A stretch of 57,276 nucleotides of DNA, from positions 1 to 57,276 of IMG/VR virus record IMGVR_UViG_3300025890_000031; one strand, written 5' to 3'. Of this stretch, positions 1 through 57,276 are shown in pieces. The notes below the pieces were generated by a model. It made no database searches and was not told the origin of the DNA. It was given only the letters and a program-made list of their open reading frames with translations. This DNA is from a virus. Position numbers and translations under genes: made by a program. The first letter of the stretch is position 1. Every line of letters starts with the position of its first letter.

Positions 1-509
1 GTAGTAACTACATAAGGATTACAAGCATCTGTTCCTGTAGGTGCTGACCAATCTGTTTGGTTAAATTCAAATGATACACCTGCATAAATGTTATAAACAC
101 TTTCAGTAGTTAAAGTAGAAACACTATTATCTGTTTCATTATTACTTCTAATTGCAAAATAAAAGTTTTCTCCTGATAAATCTGCAAAGTAATACTTTAA
201 ATCATCATTACTAAATGTATAGTATTGCCAAGTATTTGTTTGATGACCAAAAGATGTAGTAACACAGAAGCTATTTGTTTCAGTTATACCACTAGAACCA
301 CTAAAAAATATTGTGTAATTTTCAGGTGGGCTATCTTCAAATCCATCAGAACTTAATATACCAATAGTTATAGTTCCTGCGTTATTATCTGTTGTGAGGT
401 TTTGACCATAAGCAGGTTGTGTTGGAACATGGTCTGCCAATACAGGCATAGGATAAATAAGTAAGCCTACTACTAATAGTCTAAGGAAGGTATTTATTTT
501 TGATAGCAT
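1..509 (-). CDS. Secreted protein, C-terminus cut by window edge
   Basis: The frame is open from an ATG at 509 to the left edge, giving at least 169 residues, so the gene is partial. The N-terminus is a clear Sec signal peptide: MLSKINTF, a hydrophobic core LRLLVVGLLIYPMPV, then a likely cleavage after LADH. The rest is rich in S, T, N, Y and F with few charges and at least two cysteines, typical of an exported beta-rich protein. No family recognised. It is the last gene seen of the minus-strand operon that carries two holin-like genes, 4 bp downstream of 514-708, so a virion-surface or lysis-related role is possible but unproven. Confidence 0.75.
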   Translation of the reverse strand, partial: MLSKINTFLRLLVVGLLIYPMPVLADHVPTQPAYGQNLTTDNNAGTITIGILSSDGFEDSPPENYTIFFSGSSGITETNSFCVTTSFGHQTNTWQYYTFSNDDLKYYFADLSGENFYFAIRSNNETDNSVSTLTTESVYNIYAGVSFEFNQTDWSAPTGTDACNPYVVT

Positions 510-513
510 ATCC

Positions 514-708
514 TTACATTAAGGCTTGAACTAAAACAGCTAGTGAAGCTACTGCTACAACCCAACCACTCAATTCGGCTCTGGAAATTTTTGAATTAAC
601 TTTCTCGTGTAGTTCGTCTATTCTATCGTTTATTTTATCTTGTCCGTCTAAAATCATTATTAGCATTTCTTTCTGTGTAAAGCCATTTCCATTATGTGAG
701 TTTGCCAT
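514..708 (-). CDS. Small single-TM protein, XhlA/holin-accessory-like
   Basis: 64 residues. The N-terminal half is charged and probably coiled-coil (DKINDRIDELHEKVNSKI). The C-terminal 18 residues (WVVAVASLAVLVQALM) form one membrane segment ending at the C-terminus. This arrangement resembles small phage lysis accessory proteins of the XhlA/hemolysin type. It lies 2 bp downstream of another small membrane protein (711-965), which fits a two-component holin arrangement. The role is inferred from topology and context only. Confidence 0.7.
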   Translation of the reverse strand: MANSHNGNGFTQKEMLIMILDGQDKINDRIDELHEKVNSKISRAELSGWVVAVASLAVLVQALM

Positions 709-710
709 TG

Positions 711-965
711 TTATCCTTTGTTGGGTACTGAATTAAATACTTCATTTACTTCTTCCCAAGTTAGCTTTCCATCATCAATATATTTTCTAGCTAGTCGTTC
801 AACAACATGAGCAACACCCATAATCCCTGCTAATAAAGCAGATTGATAAACGTCTATTCCTACTAAAGAACCAGCACCTAGTATCGATAATGCTTGTGCA
901 ATAAACACAGCAACAATTCGTTTAAATATACTACGATAAATAGCCCAGTCGATATTCATATCCAT
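711..965 (-). CDS. Holin-like small membrane protein
   Basis: 84 residues. Hydrophobic segments lie around residues 15-35 (RIVAVFIAQALSILGAGSL) and 42-55 (SALLAGIMGVAHVV), followed by a charged tail (ERLARKYIDDGKLTWEEV). Size and pattern match phage holins. It resembles the holin-like protein at 9090-9281, which has the same small/Ala-Gly-rich hydrophobic core and basic tail. A palindrome (1002-1020) lies upstream and could be its promoter or operator region. Function inferred. Confidence 0.7.
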   Translation of the reverse strand: MDMNIDWAIYRSIFKRIVAVFIAQALSILGAGSLVGIDVYQSALLAGIMGVAHVVERLARKYIDDGKLTWEEVNEVFNSVPNKG

Positions 966-1001
966 AAAGATATTTATACCACAAAATAAACTATGGGAAA
1001 A

Positions 1002-1020
1002 TTATACATTACATGTATAA
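1002..1020. promoter_or_regulatory. Inverted repeat TTATACAT-3-ATGTATAA, possible operator
   Basis: Perfect 8-bp arms separated by 3 bp, in the 123-bp gap upstream of the minus-strand holin-like gene 711-965. The half-site word ATTATACAT recurs in a 16-bp palindrome at 12197-12212. This fits a shared repressor or activator site but is not proven; AT-rich palindromes are common in AT-rich DNA. Confidence 0.35.
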
Positions 1021-1088
1021 AATAAATAAAAAAAACCGGAAATTTACGAAAACTTGTTTTTGGCTCTAAGCGATAAAAGCACTCAGTT

Positions 1089-2156
1089 TCAATCTAACCA
1101 AATATTTTCATAATCTGCTGTAACAATGCCTTTTGTAGGGTTAACAAACATCATTCTTTGAGCAGGTAATCCTAAAGCACCTAACATTTCAGCAGCATAA
1201 TAGTTATTAGATTCAGGTGAAGGTGAACATCTCATAGTTATACCTGCGTCTGTCCAAGTTAATTGTTGATGCCAATGACCAAAAGCTACATCTTTAAAAT
1301 CTGGAAAAGGCATATCAGGTTGTGAACCTAATGCTTTCCAAGCTACAACTTTCTTTTTGACACCGTACCATGGAATACCTAACTGACCACGGAATTGGTC
1401 ACCATGAATTAATAAGCAGGAATATTTACCAATTTTATCAACAGCATACCAACCTCTATCTCCTTCAAATTCTTCAGGATTTATCCACTCTAATCTTTTT
1501 TCATCTCTGAACATTAGTTTGGTTGTTTCATAAAGTATTCTGTCAGCGTTATCTTCAGGATGAAAAGTTCCATATCTTCCAATTCTTCCGTGATTACCAA
1601 TTACCGAAGTTACTTTAACTTCATCAAAAGTAGCTAACATCTCTCTAATAAAATTAGTTAATGTTTCTAATCCGTTTTTCATAATCTGTCTGTACAATCC
1701 AGAGTCAATAACCCATGCCTGACCTGGGAATATATCAACACCTTCTACAATATCCCCTAATATCCAAATATGTGCTTTTTTAATAACATGGGATTTTCTA
1801 TGTATAGCAGTTATTTCTTGAACTTTTTTAGCATACTGTTCAATTCTTTCCTGACATATTGCAGAGTTGTAAGTCGGTGTTTTTTTGCCCATTTGCCAGT
1901 CGGCTAGAGTTATTACAGCCACTTCTTCATTTTTACTTTTAGCAAATGTTAATTTTGGTGGTTTTACTTTTGGTATATCAACATCTGCTATTGCATCTTT
2001 AACAGCACTATAAATAGCTTCAGATAATTCATCTTGATTATTTTTAAGTTTGTCATTTTGTTTATGCAGCCTGTTGATTGTCTTTTGCATATCTTTAATC
2101 TTGTCAGATTCAGATTCAGCAATTAATTGTGCAATTTCTTTTTCACTAAGTGTCAT
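1089..2156 (-). CDS. Calcineurin-like metallophosphoesterase
   Basis: 355 residues. After an N-terminal coiled-coil (about 20-60: KMQ..INRLHKQNDKLKNN) come the metallophosphoesterase blocks in order: LADWQMGKK (usual DxH replaced by DWQ), ILGDIVEG (GD), SVIGNHGR (GNH), LLIHGDQF (H) and FGHWHQ (GHxH). It should be a two-metal phosphodiesterase or phosphatase of the Mre11/SbcD fold. The Gln at the first metal site is a variation also used by some members. No SbcC partner is seen. A role in DNA end processing is inferred from fold only. Sits downstream of 2168-2422 in the minus operon. Confidence 0.85.
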   Translation of the reverse strand: MTLSEKEIAQLIAESESDKIKDMQKTINRLHKQNDKLKNNQDELSEAIYSAVKDAIADVDIPKVKPPKLTFAKSKNEEVAVITLADWQMGKKTPTYNSAICQERIEQYAKKVQEITAIHRKSHVIKKAHIWILGDIVEGVDIFPGQAWVIDSGLYRQIMKNGLETLTNFIREMLATFDEVKVTSVIGNHGRIGRYGTFHPEDNADRILYETTKLMFRDEKRLEWINPEEFEGDRGWYAVDKIGKYSCLLIHGDQFRGQLGIPWYGVKKKVVAWKALGSQPDMPFPDFKDVAFGHWHQQLTWTDAGITMRCSPSPESNNYYAAEMLGALGLPAQRMMFVNPTKGIVTADYENIWLD

Positions 2157-2167
2157 GTACGCTCCTG

Positions 2168-2422
2168 TTATAAAGTTAGTTCGTTAGCTTCAACTTTTAT
2201 TACTGCTCTTCTAAAGGCATCTAGTGAACCTTTAAAGTTAAATTTTTCTTTACAGATTTTAAAAGCTGAACTGTACGGAAATCTTGTCTTAGATTCAGCA
2301 CAATGCTTTGCTAAAGCGTGAACATACTGTTTACCATTGTCATCCATCTCATGTATACGAGATTTTTGTCCAGTATTGCTGAAAGTACTATCTATAAGAG
2401 ATTTAAGTTCATTTTCGTCCAT
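2168..2422 (-). CDS. Small protein of unknown function
   Basis: 84 residues, mixed charge, no signal peptide or membrane segment; mostly predicted helix (FRRAVIKVEANEL at the end). The start is supported by a strong Shine-Dalgarno AAGGAGG about 5 bp upstream of ATG 2422. Lies between the protease-like gene 2492-3751 and the metallophosphoesterase, 11 bp upstream of the latter. No family recognised. Confidence 0.75.
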   Translation of the reverse strand: MDENELKSLIDSTFSNTGQKSRIHEMDDNGKQYVHALAKHCAESKTRFPYSSAFKICKEKFNFKGSLDAFRRAVIKVEANELTL

Positions 2423-2491
2423 ATTTCCTCCTTAAATATATTAAGGACATGATAGCACATAAAATGCACTTTAAGCTACTTTAGGAATATA

Positions 2492-3751
2492 TTATTTCTT
2501 GCTCATTTTCCAAGTACCGCCCTTTGACTTGTATCTTTTTGCAGCCCATGCGTTTGCGTATGCACTTGGATAAACATCAAACTTAGATTTTGCTTCAGCA
2601 ATAGAAGAAGCCCATAATTTTGGTTTACTTGGAACTGGTTTAGCTTTGTAAACACCTACAACTAATTTTTTCTTCTTTTTTTTCTTCTTATAATTCCAGT
2701 CTGTACTATCTACATGAACATCTCCTGGAGTTAAATCTTTTTTAACATTTTTATAACGCTCTAACATCCTTCTACCTTTAGCAGCTAATTTTGCAGCGTC
2801 TGAACGATTTTTAGGAACAGGTTCGCCCCAAGCATTTGCAGCTAAAGCAAGTCTTGTTGGTTCGCCATTAGGTTTTGTCATAGCACCACTAGGGTTTGTA
2901 TAAAATCTTGTTAAGAAAGAACCTTTTCTTCTCATTTTCTCTGGTGTATTAGCAGCACCTTTGACACCAGGTTTTAAGTTAGCTCCTTCAGTTCTTTTGA
3001 AATGTGCACGACCAGCAGCAGTCAATCCACCTTTAGGATTTTTTAATCTTTTACTGACTTTTTTTTTTGATTGTGCGATAGCGATAGCCATAGCTTGACC
3101 CCTATCAGTTACAAGTTTTCCTTGTGCGTTTTTTAATTTTTTAGCATAAAATTCACGCATAACCATACCAATTTTATCTTTTCCTGCACCTTTACCCACA
3201 GCTTTTTGTGATTCCATGTGAGCTTGATTAAAAGTTTTGCCAGTTAGTATTCTTTTTCTCATATCTTTAATATGATTTGGTGTGTGATGTTTAGAATGTC
3301 TTTTTAATTTCTTTTCATCTTTTTCAGACATACCTTTTCCTACTTCTAGCATATCCATTTCAACTAATTCTCTTTGACCTTTTCCATGAACTGAAAATCC
3401 TGTATAAGAACCGTCTTTAACTTTTTCCCATACAGAGTCATCATCTACTTTAAATCCTATCCACCAACCTGCTGGTATAGAATCAGATTTAGAAACTAAT
3501 CCTAATGCTTCAAGTTTATCTGGTGTAACAACAAAAGATTCAACTACTCTTGCTACATTTTGATTAACGTGCATTTCTGCACCATTACGAGAGTGAAGAA
3601 CGTAATCATAAGCTGATTTTTCTAATTGACCAATGTCGTCAATAAAATCTCCTTGTGAATCAACGTAGACATCACCATCTTCATCTTTGATAATGTTTGC
3701 CCAACCAAATACTAACTTTTGTTCTTGGTCAAATTTTATTACTTCGTTCAT
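2492..3751 (-). CDS. XkdF-like head maturation protease with Lys-rich C-terminal domains
   Basis: 419 residues. Residues 1-125 match the phage XkdF/prohead serine-protease-like family: FGWANIIKDEDGD, SAYDYVLHSR, GWWIGFKVDD and GSYTGFSVHGKG. After a basic linker come modules seen singly in cyanophage-type small proteins: VGKGAGKDKIGMVMREF..AIAIAQSKKK, NPKGGLTAAGRAHFKRTEGANLKPGVKG..FLTRFY..WGEP, and a final YPSAYANAWAAKRYKSKGG unit. A run of eight lysines near residue 360 is encoded by poly-A. It follows portal and MuF-like genes, the usual place for a capsid protease, and overlaps 3748-4587 by 4 bp. The catalytic residues are not certain to me. Confidence 0.75.
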   Translation of the reverse strand: MNEVIKFDQEQKLVFGWANIIKDEDGDVYVDSQGDFIDDIGQLEKSAYDYVLHSRNGAEMHVNQNVARVVESFVVTPDKLEALGLVSKSDSIPAGWWIGFKVDDDSVWEKVKDGSYTGFSVHGKGQRELVEMDMLEVGKGMSEKDEKKLKRHSKHHTPNHIKDMRKRILTGKTFNQAHMESQKAVGKGAGKDKIGMVMREFYAKKLKNAQGKLVTDRGQAMAIAIAQSKKKVSKRLKNPKGGLTAAGRAHFKRTEGANLKPGVKGAANTPEKMRRKGSFLTRFYTNPSGAMTKPNGEPTRLALAANAWGEPVPKNRSDAAKLAAKGRRMLERYKNVKKDLTPGDVHVDSTDWNYKKKKKKKKLVVGVYKAKPVPSKPKLWASSIAEAKSKFDVYPSAYANAWAAKRYKSKGGTWKMSKK

Positions 3752-4587
3752 GGTGTAGATTTTAGCTCATGTAATTGGCATCTGCAATTTGGGTGTATAG
3801 GTGGAGAAGTATAAGCACCCATAGTAGTTTGAAAAGGCTGTCCAGCTAAAACAACATCACCAGCAGATGGTGAACACTTACCACAAGGTTGAGAATCAGT
3901 TATCCATTGAACTTGAACAGGAACACCTGTAGATTTCCAAACATCTAACTTTGCACTTTCAATAGCAGTTTGCGTTTCTGTGTTAGCTATTAAAGCTGCT
4001 CTTTGTGCTAATAATTTTTCTGAATACTGCCCTACTTGTTTATTTATCTTTGTCTGAGATAAACCTTTAGTGCCTAAACTATTTCTTAAATTTTCTACAG
4101 CTCTAGCTCCCCTAGTATCTAATCCAATGTTTCCCTTAATCCTTTGAGCTATGTCTGGAATACTTGCTCCTGTTCTAAGACCATTTCCAACTGTTTCTCT
4201 TATGGCTAACTGTGTTTGTTTTGTTATACCTTCAACTAAAACAGCACCTCTCCTTTCGGCAAAATTAGCAGCTAAACCATTAATCAATTCAGGATTTTCA
4301 GGTAATGCTCGTGCTAATTTACTGTAAGCCAGGGAGGCAGCTTGTGTAAAAACTAGAGAGCTTAAAGCTATCATAAAAGTACTATCAAATGCTTCTACTT
4401 CTTCTGCAAAAACGCTTACTTCATTAATATTTTTAGATAATTTAGATATTTCAGACTTGTAAAGTCTTTCAGCTTCACGAATAGTTCTATTATAGATTTC
4501 TTCGTATTCTTCAAAGTCTTGTATGACTTCTTTTCTATTCTCCTTGGGGTTTATCGCCTTTTGGATTGAATTGCTGTCTAACTGCAT
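3748..4587 (-). CDS. MuF-like head morphogenesis protein (minor head protein)
   Basis: 279 residues. The C-terminal third carries the phage Mu gpF / SPP1 gp7 signature: IANTETQTAIESA, then QWITDSQPCGKCSPSAGD and IHPNCRCQL with the paired cysteines and His. The N-terminal part is helical with a short hydrophobic stretch (ALSSLVFTQAASLAY). Members sit next to the portal inside the capsid and help assembly or travel with the DNA. The start lies inside the end of the portal gene (53-bp overlap). Confidence 0.85.
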   Translation of the reverse strand: MQLDSNSIQKAINPKENRKEVIQDFEEYEEIYNRTIREAERLYKSEISKLSKNINEVSVFAEEVEAFDSTFMIALSSLVFTQAASLAYSKLARALPENPELINGLAANFAERRGAVLVEGITKQTQLAIRETVGNGLRTGASIPDIAQRIKGNIGLDTRGARAVENLRNSLGTKGLSQTKINKQVGQYSEKLLAQRAALIANTETQTAIESAKLDVWKSTGVPVQVQWITDSQPCGKCSPSAGDVVLAGQPFQTTMGAYTSPPIHPNCRCQLHELKSTP

Positions 4588-6037
4588 CCTTAGCCTGTTC
4601 CTTTACTTGATTTACTGTTTCTTGTTGTTGTGCTAACTGAACAATTTTTTGGTAATCAATATCAGCAATACCAGTTGAATTATTTGGGTCTTGTGGTTGC
4701 AAATAATCTTCTTGGTCTTGCTTAGGCAAAGTAGCAATCTGACGTAAATATTCTTCAAGTTTTTGGTCAGGGAATATTTGCATACCAGACCCAGCAAGAG
4801 TTGATACGTATTGAGCCAATTCTTGTAGAGAAGGTGTTTCTAAGTCGCTATGTCTTAGTTTTGGTAACCTTGAAGTATCCATACCATTGATTTCAAATAA
4901 TTTTGGTATTGCATAGTCGTTAAAAACATTTGTAATATTATCTAAGTAACTTTCTAAAGCTACAGCAAATAGTCTAGTTTTATTACCAGCTAAAGAATAA
5001 GAGCCAGTTCCACCATGACCTAATAAAATAAAGTCGGCTAGTACTGTCATAGCTATTCGTTGTTCATATCTAGTTATAATACCTGTAGTATCAAACTGTC
5101 TACTTCCACCAGAGTTTAACAACTCAAATTCATATAATGGTTTTCCTGAAGAATCATAAACTCGTGGAAATATGATACCTTCTTGTGTATCTCTACGAAC
5201 ATTGACAATTAATTTTTTAATAGCTTCTAACATAGCTTGTTGGTCACTTGTAGCTCCAGCAGACATAATTGCAGGGTCTACATAAGCTATTGGAATACCA
5301 GCTAAATCTCTTTCTATACCAACACCTTCGATTTCTTCTATTCTTTTCTTAAAATACCAAGAGCGATATCCGTTTCTTAATATAGAACGACCTTCTGGAT
5401 TATTTTTATGTGTTTGTGTTCTAAACAATAAGCATTTTTCCATTGGTATAACAACTTGTTTGTAGGATGGTGGTGCTAACTGCATAAATCCTTTAATTCC
5501 ACCTTGTGGGTCAAAAATCCAATGGTCAATAGTATCTTGGGCACGCATAGGCATTTTTCTCCAACCTATTTTTCCATCATTAAACTTAGAACGCTGTTTT
5601 GCATCTTTGTTTTCTAATCCGCCACGCCTTTTGTAAACAATTTCGTGAACACTAAATCCATAAACTAACATTGACATAATTTCTGAAACAAACTCTAACC
5701 AAGTGTTAGACATGTCGTCCATACACTCTTGAACGAATTGAGCATCTTGAACGTCTTTTCTTTTAGCTGAATATGGTTCTACATCCCATTTAGTACTTCT
5801 GATAATTTGGTCTACTGCAAATAAAATAGCACCGATAATTGCATCATTATCTGCCATTTCACGATATGTCTTCATTCCCTTTCGACCTTGAAGGTCGTAC
5901 AGGAACTCTTCCATTACATATCCAGCTTGTCTGTTTAGACCAGACATACCAAACTCTGACATACCTACACTTTCGTTGATATTAGGTGAAGCACTTCCTA
6001 GTGCTTTTGATATGTCGTCAAAATCTTTTTCACTCAT
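4535..6037 (-). CDS. Portal protein (Mu gp29 / DUF935-like)
   Basis: 500 residues, the normal portal size. Recognisable blocks: GMKTYREMADNDAIIGAILFAV, IIRSTKWDVEPYS, MSMLVYGFSVHEIVYKRR, PEGRSILRNGYRSWYFKK and HGGTGSYSLAGNK. It forms the dodecameric DNA channel at one capsid vertex and binds the terminase. The C-terminal tail is Gln-rich and probably disordered. Overlaps the MuF gene by 53 bp and the primase stop by 8 bp, suggesting translational coupling. In this genome the portal follows replication genes rather than the terminase. Confidence 0.9.
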   Translation of the reverse strand: MSEKDFDDISKALGSASPNINESVGMSEFGMSGLNRQAGYVMEEFLYDLQGRKGMKTYREMADNDAIIGAILFAVDQIIRSTKWDVEPYSAKRKDVQDAQFVQECMDDMSNTWLEFVSEIMSMLVYGFSVHEIVYKRRGGLENKDAKQRSKFNDGKIGWRKMPMRAQDTIDHWIFDPQGGIKGFMQLAPPSYKQVVIPMEKCLLFRTQTHKNNPEGRSILRNGYRSWYFKKRIEEIEGVGIERDLAGIPIAYVDPAIMSAGATSDQQAMLEAIKKLIVNVRRDTQEGIIFPRVYDSSGKPLYEFELLNSGGSRQFDTTGIITRYEQRIAMTVLADFILLGHGGTGSYSLAGNKTRLFAVALESYLDNITNVFNDYAIPKLFEINGMDTSRLPKLRHSDLETPSLQELAQYVSTLAGSGMQIFPDQKLEEYLRQIATLPKQDQEDYLQPQDPNNSTGIADIDYQKIVQLAQQQETVNQVKEQAKDAVRQQFNPKGDKPQGE

Positions 6038-6968
6038 TTTCAGGAAACCACATTTCTGCTTTGCTAAACAATTCTATTCTTTCGTCTTTACTTAAATCTG
6101 ATGGGTCATTACCCCAATCAGGTTTATACCTACCAACCATGATAGGTAAGTCTATCTTATCACATACACTAGCACTTGCTAATTTACCAGCCTTATCATT
6201 GTCAAAACATAGAGCAATATAGGCAGGGTTTAGACGATTTAAGAGGGTTTTTTGAAAATCGCTAAAATGTGAGCCTAAAATAGCTAAAGCAGGTATACCA
6301 ACTTCCCAAAAAGCCATTGCATCTAAAGCACCTTCGACTAAAGCTAATCCACCATCATAATTTAACTTTTTCATGTTCTCGTTTATAAGTTGTGACTTTT
6401 GATACTCATGCTGTCCAAATAAATATCCAGCTTTTTGAAAGCCTTTTGGATATAAATATCTAATATTTGCATCTGGGTCTAATCTTCTCTTAATCACACC
6501 AATAACTTTCCCATGAAAAGTTCGTAAAGGTATAGTTACTGAATTACTTAATGGGTCATAGCCTAAAGAAAACTTTTCAATAGTTTTATCAGTTAATCCT
6601 CTTTCAGACCAATAATCATGTGGATATTTATATTGTTCTAGCCATTTTTCATCATGATATGAAGTTTCTTTATCTTTTATTGGGTCTGAAACGTATTCAT
6701 CTAGTTCACGAATAATATTATCTATTGCATCTATTGGTATTTCTTGTAGATATGGATAATTTTTCTTTATTCCTAATCTTCTAAGTAATCCATTCCAATT
6801 ACCCTTTTCTTGACACCCATGACAAATCCATAATCCGTTTTCTTTGTTTACAGCAAAGCTAGGATTACTGTCTGAGTGAAAAGGACACCTACAATAGTAT
6901 TCTTCTTCCGATTCTGTTACAACATCTAAATGTTTTGAAACTATATCGGCACGATACTTATTGACCAC
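6030..6968 (-). CDS. DNA primase (CHC2 zinc finger + TOPRIM)
   Basis: 312 residues. N-terminal CHC2-type zinc-binding motif: YYCRCPFHSDSNPSF then LWICHGCQEKGN. The TOPRIM core lies near residues 205-275: GLALVEGALDAMAFWEVG (catalytic Glu) and IALCFDNDKAG (DxD-type). Makes RNA primers for phage replication with the DnaB-like helicase encoded just upstream (7680-8966). Shorter than bacterial DnaG (about 600 aa) because the C-terminal helicase-binding domain is absent. The start appears to be GTG at 6968, overlapping the previous gene by 11 bp. Confidence 0.9.
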   Translation of the reverse strand: MVNKYRADIVSKHLDVVTESEEEYYCRCPFHSDSNPSFAVNKENGLWICHGCQEKGNWNGLLRRLGIKKNYPYLQEIPIDAIDNIIRELDEYVSDPIKDKETSYHDEKWLEQYKYPHDYWSERGLTDKTIEKFSLGYDPLSNSVTIPLRTFHGKVIGVIKRRLDPDANIRYLYPKGFQKAGYLFGQHEYQKSQLINENMKKLNYDGGLALVEGALDAMAFWEVGIPALAILGSHFSDFQKTLLNRLNPAYIALCFDNDKAGKLASASVCDKIDLPIMVGRYKPDWGNDPSDLSKDERIELFSKAEMWFPENE

Positions 6969-7251
6969 GGTTAATCAAATCAACAGCATACCTATCTGCT
7001 ATTACTGTTTGATATTCGCTATATTCAAAATGTTCCCCACCAGCATGTTCACCAGTAACTTTTATTTTCCAATGAGTTTCACCTTTGTTATCTACGATAT
7101 TATCTATTTTTTCAATAATAACGCCTTGCTTGAAATTTCCTTCTATAACCATTCCAACTTTTAAATCTGATGGCTTATATGCTTGTTTATTTCCTAAAGG
7201 TATAGTTCTGCCGTAGCTTAGATAATATCTAACACCTGTTTTTTTTGGCAT
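6958..7251 (-). CDS. Small protein of unknown function between primase and helicase
   Basis: 97 residues from the ATG at 7251 (MPKKTGVRYYLSYG), chosen because AGGGAG stands 5 bp upstream; an in-frame ATG at 7302 has no ribosome site and would overlap the preceding gene. The sequence suggests a small beta-barrel (LKVGMVIEGNFKQGVIIEKIDNI). It is cotranscribed with helicase and primase, so a replication-accessory role is possible, but no family is recognised. Confidence 0.7.
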   Translation of the reverse strand: MPKKTGVRYYLSYGRTIPLGNKQAYKPSDLKVGMVIEGNFKQGVIIEKIDNIVDNKGETHWKIKVTGEHAGGEHFEYSEYQTVIADRYAVDLINRGQ

Positions 7252-7294
7252 TTTGCTCCCTTTCCTTTCTATTAGAACAAACTCCACTTGCTCT

Positions 7295-7477
7295 TCATTC
7301 ATTATTTAATAATATTCTTCCACGAACACGAGGATATTTCGTCTTGTGGTGAATATAACAAAATTTTTGATTATTATACTTACTTAGCATTTGCTCACAC
7401 TTTTCAGATTCACAAATTCTATTTTCACCATAAGTTTTAGATTTTCTAGCCTTTGGTCTTTGTGTACCTTCAATCAT
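7295..7477 (-). CDS. Small zinc-finger-like protein
   Basis: 60 residues, strongly basic. Contains RICESEKCEQMLSKYNNQKF then CYIHH, a C-x4-C-x(n)-C-x2-H pattern. The RIC...C...LSxYN...CxxH arrangement is common in actinobacterial and actinophage small regulators, which supports the host assignment. Shine-Dalgarno AAAGGA lies about 6 bp upstream of ATG 7477. Probably binds nucleic acid; target unknown. Confidence 0.75.
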   Translation of the reverse strand: MIEGTQRPKARKSKTYGENRICESEKCEQMLSKYNNQKFCYIHHKTKYPRVRGRILLNNE

Positions 7478-7539
7478 ATTTTTCCTTTCTTCTTCGGTAG
7501 GGGGATTAGTTACTCTCTTACTTTATCTCGCTTTGAGCC

Positions 7540-7680
7540 CTACCTATCTTCTATAGTAATTTCACCATTTGAATTGTCAATGATTTGGTTAAACTTTTTT
7601 TCATACAATTTTTTGAGTAAGAAATCTGGGTCATCTTTAAGTTGCTTTGCTTTAAAAACAACCCATTGATATTCTTGCAT
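7540..7680 (-). CDS. 46-residue hypothetical protein coupled to helicase
   Basis: Short gene starting MQEYQWVVFKAKQLKDD and ending EITIEDR. The ATG overlaps the stop of the helicase gene as TGATG, the usual mark of translational coupling. The composition (K, D, E, aromatic) is protein-like and helical. No family recognised. Confidence 0.6.
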   Translation of the reverse strand: MQEYQWVVFKAKQLKDDPDFLLKKLYEKKFNQIIDNSNGEITIEDR

Positions 7681-8966
7681 CAGTCGTAATCTAAATCGTC
7701 TTGGTCAGCTAATATCAAGTCTTGTGCAATATCCCCTGATATTTCTTCAAACGAACCATTCCCTGGTGTAAATTTACAAAACCAGTTTTTATTATCTTGT
7801 CCGTGTCGGAACTTAGCTAACTTGAATTTAACAACGTGGGGAGATTTCTGTACTAGCGTAACTACACAATCTGCATCCATACCTATGGCATCAGATTGAG
7901 ATAAGTGAATAACTGATGGTGGTTCATTACCACCACCCTCTCTATTCATTTGTGCAGCGGATATGATGGGTATGTCATATCTCTGAGCGATTGCCTTGAT
8001 ATCAGCACTTAACGAAGCAACTGCTCGCCAATCATCTCCCCCAGACTTTAGTAATGTTAAATAATCTATATAAACAACAGTAGGTTTGTGTTCTTGTATT
8101 CTACTAGCCACGACTGCTGGAGATACAGCACCACGACTACCATCAACAACAGTAAAACTACCTTTTATTTTTTTAGGTATGTCTTGTAAGAATTTTTTAT
8201 ATGCTCTGATATCAAAGTTTTCACCTTTCATCAAGTCTAAAGATTTAAAAGTTTCTTTTCCATATTCTGAAGAAAGAAAACTCTGTACCCTAAACCCAAT
8301 TTGTTTTGAAGGTTGTTCTAAAGATACAAAAAGAACTTTTTCTCCTGCTTGTAATGCTGAACAAGCCATACGGATTAAAGTCCATGTCTTACCTTGACCT
8401 AACCTAGCACCTACTACCCAGAAATCTCCACCTGATGCTCCACCAGTTAAATTATCTAAGCTGGGAAAACCTGTAGGTATTCCTGCTAAACCTCGTTTAT
8501 CTTTAGCTGCTATTCTTCTTTCAATATCTGCTAATAAATAATCTCCATCATCTAAAATATTTAAAGTACTAGAACCTGTAGTAACTTTTTTCTGAAGTAA
8601 TAAAATATCTTGATATAAAGAATCTAATAACTTTTCTCCTGTTTCTTTTTCTTTAATATCTTCAAAAGTATTCTTCATTACAGAACTTATTTTAGTTCTT
8701 ACATAGTTATCTTTTACTTCAGAACAAAAATGTTCTAAATCATCTACTTTATATAAAACTACTTCAGGAAAGTTAGTTTTAAAAGCATTAGTACTAGGTA
8801 AAGTTCTATGCTGTATAAAGTATTTTTCTATCCATGAATATTCTTCAGGATAAGATATAAAGTATTCTCTACTTATTCCTTGTTCAGCTATTACTGCGTA
8901 GTCTTTTCTACGAAGCAAAGCAGAAACAAGAAGTATCTCAGGATGTGCTGACATCTTCTGCTCCAA
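7680..8966 (-). CDS. dnaB: Replicative DNA helicase (DnaB-like)
   Basis: 428 residues, close to the 430-470 of phage and bacterial DnaB. An N-terminal helical domain is followed by the RecA-like motor: Walker A GARLGQGKTWT near residue 180, the region VLFVSLEQPSKQIGFRVQ, Walker B VVYIDYLTLLKS and motif III/IV ISAAQMNREGGG. Unwinds DNA at the phage fork with the primase 0.7 kb downstream. First gene of the leftward operon; a short inverted repeat (8988-9001) lies between it and the divergent plus-strand genes. Confidence 0.93.
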   Translation of the reverse strand: MEQKMSAHPEILLVSALLRRKDYAVIAEQGISREYFISYPEEYSWIEKYFIQHRTLPSTNAFKTNFPEVVLYKVDDLEHFCSEVKDNYVRTKISSVMKNTFEDIKEKETGEKLLDSLYQDILLLQKKVTTGSSTLNILDDGDYLLADIERRIAAKDKRGLAGIPTGFPSLDNLTGGASGGDFWVVGARLGQGKTWTLIRMACSALQAGEKVLFVSLEQPSKQIGFRVQSFLSSEYGKETFKSLDLMKGENFDIRAYKKFLQDIPKKIKGSFTVVDGSRGAVSPAVVASRIQEHKPTVVYIDYLTLLKSGGDDWRAVASLSADIKAIAQRYDIPIISAAQMNREGGGNEPPSVIHLSQSDAIGMDADCVVTLVQKSPHVVKFKLAKFRHGQDNKNWFCKFTPGNGSFEEISGDIAQDLILADQDDLDYD

Positions 8967-8987
8967 TCATCTATTTATTTTATTGTC

Positions 8988-9001
8988 CACAAGCTCTTGT
9001 G
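8988..9001. promoter_or_regulatory. Inverted repeat CACAAG-2-CTTGTG between divergent genes
   Basis: Perfect 6-bp arms in the 123-bp gap between the leftward helicase operon and the rightward holin-like gene. Position and symmetry suit an operator for a dimeric regulator acting on one or both promoters. AT-rich -10-like words (TATACA, TATATT) follow toward 9050. No regulator is assigned. Confidence 0.35.
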
Positions 9002-9089
9002 ATTTTTCTAATCTAATACATCTTAAATTTTATACAAACAATTTCTATATTTTTTTTTTCATAGTATGCTTTCTACTGAAGGAGAGAAT

Positions 9090-9281
9090 TTGGAAAAATA
9101 TAAAGACCTTTTAGAAAGAGTCGGATTTACATTTGCTGAAGCATTTATTGGTGCAGTAGCTGTAGCTCCACTCATTGACTTAAATGCCTCAACTTTACAG
9201 TTGGCAATTATAGCAGGTGCTTCTGCCGCTCTTGTAGTAGTAAAAGAATTTGTTAAGAAAAATATGCCAGCAAAAAGCTAA
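9090..9281 (+). CDS. Holin-like membrane protein
   Basis: 63 residues from a TTG at 9090, selected because AAGGAG ends 5 bp upstream; an ATG at 9066 is in frame but lacks a ribosome site. The sequence MEKYKDLLERVGFTFAEAF then LIDLNASTLQLAIIAGASAALVVVKEF and a basic end KKNMPAKS matches the small r1t-type holins: two short hydrophobic segments and a lysine-rich tail. Would form the inner-membrane lesion for endolysin release. First gene of a short plus-strand cluster. Confidence 0.75.
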   Translation: MEKYKDLLERVGFTFAEAFIGAVAVAPLIDLNASTLQLAIIAGASAALVVVKEFVKKNMPAKS

Positions 9282-9287
9282 AGGTTA

Positions 9288-9364
9288 GGGGTGGATAAGG
9301 TAAGACTTGTTTAGTGTTGCGGGACAGTAGATAAGTAACGAGGGTTCAACTCCCTCCCACTCCA
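9288..9364 (+). ncRNA. tRNA-like / tmRNA-like element (possible attachment site)
   Basis: A 7-bp acceptor stem is visible: GGGGTGG (9288-9294) pairs fully with CCACTCC (9357-9363), followed by discriminator A. The T arm is canonical: GAGGG-TTCAACT-CCCTC (9340-9356). The third acceptor pair is G-U, the alanine identity signal shared with tmRNA, and TTCAACT-CCC is typical of tmRNA 3' ends. No normal D or anticodon arm can be built. Instead a 9-bp helix, ACTTGTTTA with TAGATAAGT (9305-9313/9328-9336), fills the centre, as in a tmRNA tRNA-like domain. It could be a reduced tmRNA-like RNA or a copy of the 3' end of the host ssrA used as attP. No encoded CCA. Confidence 0.5.
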
Positions 9365-9369
9365 CAGAT

Positions 9370-9717
9370 ATGTACGAATACGAAGGAATAGTAGAAAGAG
9401 TAGTTGACGGTGATACCGTTGACTGTTTATTGGATTTAGGTTTTAACACTTGGAAGAAATCTCGTGTTAGATTAGCAGGTATAGATGCTCCAGAATCCAG
9501 AACAAGAGATTTAGTTGAAAAAGCAAAAGGGTTAGAAGCTAAGAAGTGGCTCATTGACACGATACAAGAAAACAACAACAGGGTTGTGGTCAAATCGTTA
9601 GGAGTTGGTAAGTACGGAAGGTGTTTAGGCATCATCCTACTTCCAACTATGAATGTCAACGACAAAATGGTTGAGTTAGGATATGCAGTAGCTTATGATG
9701 GGAAATCCGCTAGATAA
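9370..9717 (+). CDS. Staphylococcal-nuclease-like (SNase) protein
   Basis: 115 residues, near the minimal SNase domain. Signature blocks: YEGIVERVVDGDTVDC, then VRLAGIDAPESRTRD containing the catalytic Arg and Glu of the RLxGIDxPE motif, and later VKSLGVGKYGRCLGIILL. A calcium-dependent nuclease acting on DNA or RNA is expected. No signal peptide, so cytoplasmic. It follows the tRNA-like element by 5 bp and overlaps the next gene by 23 bp. Confidence 0.85.
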   Translation: MYEYEGIVERVVDGDTVDCLLDLGFNTWKKSRVRLAGIDAPESRTRDLVEKAKGLEAKKWLIDTIQENNNRVVVKSLGVGKYGRCLGIILLPTMNVNDKMVELGYAVAYDGKSAR

Positions 9718-9889
9718 CGACAAAGAACTACAAGCAGCAGTAGAAAGAACGGTTGCTAGTTTAGAACAACTTCTATCAATGATAGATGATTACTCAAACG
9801 ATAGATATTATCGTTGTTTTACATGTAGAAGAAAACTTTCTCAGCATCCTGGGAAGGTCTTTTGTTTAGAACGAGTGCAGTTCGATTAA
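9695..9889 (+). CDS. Small Zn-ribbon-like protein
   Basis: 64 residues. An N-terminal acidic helix (LDNDKELQAAVERTVASLEQLLSMI) precedes a cysteine cluster RCFTCRRKLSQHPGKVFC that may bind zinc with the nearby His. The start is ATG 9695 or the adjacent ATG 9698, both inside the end of the nuclease gene. Last convincing gene before the 9.9-10.1 kb gap. Function unknown. Confidence 0.65.
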   Translation: MMGNPLDNDKELQAAVERTVASLEQLLSMIDDYSNDRYYRCFTCRRKLSQHPGKVFCLERVQFD

Positions 9890-10095
9890 GCTCTTAAAAA
9901 ATTTCCCAAAATTTTCATGGGGAATTGTGCCACTAAGGTAAATCATCTTCTGTTAGACGCCAAATAAGACCTTCTGGGGTGCTTTTAAGGGCTTGTTTAA
10001 TACTTTTGTGTGTATATCGATAGACGGCAGGGGCAGGCGTTTTTAAAAAAAAAATTTCACGATTTTTACTCGATAGCCTCGCAAAGCTCGGCAGT

Positions 10096-10218
10096 TTAAT
10101 CCCAATCTTCATCATAGTCGTATTCTATGACTTCAAAGTTCGGTTGTGATAATGTTTTAATAAGCGTTAGTACTTCTTTGATGAAGTAACCAAATAAAAA
10201 CCCTACTAAATAATCCAT
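10096..10218 (-). CDS. 40-residue single-TM peptide
   Basis: Short gene beginning MDYLVGFLFGYFIKEVL (one membrane helix) and ending in an acidic tail VIEYDYDEDWD. AAAGG lies 5 bp before ATG 10218. The size, membrane helix plus acidic tail and ribosome site make it credible, but no family is recognised. The DNA from 9890 to 10095, downstream, shows no convincing gene. Confidence 0.55.
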   Translation of the reverse strand: MDYLVGFLFGYFIKEVLTLIKTLSQPNFEVIEYDYDEDWD

Positions 10219-10250
10219 AATACCTTTAAATATAACAATATAAAAGGAAA

Positions 10251-10304
10251 AGTCCACTTAGTGCATATTCACTTGCGTGAACATTCGTTGCATCCAAGTA
10301 GACT
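10251..10304. other. Nested hairpin in a gene-poor gap
   Basis: Three stacked inverted repeats share one centre: outer AGTCCACTT with AAGTAGACT (one mismatch), middle TGCA/TGCA and inner TTCAC-TTGC-GTGAA. It lies in the 274-bp stretch 10219-10492 that has no gene. Suggests a structured RNA or protein-binding cruciform; no U-tract follows on either strand, so it is not a simple terminator. Confidence 0.5.
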
Positions 10305-10388
10305 TGACCTAACACACGTAAACAACACAATATAGGAATATATAAAATGTTACTTACATGATATAGGAATTTTTAAAAGCTGTCAAAT

Positions 10389-10477
10389 AGATTTTGGGGA
10401 TTTTTCGGTCTTTAGCTTGTTACCTATGGACGATTGAGCATCTCAGTTATCAGTGACTGAAGAAACCCCCCAAATCT
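10389..10477. other. Long inverted repeat enclosing a 59-nt structured loop
   Basis: AGATTTTGGGGATTT (10389-10403) pairs with AAACCCCCCAAATCT (10463-10477) at 13 of 15 positions. The loop contains a further small hairpin, CAGT...ACTG (10444-10459). It immediately follows the small Zn-ribbon gene 10493-10642 on the minus strand. Candidate small structured RNA; no known class recognised. Confidence 0.45.
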
Positions 10478-10492
10478 TTTATTAATTATAGA

Positions 10493-10642
10493 CTATTCTT
10501 CCTCTTGTGCAACATTTTTTGTCTGTAGTTTTCTCCCAAATTTCTTATTGTATTGTGTACAGCCAAGATTTTTACAATATCTATAGCCTTTGATATTTTT
10601 ATATTTTCTATTGCAATTTTTGCAATTTTCTATTTTTTTCAT
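10493..10642 (-). CDS. 49-residue Zn-ribbon protein
   Basis: Short basic protein with CKNC (residues 7-10) and CKNLGC (23-28), a four-cysteine zinc-ribbon pattern, then a KKFGRKLQTK basic tail. The start ATG is directly preceded by AGAGAGC, a weak ribosome site that also contains the GAGNNC word enriched in this region. Likely nucleic-acid binding. One of several tiny Zn-ribbon proteins in this genome. Confidence 0.65.
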   Translation of the reverse strand: MKKIENCKNCNRKYKNIKGYRYCKNLGCTQYNKKFGRKLQTKNVAQEEE

Positions 10643-10826
10643 GCTCTCTATTCATCGACTTCTAAAAATTTTCTCTATGTAAAAAATCACCGACCCACAG
10701 ATTTGTGGAAAAATCGTAATTTTTGGTGGGGTGGGGTGAAATATTTAAAATTGTAGTACTCCTCTCCTTATTGCAAAGGGTTGCAAATGGGTTTTAACTA
10801 TCGTGTATGAATGTACGCTCTCTCTA

Positions 10827-11075
10827 TCAATCTCTAAGCTCCAGCGACCAATGTCCATTAAACTTTAAGCTCTCATTACCAGACTTAGCAAGTGATAACT
10901 CGTGATGTAGGTAGGCTTTTGTGCTCTTATTTGAGTTATACGCTACCTGCAAGGGTGGGGGTTGTTGAATTGAGAACATTGGATTAGGTTTTTCTGTCTG
11001 GTTAAATATTAAATCTTTTAGCTCTACATTTTCTCCTGCTATTAGTCCCAGAGTGAATGCTGTCTGTATATTCAT
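10827..11075 (-). CDS. Hypothetical protein
   Basis: 82 residues beginning MNIQTAFTLGLIAGENVELKDLIF; no signal, membrane segment or known motif. GAGAGC, again the array word, stands 3 bp before the start and may serve as the ribosome site. It follows the terminase-small-like gene 11088-11525 by 12 bp, suggesting cotranscription. The 184 bp downstream to 10642 hold array words but no gene. Confidence 0.6.
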   Translation of the reverse strand: MNIQTAFTLGLIAGENVELKDLIFNQTEKPNPMFSIQQPPPLQVAYNSNKSTKAYLHHELSLAKSGNESLKFNGHWSLELRD

Positions 11076-11087
11076 AATGCTCTCATT

Positions 11088-11525
11088 CTAGTCTTTAACT
11101 ATTTCTCCATCAATTTCATCTCGTATAGCTGATAAGTACTCATCTTTAGTCCCATCAACAATCATAACACCCTGCGTTATTGTTTGATTAATTTCACTCT
11201 TACGAGGGCTATCTAGTCCATACATTTTGCTTATTCTATCCATAATGCTCAACGCTCTATCAATAGCACCAAGCTCCCCCTGTTGCACTCTCTCCCAAAG
11301 GATAAGTAACATCTGGTTAAGTCGTTCATATTCAACTGTACGGAGTTCATCTGTTGGCTCGGCTATGATTGATTTCATACTACGTTGTATAGACTTATAT
11401 GCTCCAGAACTATCGGCATACCCTAACTGCTTTGCTATGACCTCATAACTCGCACCTGCTTTCCTAAGCTCTAATGCCTGTCTATCTTTCTCCCTGACCT
11501 CAATGGATTTATTATTTACTTTCAT
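11088..11525 (-). CDS. Terminase-small-subunit-like HTH protein
   Basis: 145 residues. The N-terminal helix-turn-helix ALELRKAGASYEVIAKQLGY is followed by RTVEYERLNQMLLILWERV and a region ending LSIMDRISKMYGLDSP. This order (HTH, then a helical LxxLLxxLW segment, then LxIxxRxxxLxGLDxP) is the pattern of small-terminase-like proteins in many actinophages. Expected to recognise the packaging site and recruit the large subunit, which here lies about 7 kb away (18272-19657). Start ATG 11525 is directly preceded by GAGTAC. A plain HTH regulator is the alternative. Confidence 0.65.
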   Translation of the reverse strand: MKVNNKSIEVREKDRQALELRKAGASYEVIAKQLGYADSSGAYKSIQRSMKSIIAEPTDELRTVEYERLNQMLLILWERVQQGELGAIDRALSIMDRISKMYGLDSPRKSEINQTITQGVMIVDGTKDEYLSAIRDEIDGEIVKD

Positions 11526-11552
11526 GTACTCACTTTACCATACCCAAAAACT

Positions 11553-11679
11553 TAACTGTATGCAACGCCAAACCCAAGCTATCTTGATTATCCCATAGAG
11601 AGCCTTATTTATTGACTTGTTCGCCAATACTTAGGTAGCCTTTTTTGAGTACTTCATTGTTTGCCCCTGCATACAGTTA
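11553..11679. repeat. 12-bp perfect inverted repeat upstream of the terminase-small-like gene
   Basis: TAACTGTATGCA at 11553-11564 and its exact complement at 11668-11679, with 103 bp between. Near the start of the leftward gene 11088-11525. Could be paired operators or the base of a stem in a leader RNA; a role in packaging-site recognition is speculative. Confidence 0.5.
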
Positions 11680-12385
11680 CTAAAAGTACTCGCTACTAAC
11701 CTTATAAATACTACCTCTTTCCTATGAGTGCTTTATTTGACTTCTCTCCGTGCTACTTTATGCTTTGACTTCTAAAATAACTTATAAATGAGTGCTAAGT
11801 CCATACTAATGTTCTGGATAACATCAACCCAATTTTTTTGATTTTTTTTCTTTTTTGTGGGGATTTCTGTAAACTTTTCCCCTCATGTTTTAAATGCACT
11901 CAAATATGTGGCTATCGGCATGGATTGGTATTCTGTATTACCCCTGTGACTTAAAACATATCTTATGAGCTCTTTTTGATTTATTTGCATACTTCGACTT
12001 TTTTCAATTCCCTACTATTTTTTATTTATTTTTGAAAAACTCTTGTTGGTCGTATAAGCTGAAAAGAGTGCACCTAACCCCAAATACTGTCAGCTATAGC
12101 TTGTGAAATAAATCACAAAGATATAGTCTAAGCTACGTACTCATAGGTTTTTTGCTCAAAAATGGCTTATTTCTCCATGAATAATATACATGAAAAATGT
12201 ATAATTATACATGATTTAGGGAGTACATAGGTCTATAAGCCTATGAAATAAGGCTTAAAATAGCCCTTATTTTATGGGGTTTTATGGACGAGTACTAAAA
12301 AAAAACTTTTAAAATAGGCTACCTAAAACAATTACCTACATATAATTGTATTAGATATCTATATATCTAAATTCTCTTGGATTAT
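11680..12385. other. Gene-free AT-rich region with stacked hairpins
   Basis: No credible gene. It holds array words in both orientations and several inverted repeats: TTGTGA-6-TCACAA nested in CTATA/TATAG (12094-12126), the 16-bp palindrome ATGTATAATTATACAT (12197-12212), CATAGG-8-CCTATG (12226-12245) and TTAGATAT-4-ATATCTAA (12351-12370). It separates leftward and rightward early genes, so promoters, operators or a replication origin would fit. Nothing specific enough to choose. Confidence 0.5.
12197..12212. promoter_or_regulatory. 16-bp perfect palindrome ATGTATAATTATACAT
   Basis: Exact self-complementary sequence in the divergent intergenic region. Its half-site ATTATACAT matches the inverted repeat at 1002-1020 upstream of the holin-like gene. 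Candidate operator of a dimeric phage regulator. Confidence 0.4.
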
Positions 12386-12930
12386 GAGGACAATAGGTGG
12401 TAATTAGTCTACAGTCGCTGTCGGAGGACGGAATGGAACTGACTTTTAGCCTAAGTGAAAAATCTCCCAAGAGGACACACAGAGCTTGTGTATTCAAGCT
12501 GACTAGAGGTCAAACGCCTTCTCTTGCGACCTTACTGTCAGATGAGTACATAAGTTATGCCTTCGGTCAAGAGGGCTTAGTCTGTTGTGTTGGTGGTTGA
12601 TTTTATCACAACCATACGACTTGCAGAGTACATCTCAGCATAGCGTGTTGCACCAAGCCTGTTGGAGGGCGATACTTCAGTTCAAGAAGTAAAAACTACC
12701 AAGCTAGGTAGAGGACTAATGCTATATGTGTTAGAAATTGTCTGTGCGTTGGCGTGTAAGGAGGTCTTATTGCAAGTAATCTCCTGTGTAGCCAAATAGT
12801 TTGTGCAAGAGTACCATAATCATATAGAAGTTGTCTTTTCTTAATAACCAAGTTGCTACTTAATAGAGTACGCCTAGTGGATATTCATACGTTACATTTC
12901 GTAGTGTACTCCAGAGAGTGAGAATACATT
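12386..12930 (+). ncRNA. Candidate large structured RNA / leader
   Basis: 545 bp with no convincing gene and higher GC than its surroundings. At least seven local hairpins can be drawn in 300 nt: AGCTTG/CAAGCT (12483-12500), AGGTC/GACCT (12507-12532), GCCTTC-6-GAGGGC (12559-12576), TGGTTG/CAACCA (12594-12614), ACTTC-7-GAAGT (12674-12690), CTACC-6-GGTAG (12696-12711) and GGAG/CTCC with inner TTA/TAA (12760-12784). Thirteen GAGNNC words occur here at 27-57 bp spacing, two inside stems. Either an ornate non-coding RNA or a long operon leader; no known class identified. Confidence 0.5.
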
Positions 12931-13221
12931 ATGAATAGATTAACAAATATAGAAATGCAGGAAATAGTTGAACAGTATGGTGAGGTCACATTCACTAGAA
13001 AACAACTAAAAGTAATTCGTGCATTATTAAACGCTACAACCAAAAAATTAGTTAACGAGTACGACAACAAGAATAGTAAATCTTTTCAAGTTGCTCTAAG
13101 CTCTTTATCTAAATTTAACTTTGATTTTGCTGACTACTGTCAAGAGGTCAATGACAACTTCAAAAGAGAAGTTTGGTTTGATGCTAACAACCTAACACGC
13201 AACGCTAGGCGTATATGGTAA
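12931..13221 (+). CDS. Hypothetical protein, first gene of the ATPase-VWA operon
   Basis: 96 residues, helical and charged: MNRLTNIEMQEIVEQYGEVTF, then KQLKVIRALLNATTKKLVNEY and a tail NNLTRNARRIW. No signal or membrane segment. It follows the structured 12.4-12.9 kb region and overlaps the next small gene by 7 bp (ATGGTAA). No family recognised. Confidence 0.75.
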   Translation: MNRLTNIEMQEIVEQYGEVTFTRKQLKVIRALLNATTKKLVNEYDNKNSKSFQVALSSLSKFNFDFADYCQEVNDNFKREVWFDANNLTRNARRIW

Positions 13222-13376
13222 GAGTACTTAAATCAAAGTATTGGTGGTATTATGGCTTATTGTTTACAAAAATAAACAATATTCATTGTAGAGTACACTA
13301 CAAGACATGGCTCAAAATGTATGACTTTTATTCTTATAAAATTGAAAAAGGACTATCTATGTGGGAGGACTGCTAA
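13215..13376 (+). CDS. 53-residue hypothetical protein overlapping both neighbours
   Basis: Short gene starting MVRVLKSKYWWYYGLLFTKI and ending EKGLSMWEDC; basic and aromatic. Its ATG lies in the last codons of the upstream gene (overlap ATGGTAA) and its stop overlaps the next start (TAATG), so translation is probably coupled on both sides. No motif recognised. Confidence 0.55.
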   Translation: MVRVLKSKYWWYYGLLFTKINNIHCRVHYKTWLKMYDFYSYKIEKGLSMWEDC

Positions 13377-13528
13377 TGATGGTTGACACTAGAATAAAAT
13401 GTCTATGTGGAGAACACATGGCTAAAATAAGCGTAATGGCTAACGTAAAAAGTACAACATTAGTACAATTTTTATGTTTCCATTGTGGTGCGAGTACAAT
13501 CGCCAAAGAACAAAGTAAAAGAATATAG
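13376..13528 (+). CDS. 50-residue Zn-ribbon protein
   Basis: Begins MMVDTRIKCLCGEH and has a second pair CFHCG near residue 33: two CxC/CxxC knuckles typical of a zinc ribbon. A strong ribosome site GGAGGA lies 7 bp before ATG 13376 and is itself part of a GAGGAC array word. It is followed by about 90 bp containing the left copy of the 23-bp inverted repeat. Confidence 0.65.
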   Translation: MMVDTRIKCLCGEHMAKISVMANVKSTTLVQFLCFHCGASTIAKEQSKRI

Positions 13529-13572
13529 GAATATATTGGAGTACACTACGAAGTGTATAGTATGAAATATAA

Positions 13573-13595
13573 ATTCAGTTATCTACGATAGGTCT
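13573..13595 (+). repeat. Left copy of 23-bp perfect inverted repeat
   Basis: Starts ATTCAGTTATCTACG and ends ATAGGTCT. Its exact reverse complement is at 16500-16522. The two copies bracket the ATPase and VWA genes (13621-16483), each sitting in the leader of the next gene (26 bp and 34 bp before starts). A 23-bp exact match is far beyond chance in this window. Confidence 0.85.
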
Positions 13596-13620
13596 GTGTC
13601 CTCGGAAAAGGAATAATAAA

Positions 13621-14514
13621 ATGAGTAAGAACACTCTAGCAGAGAACATCTCTGCATTAATACCTAACAAATCGCTTGAAAATTATGTCAAGAGAATTGT
13701 TGACGGAGGTCAAAACGACCTAGAACTACTAGATTACGCACACAAAAGCAGACACAATGTCCTCATTTCTGGGGATACAGGTGTTGGAAAAACTCATTGT
13801 GTTTCGGCACATGCAGAGAACATTCAATTACCCTTTGTATCTATTGCTTGTAATGGTGCGACTAACCCAGACCAAATGTTCGGTATGTTTATGCCGAGTA
13901 CAGAGGGAAAAGGTTTTGAATGGACAGATGGTGTCGTGACCTCATTGGTTAGACATGGTGGCGTTCTTTTGCTTGATGAAGTGAACTTTATGAAAGCAGA
14001 TATTGCCGCTGCCCTCCACCCATTACTAGATAGTCGTAGAACACTAACCTTAGTTGAAAATGGGGGAGAGGTCATCAAAGCTCATAAGGATTTTCAAGTT
14101 GTTGCTTGTATAAATCCTAACTATGAGGGCACAAGACCATTAAACGAAGCCTTTAAAAATCGTTTTGCCTTACAGGTAGAATTTGATTATGAAGGTAACT
14201 CAGAGGACATTTTGATTGATGGTAGACCAAGTTTACTTGAATTAGCCGATAGGTTAAGAGAAAGTAGAGAAAATGGAACTATCACAACACCTGTGAGTAC
14301 AAACGCTTTAATGGAATTTTGTGAGTTTGTTGAGGACTTGGGAATAGAGTTTGCTATAAGCAACTTTGTTAACAGATTTGAAATAGATGAACGAAGTGCA
14401 ATCAAAGAGTACTTTGATGTATTAATTCCTCAAATAGCAAGTGAATTTGGAACTGATGTTCCTGAACTCTTTGTTGTTGAACAACCAGATGAGGAAACTG
14501 ATACAGATGAATAG
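13621..14514 (+). CDS. CobS/MoxR-like AAA+ ATPase
   Basis: 297 residues. Walker A GDTGVGKTHC near residue 50, the pore-loop region NPDQMFGMFMPS, Walker B VLLLDEVNF near 115-123, sensor 1 FQVVACINPNYEGTRPLN, and an arginine-finger region EAFKNRFALQVEF. These are the marks of the AAA_5 MoxR/CobS/NorQ group, which remodel a VWA-domain partner. The partner is the next gene, overlapping by 8 bp. Phage homologues are often labelled CobS although no cobalamin role is shown. Starts at ATG 13621, 26 bp after the 23-bp repeat. Confidence 0.9.
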   Translation: MSKNTLAENISALIPNKSLENYVKRIVDGGQNDLELLDYAHKSRHNVLISGDTGVGKTHCVSAHAENIQLPFVSIACNGATNPDQMFGMFMPSTEGKGFEWTDGVVTSLVRHGGVLLLDEVNFMKADIAAALHPLLDSRRTLTLVENGGEVIKAHKDFQVVACINPNYEGTRPLNEAFKNRFALQVEFDYEGNSEDILIDGRPSLLELADRLRESRENGTITTPVSTNALMEFCEFVEDLGIEFAISNFVNRFEIDERSAIKEYFDVLIPQIASEFGTDVPELFVVEQPDEETDTDE

Positions 14515-16483
14515 TCATGGCGAGGACAATCTAAGTTTAGATGAAGTCCAAAAAATTCTCAATATGCACGAGGACAACGAAGATAGAGTTTTCGGAGATA
14601 TTGAAATGCAAGAACGACATGAGGACGTACAACGAGAAAGCAGTCGTATGAAAGCGATTGGTAATGCCTTTGCGAGTACATTTACTAAAGTAAATCGTAT
14701 TCTATCAGGTCAAAACGAAATCAATGTACTTATGACAGAGGACAATGCAGGTGTTGACGCACCTGCTTGGACTGATGGAGAACACGTTTATTTGAATAAG
14801 GCTTATGTGAATAAATCTTTTTCTAGTATTTTTAATAATGCTAAAATTGATTTTTCACAAATAGCTGAGGTCAAAGGCTTGAACTACCATGAGTTAGCTC
14901 ATATATTCTATACCCCACGAATGAGTGATAAAATCACTAAGCTCGTGAGGGCAAAAGCCGATTTAGATAATGATTGGTGGTATGCGTACAATGTACTAGA
15001 GGATATGAGGGCAGAAAGCTCTATCATTCATGTTTATTCTAAAATGATTGACTATTTCACTTATACAGTTATTAAGTACATATTGAATAATGAGGACAAC
15101 GAAAATGACACTTCGTATTTTCTTTTAAGTGGTAGATTTTTTCTACCTATTGAAATGAGAAATATGATGAGGTCATTATTCGCTCAAAAATATGGTACTA
15201 AATTCACTAAGAATATGGATAGCATTGTTAAGAAATATGTGGCTGAGGTCACATATACTTCTGCAAGGTATCAAGAGGGCTATGATTTGATTGAACGATT
15301 TGTGCTTGAAGTAATCAAGCCAATGAGGGCAAAAAGTGGTCAAGCCTTACCTAAGTGTATCGGTGGTAGTAGCCACCAACAACACCACCATGCAGGAGCT
15401 AAACGAGGAGGACATTGGAATAGCCGAAATGAAATGGGCAATATGTGGAAAGGAAAAACACAAGTTGCAGACCAAAAAGAGGTCAAACCATTCATTGAGG
15501 AACTAATTGATGAAGTTGAGAGTTTAGAAAAACAGGCAGGAAAACTTGGTGCTAAAGCAAGTAAGGGGAGTACTGATAATTTAAGTGCTAGTGAAGTTAA
15601 TGTTGAATTAGAAAAAATCTTAGAGATTGTGGAAAAGAGTCCACAATTTAAGAGTGATGTTAAAATTACTCAAAAAGATATTAGTCATAAAATAGAAACA
15701 GCTATAGAGGACAGTTATATTAAAGGTCTTGAAGTAGCTCCTAGTTTATTGACACCTAGTCAGAGTACATTAGCTACAAAAATACGTTTAAGGCGTTATT
15801 TTAGACAATTAAGAATGGACTTAGAGCAGGATTGGTTGACAGAAAAGAGGTCAGGCAAGGTTGATTTAAGTCGTTTTATGTCTACAGAACATTTAGGAAA
15901 AACCGACATTTTTAAACGTTGGAAACCTAATGACGAGGACGTAGCTAGTGCTGAATGTGTAATTCTTGTTGATATGTCTGGTAGTATGTCAGGCGTTATG
16001 GACTCTGTTAGTCAAATAGCTTGGCTATTAAAGAGTGAGTTAGACAATATAAATGTGAGGACTTCAGTTCTTGGATTTGCTAATAATTGTTATAAACTAT
16101 ATACACCAAACCAAAAAGCCGACAGAGGTCAATACTCTGCTTGGGCTAGTGGTGGGGGTACACAACCAATTTACACATTAAAACAAGCTAATAAAATATT
16201 GACTAAAACCGATAGAAAAAATAAGGTAGTTATTGCCCTCACTGATGGTGCATGGACTAACCATGATGATGAAATCGAGGAGGTCAAGAACTTGACTAAA
16301 AATTGTGATAGCTCAAACTTGCTATTCTTTGGCTCTTTTTACTCTTTTGAGGACAGAGGCAAAGATGAGAAAGTGAGTTTTTCACATTTTGATAATCTTA
16401 TTAAAATTAATAAGATTGAGGACACAGTAAAAGTAGCTAAACAATTAGTTGCCGATATTGTAAATAAAGTAATAAACCAATAA
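14507..16483 (+). CDS. VWA-domain protein with HExxH metallopeptidase motif (CobT-like)
   Basis: 658 residues from ATG 14507, which overlaps the ATPase stop (ATGAATAG); an upstream in-frame ATG (14441) lies inside the ATPase gene. Residues near 125 carry NYHELAHIFYTP, an HExxH zinc-peptidase-type motif. The C-terminal 200 residues form a von Willebrand A domain with an intact MIDAS: VDMSGSMSG, a Thr in GGGTQP and ALTDGAW. The middle is helical and charged. Works with the ATPase as a chaperone or metal-insertase-like machine. CobT-like proteins are known in marine phages; the substrate here is unknown. Confidence 0.88.
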   Translation: MNSHGEDNLSLDEVQKILNMHEDNEDRVFGDIEMQERHEDVQRESSRMKAIGNAFASTFTKVNRILSGQNEINVLMTEDNAGVDAPAWTDGEHVYLNKAYVNKSFSSIFNNAKIDFSQIAEVKGLNYHELAHIFYTPRMSDKITKLVRAKADLDNDWWYAYNVLEDMRAESSIIHVYSKMIDYFTYTVIKYILNNEDNENDTSYFLLSGRFFLPIEMRNMMRSLFAQKYGTKFTKNMDSIVKKYVAEVTYTSARYQEGYDLIERFVLEVIKPMRAKSGQALPKCIGGSSHQQHHHAGAKRGGHWNSRNEMGNMWKGKTQVADQKEVKPFIEELIDEVESLEKQAGKLGAKASKGSTDNLSASEVNVELEKILEIVEKSPQFKSDVKITQKDISHKIETAIEDSYIKGLEVAPSLLTPSQSTLATKIRLRRYFRQLRMDLEQDWLTEKRSGKVDLSRFMSTEHLGKTDIFKRWKPNDEDVASAECVILVDMSGSMSGVMDSVSQIAWLLKSELDNINVRTSVLGFANNCYKLYTPNQKADRGQYSAWASGGGTQPIYTLKQANKILTKTDRKNKVVIALTDGAWTNHDDEIEEVKNLTKNCDSSNLLFFGSFYSFEDRGKDEKVSFSHFDNLIKINKIEDTVKVAKQLVADIVNKVINQ

Positions 16484-16499
16484 CACATTAGAGGGCATT

Positions 16500-16522
16500 A
16501 GACCTATCGTAGATAACTGAAT
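16500..16522 (-). repeat. Right copy of 23-bp perfect inverted repeat
   Basis: Exact reverse complement of 13573-13595. Lies 17 bp after the VWA stop and 34 bp before the next start. In a transcript through the operon the two copies could pair and loop out the whole ATPase-VWA coding region; in DNA they could act as recombination sites. Confidence 0.85.
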
Positions 16523-16556
16523 ATCTTAACTACTCTTTATAGAAATGGAGGACTGC

Positions 16557-16721
16557 ATGAATTTGCAACCTATGTTTTTCAAAGATTGCCCTAACTGTAA
16601 CATGAGTACAGTATGGACAGCTTTGGAACAAGTTAATGAACTCGAACAACGTGTAGAATGTGATGAATGTCAAACGACAGAAATCATGCCTAGAGTTGCA
16701 GAGGACTTAGTCAATGGTTGA
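16557..16721 (+). CDS. 54-residue Zn-ribbon protein
   Basis: Contains CPNC (residues 11-14) and CDEC (about 35-38) separated by a helix, a standard zinc ribbon. Ribosome site GGAGGAC with 5 bp to ATG 16557, nearly the same leader as the Zn-ribbon gene at 13376 (GGAGGACTGC before the start). Its end overlaps the next gene by 8 bp. Probably binds nucleic acid or protein; partner unknown. Confidence 0.7.
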   Translation: MNLQPMFFKDCPNCNMSTVWTALEQVNELEQRVECDECQTTEIMPRVAEDLVNG

Positions 16722-17100
16722 TGATATTAAAAACATTTTAATTTCACTTAACCAAATAAGATTAAGTCGTATGAGTTTAGATGACCAAGAGAGTACTTTA
16801 AAACAACGATTACTAGATTATTTTAAATCTAGTGATATGGCTAAATTCAATGTATCACATGAGGGCAAGAATATACGTGCTACCCAAGTGAACAATGATA
16901 GAGTTATTATTGATGAGTTAGGACTTATAGAGAACATATCTCCAGAACAATATGATAAAATCATAAAAAAATCTGTTGATAGAAAACTCTTAGAAATAGC
17001 CATTAGTAATGGGGATATTAGCGAGGACTTAGCTAAACAGTTTATTAAAGTACAAGCAGGAAAAAAATACATTAAACTTAATGTTGAGGAGGACAAGTAA
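16714..17100 (+). CDS. Hypothetical protein
   Basis: 128 residues. The N-terminal helix MVDDIKNILISLNQIRLSRM precedes a beta-rich part (GKNIRATQVNNDRVIIDELG) and a helical end (VDRKLLEIAISNGDISEDLAKQF). Begins inside the previous gene and ends abutting the next (stop and ATG share an A at 17100). Cytoplasmic; no family recognised. Confidence 0.75.
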   Translation: MVDDIKNILISLNQIRLSRMSLDDQESTLKQRLLDYFKSSDMAKFNVSHEGKNIRATQVNNDRVIIDELGLIENISPEQYDKIIKKSVDRKLLEIAISNGDISEDLAKQFIKVQAGKKYIKLNVEEDK

Positions 17101-17399
17101 TGGTACAACCACCAAATACTAGCCCCTCAGCATTGAGGACTTATGTTAATAGTAAGACAAGAAATAAAATGTATTTACCAAGTGACCTAGCGAGGTCATT
17201 AGGTGTGTCTGTTAAAACAGTACGCAGGTGGATTAAGGAGAGCAAAATATTACCTAGTGTTCATTTAGAACAAGGAAAAAACCTTATACCCCTATGGACT
17301 GCCGAGGACATAATCTATGTACAGAATTGGTATCTAAAGAAAAGTAAAGGAAAACAACCCAAATATAGAGAGGAGGTCAGTACTGATGATAACATTTAG
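17100..17399 (+). CDS. MerR/excisionase-type HTH protein
   Basis: 99 residues with a winged-helix DNA-binding motif LPSDLARSLGVSVKTVRRWI followed by KESKILPSV, as in MerR/HTH_17 proteins and phage excisionases. The tail is basic (KKSKGKQPKY). GAGGAGGAC gives a strong ribosome site. Likely regulates early transcription or recombination. It is encoded within the GAGNNC array and is a candidate reader of those sites, but there is no direct evidence. Confidence 0.75.
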   Translation: MVQPPNTSPSALRTYVNSKTRNKMYLPSDLARSLGVSVKTVRRWIKESKILPSVHLEQGKNLIPLWTAEDIIYVQNWYLKKSKGKQPKYREEVSTDDNI

Positions 17400-17589
17400 T
17401 AGTGGCTTACATTTCGGCATTATTGTAACTATGATTTCTGTAGTTATGTTTTTAGCATACGAGGTCTTTAATGTACTTCGTTTGTCTTATGCCGAATATA
17501 AATATAATAAAGAAAAACCTATTGAAGTAGACTTCTCCACGAGGTCTGGTAGAGAAAAGTTTTTCAATGAAACTTACAAAAAATGGTAA
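17386..17589 (+). CDS. Small single-TM protein
   Basis: 67 residues. One membrane helix FGIIVTMISVVMFLAYEVF follows a short N-terminus; the rest is charged (EYKYNKEKPIEVDF..GREKFF). AGGAGGTC is the ribosome site. Overlaps both neighbours by 7-14 bp. Membrane role unknown. Confidence 0.7.
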   Translation: MITFSSGLHFGIIVTMISVVMFLAYEVFNVLRLSYAEYKYNKEKPIEVDFSTRSGREKFFNETYKKW

Positions 17590-17798
17590 AAACATCTAGC
17601 TTAGACGAGGGCGATACTGTTGAACATTCGCTTACAGTTGAAACGAATGTTTTAGGCAATAAGATATGGCTTAAAACAGGAGCAACAACTAAGGTGAGGA
17701 CAGGGGAAACCCCAAGTGGTGCTAGTAAAAGATTAGCCAACTTTGTGAGTAGGAGAACATCTCAGCAATTACAAGAGTTGAGAAAAACAAGCGAGTAG
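17583..17798 (+). CDS. Hypothetical protein, last gene of early operon
   Basis: 71 residues: DEGDTVEHSLTVETNVLGNKIWLKTGATTKVRTGETPSGASKRL..., predicted small beta-sheet then helix. Short proteins with a similar GDTVEHSxTV...VKxGATTxVRxxET layout are, as far as I recall, common in actinophages. Followed 22 bp later by a strong terminator. Confidence 0.7.
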   Translation: MVKTSSLDEGDTVEHSLTVETNVLGNKIWLKTGATTKVRTGETPSGASKRLANFVSRRTSQQLQELRKTSE

Positions 17799-17820
17799 TT
17801 GAGTACGTATTTCATACAAT

Positions 17821-17869
17821 GGGATAGCAATTTTATTAATTTAAAATTTGCTATCCCCACTTTTTTTTT
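17821..17869 (+). terminator. Rho-independent terminator of the plus-strand operon
   Basis: GGGATAGCAA (17821-17830) pairs perfectly with TTGCTATCCC (17848-17857); the loop can extend the stem with further A-T pairs. A run of nine T follows at 17861-17869. Ends transcription of the operon that starts near 12.4-12.9 kb. Confidence 0.9.
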
Positions 17870-18271
17870 GCTCTCTTTTTCACTTTCTTCTATCGCTGCT
17901 ATTTTTTATTATTGCTTTTTTTTTGCTCTCTTTTAGAAGCAAAATGGCTGGGGGTTCAGGTAAAAAAAAAGTACTCGTCACCATCATGGGCATCTGGATT
18001 GTTATAAAATGCACTCATATTTTTGGTGATTTCGTCAGGAGCATCTGCACTCTTTTAAATATTCTTCTTCCTTCGCTGCACAGTACTCTAAAACTTATTG
18101 CGAACCCTTGCAAAAATAATTTGTACTCAAAAATGAGAAAAAAAAAGTTTTGTCCTCTTTTTCTACGGATATGTCTTCTAGGGACTTTTCAAAATGCACT
18201 CGGAAATTCAAAAACTTTACAATTCAGGTTGAAGGTGATTTATGTTTTACGAAAGTAGAGTGCTAAATTTA
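17870..18271. other. Gene-free interval carrying minus-oriented array words
   Basis: 402 bp with no credible gene. It holds GNNCTC words (GAGNNC on the minus strand) at 17870, 17925, 17971, 18011, 18047, 18083, 18123, 18152 and 18196, mean spacing about 41 bp, and a last plus copy at 18258. It lies just downstream of the large terminase gene, so these words follow that gene's transcription direction. Confidence 0.65.
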
Positions 18272-19657
18272 TTAAACAGACCAGGGACTTTTCTGTCTTA
18301 CAAAATCAATTAATGGTGCGATTGCTTCAAACTTATATCCACGTTCAGCCCAAGCTAAAGCCATAGCTACCATACTGTCAGGTGTATGACCATTTCCATA
18401 TATATCATCAAAACCTGCGTATTTGTGGTCTTGATACATACTTTCTACCATAGGACTTTGAATTAACCCACGCTCACAAGCAGATATATATTCAGAAAAT
18501 AAATTCTTTTTATTACTACCAGTAATTACATAAGGTATTGAATCTATTTCTATGTAATCTTCTACAACATTACCTATACCAGTAGCGTCATGTACTAGCT
18601 TACCAGGGTATTTCGCCACTCTATCCTGTGCTTTTTTAACCATATCTCCCCATGCTTCTCTGTGTGTTCTTTCAAAAGCAACTACACGCCATGGTTCTAC
18701 GTCAGTTCTAAGGGTTGCTATTACTGTGTAATCTCGTTGCTTAGCCCAGTCAATGCCAGTAATGTATACCCCCTCCCCATTGTATTTTTCAAATAAATAT
18801 TCTTTACCTACTTCTCCAGATACTTTTGGATGAGTGCTTAATGAAAACATTTCATCGACTTTAGCTGCGTCTATAGCTCTACCTTCAAAAGAAGGTTCTT
18901 GCATATCAAATTCTATATCCCACATAGCTTGTGAAACTTCACTTCTTTTTCTTTCTACTTCTGAAACTGGTAGCCAGCCATGTGGTTGTACTGTTTCTCT
19001 CCAACACCATTCATAAACAGGATATCCTTTTTCTTTAGCTCTTTTAAGCATTTCTGTCATAGTTTTATCTGGATACTGGTGTGTAGAAGAAGCTACAGTT
19101 TGTGTTTGAATGCCATTTTTAGACATAGGTTGCCCCTGTGCTGCCTCTAAAATCTCTAATTCCATTTCGTCTATCTCATCAAGCCTTAGTCTTTGTGGAT
19201 GTTGACCACGAACAGACCTTTGTGAAGCCGTTAAAGCTCTAATCCAAGCTCCTGTAGTTAAGTTTGTTGAATATTTATTAGGTTGGTCGACTAAAAGACC
19301 TGTAGGTGCGTTCTTATGTGCCCATGCTTCTAAAGATATTTCATAAACACGAAGTGATTGTGCTGCTGAACCACCTAAAACTGTTACTTGTGCCCCTAGT
19401 GTTACTGCTTCAGTTAAAGCTAGTAGCCCTAATGTATTAGTTTTTCCTCCCATACCACGACTAGCCTTCCAAATAGAAAAAGGTGACCTTGCAAAATAAG
19501 CATCAGCAAAAGCATCAAATGGAGATTGGTGGTGTGGACAAATAGGTGTTCTAGGTATTGATATTCCCCATAATAAACGAACTACTTCCCATAATTCATC
19601 ATTATCTTGTGGTGGTCTACCTAATATTAATTGTTTTTTTGCTTCGGTTTTTTCCAT
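18272..19657 (-). CDS. terL: Terminase large subunit
   Basis: 461 residues, typical size. ATPase part: Walker A ASRGMGGKTNT near residue 68, Walker B LRLDEIDEMEL near 160, coupling motif VASSTHQYP. Nuclease part: GIDWAKQRDYTV (first Asp), LVHDATGIG and HTPDSMVAMALAW. Packages DNA through the portal and cuts it. It stands alone: the small-subunit candidate is at 11088-11525 and the portal at 4535-6037. The gene end marks the right limit of the GAGNNC array. Confidence 0.95.
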   Translation of the reverse strand: MEKTEAKKQLILGRPPQDNDELWEVVRLLWGISIPRTPICPHHQSPFDAFADAYFARSPFSIWKASRGMGGKTNTLGLLALTEAVTLGAQVTVLGGSAAQSLRVYEISLEAWAHKNAPTGLLVDQPNKYSTNLTTGAWIRALTASQRSVRGQHPQRLRLDEIDEMELEILEAAQGQPMSKNGIQTQTVASSTHQYPDKTMTEMLKRAKEKGYPVYEWCWRETVQPHGWLPVSEVERKRSEVSQAMWDIEFDMQEPSFEGRAIDAAKVDEMFSLSTHPKVSGEVGKEYLFEKYNGEGVYITGIDWAKQRDYTVIATLRTDVEPWRVVAFERTHREAWGDMVKKAQDRVAKYPGKLVHDATGIGNVVEDYIEIDSIPYVITGSNKKNLFSEYISACERGLIQSPMVESMYQDHKYAGFDDIYGNGHTPDSMVAMALAWAERGYKFEAIAPLIDFVRQKSPWSV

Positions 19658-19673
19658 ATTATGGTTATGATTA

Positions 19674-19740
19674 TACCATAGGTAACTTCATTAGTGTAGT
19701 GGAGGTACACAGGAAACACATGAAGTTACCTTGAATGGTA
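19674..19740. promoter_or_regulatory. Long interrupted inverted repeat upstream of terL
   Basis: GGTAACTTCAT (19681-19691) and its exact complement (19720-19730), flanked by TACCAT (19674-19679) pairing with ATGGTA (19735-19740), and containing an inner GTGTA/TACAC stem. It lies 16 bp upstream of the terminase start and between divergent genes. May be a two-way transcription control element or a packaging/cohesive-end structure. Confidence 0.6.
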
Positions 19741-19777
19741 CTATTATTGTAGCAAATAAAAAAAGGAGATGCTACTT

Positions 19778-20185
19778 ATGTCAGAGATTACACATAGCAA
19801 CTATGTTCCAGAAAATTTGGAAGAGTTTATTTTAATTGAATTTGAGTTATTTGATACTATACCTTATAACACACAAAAACCTGATGAAGAACAGGTATTT
19901 TTTTGTTTAGGTCATTACACAGATTCTGATTATGTTGTTATTAAAAAAATAGTAGCAGTAGACAACATAGCTAAAGATAAGGCTAATACTTTTCAAGTAA
20001 GTAAAGAAGATTACGATAAATGGAGTAGCTTACTAATAGGAATAGTACATACACACCCTACAAACAATAGTATTTTTCCTTCAGATGAAGATGTAAAACA
20101 TATACCCAAAGATATCTTTGGTGGTATATATCAGCCAATAACCGACCATATTACATGGTGGAATGGCTATAAGTTAAATTTGTAA
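19778..20185 (+). CDS. JAMM/MPN metalloprotease-like protein
   Basis: 135 residues from ATG 19778; AGGAG lies 9 bp before it, while the in-frame ATG at 19769 is too close. The centre holds the JAMM zinc signature GIVHTHPTNNSIFPSDED: HxHP, seven residues, then SxxD. Such domains cut isopeptide or peptide bonds; in tailed phages they usually occur as the N-part of lambda gpK-type tail proteins fused to NlpC/P60. Here it is free, on the opposite strand from its neighbours and next to the terminase, so the role is open. Confidence 0.75.
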   Translation: MSEITHSNYVPENLEEFILIEFELFDTIPYNTQKPDEEQVFFCLGHYTDSDYVVIKKIVAVDNIAKDKANTFQVSKEDYDKWSSLLIGIVHTHPTNNSIFPSDEDVKHIPKDIFGGIYQPITDHITWWNGYKLNL

Positions 20186-20186
20186 A

Positions 20187-20501
20187 TTAACCTCTAGTTG
20201 TTCGTTTAGGTGTTCCAGTTTTAGGAGTTTTGAAACTTCTAGCAGCACCAGCTACAGCTTGGTTACCACTTCTAGCATTAACTTTATTCGCTCTTAAAAG
20301 GTTTCTAGCTGCTGTATTTTTCTTACGCGGGTTAGCGTTAACAGTTGCTTGTGCCCTTTTAATTTTTGAATAGTTTTTTGCTCTTGCAGAACCAGCTTTG
20401 AAAGGGTTTTTACCACCTTTTCTACCAGCTGCTCTTTGCCTTGCTGAACGAGTTTGACCTGAGCCAGAACCTGCACCTTGAATTATAATTATATTTTCCA
20501 T
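20187..20501 (-). CDS. Highly basic low-complexity protein
   Basis: 104 residues, almost free of acidic residues and rich in R, K, A, G, N and S (GRKGGKNPFKAGSARAKNYSKIKR). Short hydrophobic start MENIIIIQ. Such composition suits DNA binding, for example a virion or nucleoid-type protein. Converges with the JAMM gene with 1 bp between ends. No family recognised. Confidence 0.65.
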   Translation of the reverse strand: MENIIIIQGAGSGSGQTRSARQRAAGRKGGKNPFKAGSARAKNYSKIKRAQATVNANPRKKNTAARNLLRANKVNARSGNQAVAGAARSFKTPKTGTPKRTTRG

Positions 20502-20537
20502 ATTAAAAACTATAATTACTGAGAAATTAAGTGCAAG

Positions 20538-21968
20538 TTAGCCTTCTATATGCTTTGGAGTTGAACCTGGTTTAAGTGGGTCATACATATCTCCACCTTT
20601 ACCTTCTTTTTTATCATACACAACACCTCTTCTTTTCGCAGCAAAGTTGTCTAAGTATGTTACAGGCATATCAGGTTTTACTCTTTCTTTAACTAAATTT
20701 TGACCTGGGTTTCCACCGTATATTAACAAATGCTCTGGTTGTAAAGCATCTAAAGCTATTTTTGTACAATTAGCTAATACTTGTGTTGATTTTTCTCTTG
20801 TATCACGGTTTGGATTACCTTCTTCAGCGTCTATGTTTTGTAAGCAAATAGCTAAGATTGGTGGATTTTTTGGTATTCCTAACATAGCAATATCCATTGA
20901 TTGTTCATCTGCAAATTGAACACGTGGTATTACCTTCATACCAGTTTCTTGAAACATACGACCTAACCATTGTGCGTTATAGACTGCTTGTAAATGAAAA
21001 GCCTTTGGCTCTGTATAATAAAAAGAGAAGTCTGGTACAACTGCTGTTTTAATTCCAGCAGCTAAGACTTTTTGTATCATGTATCCAGTATGTGTTATAA
21101 AATTAAAAAACTTATCATCATAAGTAAAGAAAGACATAATAGCTCTGTCATACGGCATACCTATTGGTCTTGCTAATCCGTAGTTCCATAGCCAATGTGT
21201 TATACCATCATCAGGTGTAGCATCTCTACCTGCCCAAGTATCTAAGGGTTTTGGTAGTTTTTCTAATAACATATCTCTTCTAAGTTCTGGTATATCCCAT
21301 CTGTTATTTGTTGGTAAGAATAACTTTTCTTCGTCAATCATCATTATGTTATTATCTATTTGTTCGTCTAATTCTTCATTATCATCAAACCCATCCAGGT
21401 CATCTTCATTTTCTGTGCTCAAAATATTATCAGTTGGTAATCCGTCACCAATATCTAGTGTGTCTGGTATAGAAATATCTACACCTTGTGGGTTTGATAA
21501 ACCTTCAACATAAGTATCTAATCCTGCGTTCGTGCTTGTTAAACCTTCAAATGTTTGTGAAAGACTTCTGTCAACAGCATCAACTATTAAGCTAACATCT
21601 TGTTCTGTATAGCCAGTACCAATAGGGTTGCTAACATTTTGCAATAAATTAGCTAATTGACTTGTATCATAAGTTGCTAAATCGTTTGTTCTGTTGTCTG
21701 CTAATACTATTTTTGAAGCTGATTCATCATCTACATCAACAAAAGCTACTGATATAGTTTCCCATCCTAAAGATTTAGCCGCTAACCATGTGTGGTTTCC
21801 TGCTAAAATAGAATTATCTTTTTGGTTAACAACAATAGGTTTATACTGTTTATTTTCGTCTAATGATTCAGCTATAGCTTCTATGCTACCTATTCTGGGA
21901 TTTCCCTTGTATGCTTTTAATGTATCTAGCTTTACATCTTTTATTTCTACAACCCTATTGTTTGACAT
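20538..21968 (-). CDS. ParB-like domain fused to DUF4417
   Basis: 476 residues. Residues 1-120 are a ParB/Srx nuclease-type domain: LDTLKAYKGNPRIGSIEAIAESL, YKPIVVNQKDNSILAGNHTWLAAKSLGW and ASKIVLADNRTND. An acidic linker (170-240) joins a C-terminal DUF4417: SFFTYDDKF, AVVPDFSFY, AQWLGRMFQETGMKVIPRVQF, LGIPKNPPILAI and LLIYGG. ParB-type domains of this kind often accompany phage DNA methylation or nucleotide hydrolysis. DUF4417 has no established activity. It may act on DNA or virion assembly. 14-bp overlap with the WhiB gene. Confidence 0.8.
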   Translation of the reverse strand: MSNNRVVEIKDVKLDTLKAYKGNPRIGSIEAIAESLDENKQYKPIVVNQKDNSILAGNHTWLAAKSLGWETISVAFVDVDDESASKIVLADNRTNDLATYDTSQLANLLQNVSNPIGTGYTEQDVSLIVDAVDRSLSQTFEGLTSTNAGLDTYVEGLSNPQGVDISIPDTLDIGDGLPTDNILSTENEDDLDGFDDNEELDEQIDNNIMMIDEEKLFLPTNNRWDIPELRRDMLLEKLPKPLDTWAGRDATPDDGITHWLWNYGLARPIGMPYDRAIMSFFTYDDKFFNFITHTGYMIQKVLAAGIKTAVVPDFSFYYTEPKAFHLQAVYNAQWLGRMFQETGMKVIPRVQFADEQSMDIAMLGIPKNPPILAICLQNIDAEEGNPNRDTREKSTQVLANCTKIALDALQPEHLLIYGGNPGQNLVKERVKPDMPVTYLDNFAAKRRGVVYDKKEGKGGDMYDPLKPGSTPKHIEG

Positions 21969-22347
21969 TTTTCTCCTTTGCTTGCAATTCTAATACTTTT
22001 TCATAATTATCTTGTAATAATTTTCTTTCTTGTGGTGTGTAACCACCAAATATACCTTCGTCAGACTTTGTTATTACTGCAAAGTCTAAACATTCCCTTT
22101 GAACTTCACATCCTTTACAAATACTTTTAGCTTCATCTTCTGTGTATAAATATTCTCCATTTACTTTAACTGTTGGGAAGAAAATATTACTATCTCTACC
22201 AACGCAGTTACCATAGTTTTTCCAATCTCCTTCAAGTAATATCTGAATATCATCTATTGTTTTCCAGTTACTTGGCTTTTCTCTTATGAAAGAAGGTTGA
22301 AACTTAGGTATGAGCTTGCCATATTTAAGTTGTTCGTCTTCTTCCAT
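21955..22347 (-). CDS. WhiB-family iron-sulfur transcription regulator
   Basis: 130 residues. The four cluster ligands are visible: NCVGRDSNIFFP (first Cys), then ICKGCEVQRECLDFA (CxxCxxxxxC), followed by the GIFGGYT turn. This is the WhiB-like (Wbl) signature, a family confined to actinobacteria and their phages, and is the best host marker in the window. Phage Wbl proteins repress host whiB genes or bind sigma factor. Overlaps the resolvase gene by 23 bp. Confidence 0.92.
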   Translation of the reverse strand: MEEDEQLKYGKLIPKFQPSFIREKPSNWKTIDDIQILLEGDWKNYGNCVGRDSNIFFPTVKVNGEYLYTEDEAKSICKGCEVQRECLDFAVITKSDEGIFGGYTPQERKLLQDNYEKVLELQAKEKNVKQ

Positions 22348-22861
22348 TCACTACTTCCTTATCCCATCCGTAAAGTGCTATGCCTGTTGCATCACACATA
22401 TCTTGATTAGCAAATTCAGTCGTTGGGTACATACTTTTTATATGTGTAGCTATTTCATCTTTCTTAGCATTTCCTTTTCCTATGGCTACTTTTTTCCAGC
22501 TAGAGTTATTAACAAGCTGTGTCGGTATGTTGTATCTTTGTAGTGTATCTATTATCGCACCAGCTACATAAGTCTGACTAACTGTAGACCAAACGCCACC
22601 TTTACCCACTACTGCTCCTTCTACAAAAGCGTAAGTAGAATATTGTAAGTCTGGGTCTAGTTGTGTTACTACTCTATGTACGAATGTTGTAGCTACAGTT
22701 ATATGATTTAAGTCGAATTTATTACCTGGAAATGGTTGATAATAACAATATGGTTTTAAGTTTTCAGGATTAGTGTCGTCTTCTCCGTGAAATAGTGTTA
22801 GTGCTAGTCGTCTTGCGGATGGGTCAATTCCTATAACTTGCCATTTGATACCCTTCGTCAT
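22325..22861 (-). CDS. RuvC-like Holliday junction resolvase
   Basis: 178 residues with an RNase H fold: VIGIDPSARRLALTLF (first Asp), AFVEGAVVGKGG (Glu), VNNSSWKKVAIGKGNAKKDEI, and MCDATGIALYGW (last Asp). Length and spacing match RuvC-type junction endonucleases. Would resolve recombination intermediates made by the RecA-like protein and clear DNA before packaging. Starts inside the end of 22824-23198. Confidence 0.85.
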   Translation of the reverse strand: MTKGIKWQVIGIDPSARRLALTLFHGEDDTNPENLKPYCYYQPFPGNKFDLNHITVATTFVHRVVTQLDPDLQYSTYAFVEGAVVGKGGVWSTVSQTYVAGAIIDTLQRYNIPTQLVNNSSWKKVAIGKGNAKKDEIATHIKSMYPTTEFANQDMCDATGIALYGWDKEVVNGRRRTT

Positions 22862-23198
22862 TCTCTTGCTCCAATCTAGCGACTGTGATTCGCCTAGAGC
22901 CTAAGTCCACTTGCGACTTTAGAATCTCTAAACACGACCGCAGTTCCCCTGTTCTGAACTTATAGTGTTTACTGCCTTTCAGTATAACACCGTTGCTCTC
23001 TAATTGGTGCAATTTCATTTCGATTTCTTTTCCTCTTGCATAATAAGCTGTGGATAATTCCAGAAGTGTATCAACATTATCTGTTGGTAAAGGCGATTTA
23101 GTTCTACCAAACAATACATCAATATATTCTTGTAGTTCTTGCCTAACTTGTTCTAAATTTTTTAGTTCATGACCAACTTGTATAGCTTTAACGCCCAT
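22824..23198 (-). CDS. Hypothetical helical protein
   Basis: 124 residues from ATG 23198 (MGVKAIQVGHELKNL), which overlaps the upstream stop by 11 bp; longer in-frame starts would sit deep inside the nuclease gene. Sequence mostly amphipathic helices (LEQVRQELQEYIDVLFG, KEIEMKLHQLES). Lies between a Cas4/RecB-like nuclease and the RuvC-like gene, so a recombination accessory role is possible. Confidence 0.65.
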   Translation of the reverse strand: MGVKAIQVGHELKNLEQVRQELQEYIDVLFGRTKSPLPTDNVDTLLELSTAYYARGKEIEMKLHQLESNGVILKGSKHYKFRTGELRSCLEILKSQVDLGSRRITVARLEQENDEGYQMASYRN

Positions 23199-23955
23199 GA
23201 TTATTAAACTCCAAACACCCATTTCTATATGGACACATCTGGTATTCTTTTCCTTGTCTAATTCTACAGTTGTCTTTAACGTCAGGATAAGTTTTAAAAG
23301 CAGCACTATCTTCTAATGATTGCATTTCCATTTTTACTTCAGTTAATAATTTTTCGTCTGGATAAACTAAAAACTCTTTCCAGTCTTGGGTTCTTTTATC
23401 TTCGTATACAACACTAAAGACTGTTATCTCAGGGTCTAAAACAAAGTAAGTGTGTATTTGTTTTAAGTGCATATCTGTTACAGCAGTAGGCATATAGCTA
23501 GTTCCTTTTAATTCAAAACCGTATTTACCATGTTTTGCATTTTTACCCATACCATCAACAGAACCACCAAAGGTAGGGTATTTTTCACTAGATACTTTTG
23601 CCTCTACTTCGGTTAAAGCACCAGAAAGTAAACACATCATTTGCCAACGTATGTGTCGCCATGTACCGTCATTAAATAAATTTTGTAACACTACATCAAT
23701 GGTATCTAGCTTTGTGATATCTCCTGTATACTCAAACACTTGTCTTCTTTCACATAAGCCACGGCTAGAAGCACCAAACCTTCCTGTTCTTTTTGAGTTT
23801 GAATTATCTGAAACAATATCAATTAAAGTTTGTTGTATCTTCTCATCAGTAACAACAATATTTCTTTCGTTTGCTAAAAACTTATCAACTATTGGTGTAA
23901 TAATCTTTTCAGTTTTTTCTAAATTCAAATCGTTCATTAAGCTAGTTAGTGACAT
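23188..23955 (-). CDS. RecB/Cas4-like PD-(D/E)XK exonuclease with cysteine cluster
   Basis: 255 residues from ATG 23955 (MSLTSLMNDLNL), which overlaps the upstream gene by 14 bp. Nuclease core: SSRGLCERRQVFEY (first Cys), FGGSVDGMG (Asp), YGFELKGTS (ExK) and LKQIHTYFVL (QxxxY). The C-terminal CRIRQGKEYQMCPYRNGC supplies three more cysteines. One early plus three late cysteines is the Cas4/AddB 4Fe-4S layout. Likely an end-resecting exonuclease for recombination. Confidence 0.85.
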   Translation of the reverse strand: MSLTSLMNDLNLEKTEKIITPIVDKFLANERNIVVTDEKIQQTLIDIVSDNSNSKRTGRFGASSRGLCERRQVFEYTGDITKLDTIDVVLQNLFNDGTWRHIRWQMMCLLSGALTEVEAKVSSEKYPTFGGSVDGMGKNAKHGKYGFELKGTSYMPTAVTDMHLKQIHTYFVLDPEITVFSVVYEDKRTQDWKEFLVYPDEKLLTEVKMEMQSLEDSAAFKTYPDVKDNCRIRQGKEYQMCPYRNGCLEFNNHGR

Positions 23956-24391
23956 TGTACCAATCCTTTTCTGGTGTCCACCATAAATATGGTTTATCAT
24001 TTGTTTCCGACCAACCAAATTGTTTGTAATGGTCAGCATCTTTTCTTAGTAAATTAGACCTATGCGAACTGTGTAGTTCTTCATTACCTAGCCAATGTGG
24101 CTTAGGTTTAGGTTCTTCAAATAGTATATCAGGATATTTATCTAATACTTTAGTTAAAACAGTATCTTGAAAACCTCTTTGTTTCCATTCGTGGCATATC
24201 ATAGTTGTATATAAAACTAGCCATTGTTCATGACCTTTCCACATTTTAACTATTGGATGGTGTTTCCAACCATTTCCTGTTTCTAATGTATTAAGTATTT
24301 GCATTGATTCAACTCTTTGCTTACCTAATCTTTTATCGTCTAATACTGAAGCACTTTTAAGAAAGTCTTCATACGGTAGAAAGGTCTGCAT
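23942..24391 (-). CDS. MSMEG_6728 / pyrimidine-dimer-glycosylase-like protein
   Basis: 149 residues from ATG 24391; AAGGAG stands 6 bp upstream, whereas the longer in-frame start at 24436 has none. It begins MQTFLPYEDFLKSASVLDDK followed by RLGKQRVESMQIL and HHPIVKMWKGHEQWL, hallmarks of the MSMEG_6728 family, related to T4 endonuclease V. May repair UV damage or act on modified DNA. The family is frequent in actinobacteria and their phages. Confidence 0.85.
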   Translation of the reverse strand: MQTFLPYEDFLKSASVLDDKRLGKQRVESMQILNTLETGNGWKHHPIVKMWKGHEQWLVLYTTMICHEWKQRGFQDTVLTKVLDKYPDILFEEPKPKPHWLGNEELHSSHRSNLLRKDADHYKQFGWSETNDKPYLWWTPEKDWYNVTN

Positions 24392-24527
24392 TATCACTCC
24401 TTTTTGTAAAACACTCATAACAAGCATTGACTTCAAAATTAATTACTGGGTCATCTTCAGGTTTAAGAAACCACTCCACTTCTGTAAGTATATCATTACA
24501 AAAATAACATTGTTGTAATCTACTCAC
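24369..24527 (-). CDS. 52-residue Zn-ribbon protein with GTG start
   Basis: Sequence begins MSRLQQCYFCNDIL with a second pair NACYECF near residue 36, a zinc ribbon with CxxC knuckles. GTG 24527 overlaps the upstream stop (GTGAGTAG) and AGAAGG lies about 6 bp before it. Its 3' end overlaps the next gene by 23 bp. Function unknown; one of the tiny Zn-ribbon set. Confidence 0.6.
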   Translation of the reverse strand: MSRLQQCYFCNDILTEVEWFLKPEDDPVINFEVNACYECFTKRSDNADLSTV

Positions 24528-25200
24528 TTAGCCCTTCTTCCCCAAACACAAATGCTTCTATATAAAGACCTGTAATTTTTTGGAATACAGTTTCCATAGC
24601 TTGTAGATAAACAGGAGTAAGATTTATAAGCGAGTCTTTGAGCTCGTTATCCCACAAACCTTCAGTTAGCAATTTTGCTTTATCTACTTCAGGCTCATTT
24701 TCTTCATTTGTCCAATCAATAGACACCATAAAATCAGTAATATTTTCAAACTGTGGTCTTAGAATATCTTCATAATATCTAGTCATTTTTTCCATAAACC
24801 ATTGTTTATCTTCACCTAGTTTCATTTTGTCACCAAACATAGCTTGTGTGGTTGCTAGATATCTTCCAACAACAATAGAAGAAGATAAAGCTAACCAAAC
24901 AACAAATGCAACATCTGAAGTTAATTGGTTTGTGAAGGTTTTGTATAGATTTCCTTCTTCTTCATCATTTTTACTTTCTATTTCCCCTGCTGTTTTACTA
25001 TATGGTAAAACTTTAGATTTGATTTCCCATAAATTTAAAAAGCTAGGAGATTCGTCTATTAGCTCTGCAACGTTTCTAAGACCTTGCTCTACAAAGTTTA
25101 AAAGAGATTCTAGCTCATCATCATTATCAGCCATAAGTTCAATTTTTTGAATATCTATCTTGAACATAGCAAAGATTTCTTTTCTACTTAATTCTTCCAT
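24520..25200 (-). CDS. Hypothetical protein
   Basis: 226 residues, acidic and helical. A hydrophobic stretch AFVVWLALSSSIVVGRYLA near residue 100 could be a buried helix or membrane segment. It is encoded between a 30-residue basic peptide and a Zn-ribbon protein in the recombination operon. No motif recognised. Confidence 0.75.
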   Translation of the reverse strand: MEELSRKEIFAMFKIDIQKIELMADNDDELESLLNFVEQGLRNVAELIDESPSFLNLWEIKSKVLPYSKTAGEIESKNDEEEGNLYKTFTNQLTSDVAFVVWLALSSSIVVGRYLATTQAMFGDKMKLGEDKQWFMEKMTRYYEDILRPQFENITDFMVSIDWTNEENEPEVDKAKLLTEGLWDNELKDSLINLTPVYLQAMETVFQKITGLYIEAFVFGEEGLSE

Positions 25201-25202
25201 TG

Positions 25203-25295
25203 CTAAAACTTTCTACTTATGCTTGATTTTTTACGCATTCCACGGTATTGTGCTTTTTTCTTAGACTTCATTGCTCTTCTTTCTGCTCTATTCAT
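25203..25295 (-). CDS. 30-residue very basic peptide
   Basis: MNRAERRAMKSKKKAQYRGM... with 14 K or R in 30 residues. The start overlaps the upstream stop as TAATG and the next gene begins 2 bp after its stop, so it fits the operon perfectly. Tiny proteins starting MNRAxRR are frequent in actinophages. RNA or DNA binding is likely. Confidence 0.6.
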   Translation of the reverse strand: MNRAERRAMKSKKKAQYRGMRKKSSISRKF

Positions 25296-25714
25296 TATAT
25301 TTCCTTTGTTAGCCAAATTTCAGCTAATAATTTATTTCCAAATTTTATATGCCAAACAACTTCTTTGTTTTGTGCTTGTGCATACCTTAATGATTTTAAC
25401 AGCTCATCTGATTTAAGTGTAAAGTTTTTATCAACTTTTTTTACCTCTATTATGGATGCTTCATTTTCTACAACAGCTTTACGCATACCGTCATATTTAA
25501 TACTTCCAGCACCAGACATTGGTGTTGGTTTACCACCGTAGCCTTTAACAGCTTTCTTTTCGTATCTACGACCAGCGTCTTGTGGGGTATCTACTTTCCA
25601 GCTAGGTCTGTTATCTTTTTCTTTAGCTTCGCTATTTCCTTCGGATTCTCCATCAGATGATTTTTGAAATTTTGATATCCAACTACTGCTTTTTCTTCCC
25701 CTGCTATCTTCCAT
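25295..25714 (-). CDS. PD-(D/E)XK nuclease, likely Holliday-junction or VRR-type
   Basis: 139 residues. A disordered polar start (SSDGESEGNSEAKEKDN) is followed by GRRYEKKAVKGYGGKPT, SIKYDGMRKAVVENEASI and IEVKKVDKNFTL: a D..ExK nuclease triad in KYDG and EVKK. AGAAGG 9 bp before ATG 25714 supports a start 124 bp inside the recA-like gene, in another frame. Probably trims or resolves DNA with the recombinase it overlaps. Confidence 0.7.
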   Translation of the reverse strand: MEDSRGRKSSSWISKFQKSSDGESEGNSEAKEKDNRPSWKVDTPQDAGRRYEKKAVKGYGGKPTPMSGAGSIKYDGMRKAVVENEASIIEVKKVDKNFTLKSDELLKSLRYAQAQNKEVVWHIKFGNKLLAEIWLTKEI

Positions 25715-26601
25715 TTTTTAACACCTTCTCTAACTACTATATCGTTAATTAGTCCTACACTAATTATAAACGACAGTTCGTCTACTTGACCATTTTTTAA
25801 ATCAAAGTCAAAGAATATTTCTGTATATGGAGCAGACATCTTAGATTTTTCTATCTTAGCTCTTATCTTTTGTACTGTTATTCTGTTAGTCTTAACTGTT
25901 TTCTCTCCATCCCAAACATCAACTGTTTCAGTTTCCCTACCTGCTTTTCTTAAAGCAATCCTATAAGCAGCATAAAAAGGTAAAGCCTTGCCACCTGGAA
26001 CAGTTTCAGGGTTACCAAATATTTGTCCTACGTTTAGTCTTGTTTGGTTAATCATTAATACAGCTGTCTTTGTATTAGCTGCTGTAAGTTTTCTAAGAGC
26101 TTTTGACATAAGTGCAGCTAGTCTTGCTGGTTGATGATTAACACCTTTTTCTCTTTTATCTTCTTCAGACTGTGGCAACATAGCAGCAACACTATCCCAA
26201 ACAATTAAATCAATTTCTTGTCTTAATAAAACTTCAGTAACATCTACTGCTTCTTCTCCGTTTTGTGGTGTTAAGTAAATTAAGTCATCAGTATTAACTC
26301 CTAAAGATTTAGCCCACTCTGGGTCAAAGCTATGCTCAGTATCTACTAAGGCGGCAGTTCCTTTACCCTTTTGTGTTTCAGCTATAGCTTTATACGCAAC
26401 ATAACTCTTTAAGGTAGAGTAATCTCCGTATATTTCTACAAATCTATTCTTAGGCAATCCACCATCTAAAATATAATCTATAGGCAATATACCTGTGGGT
26501 ATTCTTTCTACTACTACACTAGAACCCATAACAACAGTATCTGCTCCTAATAGCTTGTTAATTTCTTTTCTTAGTTCATCAGCTTTCAATGTGTACCTCA
26601 A
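25591..26601 (-). CDS. RecA-like recombinase with altered Walker A
   Basis: 336 residues, RecA/UvsX size. Blocks: VERIPTGILPIDYILDGGLPKN, the P-loop region EIYGDYSTLKSY, ALVDTEHSFDPEWAKSLGV, Walker B LIVWDSVAAM and the L2 region VLMINQTRLNVGQIFGNPE. The P-loop reads GDYSTLKS instead of GPESSGKT: the Gly before Lys is Leu, though Lys-Ser is kept. Start appears to be TTG 26601 within the end of 26579-26857. Performs strand exchange for recombination-dependent replication. Confidence 0.9.
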   Translation of the reverse strand: MRYTLKADELRKEINKLLGADTVVMGSSVVVERIPTGILPIDYILDGGLPKNRFVEIYGDYSTLKSYVAYKAIAETQKGKGTAALVDTEHSFDPEWAKSLGVNTDDLIYLTPQNGEEAVDVTEVLLRQEIDLIVWDSVAAMLPQSEEDKREKGVNHQPARLAALMSKALRKLTAANTKTAVLMINQTRLNVGQIFGNPETVPGGKALPFYAAYRIALRKAGRETETVDVWDGEKTVKTNRITVQKIRAKIEKSKMSAPYTEIFFDFDLKNGQVDELSFIISVGLINDIVVREGVKKWKIAGEEKAVVGYQNFKNHLMENPKEIAKLKKKITDLAGK

Positions 26602-26857
26602 TTTCTATAGTTGCTTTTGATGGGGGCATATCATTTTGATTCCAATGCTGTAATAGCTTGGCTGATATAAAAACTTGTATGGCGTTTACTGTATCTTCAA
26701 TAGACTTCCTAGATAGTGTTACATTAGTTTGTGATAAATTTTCTATTGATTTTTCTAAACTAATTTTTAATTTATTTTCTGGATTTCTTTCAAACTCTTT
26801 AAACATAGTTGTAAACGTTTGTTCATTCAAGTCAATCCAATCTTTCTTTTTACTCAT
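26579..26857 (-). CDS. Hypothetical protein between polymerase and RecA
   Basis: 92 residues: MSKKKDWIDLNEQTFTTMFKEF, then a helical middle with LSQTNVTLSRKSIEDTVNAI and beta-type end ATIEIEVHIES. Overlaps the polymerase stop by 4 bp and the recA start by 23 bp. No family recognised; a replication-accessory role is suggested by position only. Confidence 0.75.
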   Translation of the reverse strand: MSKKKDWIDLNEQTFTTMFKEFERNPENKLKISLEKSIENLSQTNVTLSRKSIEDTVNAIQVFISAKLLQHWNQNDMPPSKATIEIEVHIES

Positions 26858-29529
26858 GAAAACCTTCCTACACCTAATGACCTTAAAGCCCCAGACCTTC
26901 TTAATTTCTGTGCTGTTCCCTTTAGTGTACCATCTTTTTTATATAAACTAGCACCTGTTAAAGTCCTAGCTGGAACACGACTAATCATGTCGTCAAAATC
27001 TGTAAATGGTGCTTTCTCTACTATGTTCGTAGCAGCAGTCATACCAATCCCATCTATCGATAGTAAGCCTTTTCTAATTCCTTGTTTATCTAGCTTCCAT
27101 AATATTCCTGACTTATTAACATCAGGTGCTAATAACTTTATACCTAGCCTTTGAGCTTCTTTAATATATTCTTTCTCTTTGGGTGTACCAGCAGTTGTTT
27201 CTAACAATGCACCCATATAAAGCAAAGGCATGTGTGTTTTCATATAAGCTGTTTCATACCCTAACTTGCCGTATGCGGTAGCGTGTGCCTTGTTAAACCC
27301 ATAAGCGTGAAAGCCTTGCATCATTTCCCAAACAGCGTCTGCCTGTACTTTATTTAAGCCTTTAGCTAGACATAAGTCATATATCAATCTTCTATTATCA
27401 TCAAAGGTTTTAGTAGAAGCGTCTGAATACCCACCTTTACCATGTTTTACTTTAATAGCTGATAAGAAAGCGTTTAAGTTGTCATCAGGTATACCTAGCA
27501 TTCTAAGTATTTGTAATACTTGTTCTTGATATACAACTAAACCTAAAGTGTCTTTTAATATATCTTCAAACATTTCATGTGGATAATCTACTCGTTCTTT
27601 TTTAAATCTTCTATCCAAAAACTTTTGTGTATATCCTGTATTCATAGTTGATGGTCTATATAAAGCCATAATTAAAATACAATCTTCTAATGAATTAACT
27701 TGCATTTCTCTACAACCTTTCATAGCTGTCCAACCTTCAAACTGAAATATTCCAGACTTATAACCATAAGGAACACCTCTGCGTAAAGCCATAAATGTTT
27801 TTTTATCTGCATAGTTAAAATTTTGATGATAGTCGTCTATTTCTTCTCCTAAATAATCATAAACTCTTTTAACAGTTGATAATGTTCTTAAACCTAACAA
27901 ATCTATTTTTACAAACCCAGAGTTTTCTACATCATCCATAGCCATTTGTGTAACTTGAACACCAGAACTAGGTATAAACATTTTAGGTACAATCTTATGA
28001 AAGTCTTGTCCGTCATGTACAATATATCCTGCTGCGTGAGCAGATGGTGATTTTAGAACTTGTAAATCTGAGAGCTTTTGCAAACCAGTTTGTAAGACTC
28101 TAGGTAAATCATTAACACTTTTTACATTTCCAAACTTTTTCTTAAATTCAGTAGCTGAATGTTTTCTTCTTTGTTTAGCCATGTATTGAACGAATAAAGA
28201 GCCTCTACCAAACTCATCTAGCCCTAACTTACTGTATGTGCCTAGCTGTACTAAGTTATATTGGCTTGATACCCAATCAACTACTTGTTGTCGCTTTGTA
28301 TCTTCCACATCTAAATCTATGTCAGGTGGTTTACTTCTATCCCTAGACATAAATCTAGCAAAATCTAACTTGAATTTTATTGGGTCAGCATTAGTTATTC
28401 CTAGTAAATAACAAACCATTGAGCCGTTAGCCGAACCTCTAGTATTAAAATATATATCATTTGCATTCATATATTCTGTAATACTGTTGATAAGTAAGAA
28501 ATAATCAGACATACTTACATCTTTGATAACATCTAATTCGTATTCTGCCCTTTCGATATAAGTATTTCCTAGCTTCTGTGCTCGTTTTATAACTTTATCT
28601 TTTAGCTCAACATCTGCATTTTCTGACATTGAAGGAACTTGATATTCATAATTATTTAATCTTTCAATATCGATATCGTGGTTGTCTAACATAAATTTAT
28701 TAGCACGTAATGATTTACGCCATACTTCTAATGAAAATTTAGATTTAATGTGTTCTGTAGATGACAAATGATAAGGGTCACCTGGAAAAGAACTATCTGT
28801 TGTATCGTAATACGATATTTCTTTCATTAAGTCATGTGTCTTTTGCTGTCTAGCATTTGTGTAATGACTATCGCTAGTAATAATTGTATCTGTATTAGTT
28901 TTCTCTGCTAATTCTAGTAGCTGTTTCACAATTTCGTCATCTTCTTCTTTACCGTGATGTTGTAATTCAACATAAGTATGTGGATATAATTTTTTTATTC
29001 TATTTAAAATAGCTACAGCAGCATCCATACCTTGATTAAAAATAGTTTGCTGTATAAGACCGAAGAAACAAGCAGTCAAAACTACAACATTTTCAGATGA
29101 ATATTTTTCTAAATCAGACCAGTCTATAAGTGGCTTTCTATAATAATTTTCTCTAGTATGACTTTCATTATTCATAGCTACTAAATCTTCATAGCCTTGG
29201 GTGTTTAAAGCAATTAAAAGTAAGTGATATCGTTTCTTTTTAAGTTCATCATCTTTTTTATCAAAAACAAAGTACGCTTCAATACCTATGAATGGTTTTA
29301 TATTGTTAGCTTTACAACTTTTATATAATTCAAATGCTGAAGATAAAACACCATGTTCAGTTAAAGTTAATGCTGGTTGTTTTTCTTCTACTGCTTTTTC
29401 TACTAATTCTTCTACTGATGTCATTCCATCTAGCCAAGAATATTTACTGTGTGAATGTGTATGAAACCAATCTATATCACGAACAGTTGTTCTTCTTCTC
29501 TTGCTAAAATTTTGCTTGTTCTTATCCAT
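26854..29529 (-). CDS. dnaE: DNA polymerase III alpha subunit (C-family, DnaE-like)
   Basis: About 891 residues from ATG 29529; an in-frame ATG at 29598 would overlap the previous gene more deeply. N-terminal PHP domain: WFHTHSHSKYSWLDG, TLTEHGVLS, ITSDSHYTN. Polymerase palm: NTRGSANGSMVCYLLG and the catalytic RSKPPDIDLDVEDTKR, then ALYRPSTMNTGY and GLVVYQEQVLQILR. Ends with HhH-type motifs (LLSIDGIGMTAATNIV). Shorter than bacterial DnaE (about 1160), lacking most of the C-terminal beta/tau-binding part. Replicates the phage genome. Confidence 0.92.
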   Translation of the reverse strand: MDKNKQNFSKRRRTTVRDIDWFHTHSHSKYSWLDGMTSVEELVEKAVEEKQPALTLTEHGVLSSAFELYKSCKANNIKPFIGIEAYFVFDKKDDELKKKRYHLLLIALNTQGYEDLVAMNNESHTRENYYRKPLIDWSDLEKYSSENVVVLTACFFGLIQQTIFNQGMDAAVAILNRIKKLYPHTYVELQHHGKEEDDEIVKQLLELAEKTNTDTIITSDSHYTNARQQKTHDLMKEISYYDTTDSSFPGDPYHLSSTEHIKSKFSLEVWRKSLRANKFMLDNHDIDIERLNNYEYQVPSMSENADVELKDKVIKRAQKLGNTYIERAEYELDVIKDVSMSDYFLLINSITEYMNANDIYFNTRGSANGSMVCYLLGITNADPIKFKLDFARFMSRDRSKPPDIDLDVEDTKRQQVVDWVSSQYNLVQLGTYSKLGLDEFGRGSLFVQYMAKQRRKHSATEFKKKFGNVKSVNDLPRVLQTGLQKLSDLQVLKSPSAHAAGYIVHDGQDFHKIVPKMFIPSSGVQVTQMAMDDVENSGFVKIDLLGLRTLSTVKRVYDYLGEEIDDYHQNFNYADKKTFMALRRGVPYGYKSGIFQFEGWTAMKGCREMQVNSLEDCILIMALYRPSTMNTGYTQKFLDRRFKKERVDYPHEMFEDILKDTLGLVVYQEQVLQILRMLGIPDDNLNAFLSAIKVKHGKGGYSDASTKTFDDNRRLIYDLCLAKGLNKVQADAVWEMMQGFHAYGFNKAHATAYGKLGYETAYMKTHMPLLYMGALLETTAGTPKEKEYIKEAQRLGIKLLAPDVNKSGILWKLDKQGIRKGLLSIDGIGMTAATNIVEKAPFTDFDDMISRVPARTLTGASLYKKDGTLKGTAQKLRRSGALRSLGVGRFS

Positions 29530-29729
29530 TCCATATTCTTTCTGGTTCTTGCTATGCCTGCTTTTCTTAATGCCCACTCTGTTAAATCTTCTGGACACCT
29601 TACCACATTATATTCGGAATCTTTTCTAATCAACCAATATTTTCTTTGTGGGTTTACACTTAAAATAGCTTTGCCACATTTATGGCATACTAAAAATTCT
29701 GGTACTTGATTAGCTGGTGTATCTAGCAT
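29472..29729 (-). CDS. Small Zn-binding-like protein upstream of DnaE
   Basis: 85 residues with LVCHKCGKAILSV and later VRCPEDLTEWALRKAGI, a possible three- or four-ligand zinc site. The C-terminal helix (RTRKNMEWIRTSKILAREEE) is basic. It overlaps the polymerase start by 58 bp and the upstream gene by 20 bp. Unknown role, possibly polymerase-linked. Confidence 0.65.
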   Translation of the reverse strand: MLDTPANQVPEFLVCHKCGKAILSVNPQRKYWLIRKDSEYNVVRCPEDLTEWALRKAGIARTRKNMEWIRTSKILAREEEQLFVI

Positions 29730-29982
29730 ATAGATTTATCTTCATATCTATAATTCTAGTTGTGAAATCAAAATGTGGGAATTTATCACTTCTTTTCCAT
29801 TGAGAAATATTATTCCTTAAAGACTTTTCTTGTGATAAAGGGTATGCTCCTACTAATCCCCATCTTCTTTTTGGGTCGTGACTAATCATTTGTTGTACGT
29901 GTTCTGGAAAGTATTTTGACTTTCCTTTTCTATCTGCTCCACCTGTTCGTTTGTCAGGTAGTTCTTCAAAAAACTCTACCAT
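29710..29982 (-). CDS. Hypothetical protein
   Basis: 90 residues, basic, rich in aromatic and Arg/Lys residues (KRTGGADRKGKSKYFPEHVQQM, DPKRRWGLVGAYPLSQEKSL). GAGAGG lies upstream of ATG 29982. Its leader contains the 15-bp hairpin 30002-30064. No family recognised. Confidence 0.7.
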   Translation of the reverse strand: MVEFFEELPDKRTGGADRKGKSKYFPEHVQQMISHDPKRRWGLVGAYPLSQEKSLRNNISQWKRSDKFPHFDFTTRIIDMKINLYARYTS

Positions 29983-30001
29983 GGTTTCCTCTCTTTATAG
30001 A

Positions 30002-30064
30002 TAGGTGTAGGTATTTATGGATATGAATATCAGGGCTACCGATGTTCTGAAATACCTACGCCTA
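30002..30064. repeat. 15-bp inverted repeat between SSB-like gene and next gene
   Basis: TAGGTGTAGGTATTT (30002-30016) pairs with AAATACCTACGCCTA (30050-30064) with one mismatch. The 33-nt loop contains GATAT/ATATC. No U-tract follows on the minus strand, so RNA processing or attenuation between the SSB-like gene and the downstream operon is more likely than termination. Confidence 0.6.
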
Positions 30065-30075
30065 AACTATTCTAC

Positions 30076-31038
30076 TTAACTAGCAGGATAAAATCCTGTA
30101 GCTTTAGCATATTTTGTCATGTCTGCAATATAATTAGTTTGGAACGTAATTATTTTTTCAGCTAATTTTTCTTTACTAGCTCCTGTAACAGATATTTCAA
30201 AATCGGTACACATTTCTTTTAGTTCACCTGTAGTAAGGTCTTTTAACTCTTCTACCTTGTAAAGTTCATCACCCCAACAAGTAGTGTTAAATTCTTCTAC
30301 AGACTCATAATCTGTGCCTTCTTCATCAAAAAACTCTTTGATTTCTTCAGCAGTATCAAATACTAAGTAGCCTGAACTTACATTCTCTTCTACTTCTTCA
30401 GTATCTTCTTCTACTATATCTTCAAATAATTCTTCAGATTCCTCAGTAGTTTCTTCAATAGAATCATCATCTTCTACAAAATCTACTGAATCATCTGTGA
30501 CTTCTGTTTTAGGTGTCTTAGAAAATAAAGCATTATCATCTCCTATTGCAGAGTTGAATGCAGTTTCTAAAATATCTAATAAGTCAATATTTGTGTACTT
30601 ACCAGCCTCAAAGCTAGTTGGTGCTTCAGGTGTAACATCATAAGATGTGTCTAACCCTTTACCAGTTCGCATGATTTCGTAATCTCTATCCATGATAGTG
30701 TTGTATCTATCAAACCTTAGAACTAAACGATTAGTTAAGTCTTTAGGCATTTTAAGAGCGATTACTTGGTCTGTTTCTCTGTCCACAACCTGTGCAAGAA
30801 ACCTTTGTGAAGGTCTTACAGGTGGTTCTACACCATCAGCTACTGGAATATATCTTCTTTTTTCGTTATCCCAATATTCCTGATATGCAAACCATTGGTC
30901 TGGTTCAGTTAAGAATCTGATAACTTTAGTGCTATCAGCTGGAACGTTGATTATTAGGCTTGATGTTTTGTTAAACATTCCTTTCAAGTGTCCCACGGAC
31001 TTGAAAGTGCCACCTTTGATTTGGGGTTTATCTCCCAT
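30076..31038 (-). CDS. Single-stranded DNA-binding-like protein with acidic and SAP-like tail
   Basis: 320 residues. The N-terminal half matches phage SSB-like proteins in layout: IINVPADSTKVIRFLTEPDQ, WFAYQEYWDNEKRRYIPVADG, VEPPVRPSQRFLAQVVDRET and VLRFDRYNTIMDRDYEIMRTGKG. The next 70 residues are highly acidic (ESEELFEDIVEEDTEEVEEN), the partner-recruiting tail type of SSBs. A C-terminal segment LKEMCTDFEISVTGASKEKL resembles a SAP motif. Coats ssDNA during replication. AAAGGAGA precedes the start. Confidence 0.7.
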   Translation of the reverse strand: MGDKPQIKGGTFKSVGHLKGMFNKTSSLIINVPADSTKVIRFLTEPDQWFAYQEYWDNEKRRYIPVADGVEPPVRPSQRFLAQVVDRETDQVIALKMPKDLTNRLVLRFDRYNTIMDRDYEIMRTGKGLDTSYDVTPEAPTSFEAGKYTNIDLLDILETAFNSAIGDDNALFSKTPKTEVTDDSVDFVEDDDSIEETTEESEELFEDIVEEDTEEVEENVSSGYLVFDTAEEIKEFFDEEGTDYESVEEFNTTCWGDELYKVEELKDLTTGELKEMCTDFEISVTGASKEKLAEKIITFQTNYIADMTKYAKATGFYPAS

Positions 31039-31138
31039 ATTTTTCTCCTTTTGCTAAAAGCCACTAAGGGCTTATTTATTGCTATTAGTTAAATATAGTC
31101 TAACCGTTATTATAAGTATAAAAAATTGTAAAGTTTTT

Positions 31139-31663
31139 TTATATAGTTTTTAGACTTTTAGTTAAAGTCTTTTTTAATCTCTTAGCTGTTTCTGCTGAAC
31201 CAAATAAGTCTTTAATATTGATATATTCTATAGTTACAGGTTTACCTTCTAACATATAGTTAGCTATCTTTGCATACGCTTTTTTATACGCCACAGTAGA
31301 ATTACCGATAAATCCATCTTTACCTTTGTCTAAATCTTGTTGAGTTTCACCAAGTAATAAACAACCTGCGGTGTGTTCGTCCGTATTTCCTGTATGTATT
31401 AAAATGAACTCGAACCCAGGAACGTTTTGAACATGCAACATTCCATAGTGTGCATTCTTGTACTTAGCACTATATCTGGTATGAAATCCACCTACTTTTC
31501 TAAACTCAACATCATAAGTTCCTTCAGGTATACAGGTTTCACCCATTACTTTCACATCTCTGTGTTCATCTTCAAGCGTATAGCACTCAAATTTTCCATC
31601 AATAAAAAGCATTCCATTTGTTGCATCATCCCCAAATTGAAATCTTACAACTTGTAATTTCAT
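31139..31663 (-). CDS. DUF5675-like protein (L,D-transpeptidase-like fold)
   Basis: 174 residues. Conserved pattern: FECYTLEDEHR, CIPEGTYDVEFR, GMLHVQNVPGFEFILIHTGN, then HTAGCLLLGETQ: the LEDxxR...IPxGxY...PGFxxIxIHxGN...xGCLLxG signature of DUF5675. The His and Cys placement recalls L,D-transpeptidases, so a cell-wall role (lysis or wall modification) is possible. No signal peptide. Overlaps 31660-31860 by 4 bp. The genome has no other obvious endolysin apart from the tail-region transglycosylase-like gene. Confidence 0.8.
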   Translation of the reverse strand: MKLQVVRFQFGDDATNGMLFIDGKFECYTLEDEHRDVKVMGETCIPEGTYDVEFRKVGGFHTRYSAKYKNAHYGMLHVQNVPGFEFILIHTGNTDEHTAGCLLLGETQQDLDKGKDGFIGNSTVAYKKAYAKIANYMLEGKPVTIEYINIKDLFGSAETAKRLKKTLTKSLKTI

Positions 31664-31860
31664 GCTGTTCCTTCTGGTTTTATATCTTCTGGTACTTCTT
31701 CTTGCTGTGTAAGTGCCGTATATTTGTTTTTGTATTGATTAGCAATAACAGTCATCTGTACTAAATTATCTTCTAGTTCAGCTATTCTGTTTCTTTGTAC
31801 TGCTATTACAGTATGAGCATCTAATTGCTCACCTTGCATTTCTTTTGGTTGTTCAGACAT
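31660..31860 (-). CDS. Small coiled-coil protein
   Basis: 66 residues; the central heptad-like helix AHTVIAVQRNRIAELEDNLV continues to IANQYKNKY. Polar ends. GGAGG ribosome site upstream (AATATGGAGGAAATAAATG). Adjacent to the DUF5675 gene. Function unknown. Confidence 0.65.
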   Translation of the reverse strand: MSEQPKEMQGEQLDAHTVIAVQRNRIAELEDNLVQMTVIANQYKNKYTALTQQEEVPEDIKPEGTA

Positions 31861-31929
31861 TTATTTCCTCCATATTTATTCTAAGTTATTCTTTTGTTAA
31901 ATCAAAGTTAAAGTATATCACATATTGTA

Positions 31930-32682
31930 TTATTTAAACTTATCTGGATATTCTTTGTAATTAATTCGTTCTACTTGTGCTTTGAGTAGTTCTATTCGGT
32001 TATCTTCATATTCTTTTTCAGTACCTTTTCTAACTTCTAAAGTAAGTTTTTCTGTTTCTCTTTTATAAGGTATAACTTGAATTAACGGTGTACCAGCTGG
32101 TAATATAAATTCTTTTTCTTGTATGCTAAACGGAAATGTAATGTAACCCCATTTATCCGCTTCTACTAAACCTTCTAGTAATCTAATCTCTTTTCTAAAA
32201 TGATAGAATGGGTCAACGTACATCAAGTTGTACCCTTCTGGAACTATGAATTTATATGGACTTTCTAATTTTAAAACAGATTTATCTAATCTTCCTAAAT
32301 TAGCTAATCCTACATCCATATCTCCAACTTGTTTATCAAAATGTGAACCAAAAAAATTGTGGTCAAATGCTTTATTAGTTGTCATGCCATAATATGTTTG
32401 TGTTGCGTTTCCTTCATCATCATATTCATGCCCCATATACATTTTTCCCCATAATGGAATAATTACTCCTTCTGTCATTAAATCTTGAATAGCTGGACAT
32501 TTCTTTGCAGTAAACGCATCTTCACTCCAAACATTGTGAAACTCTTCTAAAAATGAAGCCATTTCATTTCCTAAATGTAAATCTTTAAACCATTGCGGTA
32601 TAAATCTATTTGCTGGTTGTGGTGGGTAAGCAGCAACTAAATCTTCAAACTTTTTTGATTTTGGTATAACTTCTATTTTCAT
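31930..32682 (-). CDS. Marine-phage conserved protein, paralogue of 33142-33846
   Basis: 250 residues. Begins KIEVIPKSKKFEDLVAAYPP and QPANRFIPQWFKDL, has CPAIQDLMTEGVIIPLWG in the middle, VPEGYNLMYVDPFYHFRK, and ends with GTPLIQVIPYKRE. The same landmarks (PAKxFIPxWF, CPSF...EGYVL, PKGYSLRYIP, GTPLCYIVPYKRE) occur in 33142-33846. Proteins of this layout are found in cyanophages and other marine phages near halogenase-like genes. The biochemical role is unknown to me; a metal- or oxygen-dependent enzyme is speculation. Confidence 0.75.
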   Translation of the reverse strand: MKIEVIPKSKKFEDLVAAYPPQPANRFIPQWFKDLHLGNEMASFLEEFHNVWSEDAFTAKKCPAIQDLMTEGVIIPLWGKMYMGHEYDDEGNATQTYYGMTTNKAFDHNFFGSHFDKQVGDMDVGLANLGRLDKSVLKLESPYKFIVPEGYNLMYVDPFYHFRKEIRLLEGLVEADKWGYITFPFSIQEKEFILPAGTPLIQVIPYKRETEKLTLEVRKGTEKEYEDNRIELLKAQVERINYKEYPDKFK

Positions 32683-33152
32683 TTTCTGTAATCCTCTGGT
32701 ATTTTCATTTCTCCAACAATAGTATTTGTATATAATTGGTCATCTCTTAAACCGTAATAATCTTTACAAAAATAATTATCTTGCAAAAACTTTTGTCCAT
32801 CAATATTCCACAATCCGTTATCTAAAATTAATACGCATTGGCTGTTGCTATGTGTAAATGATAATTTTACAAGTTCATACCTACTTATGCAATCTGGGTC
32901 ATTATCAACAAAAATATAATCTGCTAATTTAATATCTTTTATTATTGGTTTTAAATCTTTATTTAATGTTTTATAAGCTACATTATCATATCTTTTTAAT
33001 TTATCTTGATACTCTTTATTGTTGTCGTATGAAATTACACTACTAAAATTATTTGCAAAAACTTTAGTTGAATATCCAGCACCAAACTCTAACATCAATT
33101 TATTAACTGTATTCCTACTGTTAATGTAATTTTCAAAAGATTTAATCAACAT
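32679..33152 (-). CDS. Class I SAM-methyltransferase-like protein
   Basis: 157 residues. LMLEFGAGYSTKVFANNF fits the glycine-rich SAM motif I, SVISYDNNKEYQDKL supplies the acidic motif II residue, and DYIFVDNDPD fits motif III/IV. Short for a methyltransferase but complete through the core. Overlaps both flanking paralogues by 4 and 11 bp, so the three genes form one unit. Substrate unknown. Confidence 0.65.
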   Translation of the reverse strand: MLIKSFENYINSRNTVNKLMLEFGAGYSTKVFANNFSSVISYDNNKEYQDKLKRYDNVAYKTLNKDLKPIIKDIKLADYIFVDNDPDCISRYELVKLSFTHSNSQCVLILDNGLWNIDGQKFLQDNYFCKDYYGLRDDQLYTNTIVGEMKIPEDYRK

Positions 33153-33846
33153 TTCTTGAATAACCAGATTTGAATTTATTAACTACTTTGTAGTGTCCTT
33201 TTCGTATCATTTTTCCTAATTTTTCGTTAATAGGTACAAACTGATAATTAAAACTTTCTCTCTTATAGGGAACTATATAGCATAAAGGTGTACCTTGTTT
33301 GATAAGAATTTCATCATCACTAGAAGTATAAAAAATTTGTACTGACAATTCGTGAAGTTTGTCTGTATGTACAACGCCATAGTTAGCTTCCCAATCTTTA
33401 TTAAAAGTGTATATCATAGGTATGTACCTAAGACTGTAACCTTTAGGTGTAATGCAAAACCAGTTAGTATTAATATTTATTGTTGCTCTGACCCCTGCTC
33501 CTTCAGGTATATAATCTAAAAATTGTTTTGGGTCATGTGTTCTTACTATAAACTCGTCATTAGCAGGATTAATATACAATTCTCCATTATGTATTGCTAG
33601 GTGTATATCGCAAGGTGCTACTAAAACGTACCCCTCTCTAAATACTTCTACAAAACTAGGACAATGTCTAGCTCCTTTATAGTTAGGTATAATCTTAGAT
33701 ACAAAACCGTCTTTGTTTGGTATAGGTAAATCCATAGGCATGTTAGTAAACCACTTTGGTATAAAGTTTTTAGCAGGTTGTGGCTTTGTAAATTCTATTT
33801 CATCATAGCCAGTAGTATCTGTAGTAAATTTTATACTTGCCTTCAT
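33142..33846 (-). CDS. Marine-phage conserved protein, paralogue of 31930-32682
   Basis: 234 residues: KPQPAKNFIPKWFTNMPMDLP, RHCPSFVEVFREGYVLVAPC, WFCITPKGYSLRYIPMIYTF and IKQGTPLCYIVPYKRES. Same architecture as 31930-32682, so the pair arose by duplication or separate capture. First gene of a leftward trio; its start is only 32 bp from the start of the divergent halogenase-like gene, so they share one short promoter region. Confidence 0.75.
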   Translation of the reverse strand: MKASIKFTTDTTGYDEIEFTKPQPAKNFIPKWFTNMPMDLPIPNKDGFVSKIIPNYKGARHCPSFVEVFREGYVLVAPCDIHLAIHNGELYINPANDEFIVRTHDPKQFLDYIPEGAGVRATININTNWFCITPKGYSLRYIPMIYTFNKDWEANYGVVHTDKLHELSVQIFYTSSDDEILIKQGTPLCYIVPYKRESFNYQFVPINEKLGKMIRKGHYKVVNKFKSGYSRNVD

Positions 33847-33878
33847 AATGCTATTCTATCATGCTATTATATCTATTA

Positions 33879-34889
33879 ATGAAAAATTTTCACATAAAAA
33901 TACAAGGAAGTGGACTGCCAGCACACTTAGCATTGCTTAAATACCACAAATACAATAAAATTAATTGGAATTATGCTGATACAGAATTTACCTTACCTAT
34001 GTCATCTACATTGGACTTTATACCTTTTATGCAAGATTCAATAAATTTTAGTTGGTCTGATTTAAAATTGTTTAATGGTAATTTAAAAACTGGTGTAAAT
34101 AAAGTAAACTTTAACAATAAATCATTTGATTCAAACTTTAAACCACCTTTTGTAGCTCTACACTTTGATTCTTTAAGTATGTCTAAATATCTATATAGTA
34201 AATGCAAATATAATTCTACAAAAAAAAGTGATATTTTAATAGATGCAAGTAAGCCAGTTGACATGTCAAATTATCTAACTTTAAATCATGTACCGACTAA
34301 TTGTGCTATTGGATATAAATATAAAGAGGAATATGCTTCAACTAAAACTAAGTTAGAAGCTACTGAACATGGATGGATTCAGACTATACCGACTGCTAAA
34401 TATGTTTATGTTTATTACATTTTTAATAGTGATATTAATAATCCACAAGATATCGCTGATTCCTTGCCACTAAGAAATTATAACTATGAATTAATAAACT
34501 TTTCTAGTTACTATTTGCAAAATCCTTTTTTAGAAAATCATTTAAAATTAGGATTAAATACTTTTTTTATTGAACCTTTTGATGCTACATCTTTAAGTGG
34601 TAATTTAAGACTTTTAGATTTATTTACTGACGTACAAAATAAACACATGAAGCACTCTGATGCTTTATATTATTACTTTGATTATATTAAAGAAGCTATG
34701 GAGGTATTAATGCTACATTACGTATCAGACGTACCTTTTAAATCAGAATTTTGGCGAAATGCTAAAGATAAAGCTGAAGATTATTTAATTAATACTGGTA
34801 TAAAAAAAAGAGATATAAGTAATTTTTATAGCAAAGAAGGTTATAAAAAATTATATAAAAACTTGAACGTTTCTAATTATATTCAATAA
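33879..34889 (+). CDS. Divergent flavin-dependent halogenase-like protein
   Basis: 336 residues from ATG 33879 (MKNFHIKIQGSGLPAHLAL); an in-frame ATG at 33861 is possible. The opening IQGSGLPAHLALLKY resembles the FAD-binding GxGxxG turn of tryptophan halogenases, EHGWIQTIPTAKYVYVYYIF matches the family WxWxIP motif region, and FFIEPFDATSLSGNL matches the EPLExTGL-type motif. Shorter than PrnA (about 530). Halogenase-like genes occur in marine phages. Lone plus-strand gene, converging by 17 bp with 34873-35148. The substrate is unknown and activity uncertain. Confidence 0.65.
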   Translation: MKNFHIKIQGSGLPAHLALLKYHKYNKINWNYADTEFTLPMSSTLDFIPFMQDSINFSWSDLKLFNGNLKTGVNKVNFNNKSFDSNFKPPFVALHFDSLSMSKYLYSKCKYNSTKKSDILIDASKPVDMSNYLTLNHVPTNCAIGYKYKEEYASTKTKLEATEHGWIQTIPTAKYVYVYYIFNSDINNPQDIADSLPLRNYNYELINFSSYYLQNPFLENHLKLGLNTFFIEPFDATSLSGNLRLLDLFTDVQNKHMKHSDALYYYFDYIKEAMEVLMLHYVSDVPFKSEFWRNAKDKAEDYLINTGIKKRDISNFYSKEGYKKLYKNLNVSNYIQ

Positions 34890-35148
34890 TTTCTGTGTAG
34901 TTTCTTGCATCATTAGAAGTTGGCTGTGCATAACCATCTGAAGCACTACGTATTGTTGTTGCATTTTCTAAATGTACATGTGCTTTTCTATCTCCAGCCG
35001 CACTTGTAGAACCAGCTGATTGATACAATACTGTTTTATTTACATCAACTGCTGATATTGTATTAGTTCTATTGTATGTGTTGTTAGATTGTGCAAGAAA
35101 TTGTTTCGATTTAATCGCACCTCTACCACGCCCTGAATATCTACCCAT
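34873..35148 (-). CDS. Tandem virion-type family, copy 4
   Basis: 91 residues: MGRYSGRGRGAIKSKQFLAQ, NTISAVDVNKTVLYQSAGST and a Y-rich end EIIEYN. Shares the IKSxQ...TISAVDxNKTVL core with three upstream genes (35148-36081). Stop and start codons of the series overlap as TAATGG. Such repeats occur beside tail-fibre genes of marine phages; probably small fibre or decoration parts. Confidence 0.7.
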   Translation of the reverse strand: MGRYSGRGRGAIKSKQFLAQSNNTYNRTNTISAVDVNKTVLYQSAGSTSAAGDRKAHVHLENATTIRSASDGYAQPTSNDARNYTEIIEYN

Positions 35149-35414
35149 TAGTAATACTCCACTACATATACTGTCATATTTCCGCCCCCTAAGCTGTTGT
35201 AATTATGTCCTGTAAAATTCACATTAGTTGTTGATGATAACCTACAACGTGGACTGTTGCTTTCTCTTCTATTGTTGCCATCTTGTGCAGTATCATATAA
35301 AACTGTATTAGCCATATCTACGGCAGATATAGTTACGTTAGTATTTGTAGAATTACTTCCAGCAGATACAATTTGTCTACTTTTGATTATAGGACTTGAC
35401 ATTCTTCTGACCAT
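35148..35414 (-). CDS. Tandem virion-type family, copy 3
   Basis: 88 residues: MVRRMSSPIIKSRQIVSAG, VTISAVDMANTVLYDTAQ and end VYVVEYY. Same core as copies 1, 2 and 4, with the TAATG junction to copy 2. Unequal recombination or gene duplication has produced a four-gene run. Confidence 0.7.
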   Translation of the reverse strand: MVRRMSSPIIKSRQIVSAGSNSTNTNVTISAVDMANTVLYDTAQDGNNRRESNSPRCRLSSTTNVNFTGHNYNSLGGGNMTVYVVEYY

Positions 35415-35731
35415 TAGTAATACTCCACAACTTGTATTTCAACATAATTATTTCTACGATTAGAGTTATTAATTCCTATTCTTCTAATAATAACATTTGT
35501 TGAACTATCTAATTTTGCACCTATTTGTGGCGAACTTTGAAAGTTGTAATAATAATTTTCCCATGCAGAAATACCACGTGTGTGTCCATTACTAGAATTA
35601 TGCACTAAAACTGTATTGTTTTCATTTACTGCCGAAATAGTATTATTCACGTTAGCAGTAGATGTTGAAGTATTAGTATATGTAATTCTTTGAATTGACT
35701 TTATAATACTATGTGGTCTTGTTCTACCCAT
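35414..35731 (-). CDS. Tandem virion-type family, copy 2
   Basis: 105 residues from ATG 35731 (MGRTRPHSIIKSIQRITYT), chosen because it reproduces the MGR start and TAATG junction of the family; an earlier in-frame ATG at 35764 lies inside copy 1. Core NTISAVNENNTVLVHNSS, end VEIQVVEYY. Confidence 0.7.
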   Translation of the reverse strand: MGRTRPHSIIKSIQRITYTNTSTSTANVNNTISAVNENNTVLVHNSSNGHTRGISAWENYYYNFQSSPQIGAKLDSSTNVIIRRIGINNSNRRNNYVEIQVVEYY

Positions 35732-36081
35732 TACATCATCTCCACTACTTGATAGCCTACCCATTGTTTTTCGCTTTGACCAAAACTAGATACTCTATAA
35801 GCTATGCGTATAGTATTTTCATCTTGTAAAGTTACTTTAGCTTGTGGTGCAGGATATACACGGTTATCAGTAACACCACCACCTTCAGTAGTAACTGGAT
35901 AATTCATAGCTTCGTTAACTACCATAAATGTTTTGTTAACATCAACTGGTTCTATTGTTCTGTCAATATTTTGTTGTGCGGTTGAACCATTTGCATGGTC
36001 GCCAGAAGCATCACCATATTGTCCACGTTGTATGGACTTTATACCTGCATTAGGTGCAACGTTAACTCCGTATCTTCCCAT
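35731..36081 (-). CDS. Tandem virion-type family, copy 1
   Basis: 116 residues: MGRYGVNVAPNAGIKSIQRG, IDRTIEPVDVNKTFMVVNEA and end WVGYQVVEMM. Longest member of the four-copy family; begins one base after the stop region of 36083-36379. Predicted all-beta. Confidence 0.7.
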   Translation of the reverse strand: MGRYGVNVAPNAGIKSIQRGQYGDASGDHANGSTAQQNIDRTIEPVDVNKTFMVVNEAMNYPVTTEGGGVTDNRVYPAPQAKVTLQDENTIRIAYRVSSFGQSEKQWVGYQVVEMM

Positions 36082-36082
36082 A

Positions 36083-36379
36083 TCAAGGAGTAATTTCTAT
36101 GCTACCAGTTATATTGCCGTCATCATCATAAGTATTACCATACTTTGTGCCTTCAAACCACCAATAATCGTTACCTTCTGCATCTTGACCTGGACTTGTC
36201 CATACACCGTCAATTAATTTCAAACCAATTGTATCTTCATCAAAAGTAGATAATTCTACATGGTCTGATAAATCAGAAAATAATTCCTCAGTGCCATCTA
36301 CAACTTGAATTACATCTGATGTTACTTGCTTAACTGCAAAACATACATTATGTTCGTCTTTAACTGCAAAAAATTTCAT
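36083..36379 (-). CDS. Hypothetical tail-region protein
   Basis: 98 residues beginning MKFFAVKDEHNVCFAVKQVT and ending DDDGNITGSIEITP; acidic, aromatic and beta-type. Lies among fibre genes, so it may be a structural or fibre-chaperone protein. No family recognised. Confidence 0.65.
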   Translation of the reverse strand: MKFFAVKDEHNVCFAVKQVTSDVIQVVDGTEELFSDLSDHVELSTFDEDTIGLKLIDGVWTSPGQDAEGNDYWWFEGTKYGNTYDDDGNITGSIEITP

Positions 36380-36388
36380 TTAATCTCC

Positions 36389-36700
36389 TTATACTGCTTC
36401 TTCTATACCCCAAACATTTGCAACTGAACCAGCACTAGCATTAACTGCTATAAATGCTCCAGCTTCTAATACAATGTTTGTTCTTTCAAGAACATTTTGC
36501 CCACTTAAACTAAGAACGTCAACTTTGTGTTCAGTTCCTAATGTAGCCCCAGAAGGTGCAACGTAAACTGTTACATCATCAGCACTTGTGGTTGTATTTG
36601 CAATGTTTAAGTTAACTACTGCTAGTGTACTTGAAGGCACGGTATATACTGTACCGTTTGAGTCATCTCCATCTCTTCTAGCTAATAATCCACTTGCCAT
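36389..36700 (-). CDS. Small beta-rich structural protein
   Basis: 103 residues: MASGLLARRDGDDSNGTVYT, TLAVVNLNIANTTTSADDVTVYVA, ending VANVWGIEEAV. The pattern of alternating hydrophobic and T/S residues resembles small virion surface proteins in marine phages. AGGAGA upstream of the start. Role inferred from composition and position. Confidence 0.65.
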   Translation of the reverse strand: MASGLLARRDGDDSNGTVYTVPSSTLAVVNLNIANTTTSADDVTVYVAPSGATLGTEHKVDVLSLSGQNVLERTNIVLEAGAFIAVNASAGSVANVWGIEEAV

Positions 36701-36712
36701 TTATCTCTCCTT

Positions 36713-37498
36713 TTATCCGTTTAACCCAAAAAACAATGCCGAGCTATTTAGACTTGCTGGACTTGCTATTTGACTTGTTTTTACTTTTTTAACGGCACTA
36801 GCACTATTGTCATACAATAATACTAAATCATTATCGCCATCAACTGTAATACTTGTTCCGTCTGTTGCACCGTTTATATCTAAAGCTAATGCTCCAGATG
36901 TCATTGATACGCCACTAGATGCCGAAAAATATGCTGTTATAGCAGCAGTAGTAGGTATAGAAGTATCGTTATCCGAACTAGCTATTCCCTCTGAAGAAGT
37001 AACAATGGCTGTTCCTTTAAAATTGTCAACTTCAATATTTGAAAGTGTATTGTTATCAAGGTCTAAAGTTTTATTAGTTAATGTCTGTGAACCAGCTAAT
37101 GTTACAGCGTTAGCATCAATATATGTTTTAGCTGCTTTAGCAGAAGCTAATGTATCATCACTAGAACTTACAGAAGATAAATCTGTATCTAATACTCCAG
37201 AAGCAAAATCAGCAACTTCTACATTACTTAAAGCGTTACCTGTTCCATTTGCATCAAATGTTTTATTAGTTAGTGTTTCTGTGGCATCAGGAGCTACTTG
37301 TACCCAAGCAGAACCATTGTAATACTCAAAATCATTGGTTGTAGTATTAAATCTTATTTCTCCAGTTGAAGGTGAACTGTTTCTTTGTGCAGTTGTTCCT
37401 GCTGGCACTCTTAATCCAGCGTTTGCACCATCAGGAAATTCTTTAACACCATCATAGGTGCTTCCTGTCTGTGTTACCATTAAAGGTCTATTAGCCAT
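36713..37498 (-). CDS. Tail-fibre-like protein, paralogue of 37498-38289
   Basis: 261 residues with a fibre-type opening: ANRPLMVTQTGSTYDGVKEF, GLRVPAGTTAQRNSSPSTGE, IRFNTTTNDFEYYNGSAW, then repeats LTNKTFDANG and LTNKTLDLDNNTLSNIEVDN. The neighbour 37498-38289 has the same order of blocks, so the two are a tandem duplication. The PxGTTAQR...GxIRFN...FEYYNGSAW module is common in phage fibres and mediates trimer assembly. Confidence 0.8.
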   Translation of the reverse strand: MANRPLMVTQTGSTYDGVKEFPDGANAGLRVPAGTTAQRNSSPSTGEIRFNTTTNDFEYYNGSAWVQVAPDATETLTNKTFDANGTGNALSNVEVADFASGVLDTDLSSVSSSDDTLASAKAAKTYIDANAVTLAGSQTLTNKTLDLDNNTLSNIEVDNFKGTAIVTSSEGIASSDNDTSIPTTAAITAYFSASSGVSMTSGALALDINGATDGTSITVDGDNDLVLLYDNSASAVKKVKTSQIASPASLNSSALFFGLNG

Positions 37499-38289
37499 TA
37501 TTCTCCTCCGTTAGCTATAAAAAATACCTTAGTTGTGCTAAGTGCAATTTTTGCAGCCATTTGGTTTGCTTTTATCTTTTTATTAGCCCCAGCGTCATTG
37601 TCATAAATAACTAATTCATCTGAACTAATATCAACATCTATGCTAGTACCATCAGTAGTCCCTGTAAAGTTAAGACTAAAAGCACCATTACTGTAAGTAA
37701 TACCGTTTCCACCAGAATAATAGTCAAAAACAGCAGCAGTTGTTGCTATAGAAGTGTTGTTATCACTAGAACTAATTCCTTCTCCTTCTAAAACTATCGC
37801 ACTTGCTTTAAAGTTATCAACTTCAATATTAGAAAGTGTGTTACTGTCAATGTCTATAGTTTTATTAGTAATAGTTTGGGAGCTTGAAGTGTTTGCTAAA
37901 GCAGTGCTTATATAATCTACTAAAGATTTTGCTGAAAATAAAGTATCGTCACTTGAACTTACTGAGCTTATATCTACATCTAAAACACCAGATGCAAAGT
38001 TATCAACTTCTATATTTGAGATTGTGTTACCTGTTCCATTTGCATCTATAGTTTTGTTAGTTAACGTTTGTGTTGCAACTGAACCAGCTTGTATCCAAGC
38101 ACTTCCGTTATAAAATTCTATAACATTGTCAGTAGTATTAAATCTTATTTCTCCATCATTTGGACTTGAATTTCTTTGTGCTGTAGTTCCAGCAGGTAAT
38201 GTTAAACCAGCATCTGCTCCGTCTGCATAAATACTAAGACCAGAAGCATTTCCTCCTGTGTCAGTAGCGTGAATCGGTCTTGTAGCCAT
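37498..38289 (-). CDS. Tail-fibre-like protein, paralogue of 36713-37498
   Basis: 263 residues: ATRPIHATDTGGNASGLSIY, LTLPAGTTAQRNSSPNDGE, IRFNTTDNVIEFYNGSAW, with TLTNKTIDANGTGNTISN and TIDIDSNTLSNIEVDN repeats. Same architecture as the next gene, with variable stretches between conserved blocks. Probably forms alternative or mixed fibres that recognise the host surface. Confidence 0.8.
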   Translation of the reverse strand: MATRPIHATDTGGNASGLSIYADGADAGLTLPAGTTAQRNSSPNDGEIRFNTTDNVIEFYNGSAWIQAGSVATQTLTNKTIDANGTGNTISNIEVDNFASGVLDVDISSVSSSDDTLFSAKSLVDYISTALANTSSSQTITNKTIDIDSNTLSNIEVDNFKASAIVLEGEGISSSDNNTSIATTAAVFDYYSGGNGITYSNGAFSLNFTGTTDGTSIDVDISSDELVIYDNDAGANKKIKANQMAAKIALSTTKVFFIANGGE

Positions 38290-38798
38290 TATGTAATCTC
38301 CAATAAACTAAGAGTCATATCTATATAACTTCCTTCTAAAGCACCAGTAAAAGCATTTAACTTATCTCCAGTTTCTAAAAATAATTTGCCTTCAATTAAA
38401 TTATCTTTTGTATCAGCAGCAACAGTATAATCTTTAACTAGAAATACTGATTTGCCAGTTGATTTATCCAGTCGTAAATTAACATCTCCATTAGTGTCTA
38501 CAACATTAGCTACTTGTGCAGCTACAATTACTGTTTGAGTATTGCTAGGACAAGTATATAACAATGGATTAACTACTGTTAAGTTGTTTGTACTTCCTGT
38601 TTCATCTGTTATTACTAAAATATCACTAGCAGAAACATCAATAGAATCTGAAGAATCACCAGAAGCGTCAGTAAAAGCTAAATCTCCACTACTATCTAAT
38701 TCTAGCTGTGTTTGTGTGCCAGCAGCTGTAACAAAAGGAATAGAATGTTCCGTTTCATCTTCTAAATTAAATACTAAGTTTTTAAATGTTTCTGCCAT
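38289..38798 (-). CDS. Tail-region beta protein, unknown
   Basis: 169 residues, acidic, T/S/D-rich: FKNLVFNLEDETEHSIPF, LDSSGDLAFTDASGDSSDSI, LLYTCPSNTQTVIVAAQVAN. The second half resembles a small receptor-type beta domain (VNLRLDKSTGKSVFLV). Between a large fibre and the paralogous fibres; structural role inferred. Confidence 0.65.
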   Translation of the reverse strand: MAETFKNLVFNLEDETEHSIPFVTAAGTQTQLELDSSGDLAFTDASGDSSDSIDVSASDILVITDETGSTNNLTVVNPLLYTCPSNTQTVIVAAQVANVVDTNGDVNLRLDKSTGKSVFLVKDYTVAADTKDNLIEGKLFLETGDKLNAFTGALEGSYIDMTLSLLEIT

Positions 38799-38804
38799 AA
38801 TTTC

Positions 38805-41372
38805 CTAACTTAACGCTAACAACAATCCTAACGACACTCCTACATCTTCAGCACTAACGCTCTCGTTTTCAGGTTGCCATTCTCCAGCTGTTGAATCCCA
38901 TTTTAATACCTGATTGGATTGTGGGCTAGTTGAAGAAACGTTGGATAAATCTCCTAAAAGTACAGTTCCTAAGTTAATATCTATTTCGTCATTTGAAGTA
39001 TCGTCTGTAACTGTTATTTTTGTTGAACCTGCATTTAGTTTTTTAAATTGTAAGTCTTCAACAGATTTTTGTTTAAATATACCTACACCAGCAGTACCAA
39101 CGTTAGACGCTGTATTTGATTCACCAGAACCAGCTAATCCACCTACAGATGATAATAAGAAACTTCCTGAACTATTATCCCAGAAAACGACTTTACCATC
39201 TTCAGGCGAACCAGGAGCAGAAAATCCTATATTGTTTAAATTTTCTAAGTCTGCTGCTGCAATTCTTGCATCTGCTCTAGCGTTAGTAAAGTATAAATTT
39301 GTACCTTCTGATAAGTCAGCTGTATCTTTAGTTGCTAATCTTGTATCAAATCGTGCATTTGTATAATACAGATTAGTTGAACCTTCACCGATATCATCTG
39401 TGTCTAAAGTAACATTAACCCAAGCAGACCCACTATATCTTAATACTTGATTTGTAGCTAAAGATGTTATAGTTACATCATTCATTTCGCTTATTTCATT
39501 TTCATTAGCTACTGCATTTGTAACAAAAGTTTCTGTAGCGTAACTATTGGTTGATAGATAACTTGCAACTCTTGCGTCTGTATAATACAGATTTGAACTA
39601 CCTTCTGATAAATTATCGGTGTCAAAGCCTGATAAAGATACAGTTGCGTTGATACCTCCATCAGTAGAATCATCATAAGTAAAACTTATTCCTGTATGAC
39701 TTCCGTTTGTTACTATTTGTCCACCAACAATGTCTTGAACATCTTCGGTATTAACAGTAGCTGTATTTGCTATTGTTAATGTATTCGCATTATCGTCATA
39801 GGTAATTGAAATATCTGTACCTGCTTGAAGTAAAGCATCTACTCTATCGTCTACTCTTTCGTCTGTATAATATTTATTAGACCCTTCAGATAAATCTCCT
39901 GTATCTTTACTTGCGAAATCAGTATTAAATAAACTTGTAGCGTAATATTTATTAGTTGTTCCTTGTGATAAATCATCTGTGTCTTTAGAAGTAAATCTTG
40001 TATCAAATCTAGCATTTGTATAATATTGGTTTGTACTTCCTTCAGTTAAGTTATCAGTAGTGTTTGAACCTAAATCTGTTCCTGATATAGATATAGCACC
40101 TGTACCTCCCATGCCAGAGTGTGCTGTACAGTAATAATATAATAAATCAGGTGTAGAGGCATCTACTACTATTTGAACATAAGCACCAGAAGTTCCAGAA
40201 GTTCCAGAAACTGTAACACCTGTTCCATAGTTAGTACCAGAGTTATGTGTTCCATCAGAAGTTGTACTAAATCTAAAAGGATGACCAGATACTGTATTAC
40301 TAGATACGTCAAATCTATAAGTTAAACCTGGTATTAATTGAATACGAGCAGTTTCTTCTCCATCTAAGAAATATCTATTACCAGAACCTGGGTTAGAAAC
40401 TGTTACTGCAAATTCAATAATACCTGTGTTATCTTCAAAGTTTATTGTTGAACTGTTTAATGTACCTTCAAGTGTACCTGCTACAAATGTTTCGCTTCCT
40501 ACTGTCCACTTATCAGTAGTTTCGTTCCAAATAAGTGTTTTATTAGTGTCATCTCCTCTTTCTACTTCTATACCAGCGTTTTCACTAGCAGAGCCAGTAG
40601 CATTAGAGTTAAGAACAATTTGATTATCAGCTAAGTTAATAGTTTCAGTATTAACTTCTGTAGTTGTTCCTGATACTGTTAAGTTACCTGAAACAATTAA
40701 GTTGTTAAATGTTACATTAGAAGTTGTAGCTACTTCCTGACCAATAGATATTGCACCAGTAGTGTTGTTATAAGTAACACCAGATGTTCCAGATAAACTT
40801 GTAAGGCTTATGAATGCACTATCATTAGTAAGAGTAGATATATTATCGCTTGGTTGTGTTGCACTATCAGCTAATGTACCTTGGGCAGCAGTAGCAAATC
40901 CTGCACTACTTATTCCATCTAAAGTGTCTGCATCTACATTTAAACCATCAATAAAAGATTTAGTTACTCTAGCGTCTATTGCAGTATTGGCTCTAGTAGT
41001 TGTAAAATATTCATTAGTGCTTCCTTCACTGACATCATCTGTATCAAAAGCAACATCTTGTGTACCATCAAAAGAAACACCATTAATTGTTCTAGCTGTT
41101 TCTAATTGTTCTGCTTTATAAGCAATAAACCCTATACCGCTAGCATCAATGTTATTAGCTAATTGAGAAACAGTAATAGTACTTAGAGTAGATAACGAGC
41201 CTAGACCTAAGCTAGTTCTTGCACCAGAAGCTGTATCAGCACCAGTACCACCATGAATAAGAGGTACAACGTGTCTAGTACTAACTGTATCTGAAAACTC
41301 TACAAGCGTAGTCGGATTACCATTACTATCTAATGTAACGGATATCGGCTTTTTATTTACTAAACTAGGCAT
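38805..41372 (-). CDS. Large tail fibre with cupredoxin-like domain
   Basis: 855 residues. Repeated trimer-fibre units run through the protein, for example DNLTEGSTNQYYTNARFDTR, DIGEGSTNLYYTNARFDTRL and DLSEGTNLYFTNARADARI. Residues about 315-430 form a different beta domain: YRFDVSSNTVSGHPFRFSTT, then LLYYYCTAHSGMGG. His, Cys, His and Met are placed as in type 1 copper (plastocyanin-like) sites. Similar inserts are known in marine phage structural proteins. Host adsorption is the likely role; copper binding is inferred. Confidence 0.8.
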   Translation of the reverse strand: MPSLVNKKPISVTLDSNGNPTTLVEFSDTVSTRHVVPLIHGGTGADTASGARTSLGLGSLSTLSTITVSQLANNIDASGIGFIAYKAEQLETARTINGVSFDGTQDVAFDTDDVSEGSTNEYFTTTRANTAIDARVTKSFIDGLNVDADTLDGISSAGFATAAQGTLADSATQPSDNISTLTNDSAFISLTSLSGTSGVTYNNTTGAISIGQEVATTSNVTFNNLIVSGNLTVSGTTTEVNTETINLADNQIVLNSNATGSASENAGIEVERGDDTNKTLIWNETTDKWTVGSETFVAGTLEGTLNSSTINFEDNTGIIEFAVTVSNPGSGNRYFLDGEETARIQLIPGLTYRFDVSSNTVSGHPFRFSTTSDGTHNSGTNYGTGVTVSGTSGTSGAYVQIVVDASTPDLLYYYCTAHSGMGGTGAISISGTDLGSNTTDNLTEGSTNQYYTNARFDTRFTSKDTDDLSQGTTNKYYATSLFNTDFASKDTGDLSEGSNKYYTDERVDDRVDALLQAGTDISITYDDNANTLTIANTATVNTEDVQDIVGGQIVTNGSHTGISFTYDDSTDGGINATVSLSGFDTDNLSEGSSNLYYTDARVASYLSTNSYATETFVTNAVANENEISEMNDVTITSLATNQVLRYSGSAWVNVTLDTDDIGEGSTNLYYTNARFDTRLATKDTADLSEGTNLYFTNARADARIAAADLENLNNIGFSAPGSPEDGKVVFWDNSSGSFLLSSVGGLAGSGESNTASNVGTAGVGIFKQKSVEDLQFKKLNAGSTKITVTDDTSNDEIDINLGTVLLGDLSNVSSTSPQSNQVLKWDSTAGEWQPENESVSAEDVGVSLGLLLALS

Positions 41373-42186
41373 AATCTACTTCCTCTAATTCTAAATTAAC
41401 TGAATTTCCATCACTATCAAGTATAGGAATAAGTAAATTAGTTCCATCTGATTTAGCAGTAGGAAATAAATTAGTGTTTGTTCCGTCTTGTTTAATAAAA
41501 TCAAAAGTTTGTGCTTCTCTTGCATACAAACCATCTTGAAAGAAAAAAGATTCAGCATCTATCTGAGTTGTAGTACTGTCAGATTTAGTAAACGGTATTG
41601 CTTTCCAACCAGGTCGTCTAGTATCTGTGTCTGTAACACCACTACCAGAAGCTGTAGAGTTAATTGTTATTGTATCAGATGAATCATCAGTAGTAATTGT
41701 TATGTTTGTTCCAGCTACAAAAGTTAAAGTATCAGAAGTGCTATCAGCTACAACATTGCTTTGACCTGATACAGATATAGTATTGAACGAATTAGGTAAT
41801 GTTTGCGGATTAGTCCAAGTAATATTCCCATTACCATCTGTTTTTAAAACTTGATTTGCTGTACCTGTATTTCCATTAATTTTTAATTTAGCTGAAAGTA
41901 TATCTACCATACCGTCTGTTTGTACTTTTATAGCAGGAACACCATAAGCAGCTATGAAAACAGGATGTTCTTGTGTTGTACCTAGAGTTAAAGATTGGTT
42001 AGAAAGAACAGACATACCGTCTAAATACAAGAAAGCATTAGAGCCAGTAACGCCAGCAGATTCTACATGAACAGTAGCATTTGCTACTTGTATGCCAGAT
42101 ACACCATCTTCAAAAGTCCACGCATCAGAACCACTAGCACTCGTTAATAATTTAACAGAAGTATTTTGATGTGTAGTTAAACTCAT
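41365..42186 (-). CDS. Tail-fibre-associated protein
   Basis: 273 residues. Beta-type, with phage structural motifs: NASVHVE-like start, AKLKINGNTGTANQVLKTDGNGNITWTNP (a widespread fibre and appendage module), SVSGQSNVVADSTSDTLTFVAGTNITI and ending VNLELEEVDYA. Overlaps the fibre by 8 bp and the S74 protein by 4 bp. Probably a fibre connector. Confidence 0.7.
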   Translation of the reverse strand: MSLTTHQNTSVKLLTSASGSDAWTFEDGVSGIQVANATVHVESAGVTGSNAFLYLDGMSVLSNQSLTLGTTQEHPVFIAAYGVPAIKVQTDGMVDILSAKLKINGNTGTANQVLKTDGNGNITWTNPQTLPNSFNTISVSGQSNVVADSTSDTLTFVAGTNITITTDDSSDTITINSTASGSGVTDTDTRRPGWKAIPFTKSDSTTTQIDAESFFFQDGLYAREAQTFDFIKQDGTNTNLFPTAKSDGTNLLIPILDSDGNSVNLELEEVDYA

Positions 42187-45100
42187 GTTTCTAACTCCTC
42201 AACTCTAGCTTTTAATTCTTGTATTGATTTAACTAATACAGGGATAAGTTCTTGCATTCTAAGACCATAAAGTTCCCATCCATCTTCTGGTTCTTCCATT
42301 AGGTTTCCATCTCTATCAGTTTCTGTATAATTTTCTACTTCATAAGAACCTTGGGTGTACATTGCATAATTTTGACTATTACCTTTGTAATCAATAAGTT
42401 TTTGTTTTATATCTTGTGCAGAGAAACCGAGATGTGTTCTTACACCACCATCTTCCCATTTGTATTCAATAGGGCTTAATGTATCTATAAAATCTAATCC
42501 TAAAGTAATATCTTCTATATCTGTCTTTAAAGTTATATCAGAACTGTTAATAGTTGTATCTACAGCCCAAAGGTCTTGCCATCTCCTAGAAGAACTTCCT
42601 AATCCAAAAGAGTTATCTAAATTAGGTCTAAAATCTGAATTAATATAAGAAACACCTGTTCCAGATAATTGTAATCCAGTACTACCACCATTTGGTCTTA
42701 ACAAGAAAGTAGAACTACTTCCAATGTCAATAAAAGAGTTTGTAGCACCTACATGTTCTAGCCTATCGCCAGTTTGTACATTACCAGTAGCTTTTACTGT
42801 TTGACCTTGAACTGTTAAAGCTGAAGTAATATTTGCAGAAGTATTAATGAATACTGATGCTAAAGAAGCCGTACTTATTCTTGCAGCAGATATAGTTCCA
42901 GCGGTAATTTTGCTTGCATCTAAACTACCTATTTTAGCATTAGTAACAGAACCGTCTGCTAACTTAGCTTCTATTACTGCACCTGATGCAATTTTATCTG
43001 AATTAATAGCATTGTTTTGTATAGCATTTTGATAAACAGCATTACTTGCTAATATCGCATCAGTTACCGCATCATTAATTAATTGTGCAGTGTCTACAGC
43101 GTTATCTGCTATCTTATCTTGATTGATAGCATCATTGGCTATCATATCTCTAATAATATTTATAGAACTAGAAGATATTTTATTAAAGTCAAGCGAACCA
43201 GCATTGATTCTATCTGCATTTAATGTACCACCAGTAATGTTACTTGCTGATAAATTAGTCACAGTTATAGAACTTGCATCTATTGTTCCAGCAGTTAATT
43301 TGTCTGCTGATAAAGAATTTATCTTAGCATTTGTTATTTGTGCATCACCAATCTTAGCAGTAGTTATTTGAGCAGTACCAATGTGTGCAGTAGCAATAGC
43401 AGCAGTAGCTATGTGTTGTGAATCTATTAATGTAGCAGTAGCATTTTGCTGTGTACTAGGTACACTTTCATTACCGCTTCTATCTACAGCAGTAAATTTA
43501 AAATAATTTACATCAGTTGAATCTAATGGTATTACACCTTGAACAGGTATTTGTGAAGAAATATTTGCAAAAGTTACTGGTATTTCTCCTATCTTACTAT
43601 CAGTATTTACTGTAAATCCAGAAGTAGTAGAGCCATAAACATTTAATCTTTCTATATCTTTTTCAAGTGTGTAATCATTTAAGTCACCTTGTTTTCCTAA
43701 GCTGTGTGTAATCATTACTCTTAATGCTGAAGTAGCAATAGCGTCTGCTTGTTTAGGTTGAGAAGGAGCTGTACTGTCTGCTGGTATAGCAACAGTTATA
43801 TTTGAACTGTAAGTACTTTCATAGCCTTTAGTGTCCACAGCAGCAACACCAATGTGATAAGAAGTTCCTGTTATTAAGGAATATAGTGTGACTGCTCTAT
43901 CACTAAAGTCTGTAGCAACATATTGATATCCTGACGCTGTAGTTGGTTTATATCTAATTCTGTATTGGTAACCATCTACAATAGTTGTACCATCAGTATT
44001 ATTTGGTTGATTCCAAGTAACATCAACTGCACCTTCTGTAATACCTTCGTTATTAAGATATGTAGCAGCAGAACCAGCAACGCCAGTAGGTGTATCTGGA
44101 ACAGAGCCTAAGTCTGCATATTTATCTTGTATTCTTACACCAGAGAATTTTAAGTCATCAATTAAACTTTTTGGACTTTCACCAACTTCAATAGTTGCTT
44201 CTCCTGTGTCATATTGAACAAAACCACCTAGTGCTTCATAATTACCATCTTTATCTCTGTGATAAATACCCATACCAGCTGATACTGGAAAAGTAATTCC
44301 TAGTACACGAATAGAAACAGGGTTAATAATTTGACCACGATATTCTACAGAATTAGTTTCATCAACAAAATCTATGTCTGGGTCGTAAACAAATATACTG
44401 TCACCTGTATTATATTCTCCGTTAACATCATATATTTCTGTAATAAGTCTAATTGTTTGCTTAGTTCTGTTAAATTCATCTAAAGAAGCAGTGGCTCTTA
44501 CGTCTTTTTGATTGTCAGGTATATTAGCTTCGCTAATTAAAGCTGTTCTTTTCATAGTATTACCAAATAAATCTTTATAAGGTATAGAACTTTGTGTTGC
44601 TACACCTTCTGTAACACTAAACCCAGCATCTTCTCCTAATAATCGAACTTCAGAAACATAATCTTCAGCGTTAAATTCAGATTTAAGTTGTGATATTTGA
44701 ACACCAGTAATATTTGGGTCATCTCCACCTTGATTTCTAACAACAACTGTTGTTGGTGTAGTTGTAAATAAAGCAGATTGGCTACCTACATCTATTTCTC
44801 CATCTGGATTAATTCTATATTCTGCACCAGTCTGAACACATATTTGTTCCAATGCAGACTTTGCATTAGTGTAAATAAACCTACCAGTAAAATTTGTTCC
44901 TGTTTCTGTAATAGTACCTTTAATAACACCACCAGTAGCACCACTGTCATCTCTTAATATTCCATAAGGTGTTGTGTTGCTATCTAAAGCAGTATTAATT
45001 GAAACGTTATTAAAAGACCTAGTTGGTGTGTTTATCATTCGACCACGGTTATCTTTATCCCCTAACCATGTACCTAATCCCCTACCAACGACTGTCATAG

Positions 45101-45314
45101 TATCGCCATCAGTTTCTTTTCTTAAAATAACACCTGTATATCTAGCATTAGCCAAAATAGTATTGTCGTTATATTCATCTGGAGAAACAGGCTGTGGTGT
45201 CAATACAATGTGTGACCAAGCTGTTAATTTATTTAATACAGAAGTTGGTGTTGAATTAACATTTATTCTGATGTCAAAACGACCATCACCCATAAGTTTT
45301 TCAGTAACACTCAT
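42183..45314 (-). CDS. Tail tip/fibre protein with fibronectin III and S74 chaperone
   Basis: 1043 residues. The N-terminal 350 residues look like a tail-hub/baseplate part (VTEKLMGDGRFDIRINVNST, SALEQICVQTGAEYRINPDG). A fibronectin III domain follows near 405-510 (PTGVAGSAA, VDVTWNQPNN, YQYRIRYKP). Then helical repeats of the AKIGDAQITNAKINSLSADKL type. The last 130 residues are a peptidase-S74 self-cleaving chaperone: SDITLKTDIEDI holds the Ser/Lys pair, then SPIEYKWEDGG, HLGFSAQDIKQ. The chaperone should cut itself off after trimer folding. Confidence 0.85.
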   Translation of the reverse strand: MSVTEKLMGDGRFDIRINVNSTPTSVLNKLTAWSHIVLTPQPVSPDEYNDNTILANARYTGVILRKETDGDTMTVVGRGLGTWLGDKDNRGRMINTPTRSFNNVSINTALDSNTTPYGILRDDSGATGGVIKGTITETGTNFTGRFIYTNAKSALEQICVQTGAEYRINPDGEIDVGSQSALFTTTPTTVVVRNQGGDDPNITGVQISQLKSEFNAEDYVSEVRLLGEDAGFSVTEGVATQSSIPYKDLFGNTMKRTALISEANIPDNQKDVRATASLDEFNRTKQTIRLITEIYDVNGEYNTGDSIFVYDPDIDFVDETNSVEYRGQIINPVSIRVLGITFPVSAGMGIYHRDKDGNYEALGGFVQYDTGEATIEVGESPKSLIDDLKFSGVRIQDKYADLGSVPDTPTGVAGSAATYLNNEGITEGAVDVTWNQPNNTDGTTIVDGYQYRIRYKPTTASGYQYVATDFSDRAVTLYSLITGTSYHIGVAAVDTKGYESTYSSNITVAIPADSTAPSQPKQADAIATSALRVMITHSLGKQGDLNDYTLEKDIERLNVYGSTTSGFTVNTDSKIGEIPVTFANISSQIPVQGVIPLDSTDVNYFKFTAVDRSGNESVPSTQQNATATLIDSQHIATAAIATAHIGTAQITTAKIGDAQITNAKINSLSADKLTAGTIDASSITVTNLSASNITGGTLNADRINAGSLDFNKISSSSINIIRDMIANDAINQDKIADNAVDTAQLINDAVTDAILASNAVYQNAIQNNAINSDKIASGAVIEAKLADGSVTNAKIGSLDASKITAGTISAARISTASLASVFINTSANITSALTVQGQTVKATGNVQTGDRLEHVGATNSFIDIGSSSTFLLRPNGGSTGLQLSGTGVSYINSDFRPNLDNSFGLGSSSRRWQDLWAVDTTINSSDITLKTDIEDITLGLDFIDTLSPIEYKWEDGGVRTHLGFSAQDIKQKLIDYKGNSQNYAMYTQGSYEVENYTETDRDGNLMEEPEDGWELYGLRMQELIPVLVKSIQELKARVEELET

Positions 45315-46507
45315 GGCTTAACTGCTTTGACTACTTCATAGGCATTGTCTATATATTGGTCGTATACACTATCTGCTGTGTCAAAAGAATTAGCAGAAGA
45401 ACCACCTAATACATAACCAACCATAACTCTAAACTTTTCAGTTGATGACCTTGTTATAGCACCGTTTGTTTCGTCAAAAGTAATTGTATTAGCTGACCCT
45501 AGTAAATATCTAGTAGTGCTTAAATTTGATTGAATATATTTTTCATTAATATGTTTTGTTCCAGCTTCTGATGAAGTTAAACTAACCTTCATATTTGCAG
45601 CAGTCCATTGTGTCAATAATATATTTGCATGATGTGCACCTCTACGAAGTGTGAAGTCAGCAGTTAGTAATCCGCTAGTGTTAGCGTTGTAATAGCTAGT
45701 CAATCTAACTCCTACTTGTTCAGGCGAATTTTTTAATAAATGTAAGGTTTTCCATCCTCTAAATTCAGCTAAAGATGAACCACTTTCTATTTTATATTCT
45801 TTTGAAGTACCAAAACTGCCACTATCAAATATAGAAGTAGTAAATCTAGTTTGGTTTGTTCCTTCTCCAAAAGCTATTTTTATTATTCCGTTTGTAATGT
45901 AAGAGTTTGTAATATCATCTTGAAAGAATAAAGATGTTCTCGTTTTATTACCAGCAACTATTTTGCAACTGCCTTTATAAAAATCATCTTCGCCTACATA
46001 CCAAAAAGCAGAACCACCTTTTAAGGTTGTACCATATCTAATGTATTGTGTTCCTTCATCTGTAGTTCTAGTAACTGAGTTAAAACTTTGTTCCGAATCA
46101 TAGTTAAACGAACCTACAGGAGCAGCATGAAACTGACCATTAGTTGTACTACTAATACCAAAATTATTTGCTACTACTGCACCAGTAAATCTTGATTCAA
46201 ACTTTATATTGTTTGCGTCACCTAATTGGTTGATACTTATTCTATAACTAAAGCCACCAAAGCTAATTTTATTCATACTTATTTGTGCAGTTAATATCTG
46301 ACAAAAACCATTTAGTGTTGTGTCACCAGTGTATGAAAAAGGAACTGTTTCTTTCATAGAAGCTAATCCAGTTAGTTCATCTCTTAAATATTTCATATCG
46401 ACTATTTGTTGATTATTTAATATACCTGAAAAGTTTAAAGTACCATTCTCGTCTACTGATAGTTTAGCAGGTGAATTAATTGTTAATCTTCCTATTGTTA
46501 AACTCAT
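45311..46507 (-). CDS. Tail protein, distal-tail-like position
   Basis: 398 residues, beta-rich: MSLTIGRLTINSPAKLSVDE, NGTLNFSGILNNQQIVDMKYL, FGGFSYRISINQLGD, HHANILLTQW, and VMVGYVLGGSSANSFDTADS. It directly follows the tape measure gene (4-bp overlap), where distal tail proteins normally sit. The family is not recognised with certainty. Confidence 0.7.
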   Translation of the reverse strand: MSLTIGRLTINSPAKLSVDENGTLNFSGILNNQQIVDMKYLRDELTGLASMKETVPFSYTGDTTLNGFCQILTAQISMNKISFGGFSYRISINQLGDANNIKFESRFTGAVVANNFGISSTTNGQFHAAPVGSFNYDSEQSFNSVTRTTDEGTQYIRYGTTLKGGSAFWYVGEDDFYKGSCKIVAGNKTRTSLFFQDDITNSYITNGIIKIAFGEGTNQTRFTTSIFDSGSFGTSKEYKIESGSSLAEFRGWKTLHLLKNSPEQVGVRLTSYYNANTSGLLTADFTLRRGAHHANILLTQWTAANMKVSLTSSEAGTKHINEKYIQSNLSTTRYLLGSANTITFDETNGAITRSSTEKFRVMVGYVLGGSSANSFDTADSVYDQYIDNAYEVVKAVKP

Positions 46508-49500
46508 CTACTTAGCAATCCTCCTCTGCCTTCTTCTTCTATCCTTACTAATTCTCTTCTAATATTTTCAGCTATATTTCTAGCAACTATTGGGTCAGTT
46601 GGAAAGCCTGTAACATTGACAGTTACATTAGTTTCACCAAATCCACCACTTTCTAATGGTGATACTTTTACACCACTAGATGTAGATGTAATTAATTCTG
46701 CTCCTCTTTCTCCTACTACTCCTTGACCACCTACTGGTAAGAAACCTCCTTTAGAAAACATTGGAAGATTTGGCGGAATAACAAATGAACCACTAGATGT
46801 AGTGGTTGTAGTTGTAGGAGGTACTACTACTGGTGGTGTACTAACTGTTGTAGGAAACAATGAATATTTACCTAGTAAACTATCTATTCGAGATTCTGCT
46901 ATACCAGCAGATACAGCAATAGAAGTAAAGAACGCTACTTGTCCAGCCGCTAAATCAGGCAAACTATCATTAATTGTATTTAATTGTTGTTGTGCACTAG
47001 CAACTCTTAGTATAGCTTCTTCTTCCCTTGAACGAGCATCTGCTATTTCGTCAGGTAAATCTTTTATTTTTGTTTGTATATCTAATAATTCTTGTTCTGC
47101 TGTTATTAATTCTCTTGTAGGTTCATCAGCTTCTTTCATTGCGTCTGCTAATTCTTCTTCTGCAACAGCTAATTCTAAGGTAGCGTCTTGTCCTTCTTCT
47201 ACAGCTTTTTTGAGAAAATCTCTTCTTCTAGTTATATCCCTTATTCGTAATCTTTCAGAAGCAGTTCTTTGACCATCTCTTTCTCTAAGTCTATCAACTT
47301 CAGATAATGCACCAGCTAAGCTATTTGTTACATCAGTTTGCTCTGTTAATAAATCATTTAATTTTTTAGTAGCTGAAGCTAAGTTTCTGTCAGCTGCTAC
47401 TTTAGAAATCTTGCTTTCTATTGCATCTATAATAGTTGCAAAACCTTCTAAGTTTTTATCAAATTCTGATACAAAATCTCCAGCTAAATCAGCACTTATA
47501 GCATCTATTTCATTTTTTACATCAGAATCTAAAAATACTCTACTATAGAAAGTCATTAAATCATCTTTAGTCATGTTTATATTTCCTTCGTCTAATAGTT
47601 GTGGTATAAACGATTGTGGAACATTTGCTGCTGTAAAAAAATCATTAGATTCACCAAAAATACTGAGTGCATTTTTTTGGAAACCAGAATTGAAACTTGC
47701 ACCTATTTTTCCACCATTGTCTGCAAATTGTTTTTCTATTTCACTAAATATTGGTGGTAGTTCACTACCAAACATTTCTTTGAAAAACTGAGGATTATTT
47801 TCTGCTATTAACATTTCCATAAATCTACCTAAATCTTGGTCGCCAGCTAATATTTGATTTATTAATTTAGTTGTTCCTGCACCTTCTTGTCTAAATACAT
47901 CCACTAACCCAGCTAGTCCTGCTTCAGCTAATCCTTTTAATGCTTCTTCAAATTCTTCTTGCCTTTGTAACTTAACAACTAACCTAGCTATAAACTCATC
48001 TATACTTGTTTCTACATCTGGAGCAATATCTGAGAAAGCATCAAAACCATCACGAAGACTTTCTTTTACTGAATCATTGAAAAAATCTAAAGCAGATTTA
48101 ATAGAACCTTGTCCTTCCTGTAGTCCTTCTGCTAAAGCATCTCCAACATCTATTCCTAATGCTTTTAACGCTTCTACTTCAGCTTGAAGTAAAGGTTCGT
48201 TTTCTTCTATACCTTCTAATATAGATAAAATTAACCGTGCTGCTCCCATTTTTAGTTTATTTGCTGGGTCGAGCATAGCTTGTGGCTGTACTTCATTTGC
48301 TATAGCTTTTTGTATTTCTTCTATTGTATTTATACCATTAACACTTAGCTCATCAAATCCAGTTATACTATCTACTATTCCTATAAGTTGTTCTTTTAAT
48401 TTAAAAGCATCTCCAGAGTTAACACCATTATTAATAGCGTTAAATAACATATTGATATCTACGCCAGCATCTTGTAGTAATTTTAAGTCTTCTCTTGGGT
48501 TGTCACCTAATAATCGTTCTATTAGGTCTAGTTTTTCTGCTGCCGATAGTTCGTCAAAACTAGCTCTAAGATTAGATACTGCATCTACAAAGTTAGCTGT
48601 TTTTATTTCAGCTCTTATCATCTGTGCTACAACTAATCCTATTACTGCTAACGCTGCTGTAAATCCACCAGCTAGTGCACCTACACTTCTAGTTGCACCA
48701 AGCATAGCTATTTCAGTTGCTCCTATTGTTGTTTTTAAAACAGCAAATGCAGTTTTGTAAGCCAGAATACCAATAATTGAAGAAGCCATTAACATTCCTA
48801 AGTTTCTAACTAAAAATATTGTTAATTTAATAGAAGCACTTCCTTGATTGTAAGCATTAGTTAAACCAGCTACTGTATCAGCTACATTTTTGACCATAGG
48901 TAAGAATGCTTCACCTAAGTCAATTTTTAAATCATTAATAGCATTATTCATCAGAATTAATCTTGAAGTTGCTGTTTCTACTCTCTTCTGAAATTCTTCT
49001 TCCAAAGCATTAGCTGCATCTTCTATTTCTTCTTGTGCCCTTGCTAATTCAAGAGCTTTGAAAAACTCTGGAGCTGCTTGTGATGACCTTAAAAGAACAT
49101 CTCTAACACGAACTGCATTAAGACCTAATTTTTCCATAATGGCGAATACATCTTCACCATCTTCTTTCATAGCGTTTAAGCCTTTCAAAAATTCAGCAAC
49201 TGCCATAGCAGCGTCATCTTCAAACGCTTCCTTAAATTTATTTGCAGACATACCAGCTACTCTTGCTATAGTGTTTAATTCTTCTCCACCTGTTCTAGTA
49301 GCTTGTTGTACAGTTACTAAGAAACGGCTCATAGCAGTACCACCTAATTCAGCTCTAACACCTACTTGTGAAATAGCTGCTGATAAAGCAAATATATCAG
49401 GAACAGACATACCAACTACACGACCAGTACCAACTATTCTCATAGCTAAGTTAGTCATCATACCTTCTGTGGTAGCAAAGTTGTTACCAAGTTCAACTAT

Positions 49501-50031
49501 TACACCACCTAGCATTTTGAAAGAACTTTCAGGTAATTTAGCAATAGAGGCTAACCTAGCCAAACTGAATGCTGCACTTTCGGATGACATAGTTGTAGTT
49601 GCTGCTAATTTAGCGACTGTTTCAGTAAAAGCTATTAATCCAGATTTACTAATTCCTAACTGACCTGCTACTTCGCCAATTCTATTTATTTCTTCTACAG
49701 CTATTGGTAATTCTTTAGATAAGTTTCTGATACCAGCAGCTAATATTTCAAATTCTGCATCAGTTGCTTCTACTGTTTTTCTAACACCTGTGAAACTATC
49801 TTCAAAACTTCTAGCAGCCGTTATAATATCTGCAAAGTTTCTAGCTACTGCTCTTGCTCCTAAACCAGCTACGAAAGCAGCAGAAAATTGTCCACCCATT
49901 GTACGAGCGAATTGCACCACCATGGGTGCTTGTCCACGCATACCTGTTCTGAATTGTGTTCCGAAACCAGCAAACGAAGGTAAAATTTGAAGCAGTCCAG
50001 CTAAACCGCCTTTTCCAATGTCTTCTGCCAT
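46504..50031 (-). CDS. Tape measure protein
   Basis: 1175 residues, the longest gene. Ala-rich helices throughout, with the TP901-type start LPSFAGFGTQFRTGMRG, blocks AAFSLARLASIAKLPESSFK, ISQVGVRAELGGTAMSRFL, hydrophobic segments near 405-465 (MLMASSIIGILAYKTAFAVL, ALAGGFTAALAVIGLVVAQM) and a C-terminal coiled coil followed by GGQGVVGERGAELITSTSS. Sets tail length: with about 0.15 nm per residue the tail would be roughly 170 nm. Enters the host with DNA. Confidence 0.92.
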   Translation of the reverse strand: MAEDIGKGGLAGLLQILPSFAGFGTQFRTGMRGQAPMVVQFARTMGGQFSAAFVAGLGARAVARNFADIITAARSFEDSFTGVRKTVEATDAEFEILAAGIRNLSKELPIAVEEINRIGEVAGQLGISKSGLIAFTETVAKLAATTTMSSESAAFSLARLASIAKLPESSFKMLGGVIVELGNNFATTEGMMTNLAMRIVGTGRVVGMSVPDIFALSAAISQVGVRAELGGTAMSRFLVTVQQATRTGGEELNTIARVAGMSANKFKEAFEDDAAMAVAEFLKGLNAMKEDGEDVFAIMEKLGLNAVRVRDVLLRSSQAAPEFFKALELARAQEEIEDAANALEEEFQKRVETATSRLILMNNAINDLKIDLGEAFLPMVKNVADTVAGLTNAYNQGSASIKLTIFLVRNLGMLMASSIIGILAYKTAFAVLKTTIGATEIAMLGATRSVGALAGGFTAALAVIGLVVAQMIRAEIKTANFVDAVSNLRASFDELSAAEKLDLIERLLGDNPREDLKLLQDAGVDINMLFNAINNGVNSGDAFKLKEQLIGIVDSITGFDELSVNGINTIEEIQKAIANEVQPQAMLDPANKLKMGAARLILSILEGIEENEPLLQAEVEALKALGIDVGDALAEGLQEGQGSIKSALDFFNDSVKESLRDGFDAFSDIAPDVETSIDEFIARLVVKLQRQEEFEEALKGLAEAGLAGLVDVFRQEGAGTTKLINQILAGDQDLGRFMEMLIAENNPQFFKEMFGSELPPIFSEIEKQFADNGGKIGASFNSGFQKNALSIFGESNDFFTAANVPQSFIPQLLDEGNINMTKDDLMTFYSRVFLDSDVKNEIDAISADLAGDFVSEFDKNLEGFATIIDAIESKISKVAADRNLASATKKLNDLLTEQTDVTNSLAGALSEVDRLRERDGQRTASERLRIRDITRRRDFLKKAVEEGQDATLELAVAEEELADAMKEADEPTRELITAEQELLDIQTKIKDLPDEIADARSREEEAILRVASAQQQLNTINDSLPDLAAGQVAFFTSIAVSAGIAESRIDSLLGKYSLFPTTVSTPPVVVPPTTTTTTSSGSFVIPPNLPMFSKGGFLPVGGQGVVGERGAELITSTSSGVKVSPLESGGFGETNVTVNVTGFPTDPIVARNIAENIRRELVRIEEEGRGGLLSR

Positions 50032-50072
50032 ACATTAATTAGACAGGATATATAATTAAAATCAAGATAGGA

Positions 50073-50366
50073 TTACGGCTTATATAATTGGTATTTTAAA
50101 GTTAGCTCTTCTAATGGTTCTATATTTCTAATAGTATGTAAATACCAAAATCTACCATCTTTAACTATTTGACAATTAGGTTTTTCAGAATAATTAACAA
50201 AACCACCAAGCGGTGTTCTAATAATTTCTCCAGTTTCCATATCAATAACATGGGTGTTTCCTAAATTTATATCTTTATCAATATCACTTAAAGAAAATAA
50301 TCCTAAGCCTTCTATTTTACTAGGCTTAATAGTTAAAAAATCTGGTAATGGTCTATAGCTTGTCAT
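50073..50366 (-). CDS. Compact SET-domain protein (lysine methyltransferase-like)
   Basis: 97 residues holding the main SET landmarks: IEGLGLFSLSDIDKD (GxGLF opening), GGFVNYSEKPNCQI (the NHSxxPN SAM-binding motif), RFWYLHTIRNIEPLEELTLKY (I..GEELxxxY end). Similar in size to viral SET proteins such as vSET (119 aa). It would methylate lysines on host or virion proteins. It lies between tape measure and a lytic transglycosylase, overlapping a 24-residue peptide gene by 14 bp. Confidence 0.75.
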   Translation of the reverse strand: MTSYRPLPDFLTIKPSKIEGLGLFSLSDIDKDINLGNTHVIDMETGEIIRTPLGGFVNYSEKPNCQIVKDGRFWYLHTIRNIEPLEELTLKYQLYKP

Positions 50367-50427
50367 TTTTCAATAACCATATAAACAGATAATTGAATAT
50401 AACAATAAATAATACTACTTCAACCAT
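50353..50427 (-). CDS. 24-residue membrane micropeptide
   Basis: MVEVVLFIVIFNYLFIWLLKNDKL: one membrane helix plus a charged end. ATG 50427 overlaps the upstream stop (ATGGTTGA) and AAAGGTGA lies 5 bp before it; its end overlaps the SET gene start. A longer in-frame reading upstream shares the frame but is inside the previous gene. Could be a holin-like or lysis-timing peptide. Confidence 0.5.
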   Translation of the reverse strand: MVEVVLFIVIFNYLFIWLLKNDKL

Positions 50428-50986
50428 ACTGTTCACCTTTCCACTTTGTATTAAAGATATCTTCATCTTCCCAGCACCATTTGCTACTGCTCCAGTCTTT
50501 CCATTGTGTTCTATTATAAATATCTTCTGCGAGTATTGATGCAAACATTATATTGTAATATGGAGAAAACTGAACTTTTGTTTGATTAAAATTAAAAGAA
50601 GTTTTAGATACTTCTGAATTGATATATGGTTCGCCTTTATAAAAGATTTCCCAATAATTATATTCTGGTAAAGCGTATTCTTTTGCTATCCAATTCCATG
50701 TCCAAGGTACAAACTGCATGACACCAGAATCGCCATTATCATCTCTATAAGCATTTACTTTACCACGACTTTCACACCAACCTATTCTTACAGCAGTTGA
50801 TATATTTTCTTCATCAAAAAATTTATAGTATAAGTTTGAATATTGATACATAGATTCAGGAACATTATCTTTACAGTTAATGTATCCGTCTATGTAATAA
50901 TCATCAGGCATATCTCCACTACCTAAAGTAGCCAAGAATATTATGCAACTTGCTATCATAAGGATTATTTTAACTAGATATATCAT
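50420..50986 (-). CDS. Lytic-transglycosylase-like protein with N-terminal membrane anchor
   Basis: 188 residues. The hydrophobic start MIYLVKIILMIASCIIFLA is a signal anchor. The catalytic region reads RIGWCESRGKVNAYRDDNGD, SGVMQFVPWTWNW, then later YNIMFASILAEDIYN: the ES..N...GLxQ...xNI..G order of SLT-type lysozymes, with Glu in WCESRG as the general acid. Cleaves peptidoglycan either as part of the tail or as the endolysin. Begins within the frameshifted chaperone's end (17-bp overlap). Confidence 0.8.
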   Translation of the reverse strand: MIYLVKIILMIASCIIFLATLGSGDMPDDYYIDGYINCKDNVPESMYQYSNLYYKFFDEENISTAVRIGWCESRGKVNAYRDDNGDSGVMQFVPWTWNWIAKEYALPEYNYWEIFYKGEPYINSEVSKTSFNFNQTKVQFSPYYNIMFASILAEDIYNRTQWKDWSSSKWCWEDEDIFNTKWKGEQYG

Positions 50987-51655
50987 CCAATGTCAACGTT
51001 TTAGTTGGATTTCTTTTAGGCTGTTTAAATGTTTCTCTAAATTTATCTTTAGCCCATTGATTTGGAGCTTCTTTAGCCTTTTGTTCTTCTTGTTCTACGC
51101 TCTCTGTTTTTTGGTTTAGCAGCCTGAAGAAATTACTTTCTGGTGGTAAAGAAAATAAAAGCCTACGAAACCTAGTCCATACAAGTAATAAAGGATTTTT
51201 TATATTATAGAAATGTAAAAAATCAGATTCTATATACGCCCAATATAATAATACGTCATTGAACGACCATATTATTTTGGGGAATCAGCTGATTCTTCAC
51301 CTTCAACTATTTTTTCTAGCTTTTCGTCTAAATCTAATTCTGGTGCTATTCCGTATTGTTGTAATAACCAAGTAGCTAAATCATTAATTTGTTCCCAAGT
51401 TGCTCCAGATTCTAAAATAGATTCTAAGTTCTTTTCTCCAATTAATACTTCTAGCCATAATGGTATTTGATTAGGGTCTATCATTGCATCATTAGCAAAA
51501 AATTCCATTTGCTTTAGTACTGCTTTAGCTGATATTTTACCTGGCAAGGTATACGAAATACCTTTCATGTTAAACACAATATCTGGAACTTCTAGTTCCT
51601 CTACTGCTTCGTCAAAGTCTTTAAATTTTAATGGTTTATCTGACATAACCTCCAC
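50970..51655 (-). CDS. Tail assembly chaperone, -1 frameshift product (gpGT-type)
   Basis: Reading the 51272-51655 gene through a -1 slip at 51275-51281 continues in frame to a stop at 50970. After the slip it reads IIWSFNDVLLYWAYIESDFL, later QEEQKAKEAPNQWAKDKF and ends TLTLDDISS. The extension adds about 101 residues. This G/GT pair precedes the tape measure in most long-tailed phages and chaperones it. The extension has no independent start codon or ribosome site, supporting frameshift expression. Confidence 0.8.
51272..51655 (-). CDS. Tail assembly chaperone (gpG-type)
   Basis: 127 residues, acidic: PLKFKDFDEAVEELEVPDIVF, KGISYTLPGKISAKAVLKQM, and ENLESILESGATWEQINDLATW with an acidic end. 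This is the usual short chaperone between the major tail protein and tape measure. Ends right after the slippery heptamer. Confidence 0.85.
   Translation of the reverse strand: MEVMSDKPLKFKDFDEAVEELEVPDIVFNMKGISYTLPGKISAKAVLKQMEFFANDAMIDPNQIPLWLEVLIGEKNLESILESGATWEQINDLATWLLQQYGIAPELDLDEKLEKIVEGEESADSPK
51275..51281 (-). other. Programmed -1 ribosomal frameshift site CCCAAAA
   Basis: On the minus strand the codons TCC-CCA-AAA-TAA contain C-CCA-AAA, an X-XXY-YYZ slippery heptamer. The zero-frame stop follows at once, and the -1 frame is open for about 101 more codons to 50970. Confidence 0.85.
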
Positions 51656-51685
51656 TTACTCCTGTCTGTTCAGTTACTATTTAAT

Positions 51686-52273
51686 CTAGTCTGCTGTTTC
51701 GTCAACAATTTTAAATATATCAGTTCCATTACCACTTAATGCGGATGGCACTAATAATCTAAATTGAGCTGAAACGAGAGTTTTAGCAGGTGCTTTTTGA
51801 TGTTGCATCTGTATTGCCCCTACTGCTACTGCTCTAGGTATTTGGACTTCTCTGACTCTATTGTCAGCATCGCCTCCACCACCTCCTGGTGCTTGTACCC
51901 TAAGCATAACAGACCACTCGGTAAATCCTGCTGTTGTTGGTGGTACAAAAGTTTTAGTGTTTGCACTAGAATCAGTTGTAATAGTTCCACCAGACATTGC
52001 ATATTTGAGATTCTCCAATGTAGCCTGAGCTAACTCGCCAGATAGATTAATGGTTTGAGCTGTTTTATAAATATCTATTGGGTCGATTTCCTCAGCTACT
52101 ACAATATCTTCAAAAGTTCGGTCAATCTCAAATGTCCAACCGTCTTCGGAATAACCAACATGTGTCCAACCACTTGCAGGTGTTGTAGAAGGGTTTGCAG
52201 GAAAGTCTGTACCAACTGCACCAATGTATAAATCACCAGTACCAATTAAGACATCATCTACGCTTTTAGCCAT
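51686..52273 (-). CDS. Major tail protein
   Basis: 195 residues, beta-rich, with a typical opening for the tail tube: DDVLIGTGDLYIGAVGTDFP, GWTHVGYSEDGWTFEIDRTF, INLSGELAQATLENLKYAMS, and an end with HQKAPAKTLVSAQFRLLVP. Same position and length as siphovirus tube proteins; hexamers stack around the tape measure. Followed by the chaperone genes and preceded by tail terminator and connector genes. Confidence 0.88.
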   Translation of the reverse strand: MAKSVDDVLIGTGDLYIGAVGTDFPANPSTTPASGWTHVGYSEDGWTFEIDRTFEDIVVAEEIDPIDIYKTAQTINLSGELAQATLENLKYAMSGGTITTDSSANTKTFVPPTTAGFTEWSVMLRVQAPGGGGGDADNRVREVQIPRAVAVGAIQMQHQKAPAKTLVSAQFRLLVPSALSGNGTDIFKIVDETAD

Positions 52274-52297
52274 TTTCTAGCTCCTTCTCTTATCCTA

Positions 52298-52513
52298 TTA
52301 TTCTTCTTCGTCAGAAGAATCTTCTATAAGTAACGGTAAACCTGCAATTACAAGCAAATCTAACCCACTATCTTTTTTATTTTGAACTTTCTTCCAATCA
52401 CTTTCGGTCATTGAAGCTATTTCACCTTTTTTAATTGTATCGCCATTTGGTAAAATTACCGCATCAACAGATACTTCAGGGTTGATATTTACTTGTAGTT
52501 TAGCTTTATTCAC
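52298..52513 (-). CDS. Hypothetical protein
   Basis: 71 residues: MNKAKLQVNINPEVSVDAVI, PNGDTIKKGEIASMTESDW, ending with an acidic DSSDEEE. Beta-type with a flexible end. Between the tail terminator and major tail protein; may be a small assembly protein. Unrecognised. Confidence 0.7.
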   Translation of the reverse strand: MNKAKLQVNINPEVSVDAVILPNGDTIKKGEIASMTESDWKKVQNKKDSGLDLLVIAGLPLLIEDSSDEEE

Positions 52514-52961
52514 TATTACTCCTGTAGGTCATTGTAGCATCAAAAGAATAACGTGCTAGTCCTATGCCTTCTTCGTCTATCCTTCTAACATTACTTGTAA
52601 CACTAAATCCGTATATATAACCAACAGCTGCACCTGATGAAGTTATTTGGTTATCTTGATTAGCAAACGCTTCTTTTAATACTGTATTTGCTACATTAAA
52701 AGCCGTTTGATAATCAGGCTTATTCTTTGTATTATCTCCACCCCAATTACCAGCGTAAGCATCAAATTGAAAATCTGCTCTACCAATTAATGCTTCAGAT
52801 TCATCAACGCTACCACCTAATAGAGTTATAACTAGAAAAGGTAGTGTTGGTTCGGTTGGTAAGTTAGTTGCTACTCTAGTTCCTAATAAATCAGTAATAG
52901 AGGTTTTAGATAAACACCATTGTCTAACTAATATTTCTGAATCTGGTAATGCAGTAACCAT
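52506..52961 (-). CDS. Tail terminator-like protein
   Basis: 151 residues: RQWCLSKTSITDLLGTRVAT, TLPFLVITLLGG, DFQFDAYAGNWGG, AFNVANTVLKEAF, and end RYSFDATMTYRSN. Shows the alternating strand-helix pattern and final immunoglobulin-like strand of gpU/HK97 gp10-type tail terminators. Lies between tail completion and major tail genes. Overlaps neighbours by 1 and 8 bp. Confidence 0.75.
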   Translation of the reverse strand: MVTALPDSEILVRQWCLSKTSITDLLGTRVATNLPTEPTLPFLVITLLGGSVDESEALIGRADFQFDAYAGNWGGDNTKNKPDYQTAFNVANTVLKEAFANQDNQITSSGAAVGYIYGFSVTSNVRRIDEEGIGLARYSFDATMTYRSNSE

Positions 52962-53443
52962 TATAAAGTACCTTTTTTACTTGCCTCTATTGTAGCACGT
53001 AAGCCTTTTCTTATATAACCAGATGCCCTTTGACCATTTATAAATCCATATATCCAGTTATCTGGATTTCCTACTGGTTTTTTAATTTCTGTAAACACTC
53101 CTCTTATACCTGTTCCATACTCTACGAAAGACCAATAAGGTGCTAAGTCAGCTCTTTTGTTCTTTGGAGTTGAAGCACCAATAGTTATACCAGCGATATA
53201 TTTTGGTTTATATCTTTGACCAGACTGCACGACTAAACCAACATCTTTTTCAGGGTCTAATGGTAATATTGAATCTCTTAATCTACCTGTATCTACAGGT
53301 GTAAATCTTCTTACTTCTCTAGCTAATCTATTACTAATTTTTCTTAAAAAACTTACATAGTTTCTTTGATTTTCTAATGCTTTTAATAAAGCAGGTTCAT
53401 TTACAGTTACTTCAAACACACCACCAAATTTAAAACTATTCAT
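52961..53443 (-). CDS. HK97 gp10-like tail completion protein
   Basis: 160 residues with the landmark RFTPVDTGRLRDSI (VDTGxLRxS) near residue 52, then VVQSGQRYKPKYIAGITIG, YWSFVEYGTG and SGYIRKGLRATIEAS at the end. These are the conserved blocks of HK97 gp10-type proteins that complete the neck or tail. Next to the connector genes. Confidence 0.85.
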   Translation of the reverse strand: MNSFKFGGVFEVTVNEPALLKALENQRNYVSFLRKISNRLAREVRRFTPVDTGRLRDSILPLDPEKDVGLVVQSGQRYKPKYIAGITIGASTPKNKRADLAPYWSFVEYGTGIRGVFTEIKKPVGNPDNWIYGFINGQRASGYIRKGLRATIEASKKGTL

Positions 53444-53781
53444 TCGGTTGTGTTCCTTCGCATTTCTATTCTTTTATGATGATTAGTACCGTCAAAATCT
53501 CTAACTAACCTTACTGAAGTAACATTATAATATTTAGTATCATATTTGATTCTATCAAATTCATCTACAGCAGTATCTGGTTCAACAACAGCTAAGTATC
53601 GTTCTATATTAAAATTTAAAGTTCTATTCTCATCATCTCTGACTTCACGAATATAAGTTTTCACACCAGCTGAAGTTGTAGCCCATGATTCAGTAGAGTT
53701 ACCTCTATCATCTAAACCACTTCCAGAAGTTTTTTGTATGTCTATAGTTTGATTTAATACGGATTTAACTGCTCTATCCAT
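53440..53781 (-). CDS. Head-closure / head-tail joining protein
   Basis: 113 residues: KSVLNQTIDIQKTSGSGLDD, STESWATTSAGVKTYIREV, IERYLAVVEPDTAVDEFDRI, TSVRLVRDFDGTNHHKRIEM. Length, beta-barrel pattern and place match SPP1 gp16/HK97 gp7-type stoppers. Overlaps the next gene by 4 bp. Confidence 0.8.
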   Translation of the reverse strand: MDRAVKSVLNQTIDIQKTSGSGLDDRGNSTESWATTSAGVKTYIREVRDDENRTLNFNIERYLAVVEPDTAVDEFDRIKYDTKYYNVTSVRLVRDFDGTNHHKRIEMRRNTTE

Positions 53782-53784
53782 AGA

Positions 53785-54237
53785 CTACCTCTGACCTGGG
53801 TCGTATAATTCTCCTCGCCTACCTTCGCCTTCAGGGTGGTCGTGTATTTCTATTTCAAAATTGGGTTGCACTAAATTATCATTTTCGTGATAAGAATATG
53901 CTTCTTTCTCATGTTTATCAATAGAAGCAGCAAATGGTTTTGCAGGAGCTACTCTCATAGCCATAGTTCTTAGTTGATTAGCCATATTTAAGTAGTTTTC
54001 AAATCTTTGTCTTTTAGCAATAGACATGCCTTCTAATGTAGTGGAAACATCTCTACTAAATTTTCCTGCAATAGTTTCACAGCATTGTGCTGCCGAATAA
54101 TAAACATTAGGTTGTTGTGACGAAACGAAATCTATTTCTTCGTCTGATAATAGTTGGTCGCTTGTATCTGTGTCACCGATTAGTAGTCGGATTTTATCTC
54201 TATCGGTAGATACTGATGCGTTATACGTCCAAGTCAT
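53785..54237 (-). CDS. Head-tail connector adaptor (gp6/gp15-like)
   Basis: 150 residues, helical: DKIRLLIGDTDTSDQLLSDE, IDFVSSQQPNVYYSAAQC, KRQRFENYLNMANQLRTMAM. The xxRxLIGDTD...LLSDEEI opening is a hallmark of adaptors that bind the portal. Long polar tail ending in EGRRGELYDPGQR. Starts within the end of 54221-54550. Confidence 0.85.
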   Translation of the reverse strand: MTWTYNASVSTDRDKIRLLIGDTDTSDQLLSDEEIDFVSSQQPNVYYSAAQCCETIAGKFSRDVSTTLEGMSIAKRQRFENYLNMANQLRTMAMRVAPAKPFAASIDKHEKEAYSYHENDNLVQPNFEIEIHDHPEGEGRRGELYDPGQR

Positions 54238-54550
54238 CTTCGCCTACTTCTGGCTCAGATACTTGCTCCCATGCTTCATTAACATCAGGAGTAGATGGGT
54301 CATCTGCTTTAAAAGTTCCATCTTCTTTTTTAGCCCTTTTCTTTTTAGCCTGTGGTTTAGGCTTAGGCTTAGGCTTTTCCTCTTTAACTTGTTCTACTTC
54401 TTCTATCTCTTCTATAACTATTTCTCCAGCAGAAACAAGTGCTGGTAAATTAACAAAAGTTTCTACGATTTCAGCAGGAAGTTCCTCCCCAAAGTCAAAT
54501 AATTTGCCTTCGAGTTTGATTAACTTACCTGCTGAGTATCGTACTGACAT
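54221..54550 (-). CDS. Low-complexity charged protein after the capsid gene
   Basis: 109 residues: LIKLEGKLFDFGEELPAEIV, then an acidic and lysine/proline repeat (VKEEKPKPKPKPQAKKKRAKK) and acidic end. Probably partly disordered. It follows the capsid gene by 8 bp and overlaps the adaptor gene by 17 bp, a place often taken by small head proteins. Unrecognised. Confidence 0.7.
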   Translation of the reverse strand: MSVRYSAGKLIKLEGKLFDFGEELPAEIVETFVNLPALVSAGEIVIEEIEEVEQVKEEKPKPKPKPQAKKKRAKKEDGTFKADDPSTPDVNEAWEQVSEPEVGEDDLDV

Positions 54551-54557
54551 GTTAGTT

Positions 54558-55535
54558 TTAACCTACACATCCTGAAAAGAAGATACCTAAATCAGAGCTT
54601 ATTAGCTTGGAATCAAAAGCCATTTGACCTTCAATTCTATCTGATTCGGTTGCTTCCATACGGAATCTTTTAATTCTAACACCTGCACCACCTGCACCTG
54701 AGAAACCAGTCCAAGCAAAGTGATATCCAGCAGACGGTTGATTTAGTCCTGGATTTGGATTTGAATACATTAATAATGCGTTCTTACCAAAAACGAAACC
54801 CATGCTATCAGAGGCTTGCTCTTCAGCAGTGTTTTCTATAGACATTGCAACCACAACTTTGTCCACACCGAATAGGGACGCAAGAAGGTCTGTCGAAACA
54901 ATACCTCTTTGAGTATATTTTATTCTATCAAGAATATCAGCGTGATTACGCAAGGAGTTAAGAACTTCAGCTCCAATTACAAGAACATTAGGCATGTACC
55001 CTGTGGACTTAGCCATAGCGATAGCATTATTCTGTATGTCTTGAATTGGTGTCGAACCTGACGCATCCCATTGCTTAATCTGGGAACTGTTAGGTGTCCC
55101 TGACACTCCTGTTTTATCTGTGTCCCAGATACCAGTAGTGAAATAAGTGCTTGTCCAAATCTTCTCTCTTTTAAGGAGTAGTTGATTTGTGACGAACATT
55201 GTTGCGTCTTTGTCCATGTTAATAGGACTGTCGGCGTTAGCTTTAGTTTGGTCATCCACATCTTTGTGAACCGCATACACATCTGCATAGTATGTAGGTG
55301 TGTTGTCGATTGTATAACCAACCCCTTTAGATTCCGAACCAGGAGCTCTTAGGTCTGCCTCGGTACGAAACCAGTCGCCTTTGTTGTACTTGAAGTATCT
55401 GTCGGATTGTTTTTGTACAGGAATAATTGGGAATACAGTACCTGCAATATACTTTTCAGCTTTTTGCATGTACGCAACCGATATGTTAGTAAGTGGCTTA
55501 TTAACATGAACATCTGATGCTGTTGGATTTGCCAT
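54558..55535 (-). CDS. Major capsid protein
   Basis: 325 residues: DVHVNKPLTNISVAYMQKAE, YIAGTVFPIIPVQKQSDRYF, TYYADVYAVHKDVDDQTKAN, LLLKREKIWTSTYF, NVLVIGAEVLNSLRNHADIL, FGVDKVVVAMSIEN and a C-terminal VRIKRFRMEATESDRIEGQM. This is the usual HK97-fold capsid pattern of phages with separate scaffold and decoration genes. No N-terminal delta domain is seen, consistent with the separate scaffold at 55918-56832. Confidence 0.9.
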   Translation of the reverse strand: MANPTASDVHVNKPLTNISVAYMQKAEKYIAGTVFPIIPVQKQSDRYFKYNKGDWFRTEADLRAPGSESKGVGYTIDNTPTYYADVYAVHKDVDDQTKANADSPINMDKDATMFVTNQLLLKREKIWTSTYFTTGIWDTDKTGVSGTPNSSQIKQWDASGSTPIQDIQNNAIAMAKSTGYMPNVLVIGAEVLNSLRNHADILDRIKYTQRGIVSTDLLASLFGVDKVVVAMSIENTAEEQASDSMGFVFGKNALLMYSNPNPGLNQPSAGYHFAWTGFSGAGGAGVRIKRFRMEATESDRIEGQMAFDSKLISSDLGIFFSGCVG

Positions 55536-55915
55536 TATGCACCCCTTCCAATATTACCTAATAGTACAGTTGCAAGTTCCCCTGCTGCTGCACCTTCTAA
55601 TACTAATCCAGCTGAATACTTCGTTGTATCTGTTCCAGCTGCAAAAACAGCTGCCTGACCATCAGCAGAAGAATGAACCAAATTGCCTGCGGCAAGAGTT
55701 TCATCTGCTTCTACTTTTGATACACCTGATATCATTACCTTTGCAGCCTGACCTGCTTCAGGTTTATTTTGCAATACACCTAAAACAATGTCTGTTTCTG
55801 CATCTGCTAAATCAATTTGTCCATCAGATTCCATTGTTACGAATTGGAACTGATTGGATGACAAATCTTCTCCAGCGGTGAAAGATAGTACGTATAATGG
55901 AGTTTCAAACGCCAT
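55535..55915 (-). CDS. Head decoration protein (DUF2190-like)
   Basis: 126 residues, beta-rich and low in charge: LYVLSFTAGEDLSSNQFQFV, DIVLGVLQNKPEAGQAAKV, KVEADETLAAGNLVHSSADG and YSAGLVLEGAAAGELATVLL. The GVLxNKPxxGxxAxV core is typical of DUF2190-type capsid-stabilising proteins. Sits directly upstream of the capsid gene, overlapping by 1 bp. Confidence 0.88.
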   Translation of the reverse strand: MAFETPLYVLSFTAGEDLSSNQFQFVTMESDGQIDLADAETDIVLGVLQNKPEAGQAAKVMISGVSKVEADETLAAGNLVHSSADGQAAVFAAGTDTTKYSAGLVLEGAAAGELATVLLGNIGRGA

Positions 55916-55917
55916 AA

Positions 55918-56832
55918 TTAACTCACCTTTCCTTCGAGATATCTTTGATACAATTCTGGGTTATCTAGTAGTGCTTTCTCATAGGCTTGCTCGTAAGTTG
56001 TACCGTCAGTCATTAAAGACTTAGCTACAGCTTCGATTTCGCCATTTGAGTCAGATTCACTAGATGAACCAACTTCAGCGAAAAGTGAAGATTTTCCGAT
56101 TGTAGAATCAACACCGTTAAGCATTTCTTCTAATGCAGAAAATTCTTCATCTTCCAAAGTTTCAGCAACTTTTTTCAATAGAGAAGCTAATGCTTCTTGT
56201 TCTATTGGTAAGTTACTGAATGTTCCAGCTTTATCAGAATACTCTTTAGAAAGTCTAGCTTCCTTTTCAGCTTCAGCGATAGCCATTGCATTATCTGCAT
56301 CAGCTTGTGCTTTAGCTACAAGTTCCTGTATTACTGGGTCTGCCGATTTAAGAATAGCTTCTTCTTCATCTACTTCCTCAACGGAAATGTCAGAAAATGC
56401 TTTTTCTAGCTCGGAGATTTTACTGTCTTGCTCTTCGGCTGTTGCCTCTAAAGCAGTAACAGTATCTTCCAGTTTCGATACGTATGAACGTATCTCTTCT
56501 GGAGTTTCTTCAAGCATAGTTGACAAGTTTTCTTCATTTAAGTTTTCACTCATAATGATATTTTCTCCTTCTTCTATGTTATCTTGATTGTTTAAGGAAA
56601 TTGTATCAACTTCCTCAACACCTGCAAATTCACTTTCGCCAGATTTGTGCAAAACGACTGTTGCTAACTCGTTAGCTGGTCGTCCTACTAAACTGACTTC
56701 GTCAAAAACCATATTCTGTAATCTTTTAGCAAATGGAAGTTTTTTCTTCTTCTTTTTTTTACGACCATCCATTGGGTCGGTCATAGCGTCTTTTGCACTA
56801 TACTCTTTGTTATATTTTTCTACTTCACTCAT
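55918..56832 (-). CDS. Capsid scaffold-like protein
   Basis: 304 residues. The opening has a poly-lysine run (DGRKKKKKKKLPFAKRL) and FDEVSLVGRPANELATVVLH, a motif also found at the end of head maturation proteases. The rest is acidic and coiled-coil (TVTALEATAEEQDSKISELE, AQADADNAMAIAEAEKEARL) ending EKALLDNPELYQRYLEGK. These features fit a scaffold, possibly processed by the XkdF-like protease at the other end of the window. Poly-A in the Lys run could allow slippage. Confidence 0.75.
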   Translation of the reverse strand: MSEVEKYNKEYSAKDAMTDPMDGRKKKKKKKLPFAKRLQNMVFDEVSLVGRPANELATVVLHKSGESEFAGVEEVDTISLNNQDNIEEGENIIMSENLNEENLSTMLEETPEEIRSYVSKLEDTVTALEATAEEQDSKISELEKAFSDISVEEVDEEEAILKSADPVIQELVAKAQADADNAMAIAEAEKEARLSKEYSDKAGTFSNLPIEQEALASLLKKVAETLEDEEFSALEEMLNGVDSTIGKSSLFAEVGSSSESDSNGEIEAVAKSLMTDGTTYEQAYEKALLDNPELYQRYLEGKVS

Positions 56833-57145
56833 TGTATATAAATCTGTCTGCTAATCCTTCATTACTTTTTTTAAATGTGCTCACCATTATAGGCTTTTTG
56901 CCATCACGTGCAACTTTAGATTCTGCCTTACGCTTACGGCTAACAGCACTTCTTTTTTGAGAATCTGACATTGAAGATGCTACCCTAGAAGGAACACATT
57001 TAGGGTACTTTCTTTGGTATTCTCTTGATGACATACCAGCTGATGGTCTACCACATGCTTGGTAACCTCCACCTTTTTTAGGTGCAGATATATCAACCCA
57101 TGACTCTTTAAACCAGCGTCTTAATCCACCTTGATATGTAGACAT
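56825..57145 (-). CDS. Basic cyanophage-type small protein
   Basis: 106 residues: GGLRRWFKESWVDISAPKKG, GGYQACGRPSAGMSSREYQR, KYPKCVPSRVASSMSDSQ, then a basic helix (KRSAVSRKRKAESKVARDGK). The WVDI...KKGGGY..CGR...YPKCVP layout is a known small module in marine phages. Function unknown. Overlaps the scaffold by 8 bp. Confidence 0.75.
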   Translation of the reverse strand: MSTYQGGLRRWFKESWVDISAPKKGGGYQACGRPSAGMSSREYQRKYPKCVPSRVASSMSDSQKRSAVSRKRKAESKVARDGKKPIMVSTFKKSNEGLADRFIYNE

Positions 57146-57276
57146 TATCTACAACAATTCGCTTCTATCCAAGCTAATCTAGTTTGTATTTCTCTAACTA
57201 CATTTAAGTCTTGGTCTTGGTCTATAAGTTGTGTTTCAAGACGAGTAATTTGTATTTTGATATCGTCCCATTCCCA
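57145..57276 (-). CDS. Partial coiled-coil protein at right edge
   Basis: The open frame enters from the right edge and ends at 57145 with stop TAA overlapping the next ATG (TAATG). Visible residues: WEWDDIKIQITRLETQLIDQ, then DLNVVREIQTRLAWIEANCC. An amphipathic helix, probably a small head protein. The 5' part lies outside the window. Confidence 0.6.
   Translation of the reverse strand, partial: WEWDDIKIQITRLETQLIDQDQDLNVVREIQTRLAWIEANCCR

Follow-up and report, generated by a model that had tools for sequence, protein, structure and literature searches.

Among the closest described counterparts of the array analysed here are the stoperators of cluster A mycobacteriophages and the matS sites of the matS/MatP system. 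Stoperators are about 13 bp long; matS is a 13-bp word that is confined to one chromosomal domain and avoided elsewhere, with about 23 sites in 800 kb that are not evenly spaced. One account of stoperators describes a small number of them in each genome, to which a known repressor binds (PMC9283540). RuvC proteins bind DNA in a structure-dependent manner and cut at short, species-specific words, namely (A/T)TT|(G/C), TTC and (G/C)TC|(G/C) (PMC9601230, PMC6736871), and cyanobacterial HIP1 is a short word iterated through the genome, with a possible link to methylation (PMC4390886). Among the open-access papers listed in our literature survey we found none on the word GAGNNC, no description of evenly spaced short words in phages and no report of resolvase words that are regularly spaced along a genome.

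Here we describe a comb of GAGNNC words in the viral record IMGVR_UViG_3300025890_000031 (the window, meaning the whole stretch of 57,276 nt, here phage W; relatives carry L or G labels). Like the comb, stoperators comprise many asymmetric sites per phage genome, exist in lineage-specific variants and are oriented mostly along transcription, as the comb is in the W clade (80:9 over the AAA+/VWA operon of W). Unlike stoperators, the comb has only four fixed bases, packs 123 sites into 7.6 kb at regular spacing and lies in coding sequence; no immunity repressor was recognised among the W proteins scanned (small ORFs in part), and the orientation is opposite in some relatives. The preliminary description had offered a binding-site array as one option, which stands as the best, putative reading, and had likened it to stoperators, a likeness that fails on word length and on orientation across the family. 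The comb resembles matS/MatP-type chromosome-domain codes in its confinement to a domain, with a spacing of ~60 bp instead. RuvC/MOC1-type resolvase words are likewise short and species-specific, and the comb phages encode a RuvC-type resolvase, but the W clade word is restricted to one domain. HIP1 is an 8-bp palindrome, whereas comb words are 3–5 bp, non-palindromic and regularly spaced.

Results

GAGNNC is enriched in one domain and avoided elsewhere

Positions 10643–18263 of W hold 123 GAGNNC sites, 90 of them forward and 33 reverse, spread over both coding and non-coding DNA, compared with 29.9 ± 5.6 (maximum 46) in 300 dinucleotide shuffles of the same stretch. The preliminary description had placed about 120 copies in these 7.6 kb, several-fold above a composition-based guess; its coordinates were right, and both the number and the excess were borne out. 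The remaining 49.6 kb contain 25 sites against ~166 in dinucleotide shuffles, so that the word is 4-fold enriched within the comb and about 7-fold avoided outside it. The form GAGGNC occurs 61 times in the comb and nowhere else in W, and GAGGNC and GAGNNC ranked top in an unbiased gapped-word search. Outside the comb, GAG is the most avoided trinucleotide (observed/expected 0.61), and exact and degenerate scans revealed no second regular word in the rest of W.

Shuffling synonymous codons, which keeps protein and codon usage, also gave far fewer sites in the gene for a CobT/CoxE-like VWA protein (30 observed against 10.8 ± 2.7; listed ORF 14441–16483, plus strand, whose true start may be further in), in that for a MoxR/CobS-like AAA+ ATPase (14 against 5.2 ± 1.8; 13621–14514, plus strand) and in that for a 99-aa MerR-like helix-turn-helix (HTH) protein (5 against 1.0 ± 0.9; 17100–17399, plus strand). 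These dinucleotide and codon controls, a check that the preliminary description had itself proposed, rule out chance, composition and codon usage as the cause of the density, while leaving room for some forms of selection on coding sequence. The earlier view that the array ignores genes and reading frames is confirmed.

Aligned site contexts contain four fixed bases, are weakly biased at positions 4, 5 and 7, and are otherwise uninformative. Only 5 of 246 bases at positions 4 and 5 are C, as had been noticed, and A or T directly follows the word at 111 of 123 sites, which amends the earlier statement that the flanks hold no longer consensus; the preferred form in W is GAG[GTA][AGT]C[AT]. Since the word alone recurs, with no conserved flanks or spacers, we rejected a tandem repeat, iteron or CRISPR array. 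Neither Rfam matches nor tRNAs were found.

Spacing is a property of the duplex

Gaps in the W comb average 62 bp (s.d. 20) with a coefficient of variation (CV) of 0.32, against 0.99 ± 0.09 for random placement. If a single palindromic overlap (GAGCTC at 11967) is set aside, they range from 27 to 113 bp. Within successive blocks, most sites lie on one strand. Over the TerS operon (10643–11531, minus strand), which includes the gene for a small terminase-like DNA-binding protein (11088–11525, minus strand; weak phrog_5334, phrog_645), 11 sites lie on the minus strand and 3 on the plus strand, and the block ends at the start codon of a 49-aa gene (10493–10642). Orientation is mixed, on both strands, in the divergent non-coding region (11598–12142), and the AAA+/VWA operon with its non-coding leader (12221–17806, plus strand) carries 80 plus and 9 minus sites. 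In the minus-strand block of the TerL 3′ flank (17870–18263), all 9 sites at 17870–18196 are on the minus strand; the next one, at 18258, is on the plus strand and stands 14 bp away from the stop codon of the large terminase gene (TerL; 18272–19657, minus strand) that forms the right boundary of the comb. The avoidance outside, the quasi-regular spacing, the extra consensus and the one-stranded blocks all go beyond the preliminary description.

Despite these blocks, antisense sites fill the spacing as equals. Mean gaps are 64, 64 and 62 bp for ++, +− and −+ neighbours and somewhat shorter, 51 bp, for −− neighbours, and dropping minus sites from the plus-strand block opens gaps of up to 172 bp (13896 to 14068), compared with at most 113 bp. 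In all seven data sets, plus-only and minus-only gaps were no more regular than under permuted strand labels; regularity belongs to both strands pooled and to neither alone, indicating that what is read is the DNA duplex. In the W clade, gaps between sites on the same strand have an 11-bp-like rhythm (P = 0.003; 0 of 27 control words as strong). Rigid helical phasing was rejected as a general rule, the signal in GAG-comb phages and in phage GMA6 (below) being weak or unconvincing against other trinucleotides as controls. In the more distant relatives with combs (below), successive gaps are uncorrelated, with a preferred length for every gap.

Close relatives keep the comb or switch its word in place

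Three close relatives (L001, L002 and L004; TerL 92% identical) carry the same comb, with 132, 133 and 123 sites, mean gaps of 58–59 bp and a CV of 0.32. The comb is kept over a VWA protein that is only 57% identical between W and these relatives, and in aligned genes 9 of 14 sites in AAA+ and 14 of 30 in VWA fall in the same column. Across the whole array, W and L001 have 77 of 123 sites in common at 70% nucleotide identity, with 30 expected under free drift, so the comparison with relatives suggested earlier finds the words kept while the surrounding bases change. Sites found only in W lie a median of 12.5 bp from sites found only in L001 (control, 26.9 ± 4.7), showing that lost sites are compensated nearby.

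A fourth relative (L003; TerL 88% identical), analysed over 14.7 kb that include no RuvC, primase or RecA gene, has no GAGNNC comb. In the same place it carries 125 copies of GCGNNC at a mean spacing of 60 bp and a CV of 0.32, in coding DNA mostly at other alignment columns than GAGNNC. In the TerL flank, GCGNNC sites stand 5, 70, 113, 142, 181 and 211 bp past the stop codon and GAGNNC sites 7, 67, 112, 141, 180 and 210 bp past it. With either word the comb opens 5–7 bp past the end of TerL and closes 6 bp short of where the 49-aa gene starts. These common edges and flank positions show that the word was switched in place, with the domain and the non-coding flank positions retained.

Combs of other words and intervals extend to cultured phages

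We fetched 75 further loci through TerL alignments, including two 54%-identical relatives, and scored each exact or degenerate short word for a peaked rather than exponential gap distribution; the largest value over all words in 42 dinucleotide-shuffled loci was 13.5. A second, wider scan with another statistic was uninformative, being swamped by words with a mean gap of 12 bp. All relatives of W are metagenome contigs, many of them short, and a comb-free fragment does not amount to a comb-free phage. GAG combs were detected in L064 (score 139), L073 (93), L131 (also G010; 92), L061 (60), L059 (54), L068 (48), L060 (42), L057 (29) and L062 (29), and GCGR combs in L076 (88), L075 (54) and L074 (34). 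L095 has a CAGG comb (score 54, mean 100 bp, CV 0.22), L080 a CAGGG comb (score 23, mean 153 bp, CV 0.20) and G006 a GAGK comb around its AAA+/VWA genes (score 38). The primases of L060 and L061 are identical in alignment, and the two may be one phage. No comb was detected in the distant relatives G005, G007, L053, L034, L036, DalanDe and Cantare.

Preferred gaps differ between phages, from 39 to 153 bp. In L064 the CV of GAG is 0.40 and that of every other trinucleotide at least 0.85; its sites are of mixed orientation, and those of L059 and L068 run antisense over the AAA+/VWA genes, compared with sense in W. In GAG-comb phages the word is spread evenly and is slightly rarer than expected (305 against 404 ± 17 in G012).

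A TerL protein search of 50,697 phage records gave no match, nor did the array when compared with phage records at near identity, and bacterial genome contigs searched with TerL yielded no relative. The VWA protein and the RuvC-like protein both hit one set of 16 records, made up of Gordonia phages and Brevibacterium phage Cantare, and a replication/recombination module is common to W, the Gordonia phages and Cantare. In the cultured Gordonia phage GMA6, GAG is regularly spaced across 83 kb, with 2811 sites and a CV of 0.60 against 0.88 for the next trinucleotide; its regularity is greatest over the AAA+/VWA genes (CV 0.45). The CV for GAG is 0.69 in the cultured Gordonia phage FlyingTortilla, likewise genome-wide, and 0.80 in ChisanaKitsune, and no regular GAG was found in DalanDe, T7 or lambda. 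In Cantare, as in W outside the comb, GAG is the most avoided trinucleotide (observed/expected 0.29).

Candidate readers

The MerR-like HTH protein, for which a structure model is of modest confidence, was rejected as a universal reader because no homologue was found in comb-bearing G010, G011, G006 and G016. No module gene occurs in every comb genome and in none of those that are comb-less. GMA6 is without a recognisable homologue of the W TerL, so a phage-encoded reader would more likely lie in the shared replication/recombination module than among the packaging genes. In W this module includes a gene for a ParB_N plus DUF4417 protein (phage ParB-like nuclease; 20538–21968, minus strand).

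Discussion

The likeliest reading of these patterns, which we hold tentatively, is that a DNA-binding protein assembles on the comb and is anchored by its words, with spacing supplying the specificity. The words would be anchor sites on double-stranded DNA, from which the protein would build a spaced nucleoprotein array that covers a selected part of the phage genome. Because a word of 3 to 4 bases is too common to serve as an address alone, the comb itself, with a word every ~60 bp on either strand, would be the address: assembly would be cooperative on evenly spaced words and would fail on host DNA, in which the word falls at random intervals. In the W clade the array would span a single domain, from the TerS operon through the divergent non-coding region and the AAA+/VWA operon as far as the TerL stop, and selection would remove stray words from the rest of the genome since they would mis-nucleate the protein; in other relatives the comb covers much or all of the genome. 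From the comb we infer protein binding and cooperativity, as well as a function, which may be to silence, protect or organise the domain.

The main rival, possible but less probable, holds that the phage's own sequence-specific RuvC-type Holliday junction resolvase cuts at the words. A junction would be cut only once branch migration reached a word; the time to reach one climbs steeply with gap length, which would make even spacing best, and surplus words would cost mis-cleavage of forks or junctions. W encodes such an enzyme outside the comb (22325–22861, minus strand), assigned by catalytic residues and fold and of putative specificity. Its residues D13, E81, D154 and D157 are invariant across 12 homologues, and the gene with this D-E-D-D set is present in all comb genomes with a sequenced recombination region (W, L002, G010, G011, G006, G016, GMA6 and FlyingTortilla); in GMA6 it lies at KR063280 70563–71153. 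The best PDB matches of its structure model are the RuvCs of D. radiodurans, T. thermophilus, P. aeruginosa and E. coli. Indifference to orientation and a 3-bp word are natural for a resolvase, the comb word CTC fits (G/C)TC, and the D. radiodurans enzyme also cuts forks and nicked duplexes with TC (PMC9601230), a possible cost of surplus words. Yet the base 3′ of CTC in L073 is mostly A or T rather than the G/C of D. radiodurans, neither GAGNNC nor GCGNNC resembles known resolvase words, and G007, G005 and DalanDe have the RuvC gene and no detected comb. In the GAG genomes, words occur wherever junctions form. In W they do not: 49.6 kb are nearly word-free, and most junctions would stay uncuttable, so a resolvase grid suits the GAG genomes and not the W clade. 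A protein-binding array better fits the sharp domain, the avoidance outside it and the kept flank positions, and the 11-bp-like rhythm of the W clade supports it a little. Regular spacing of the pooled strands and the compensated turnover of sites also speak for it. Against such an array, helical phasing is weak or unconvincing in the GAG phages, one protein family would have to span preferred gaps of 39–153 bp, a word of 3 bp offers a binding protein very little, and no module gene tracks the presence and absence of the comb.

A modified target, an option raised in the preliminary description, is retained as an unlikely rival: the words would be targets of a DNA-modifying enzyme, and the comb would leave no long unmodified stretch, protecting the DNA from a nuclease. 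The words are short and lineage-specific, in each of them a G comes directly after an A or a C (GAG, GCG, CAG), the A-to-C switch exchanges two bases that both bear an exocyclic amino group, and even coverage by few sites fits protection. However, no DNA methyltransferase or hypermodification enzyme was recognised among the W proteins scanned (a host enzyme may act instead), GMA6 is not among the phages with methylase genes reported by its describers (PMC4524720), and modification leaves the avoidance of close word pairs unexplained. Strand-specific reading, as primase start sites, Chi-like sites or RNA-level marks, seems very improbable. The strong one-strand blocks over the AAA+/VWA genes would suit it, as would the trinucleotide words, which are typical of DnaG primases. 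But per-strand regularity was no greater than with permuted labels in every data set, a result that disfavours primase, Chi and RNA marks alike, and sites over AAA+/VWA are sense in W and antisense in L059 and L068. The RNA-level mark once suggested for this array is argued against by the same observations and by the equal standing of antisense sites.

To our minds the chances are evenly balanced that the comb is an undescribed genome code, in which short words would stand at near-equal intervals in duplex DNA, with word and interval specific to the lineage and with spacing, not the word, carrying the specificity; such a code could be confined to one gene domain and its word switched in place. 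The comb must have a reader that measures distance as well as sequence, and because the cultured phages GMA6 and FlyingTortilla carry a weaker comb, this reader can be sought in the laboratory. The finding would bear on how phages mark, organise or, in recombination, resolve their own DNA, and on the kinds of selection that act across coding sequence beyond the protein.

Comb sites are abundant throughout a ~1.4-kb stretch of the window (11526-12930) that holds no convincing gene and separates the divergent operons of the small terminase (TerS) and the AAA+ ATPase. An Rfam search of this stretch returned no match; it is possibly a promoter or origin region. Elsewhere in the window, a gene encoding a fusion of a ParB_N domain with DUF4417 (20538-21968) adjoins the large terminase gene and is neighboured by a WhiB gene (21955-22347) and by RuvC-like and Cas4-like genes, and the phage genome also encodes a tryptophan halogenase-like flavoprotein (33861-34889).

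The comb dialect of the related genome G016 (loci L135-L138) is GCGR, with GCGA predominant on one strand across the AAA+/VWA genes (25 of 27) and GCGG more frequent outside them. Other relatives carry dense GGNGG-type words (G002, about 51-56 kb; L036, 10-14 kb), which probably stem from glycine-rich repeat proteins, and locus L053 has short ACTAGA-type direct repeats (6825-6860) close to its AAA+ gene homologue.

Brevibacterium phage Cantare (L149, its 30-79 kb), which has a replication module in common with the window phage, strongly avoids GAG/CTC (observed/expected 0.29, the lowest among all trinucleotides), and does so uniformly along this stretch.
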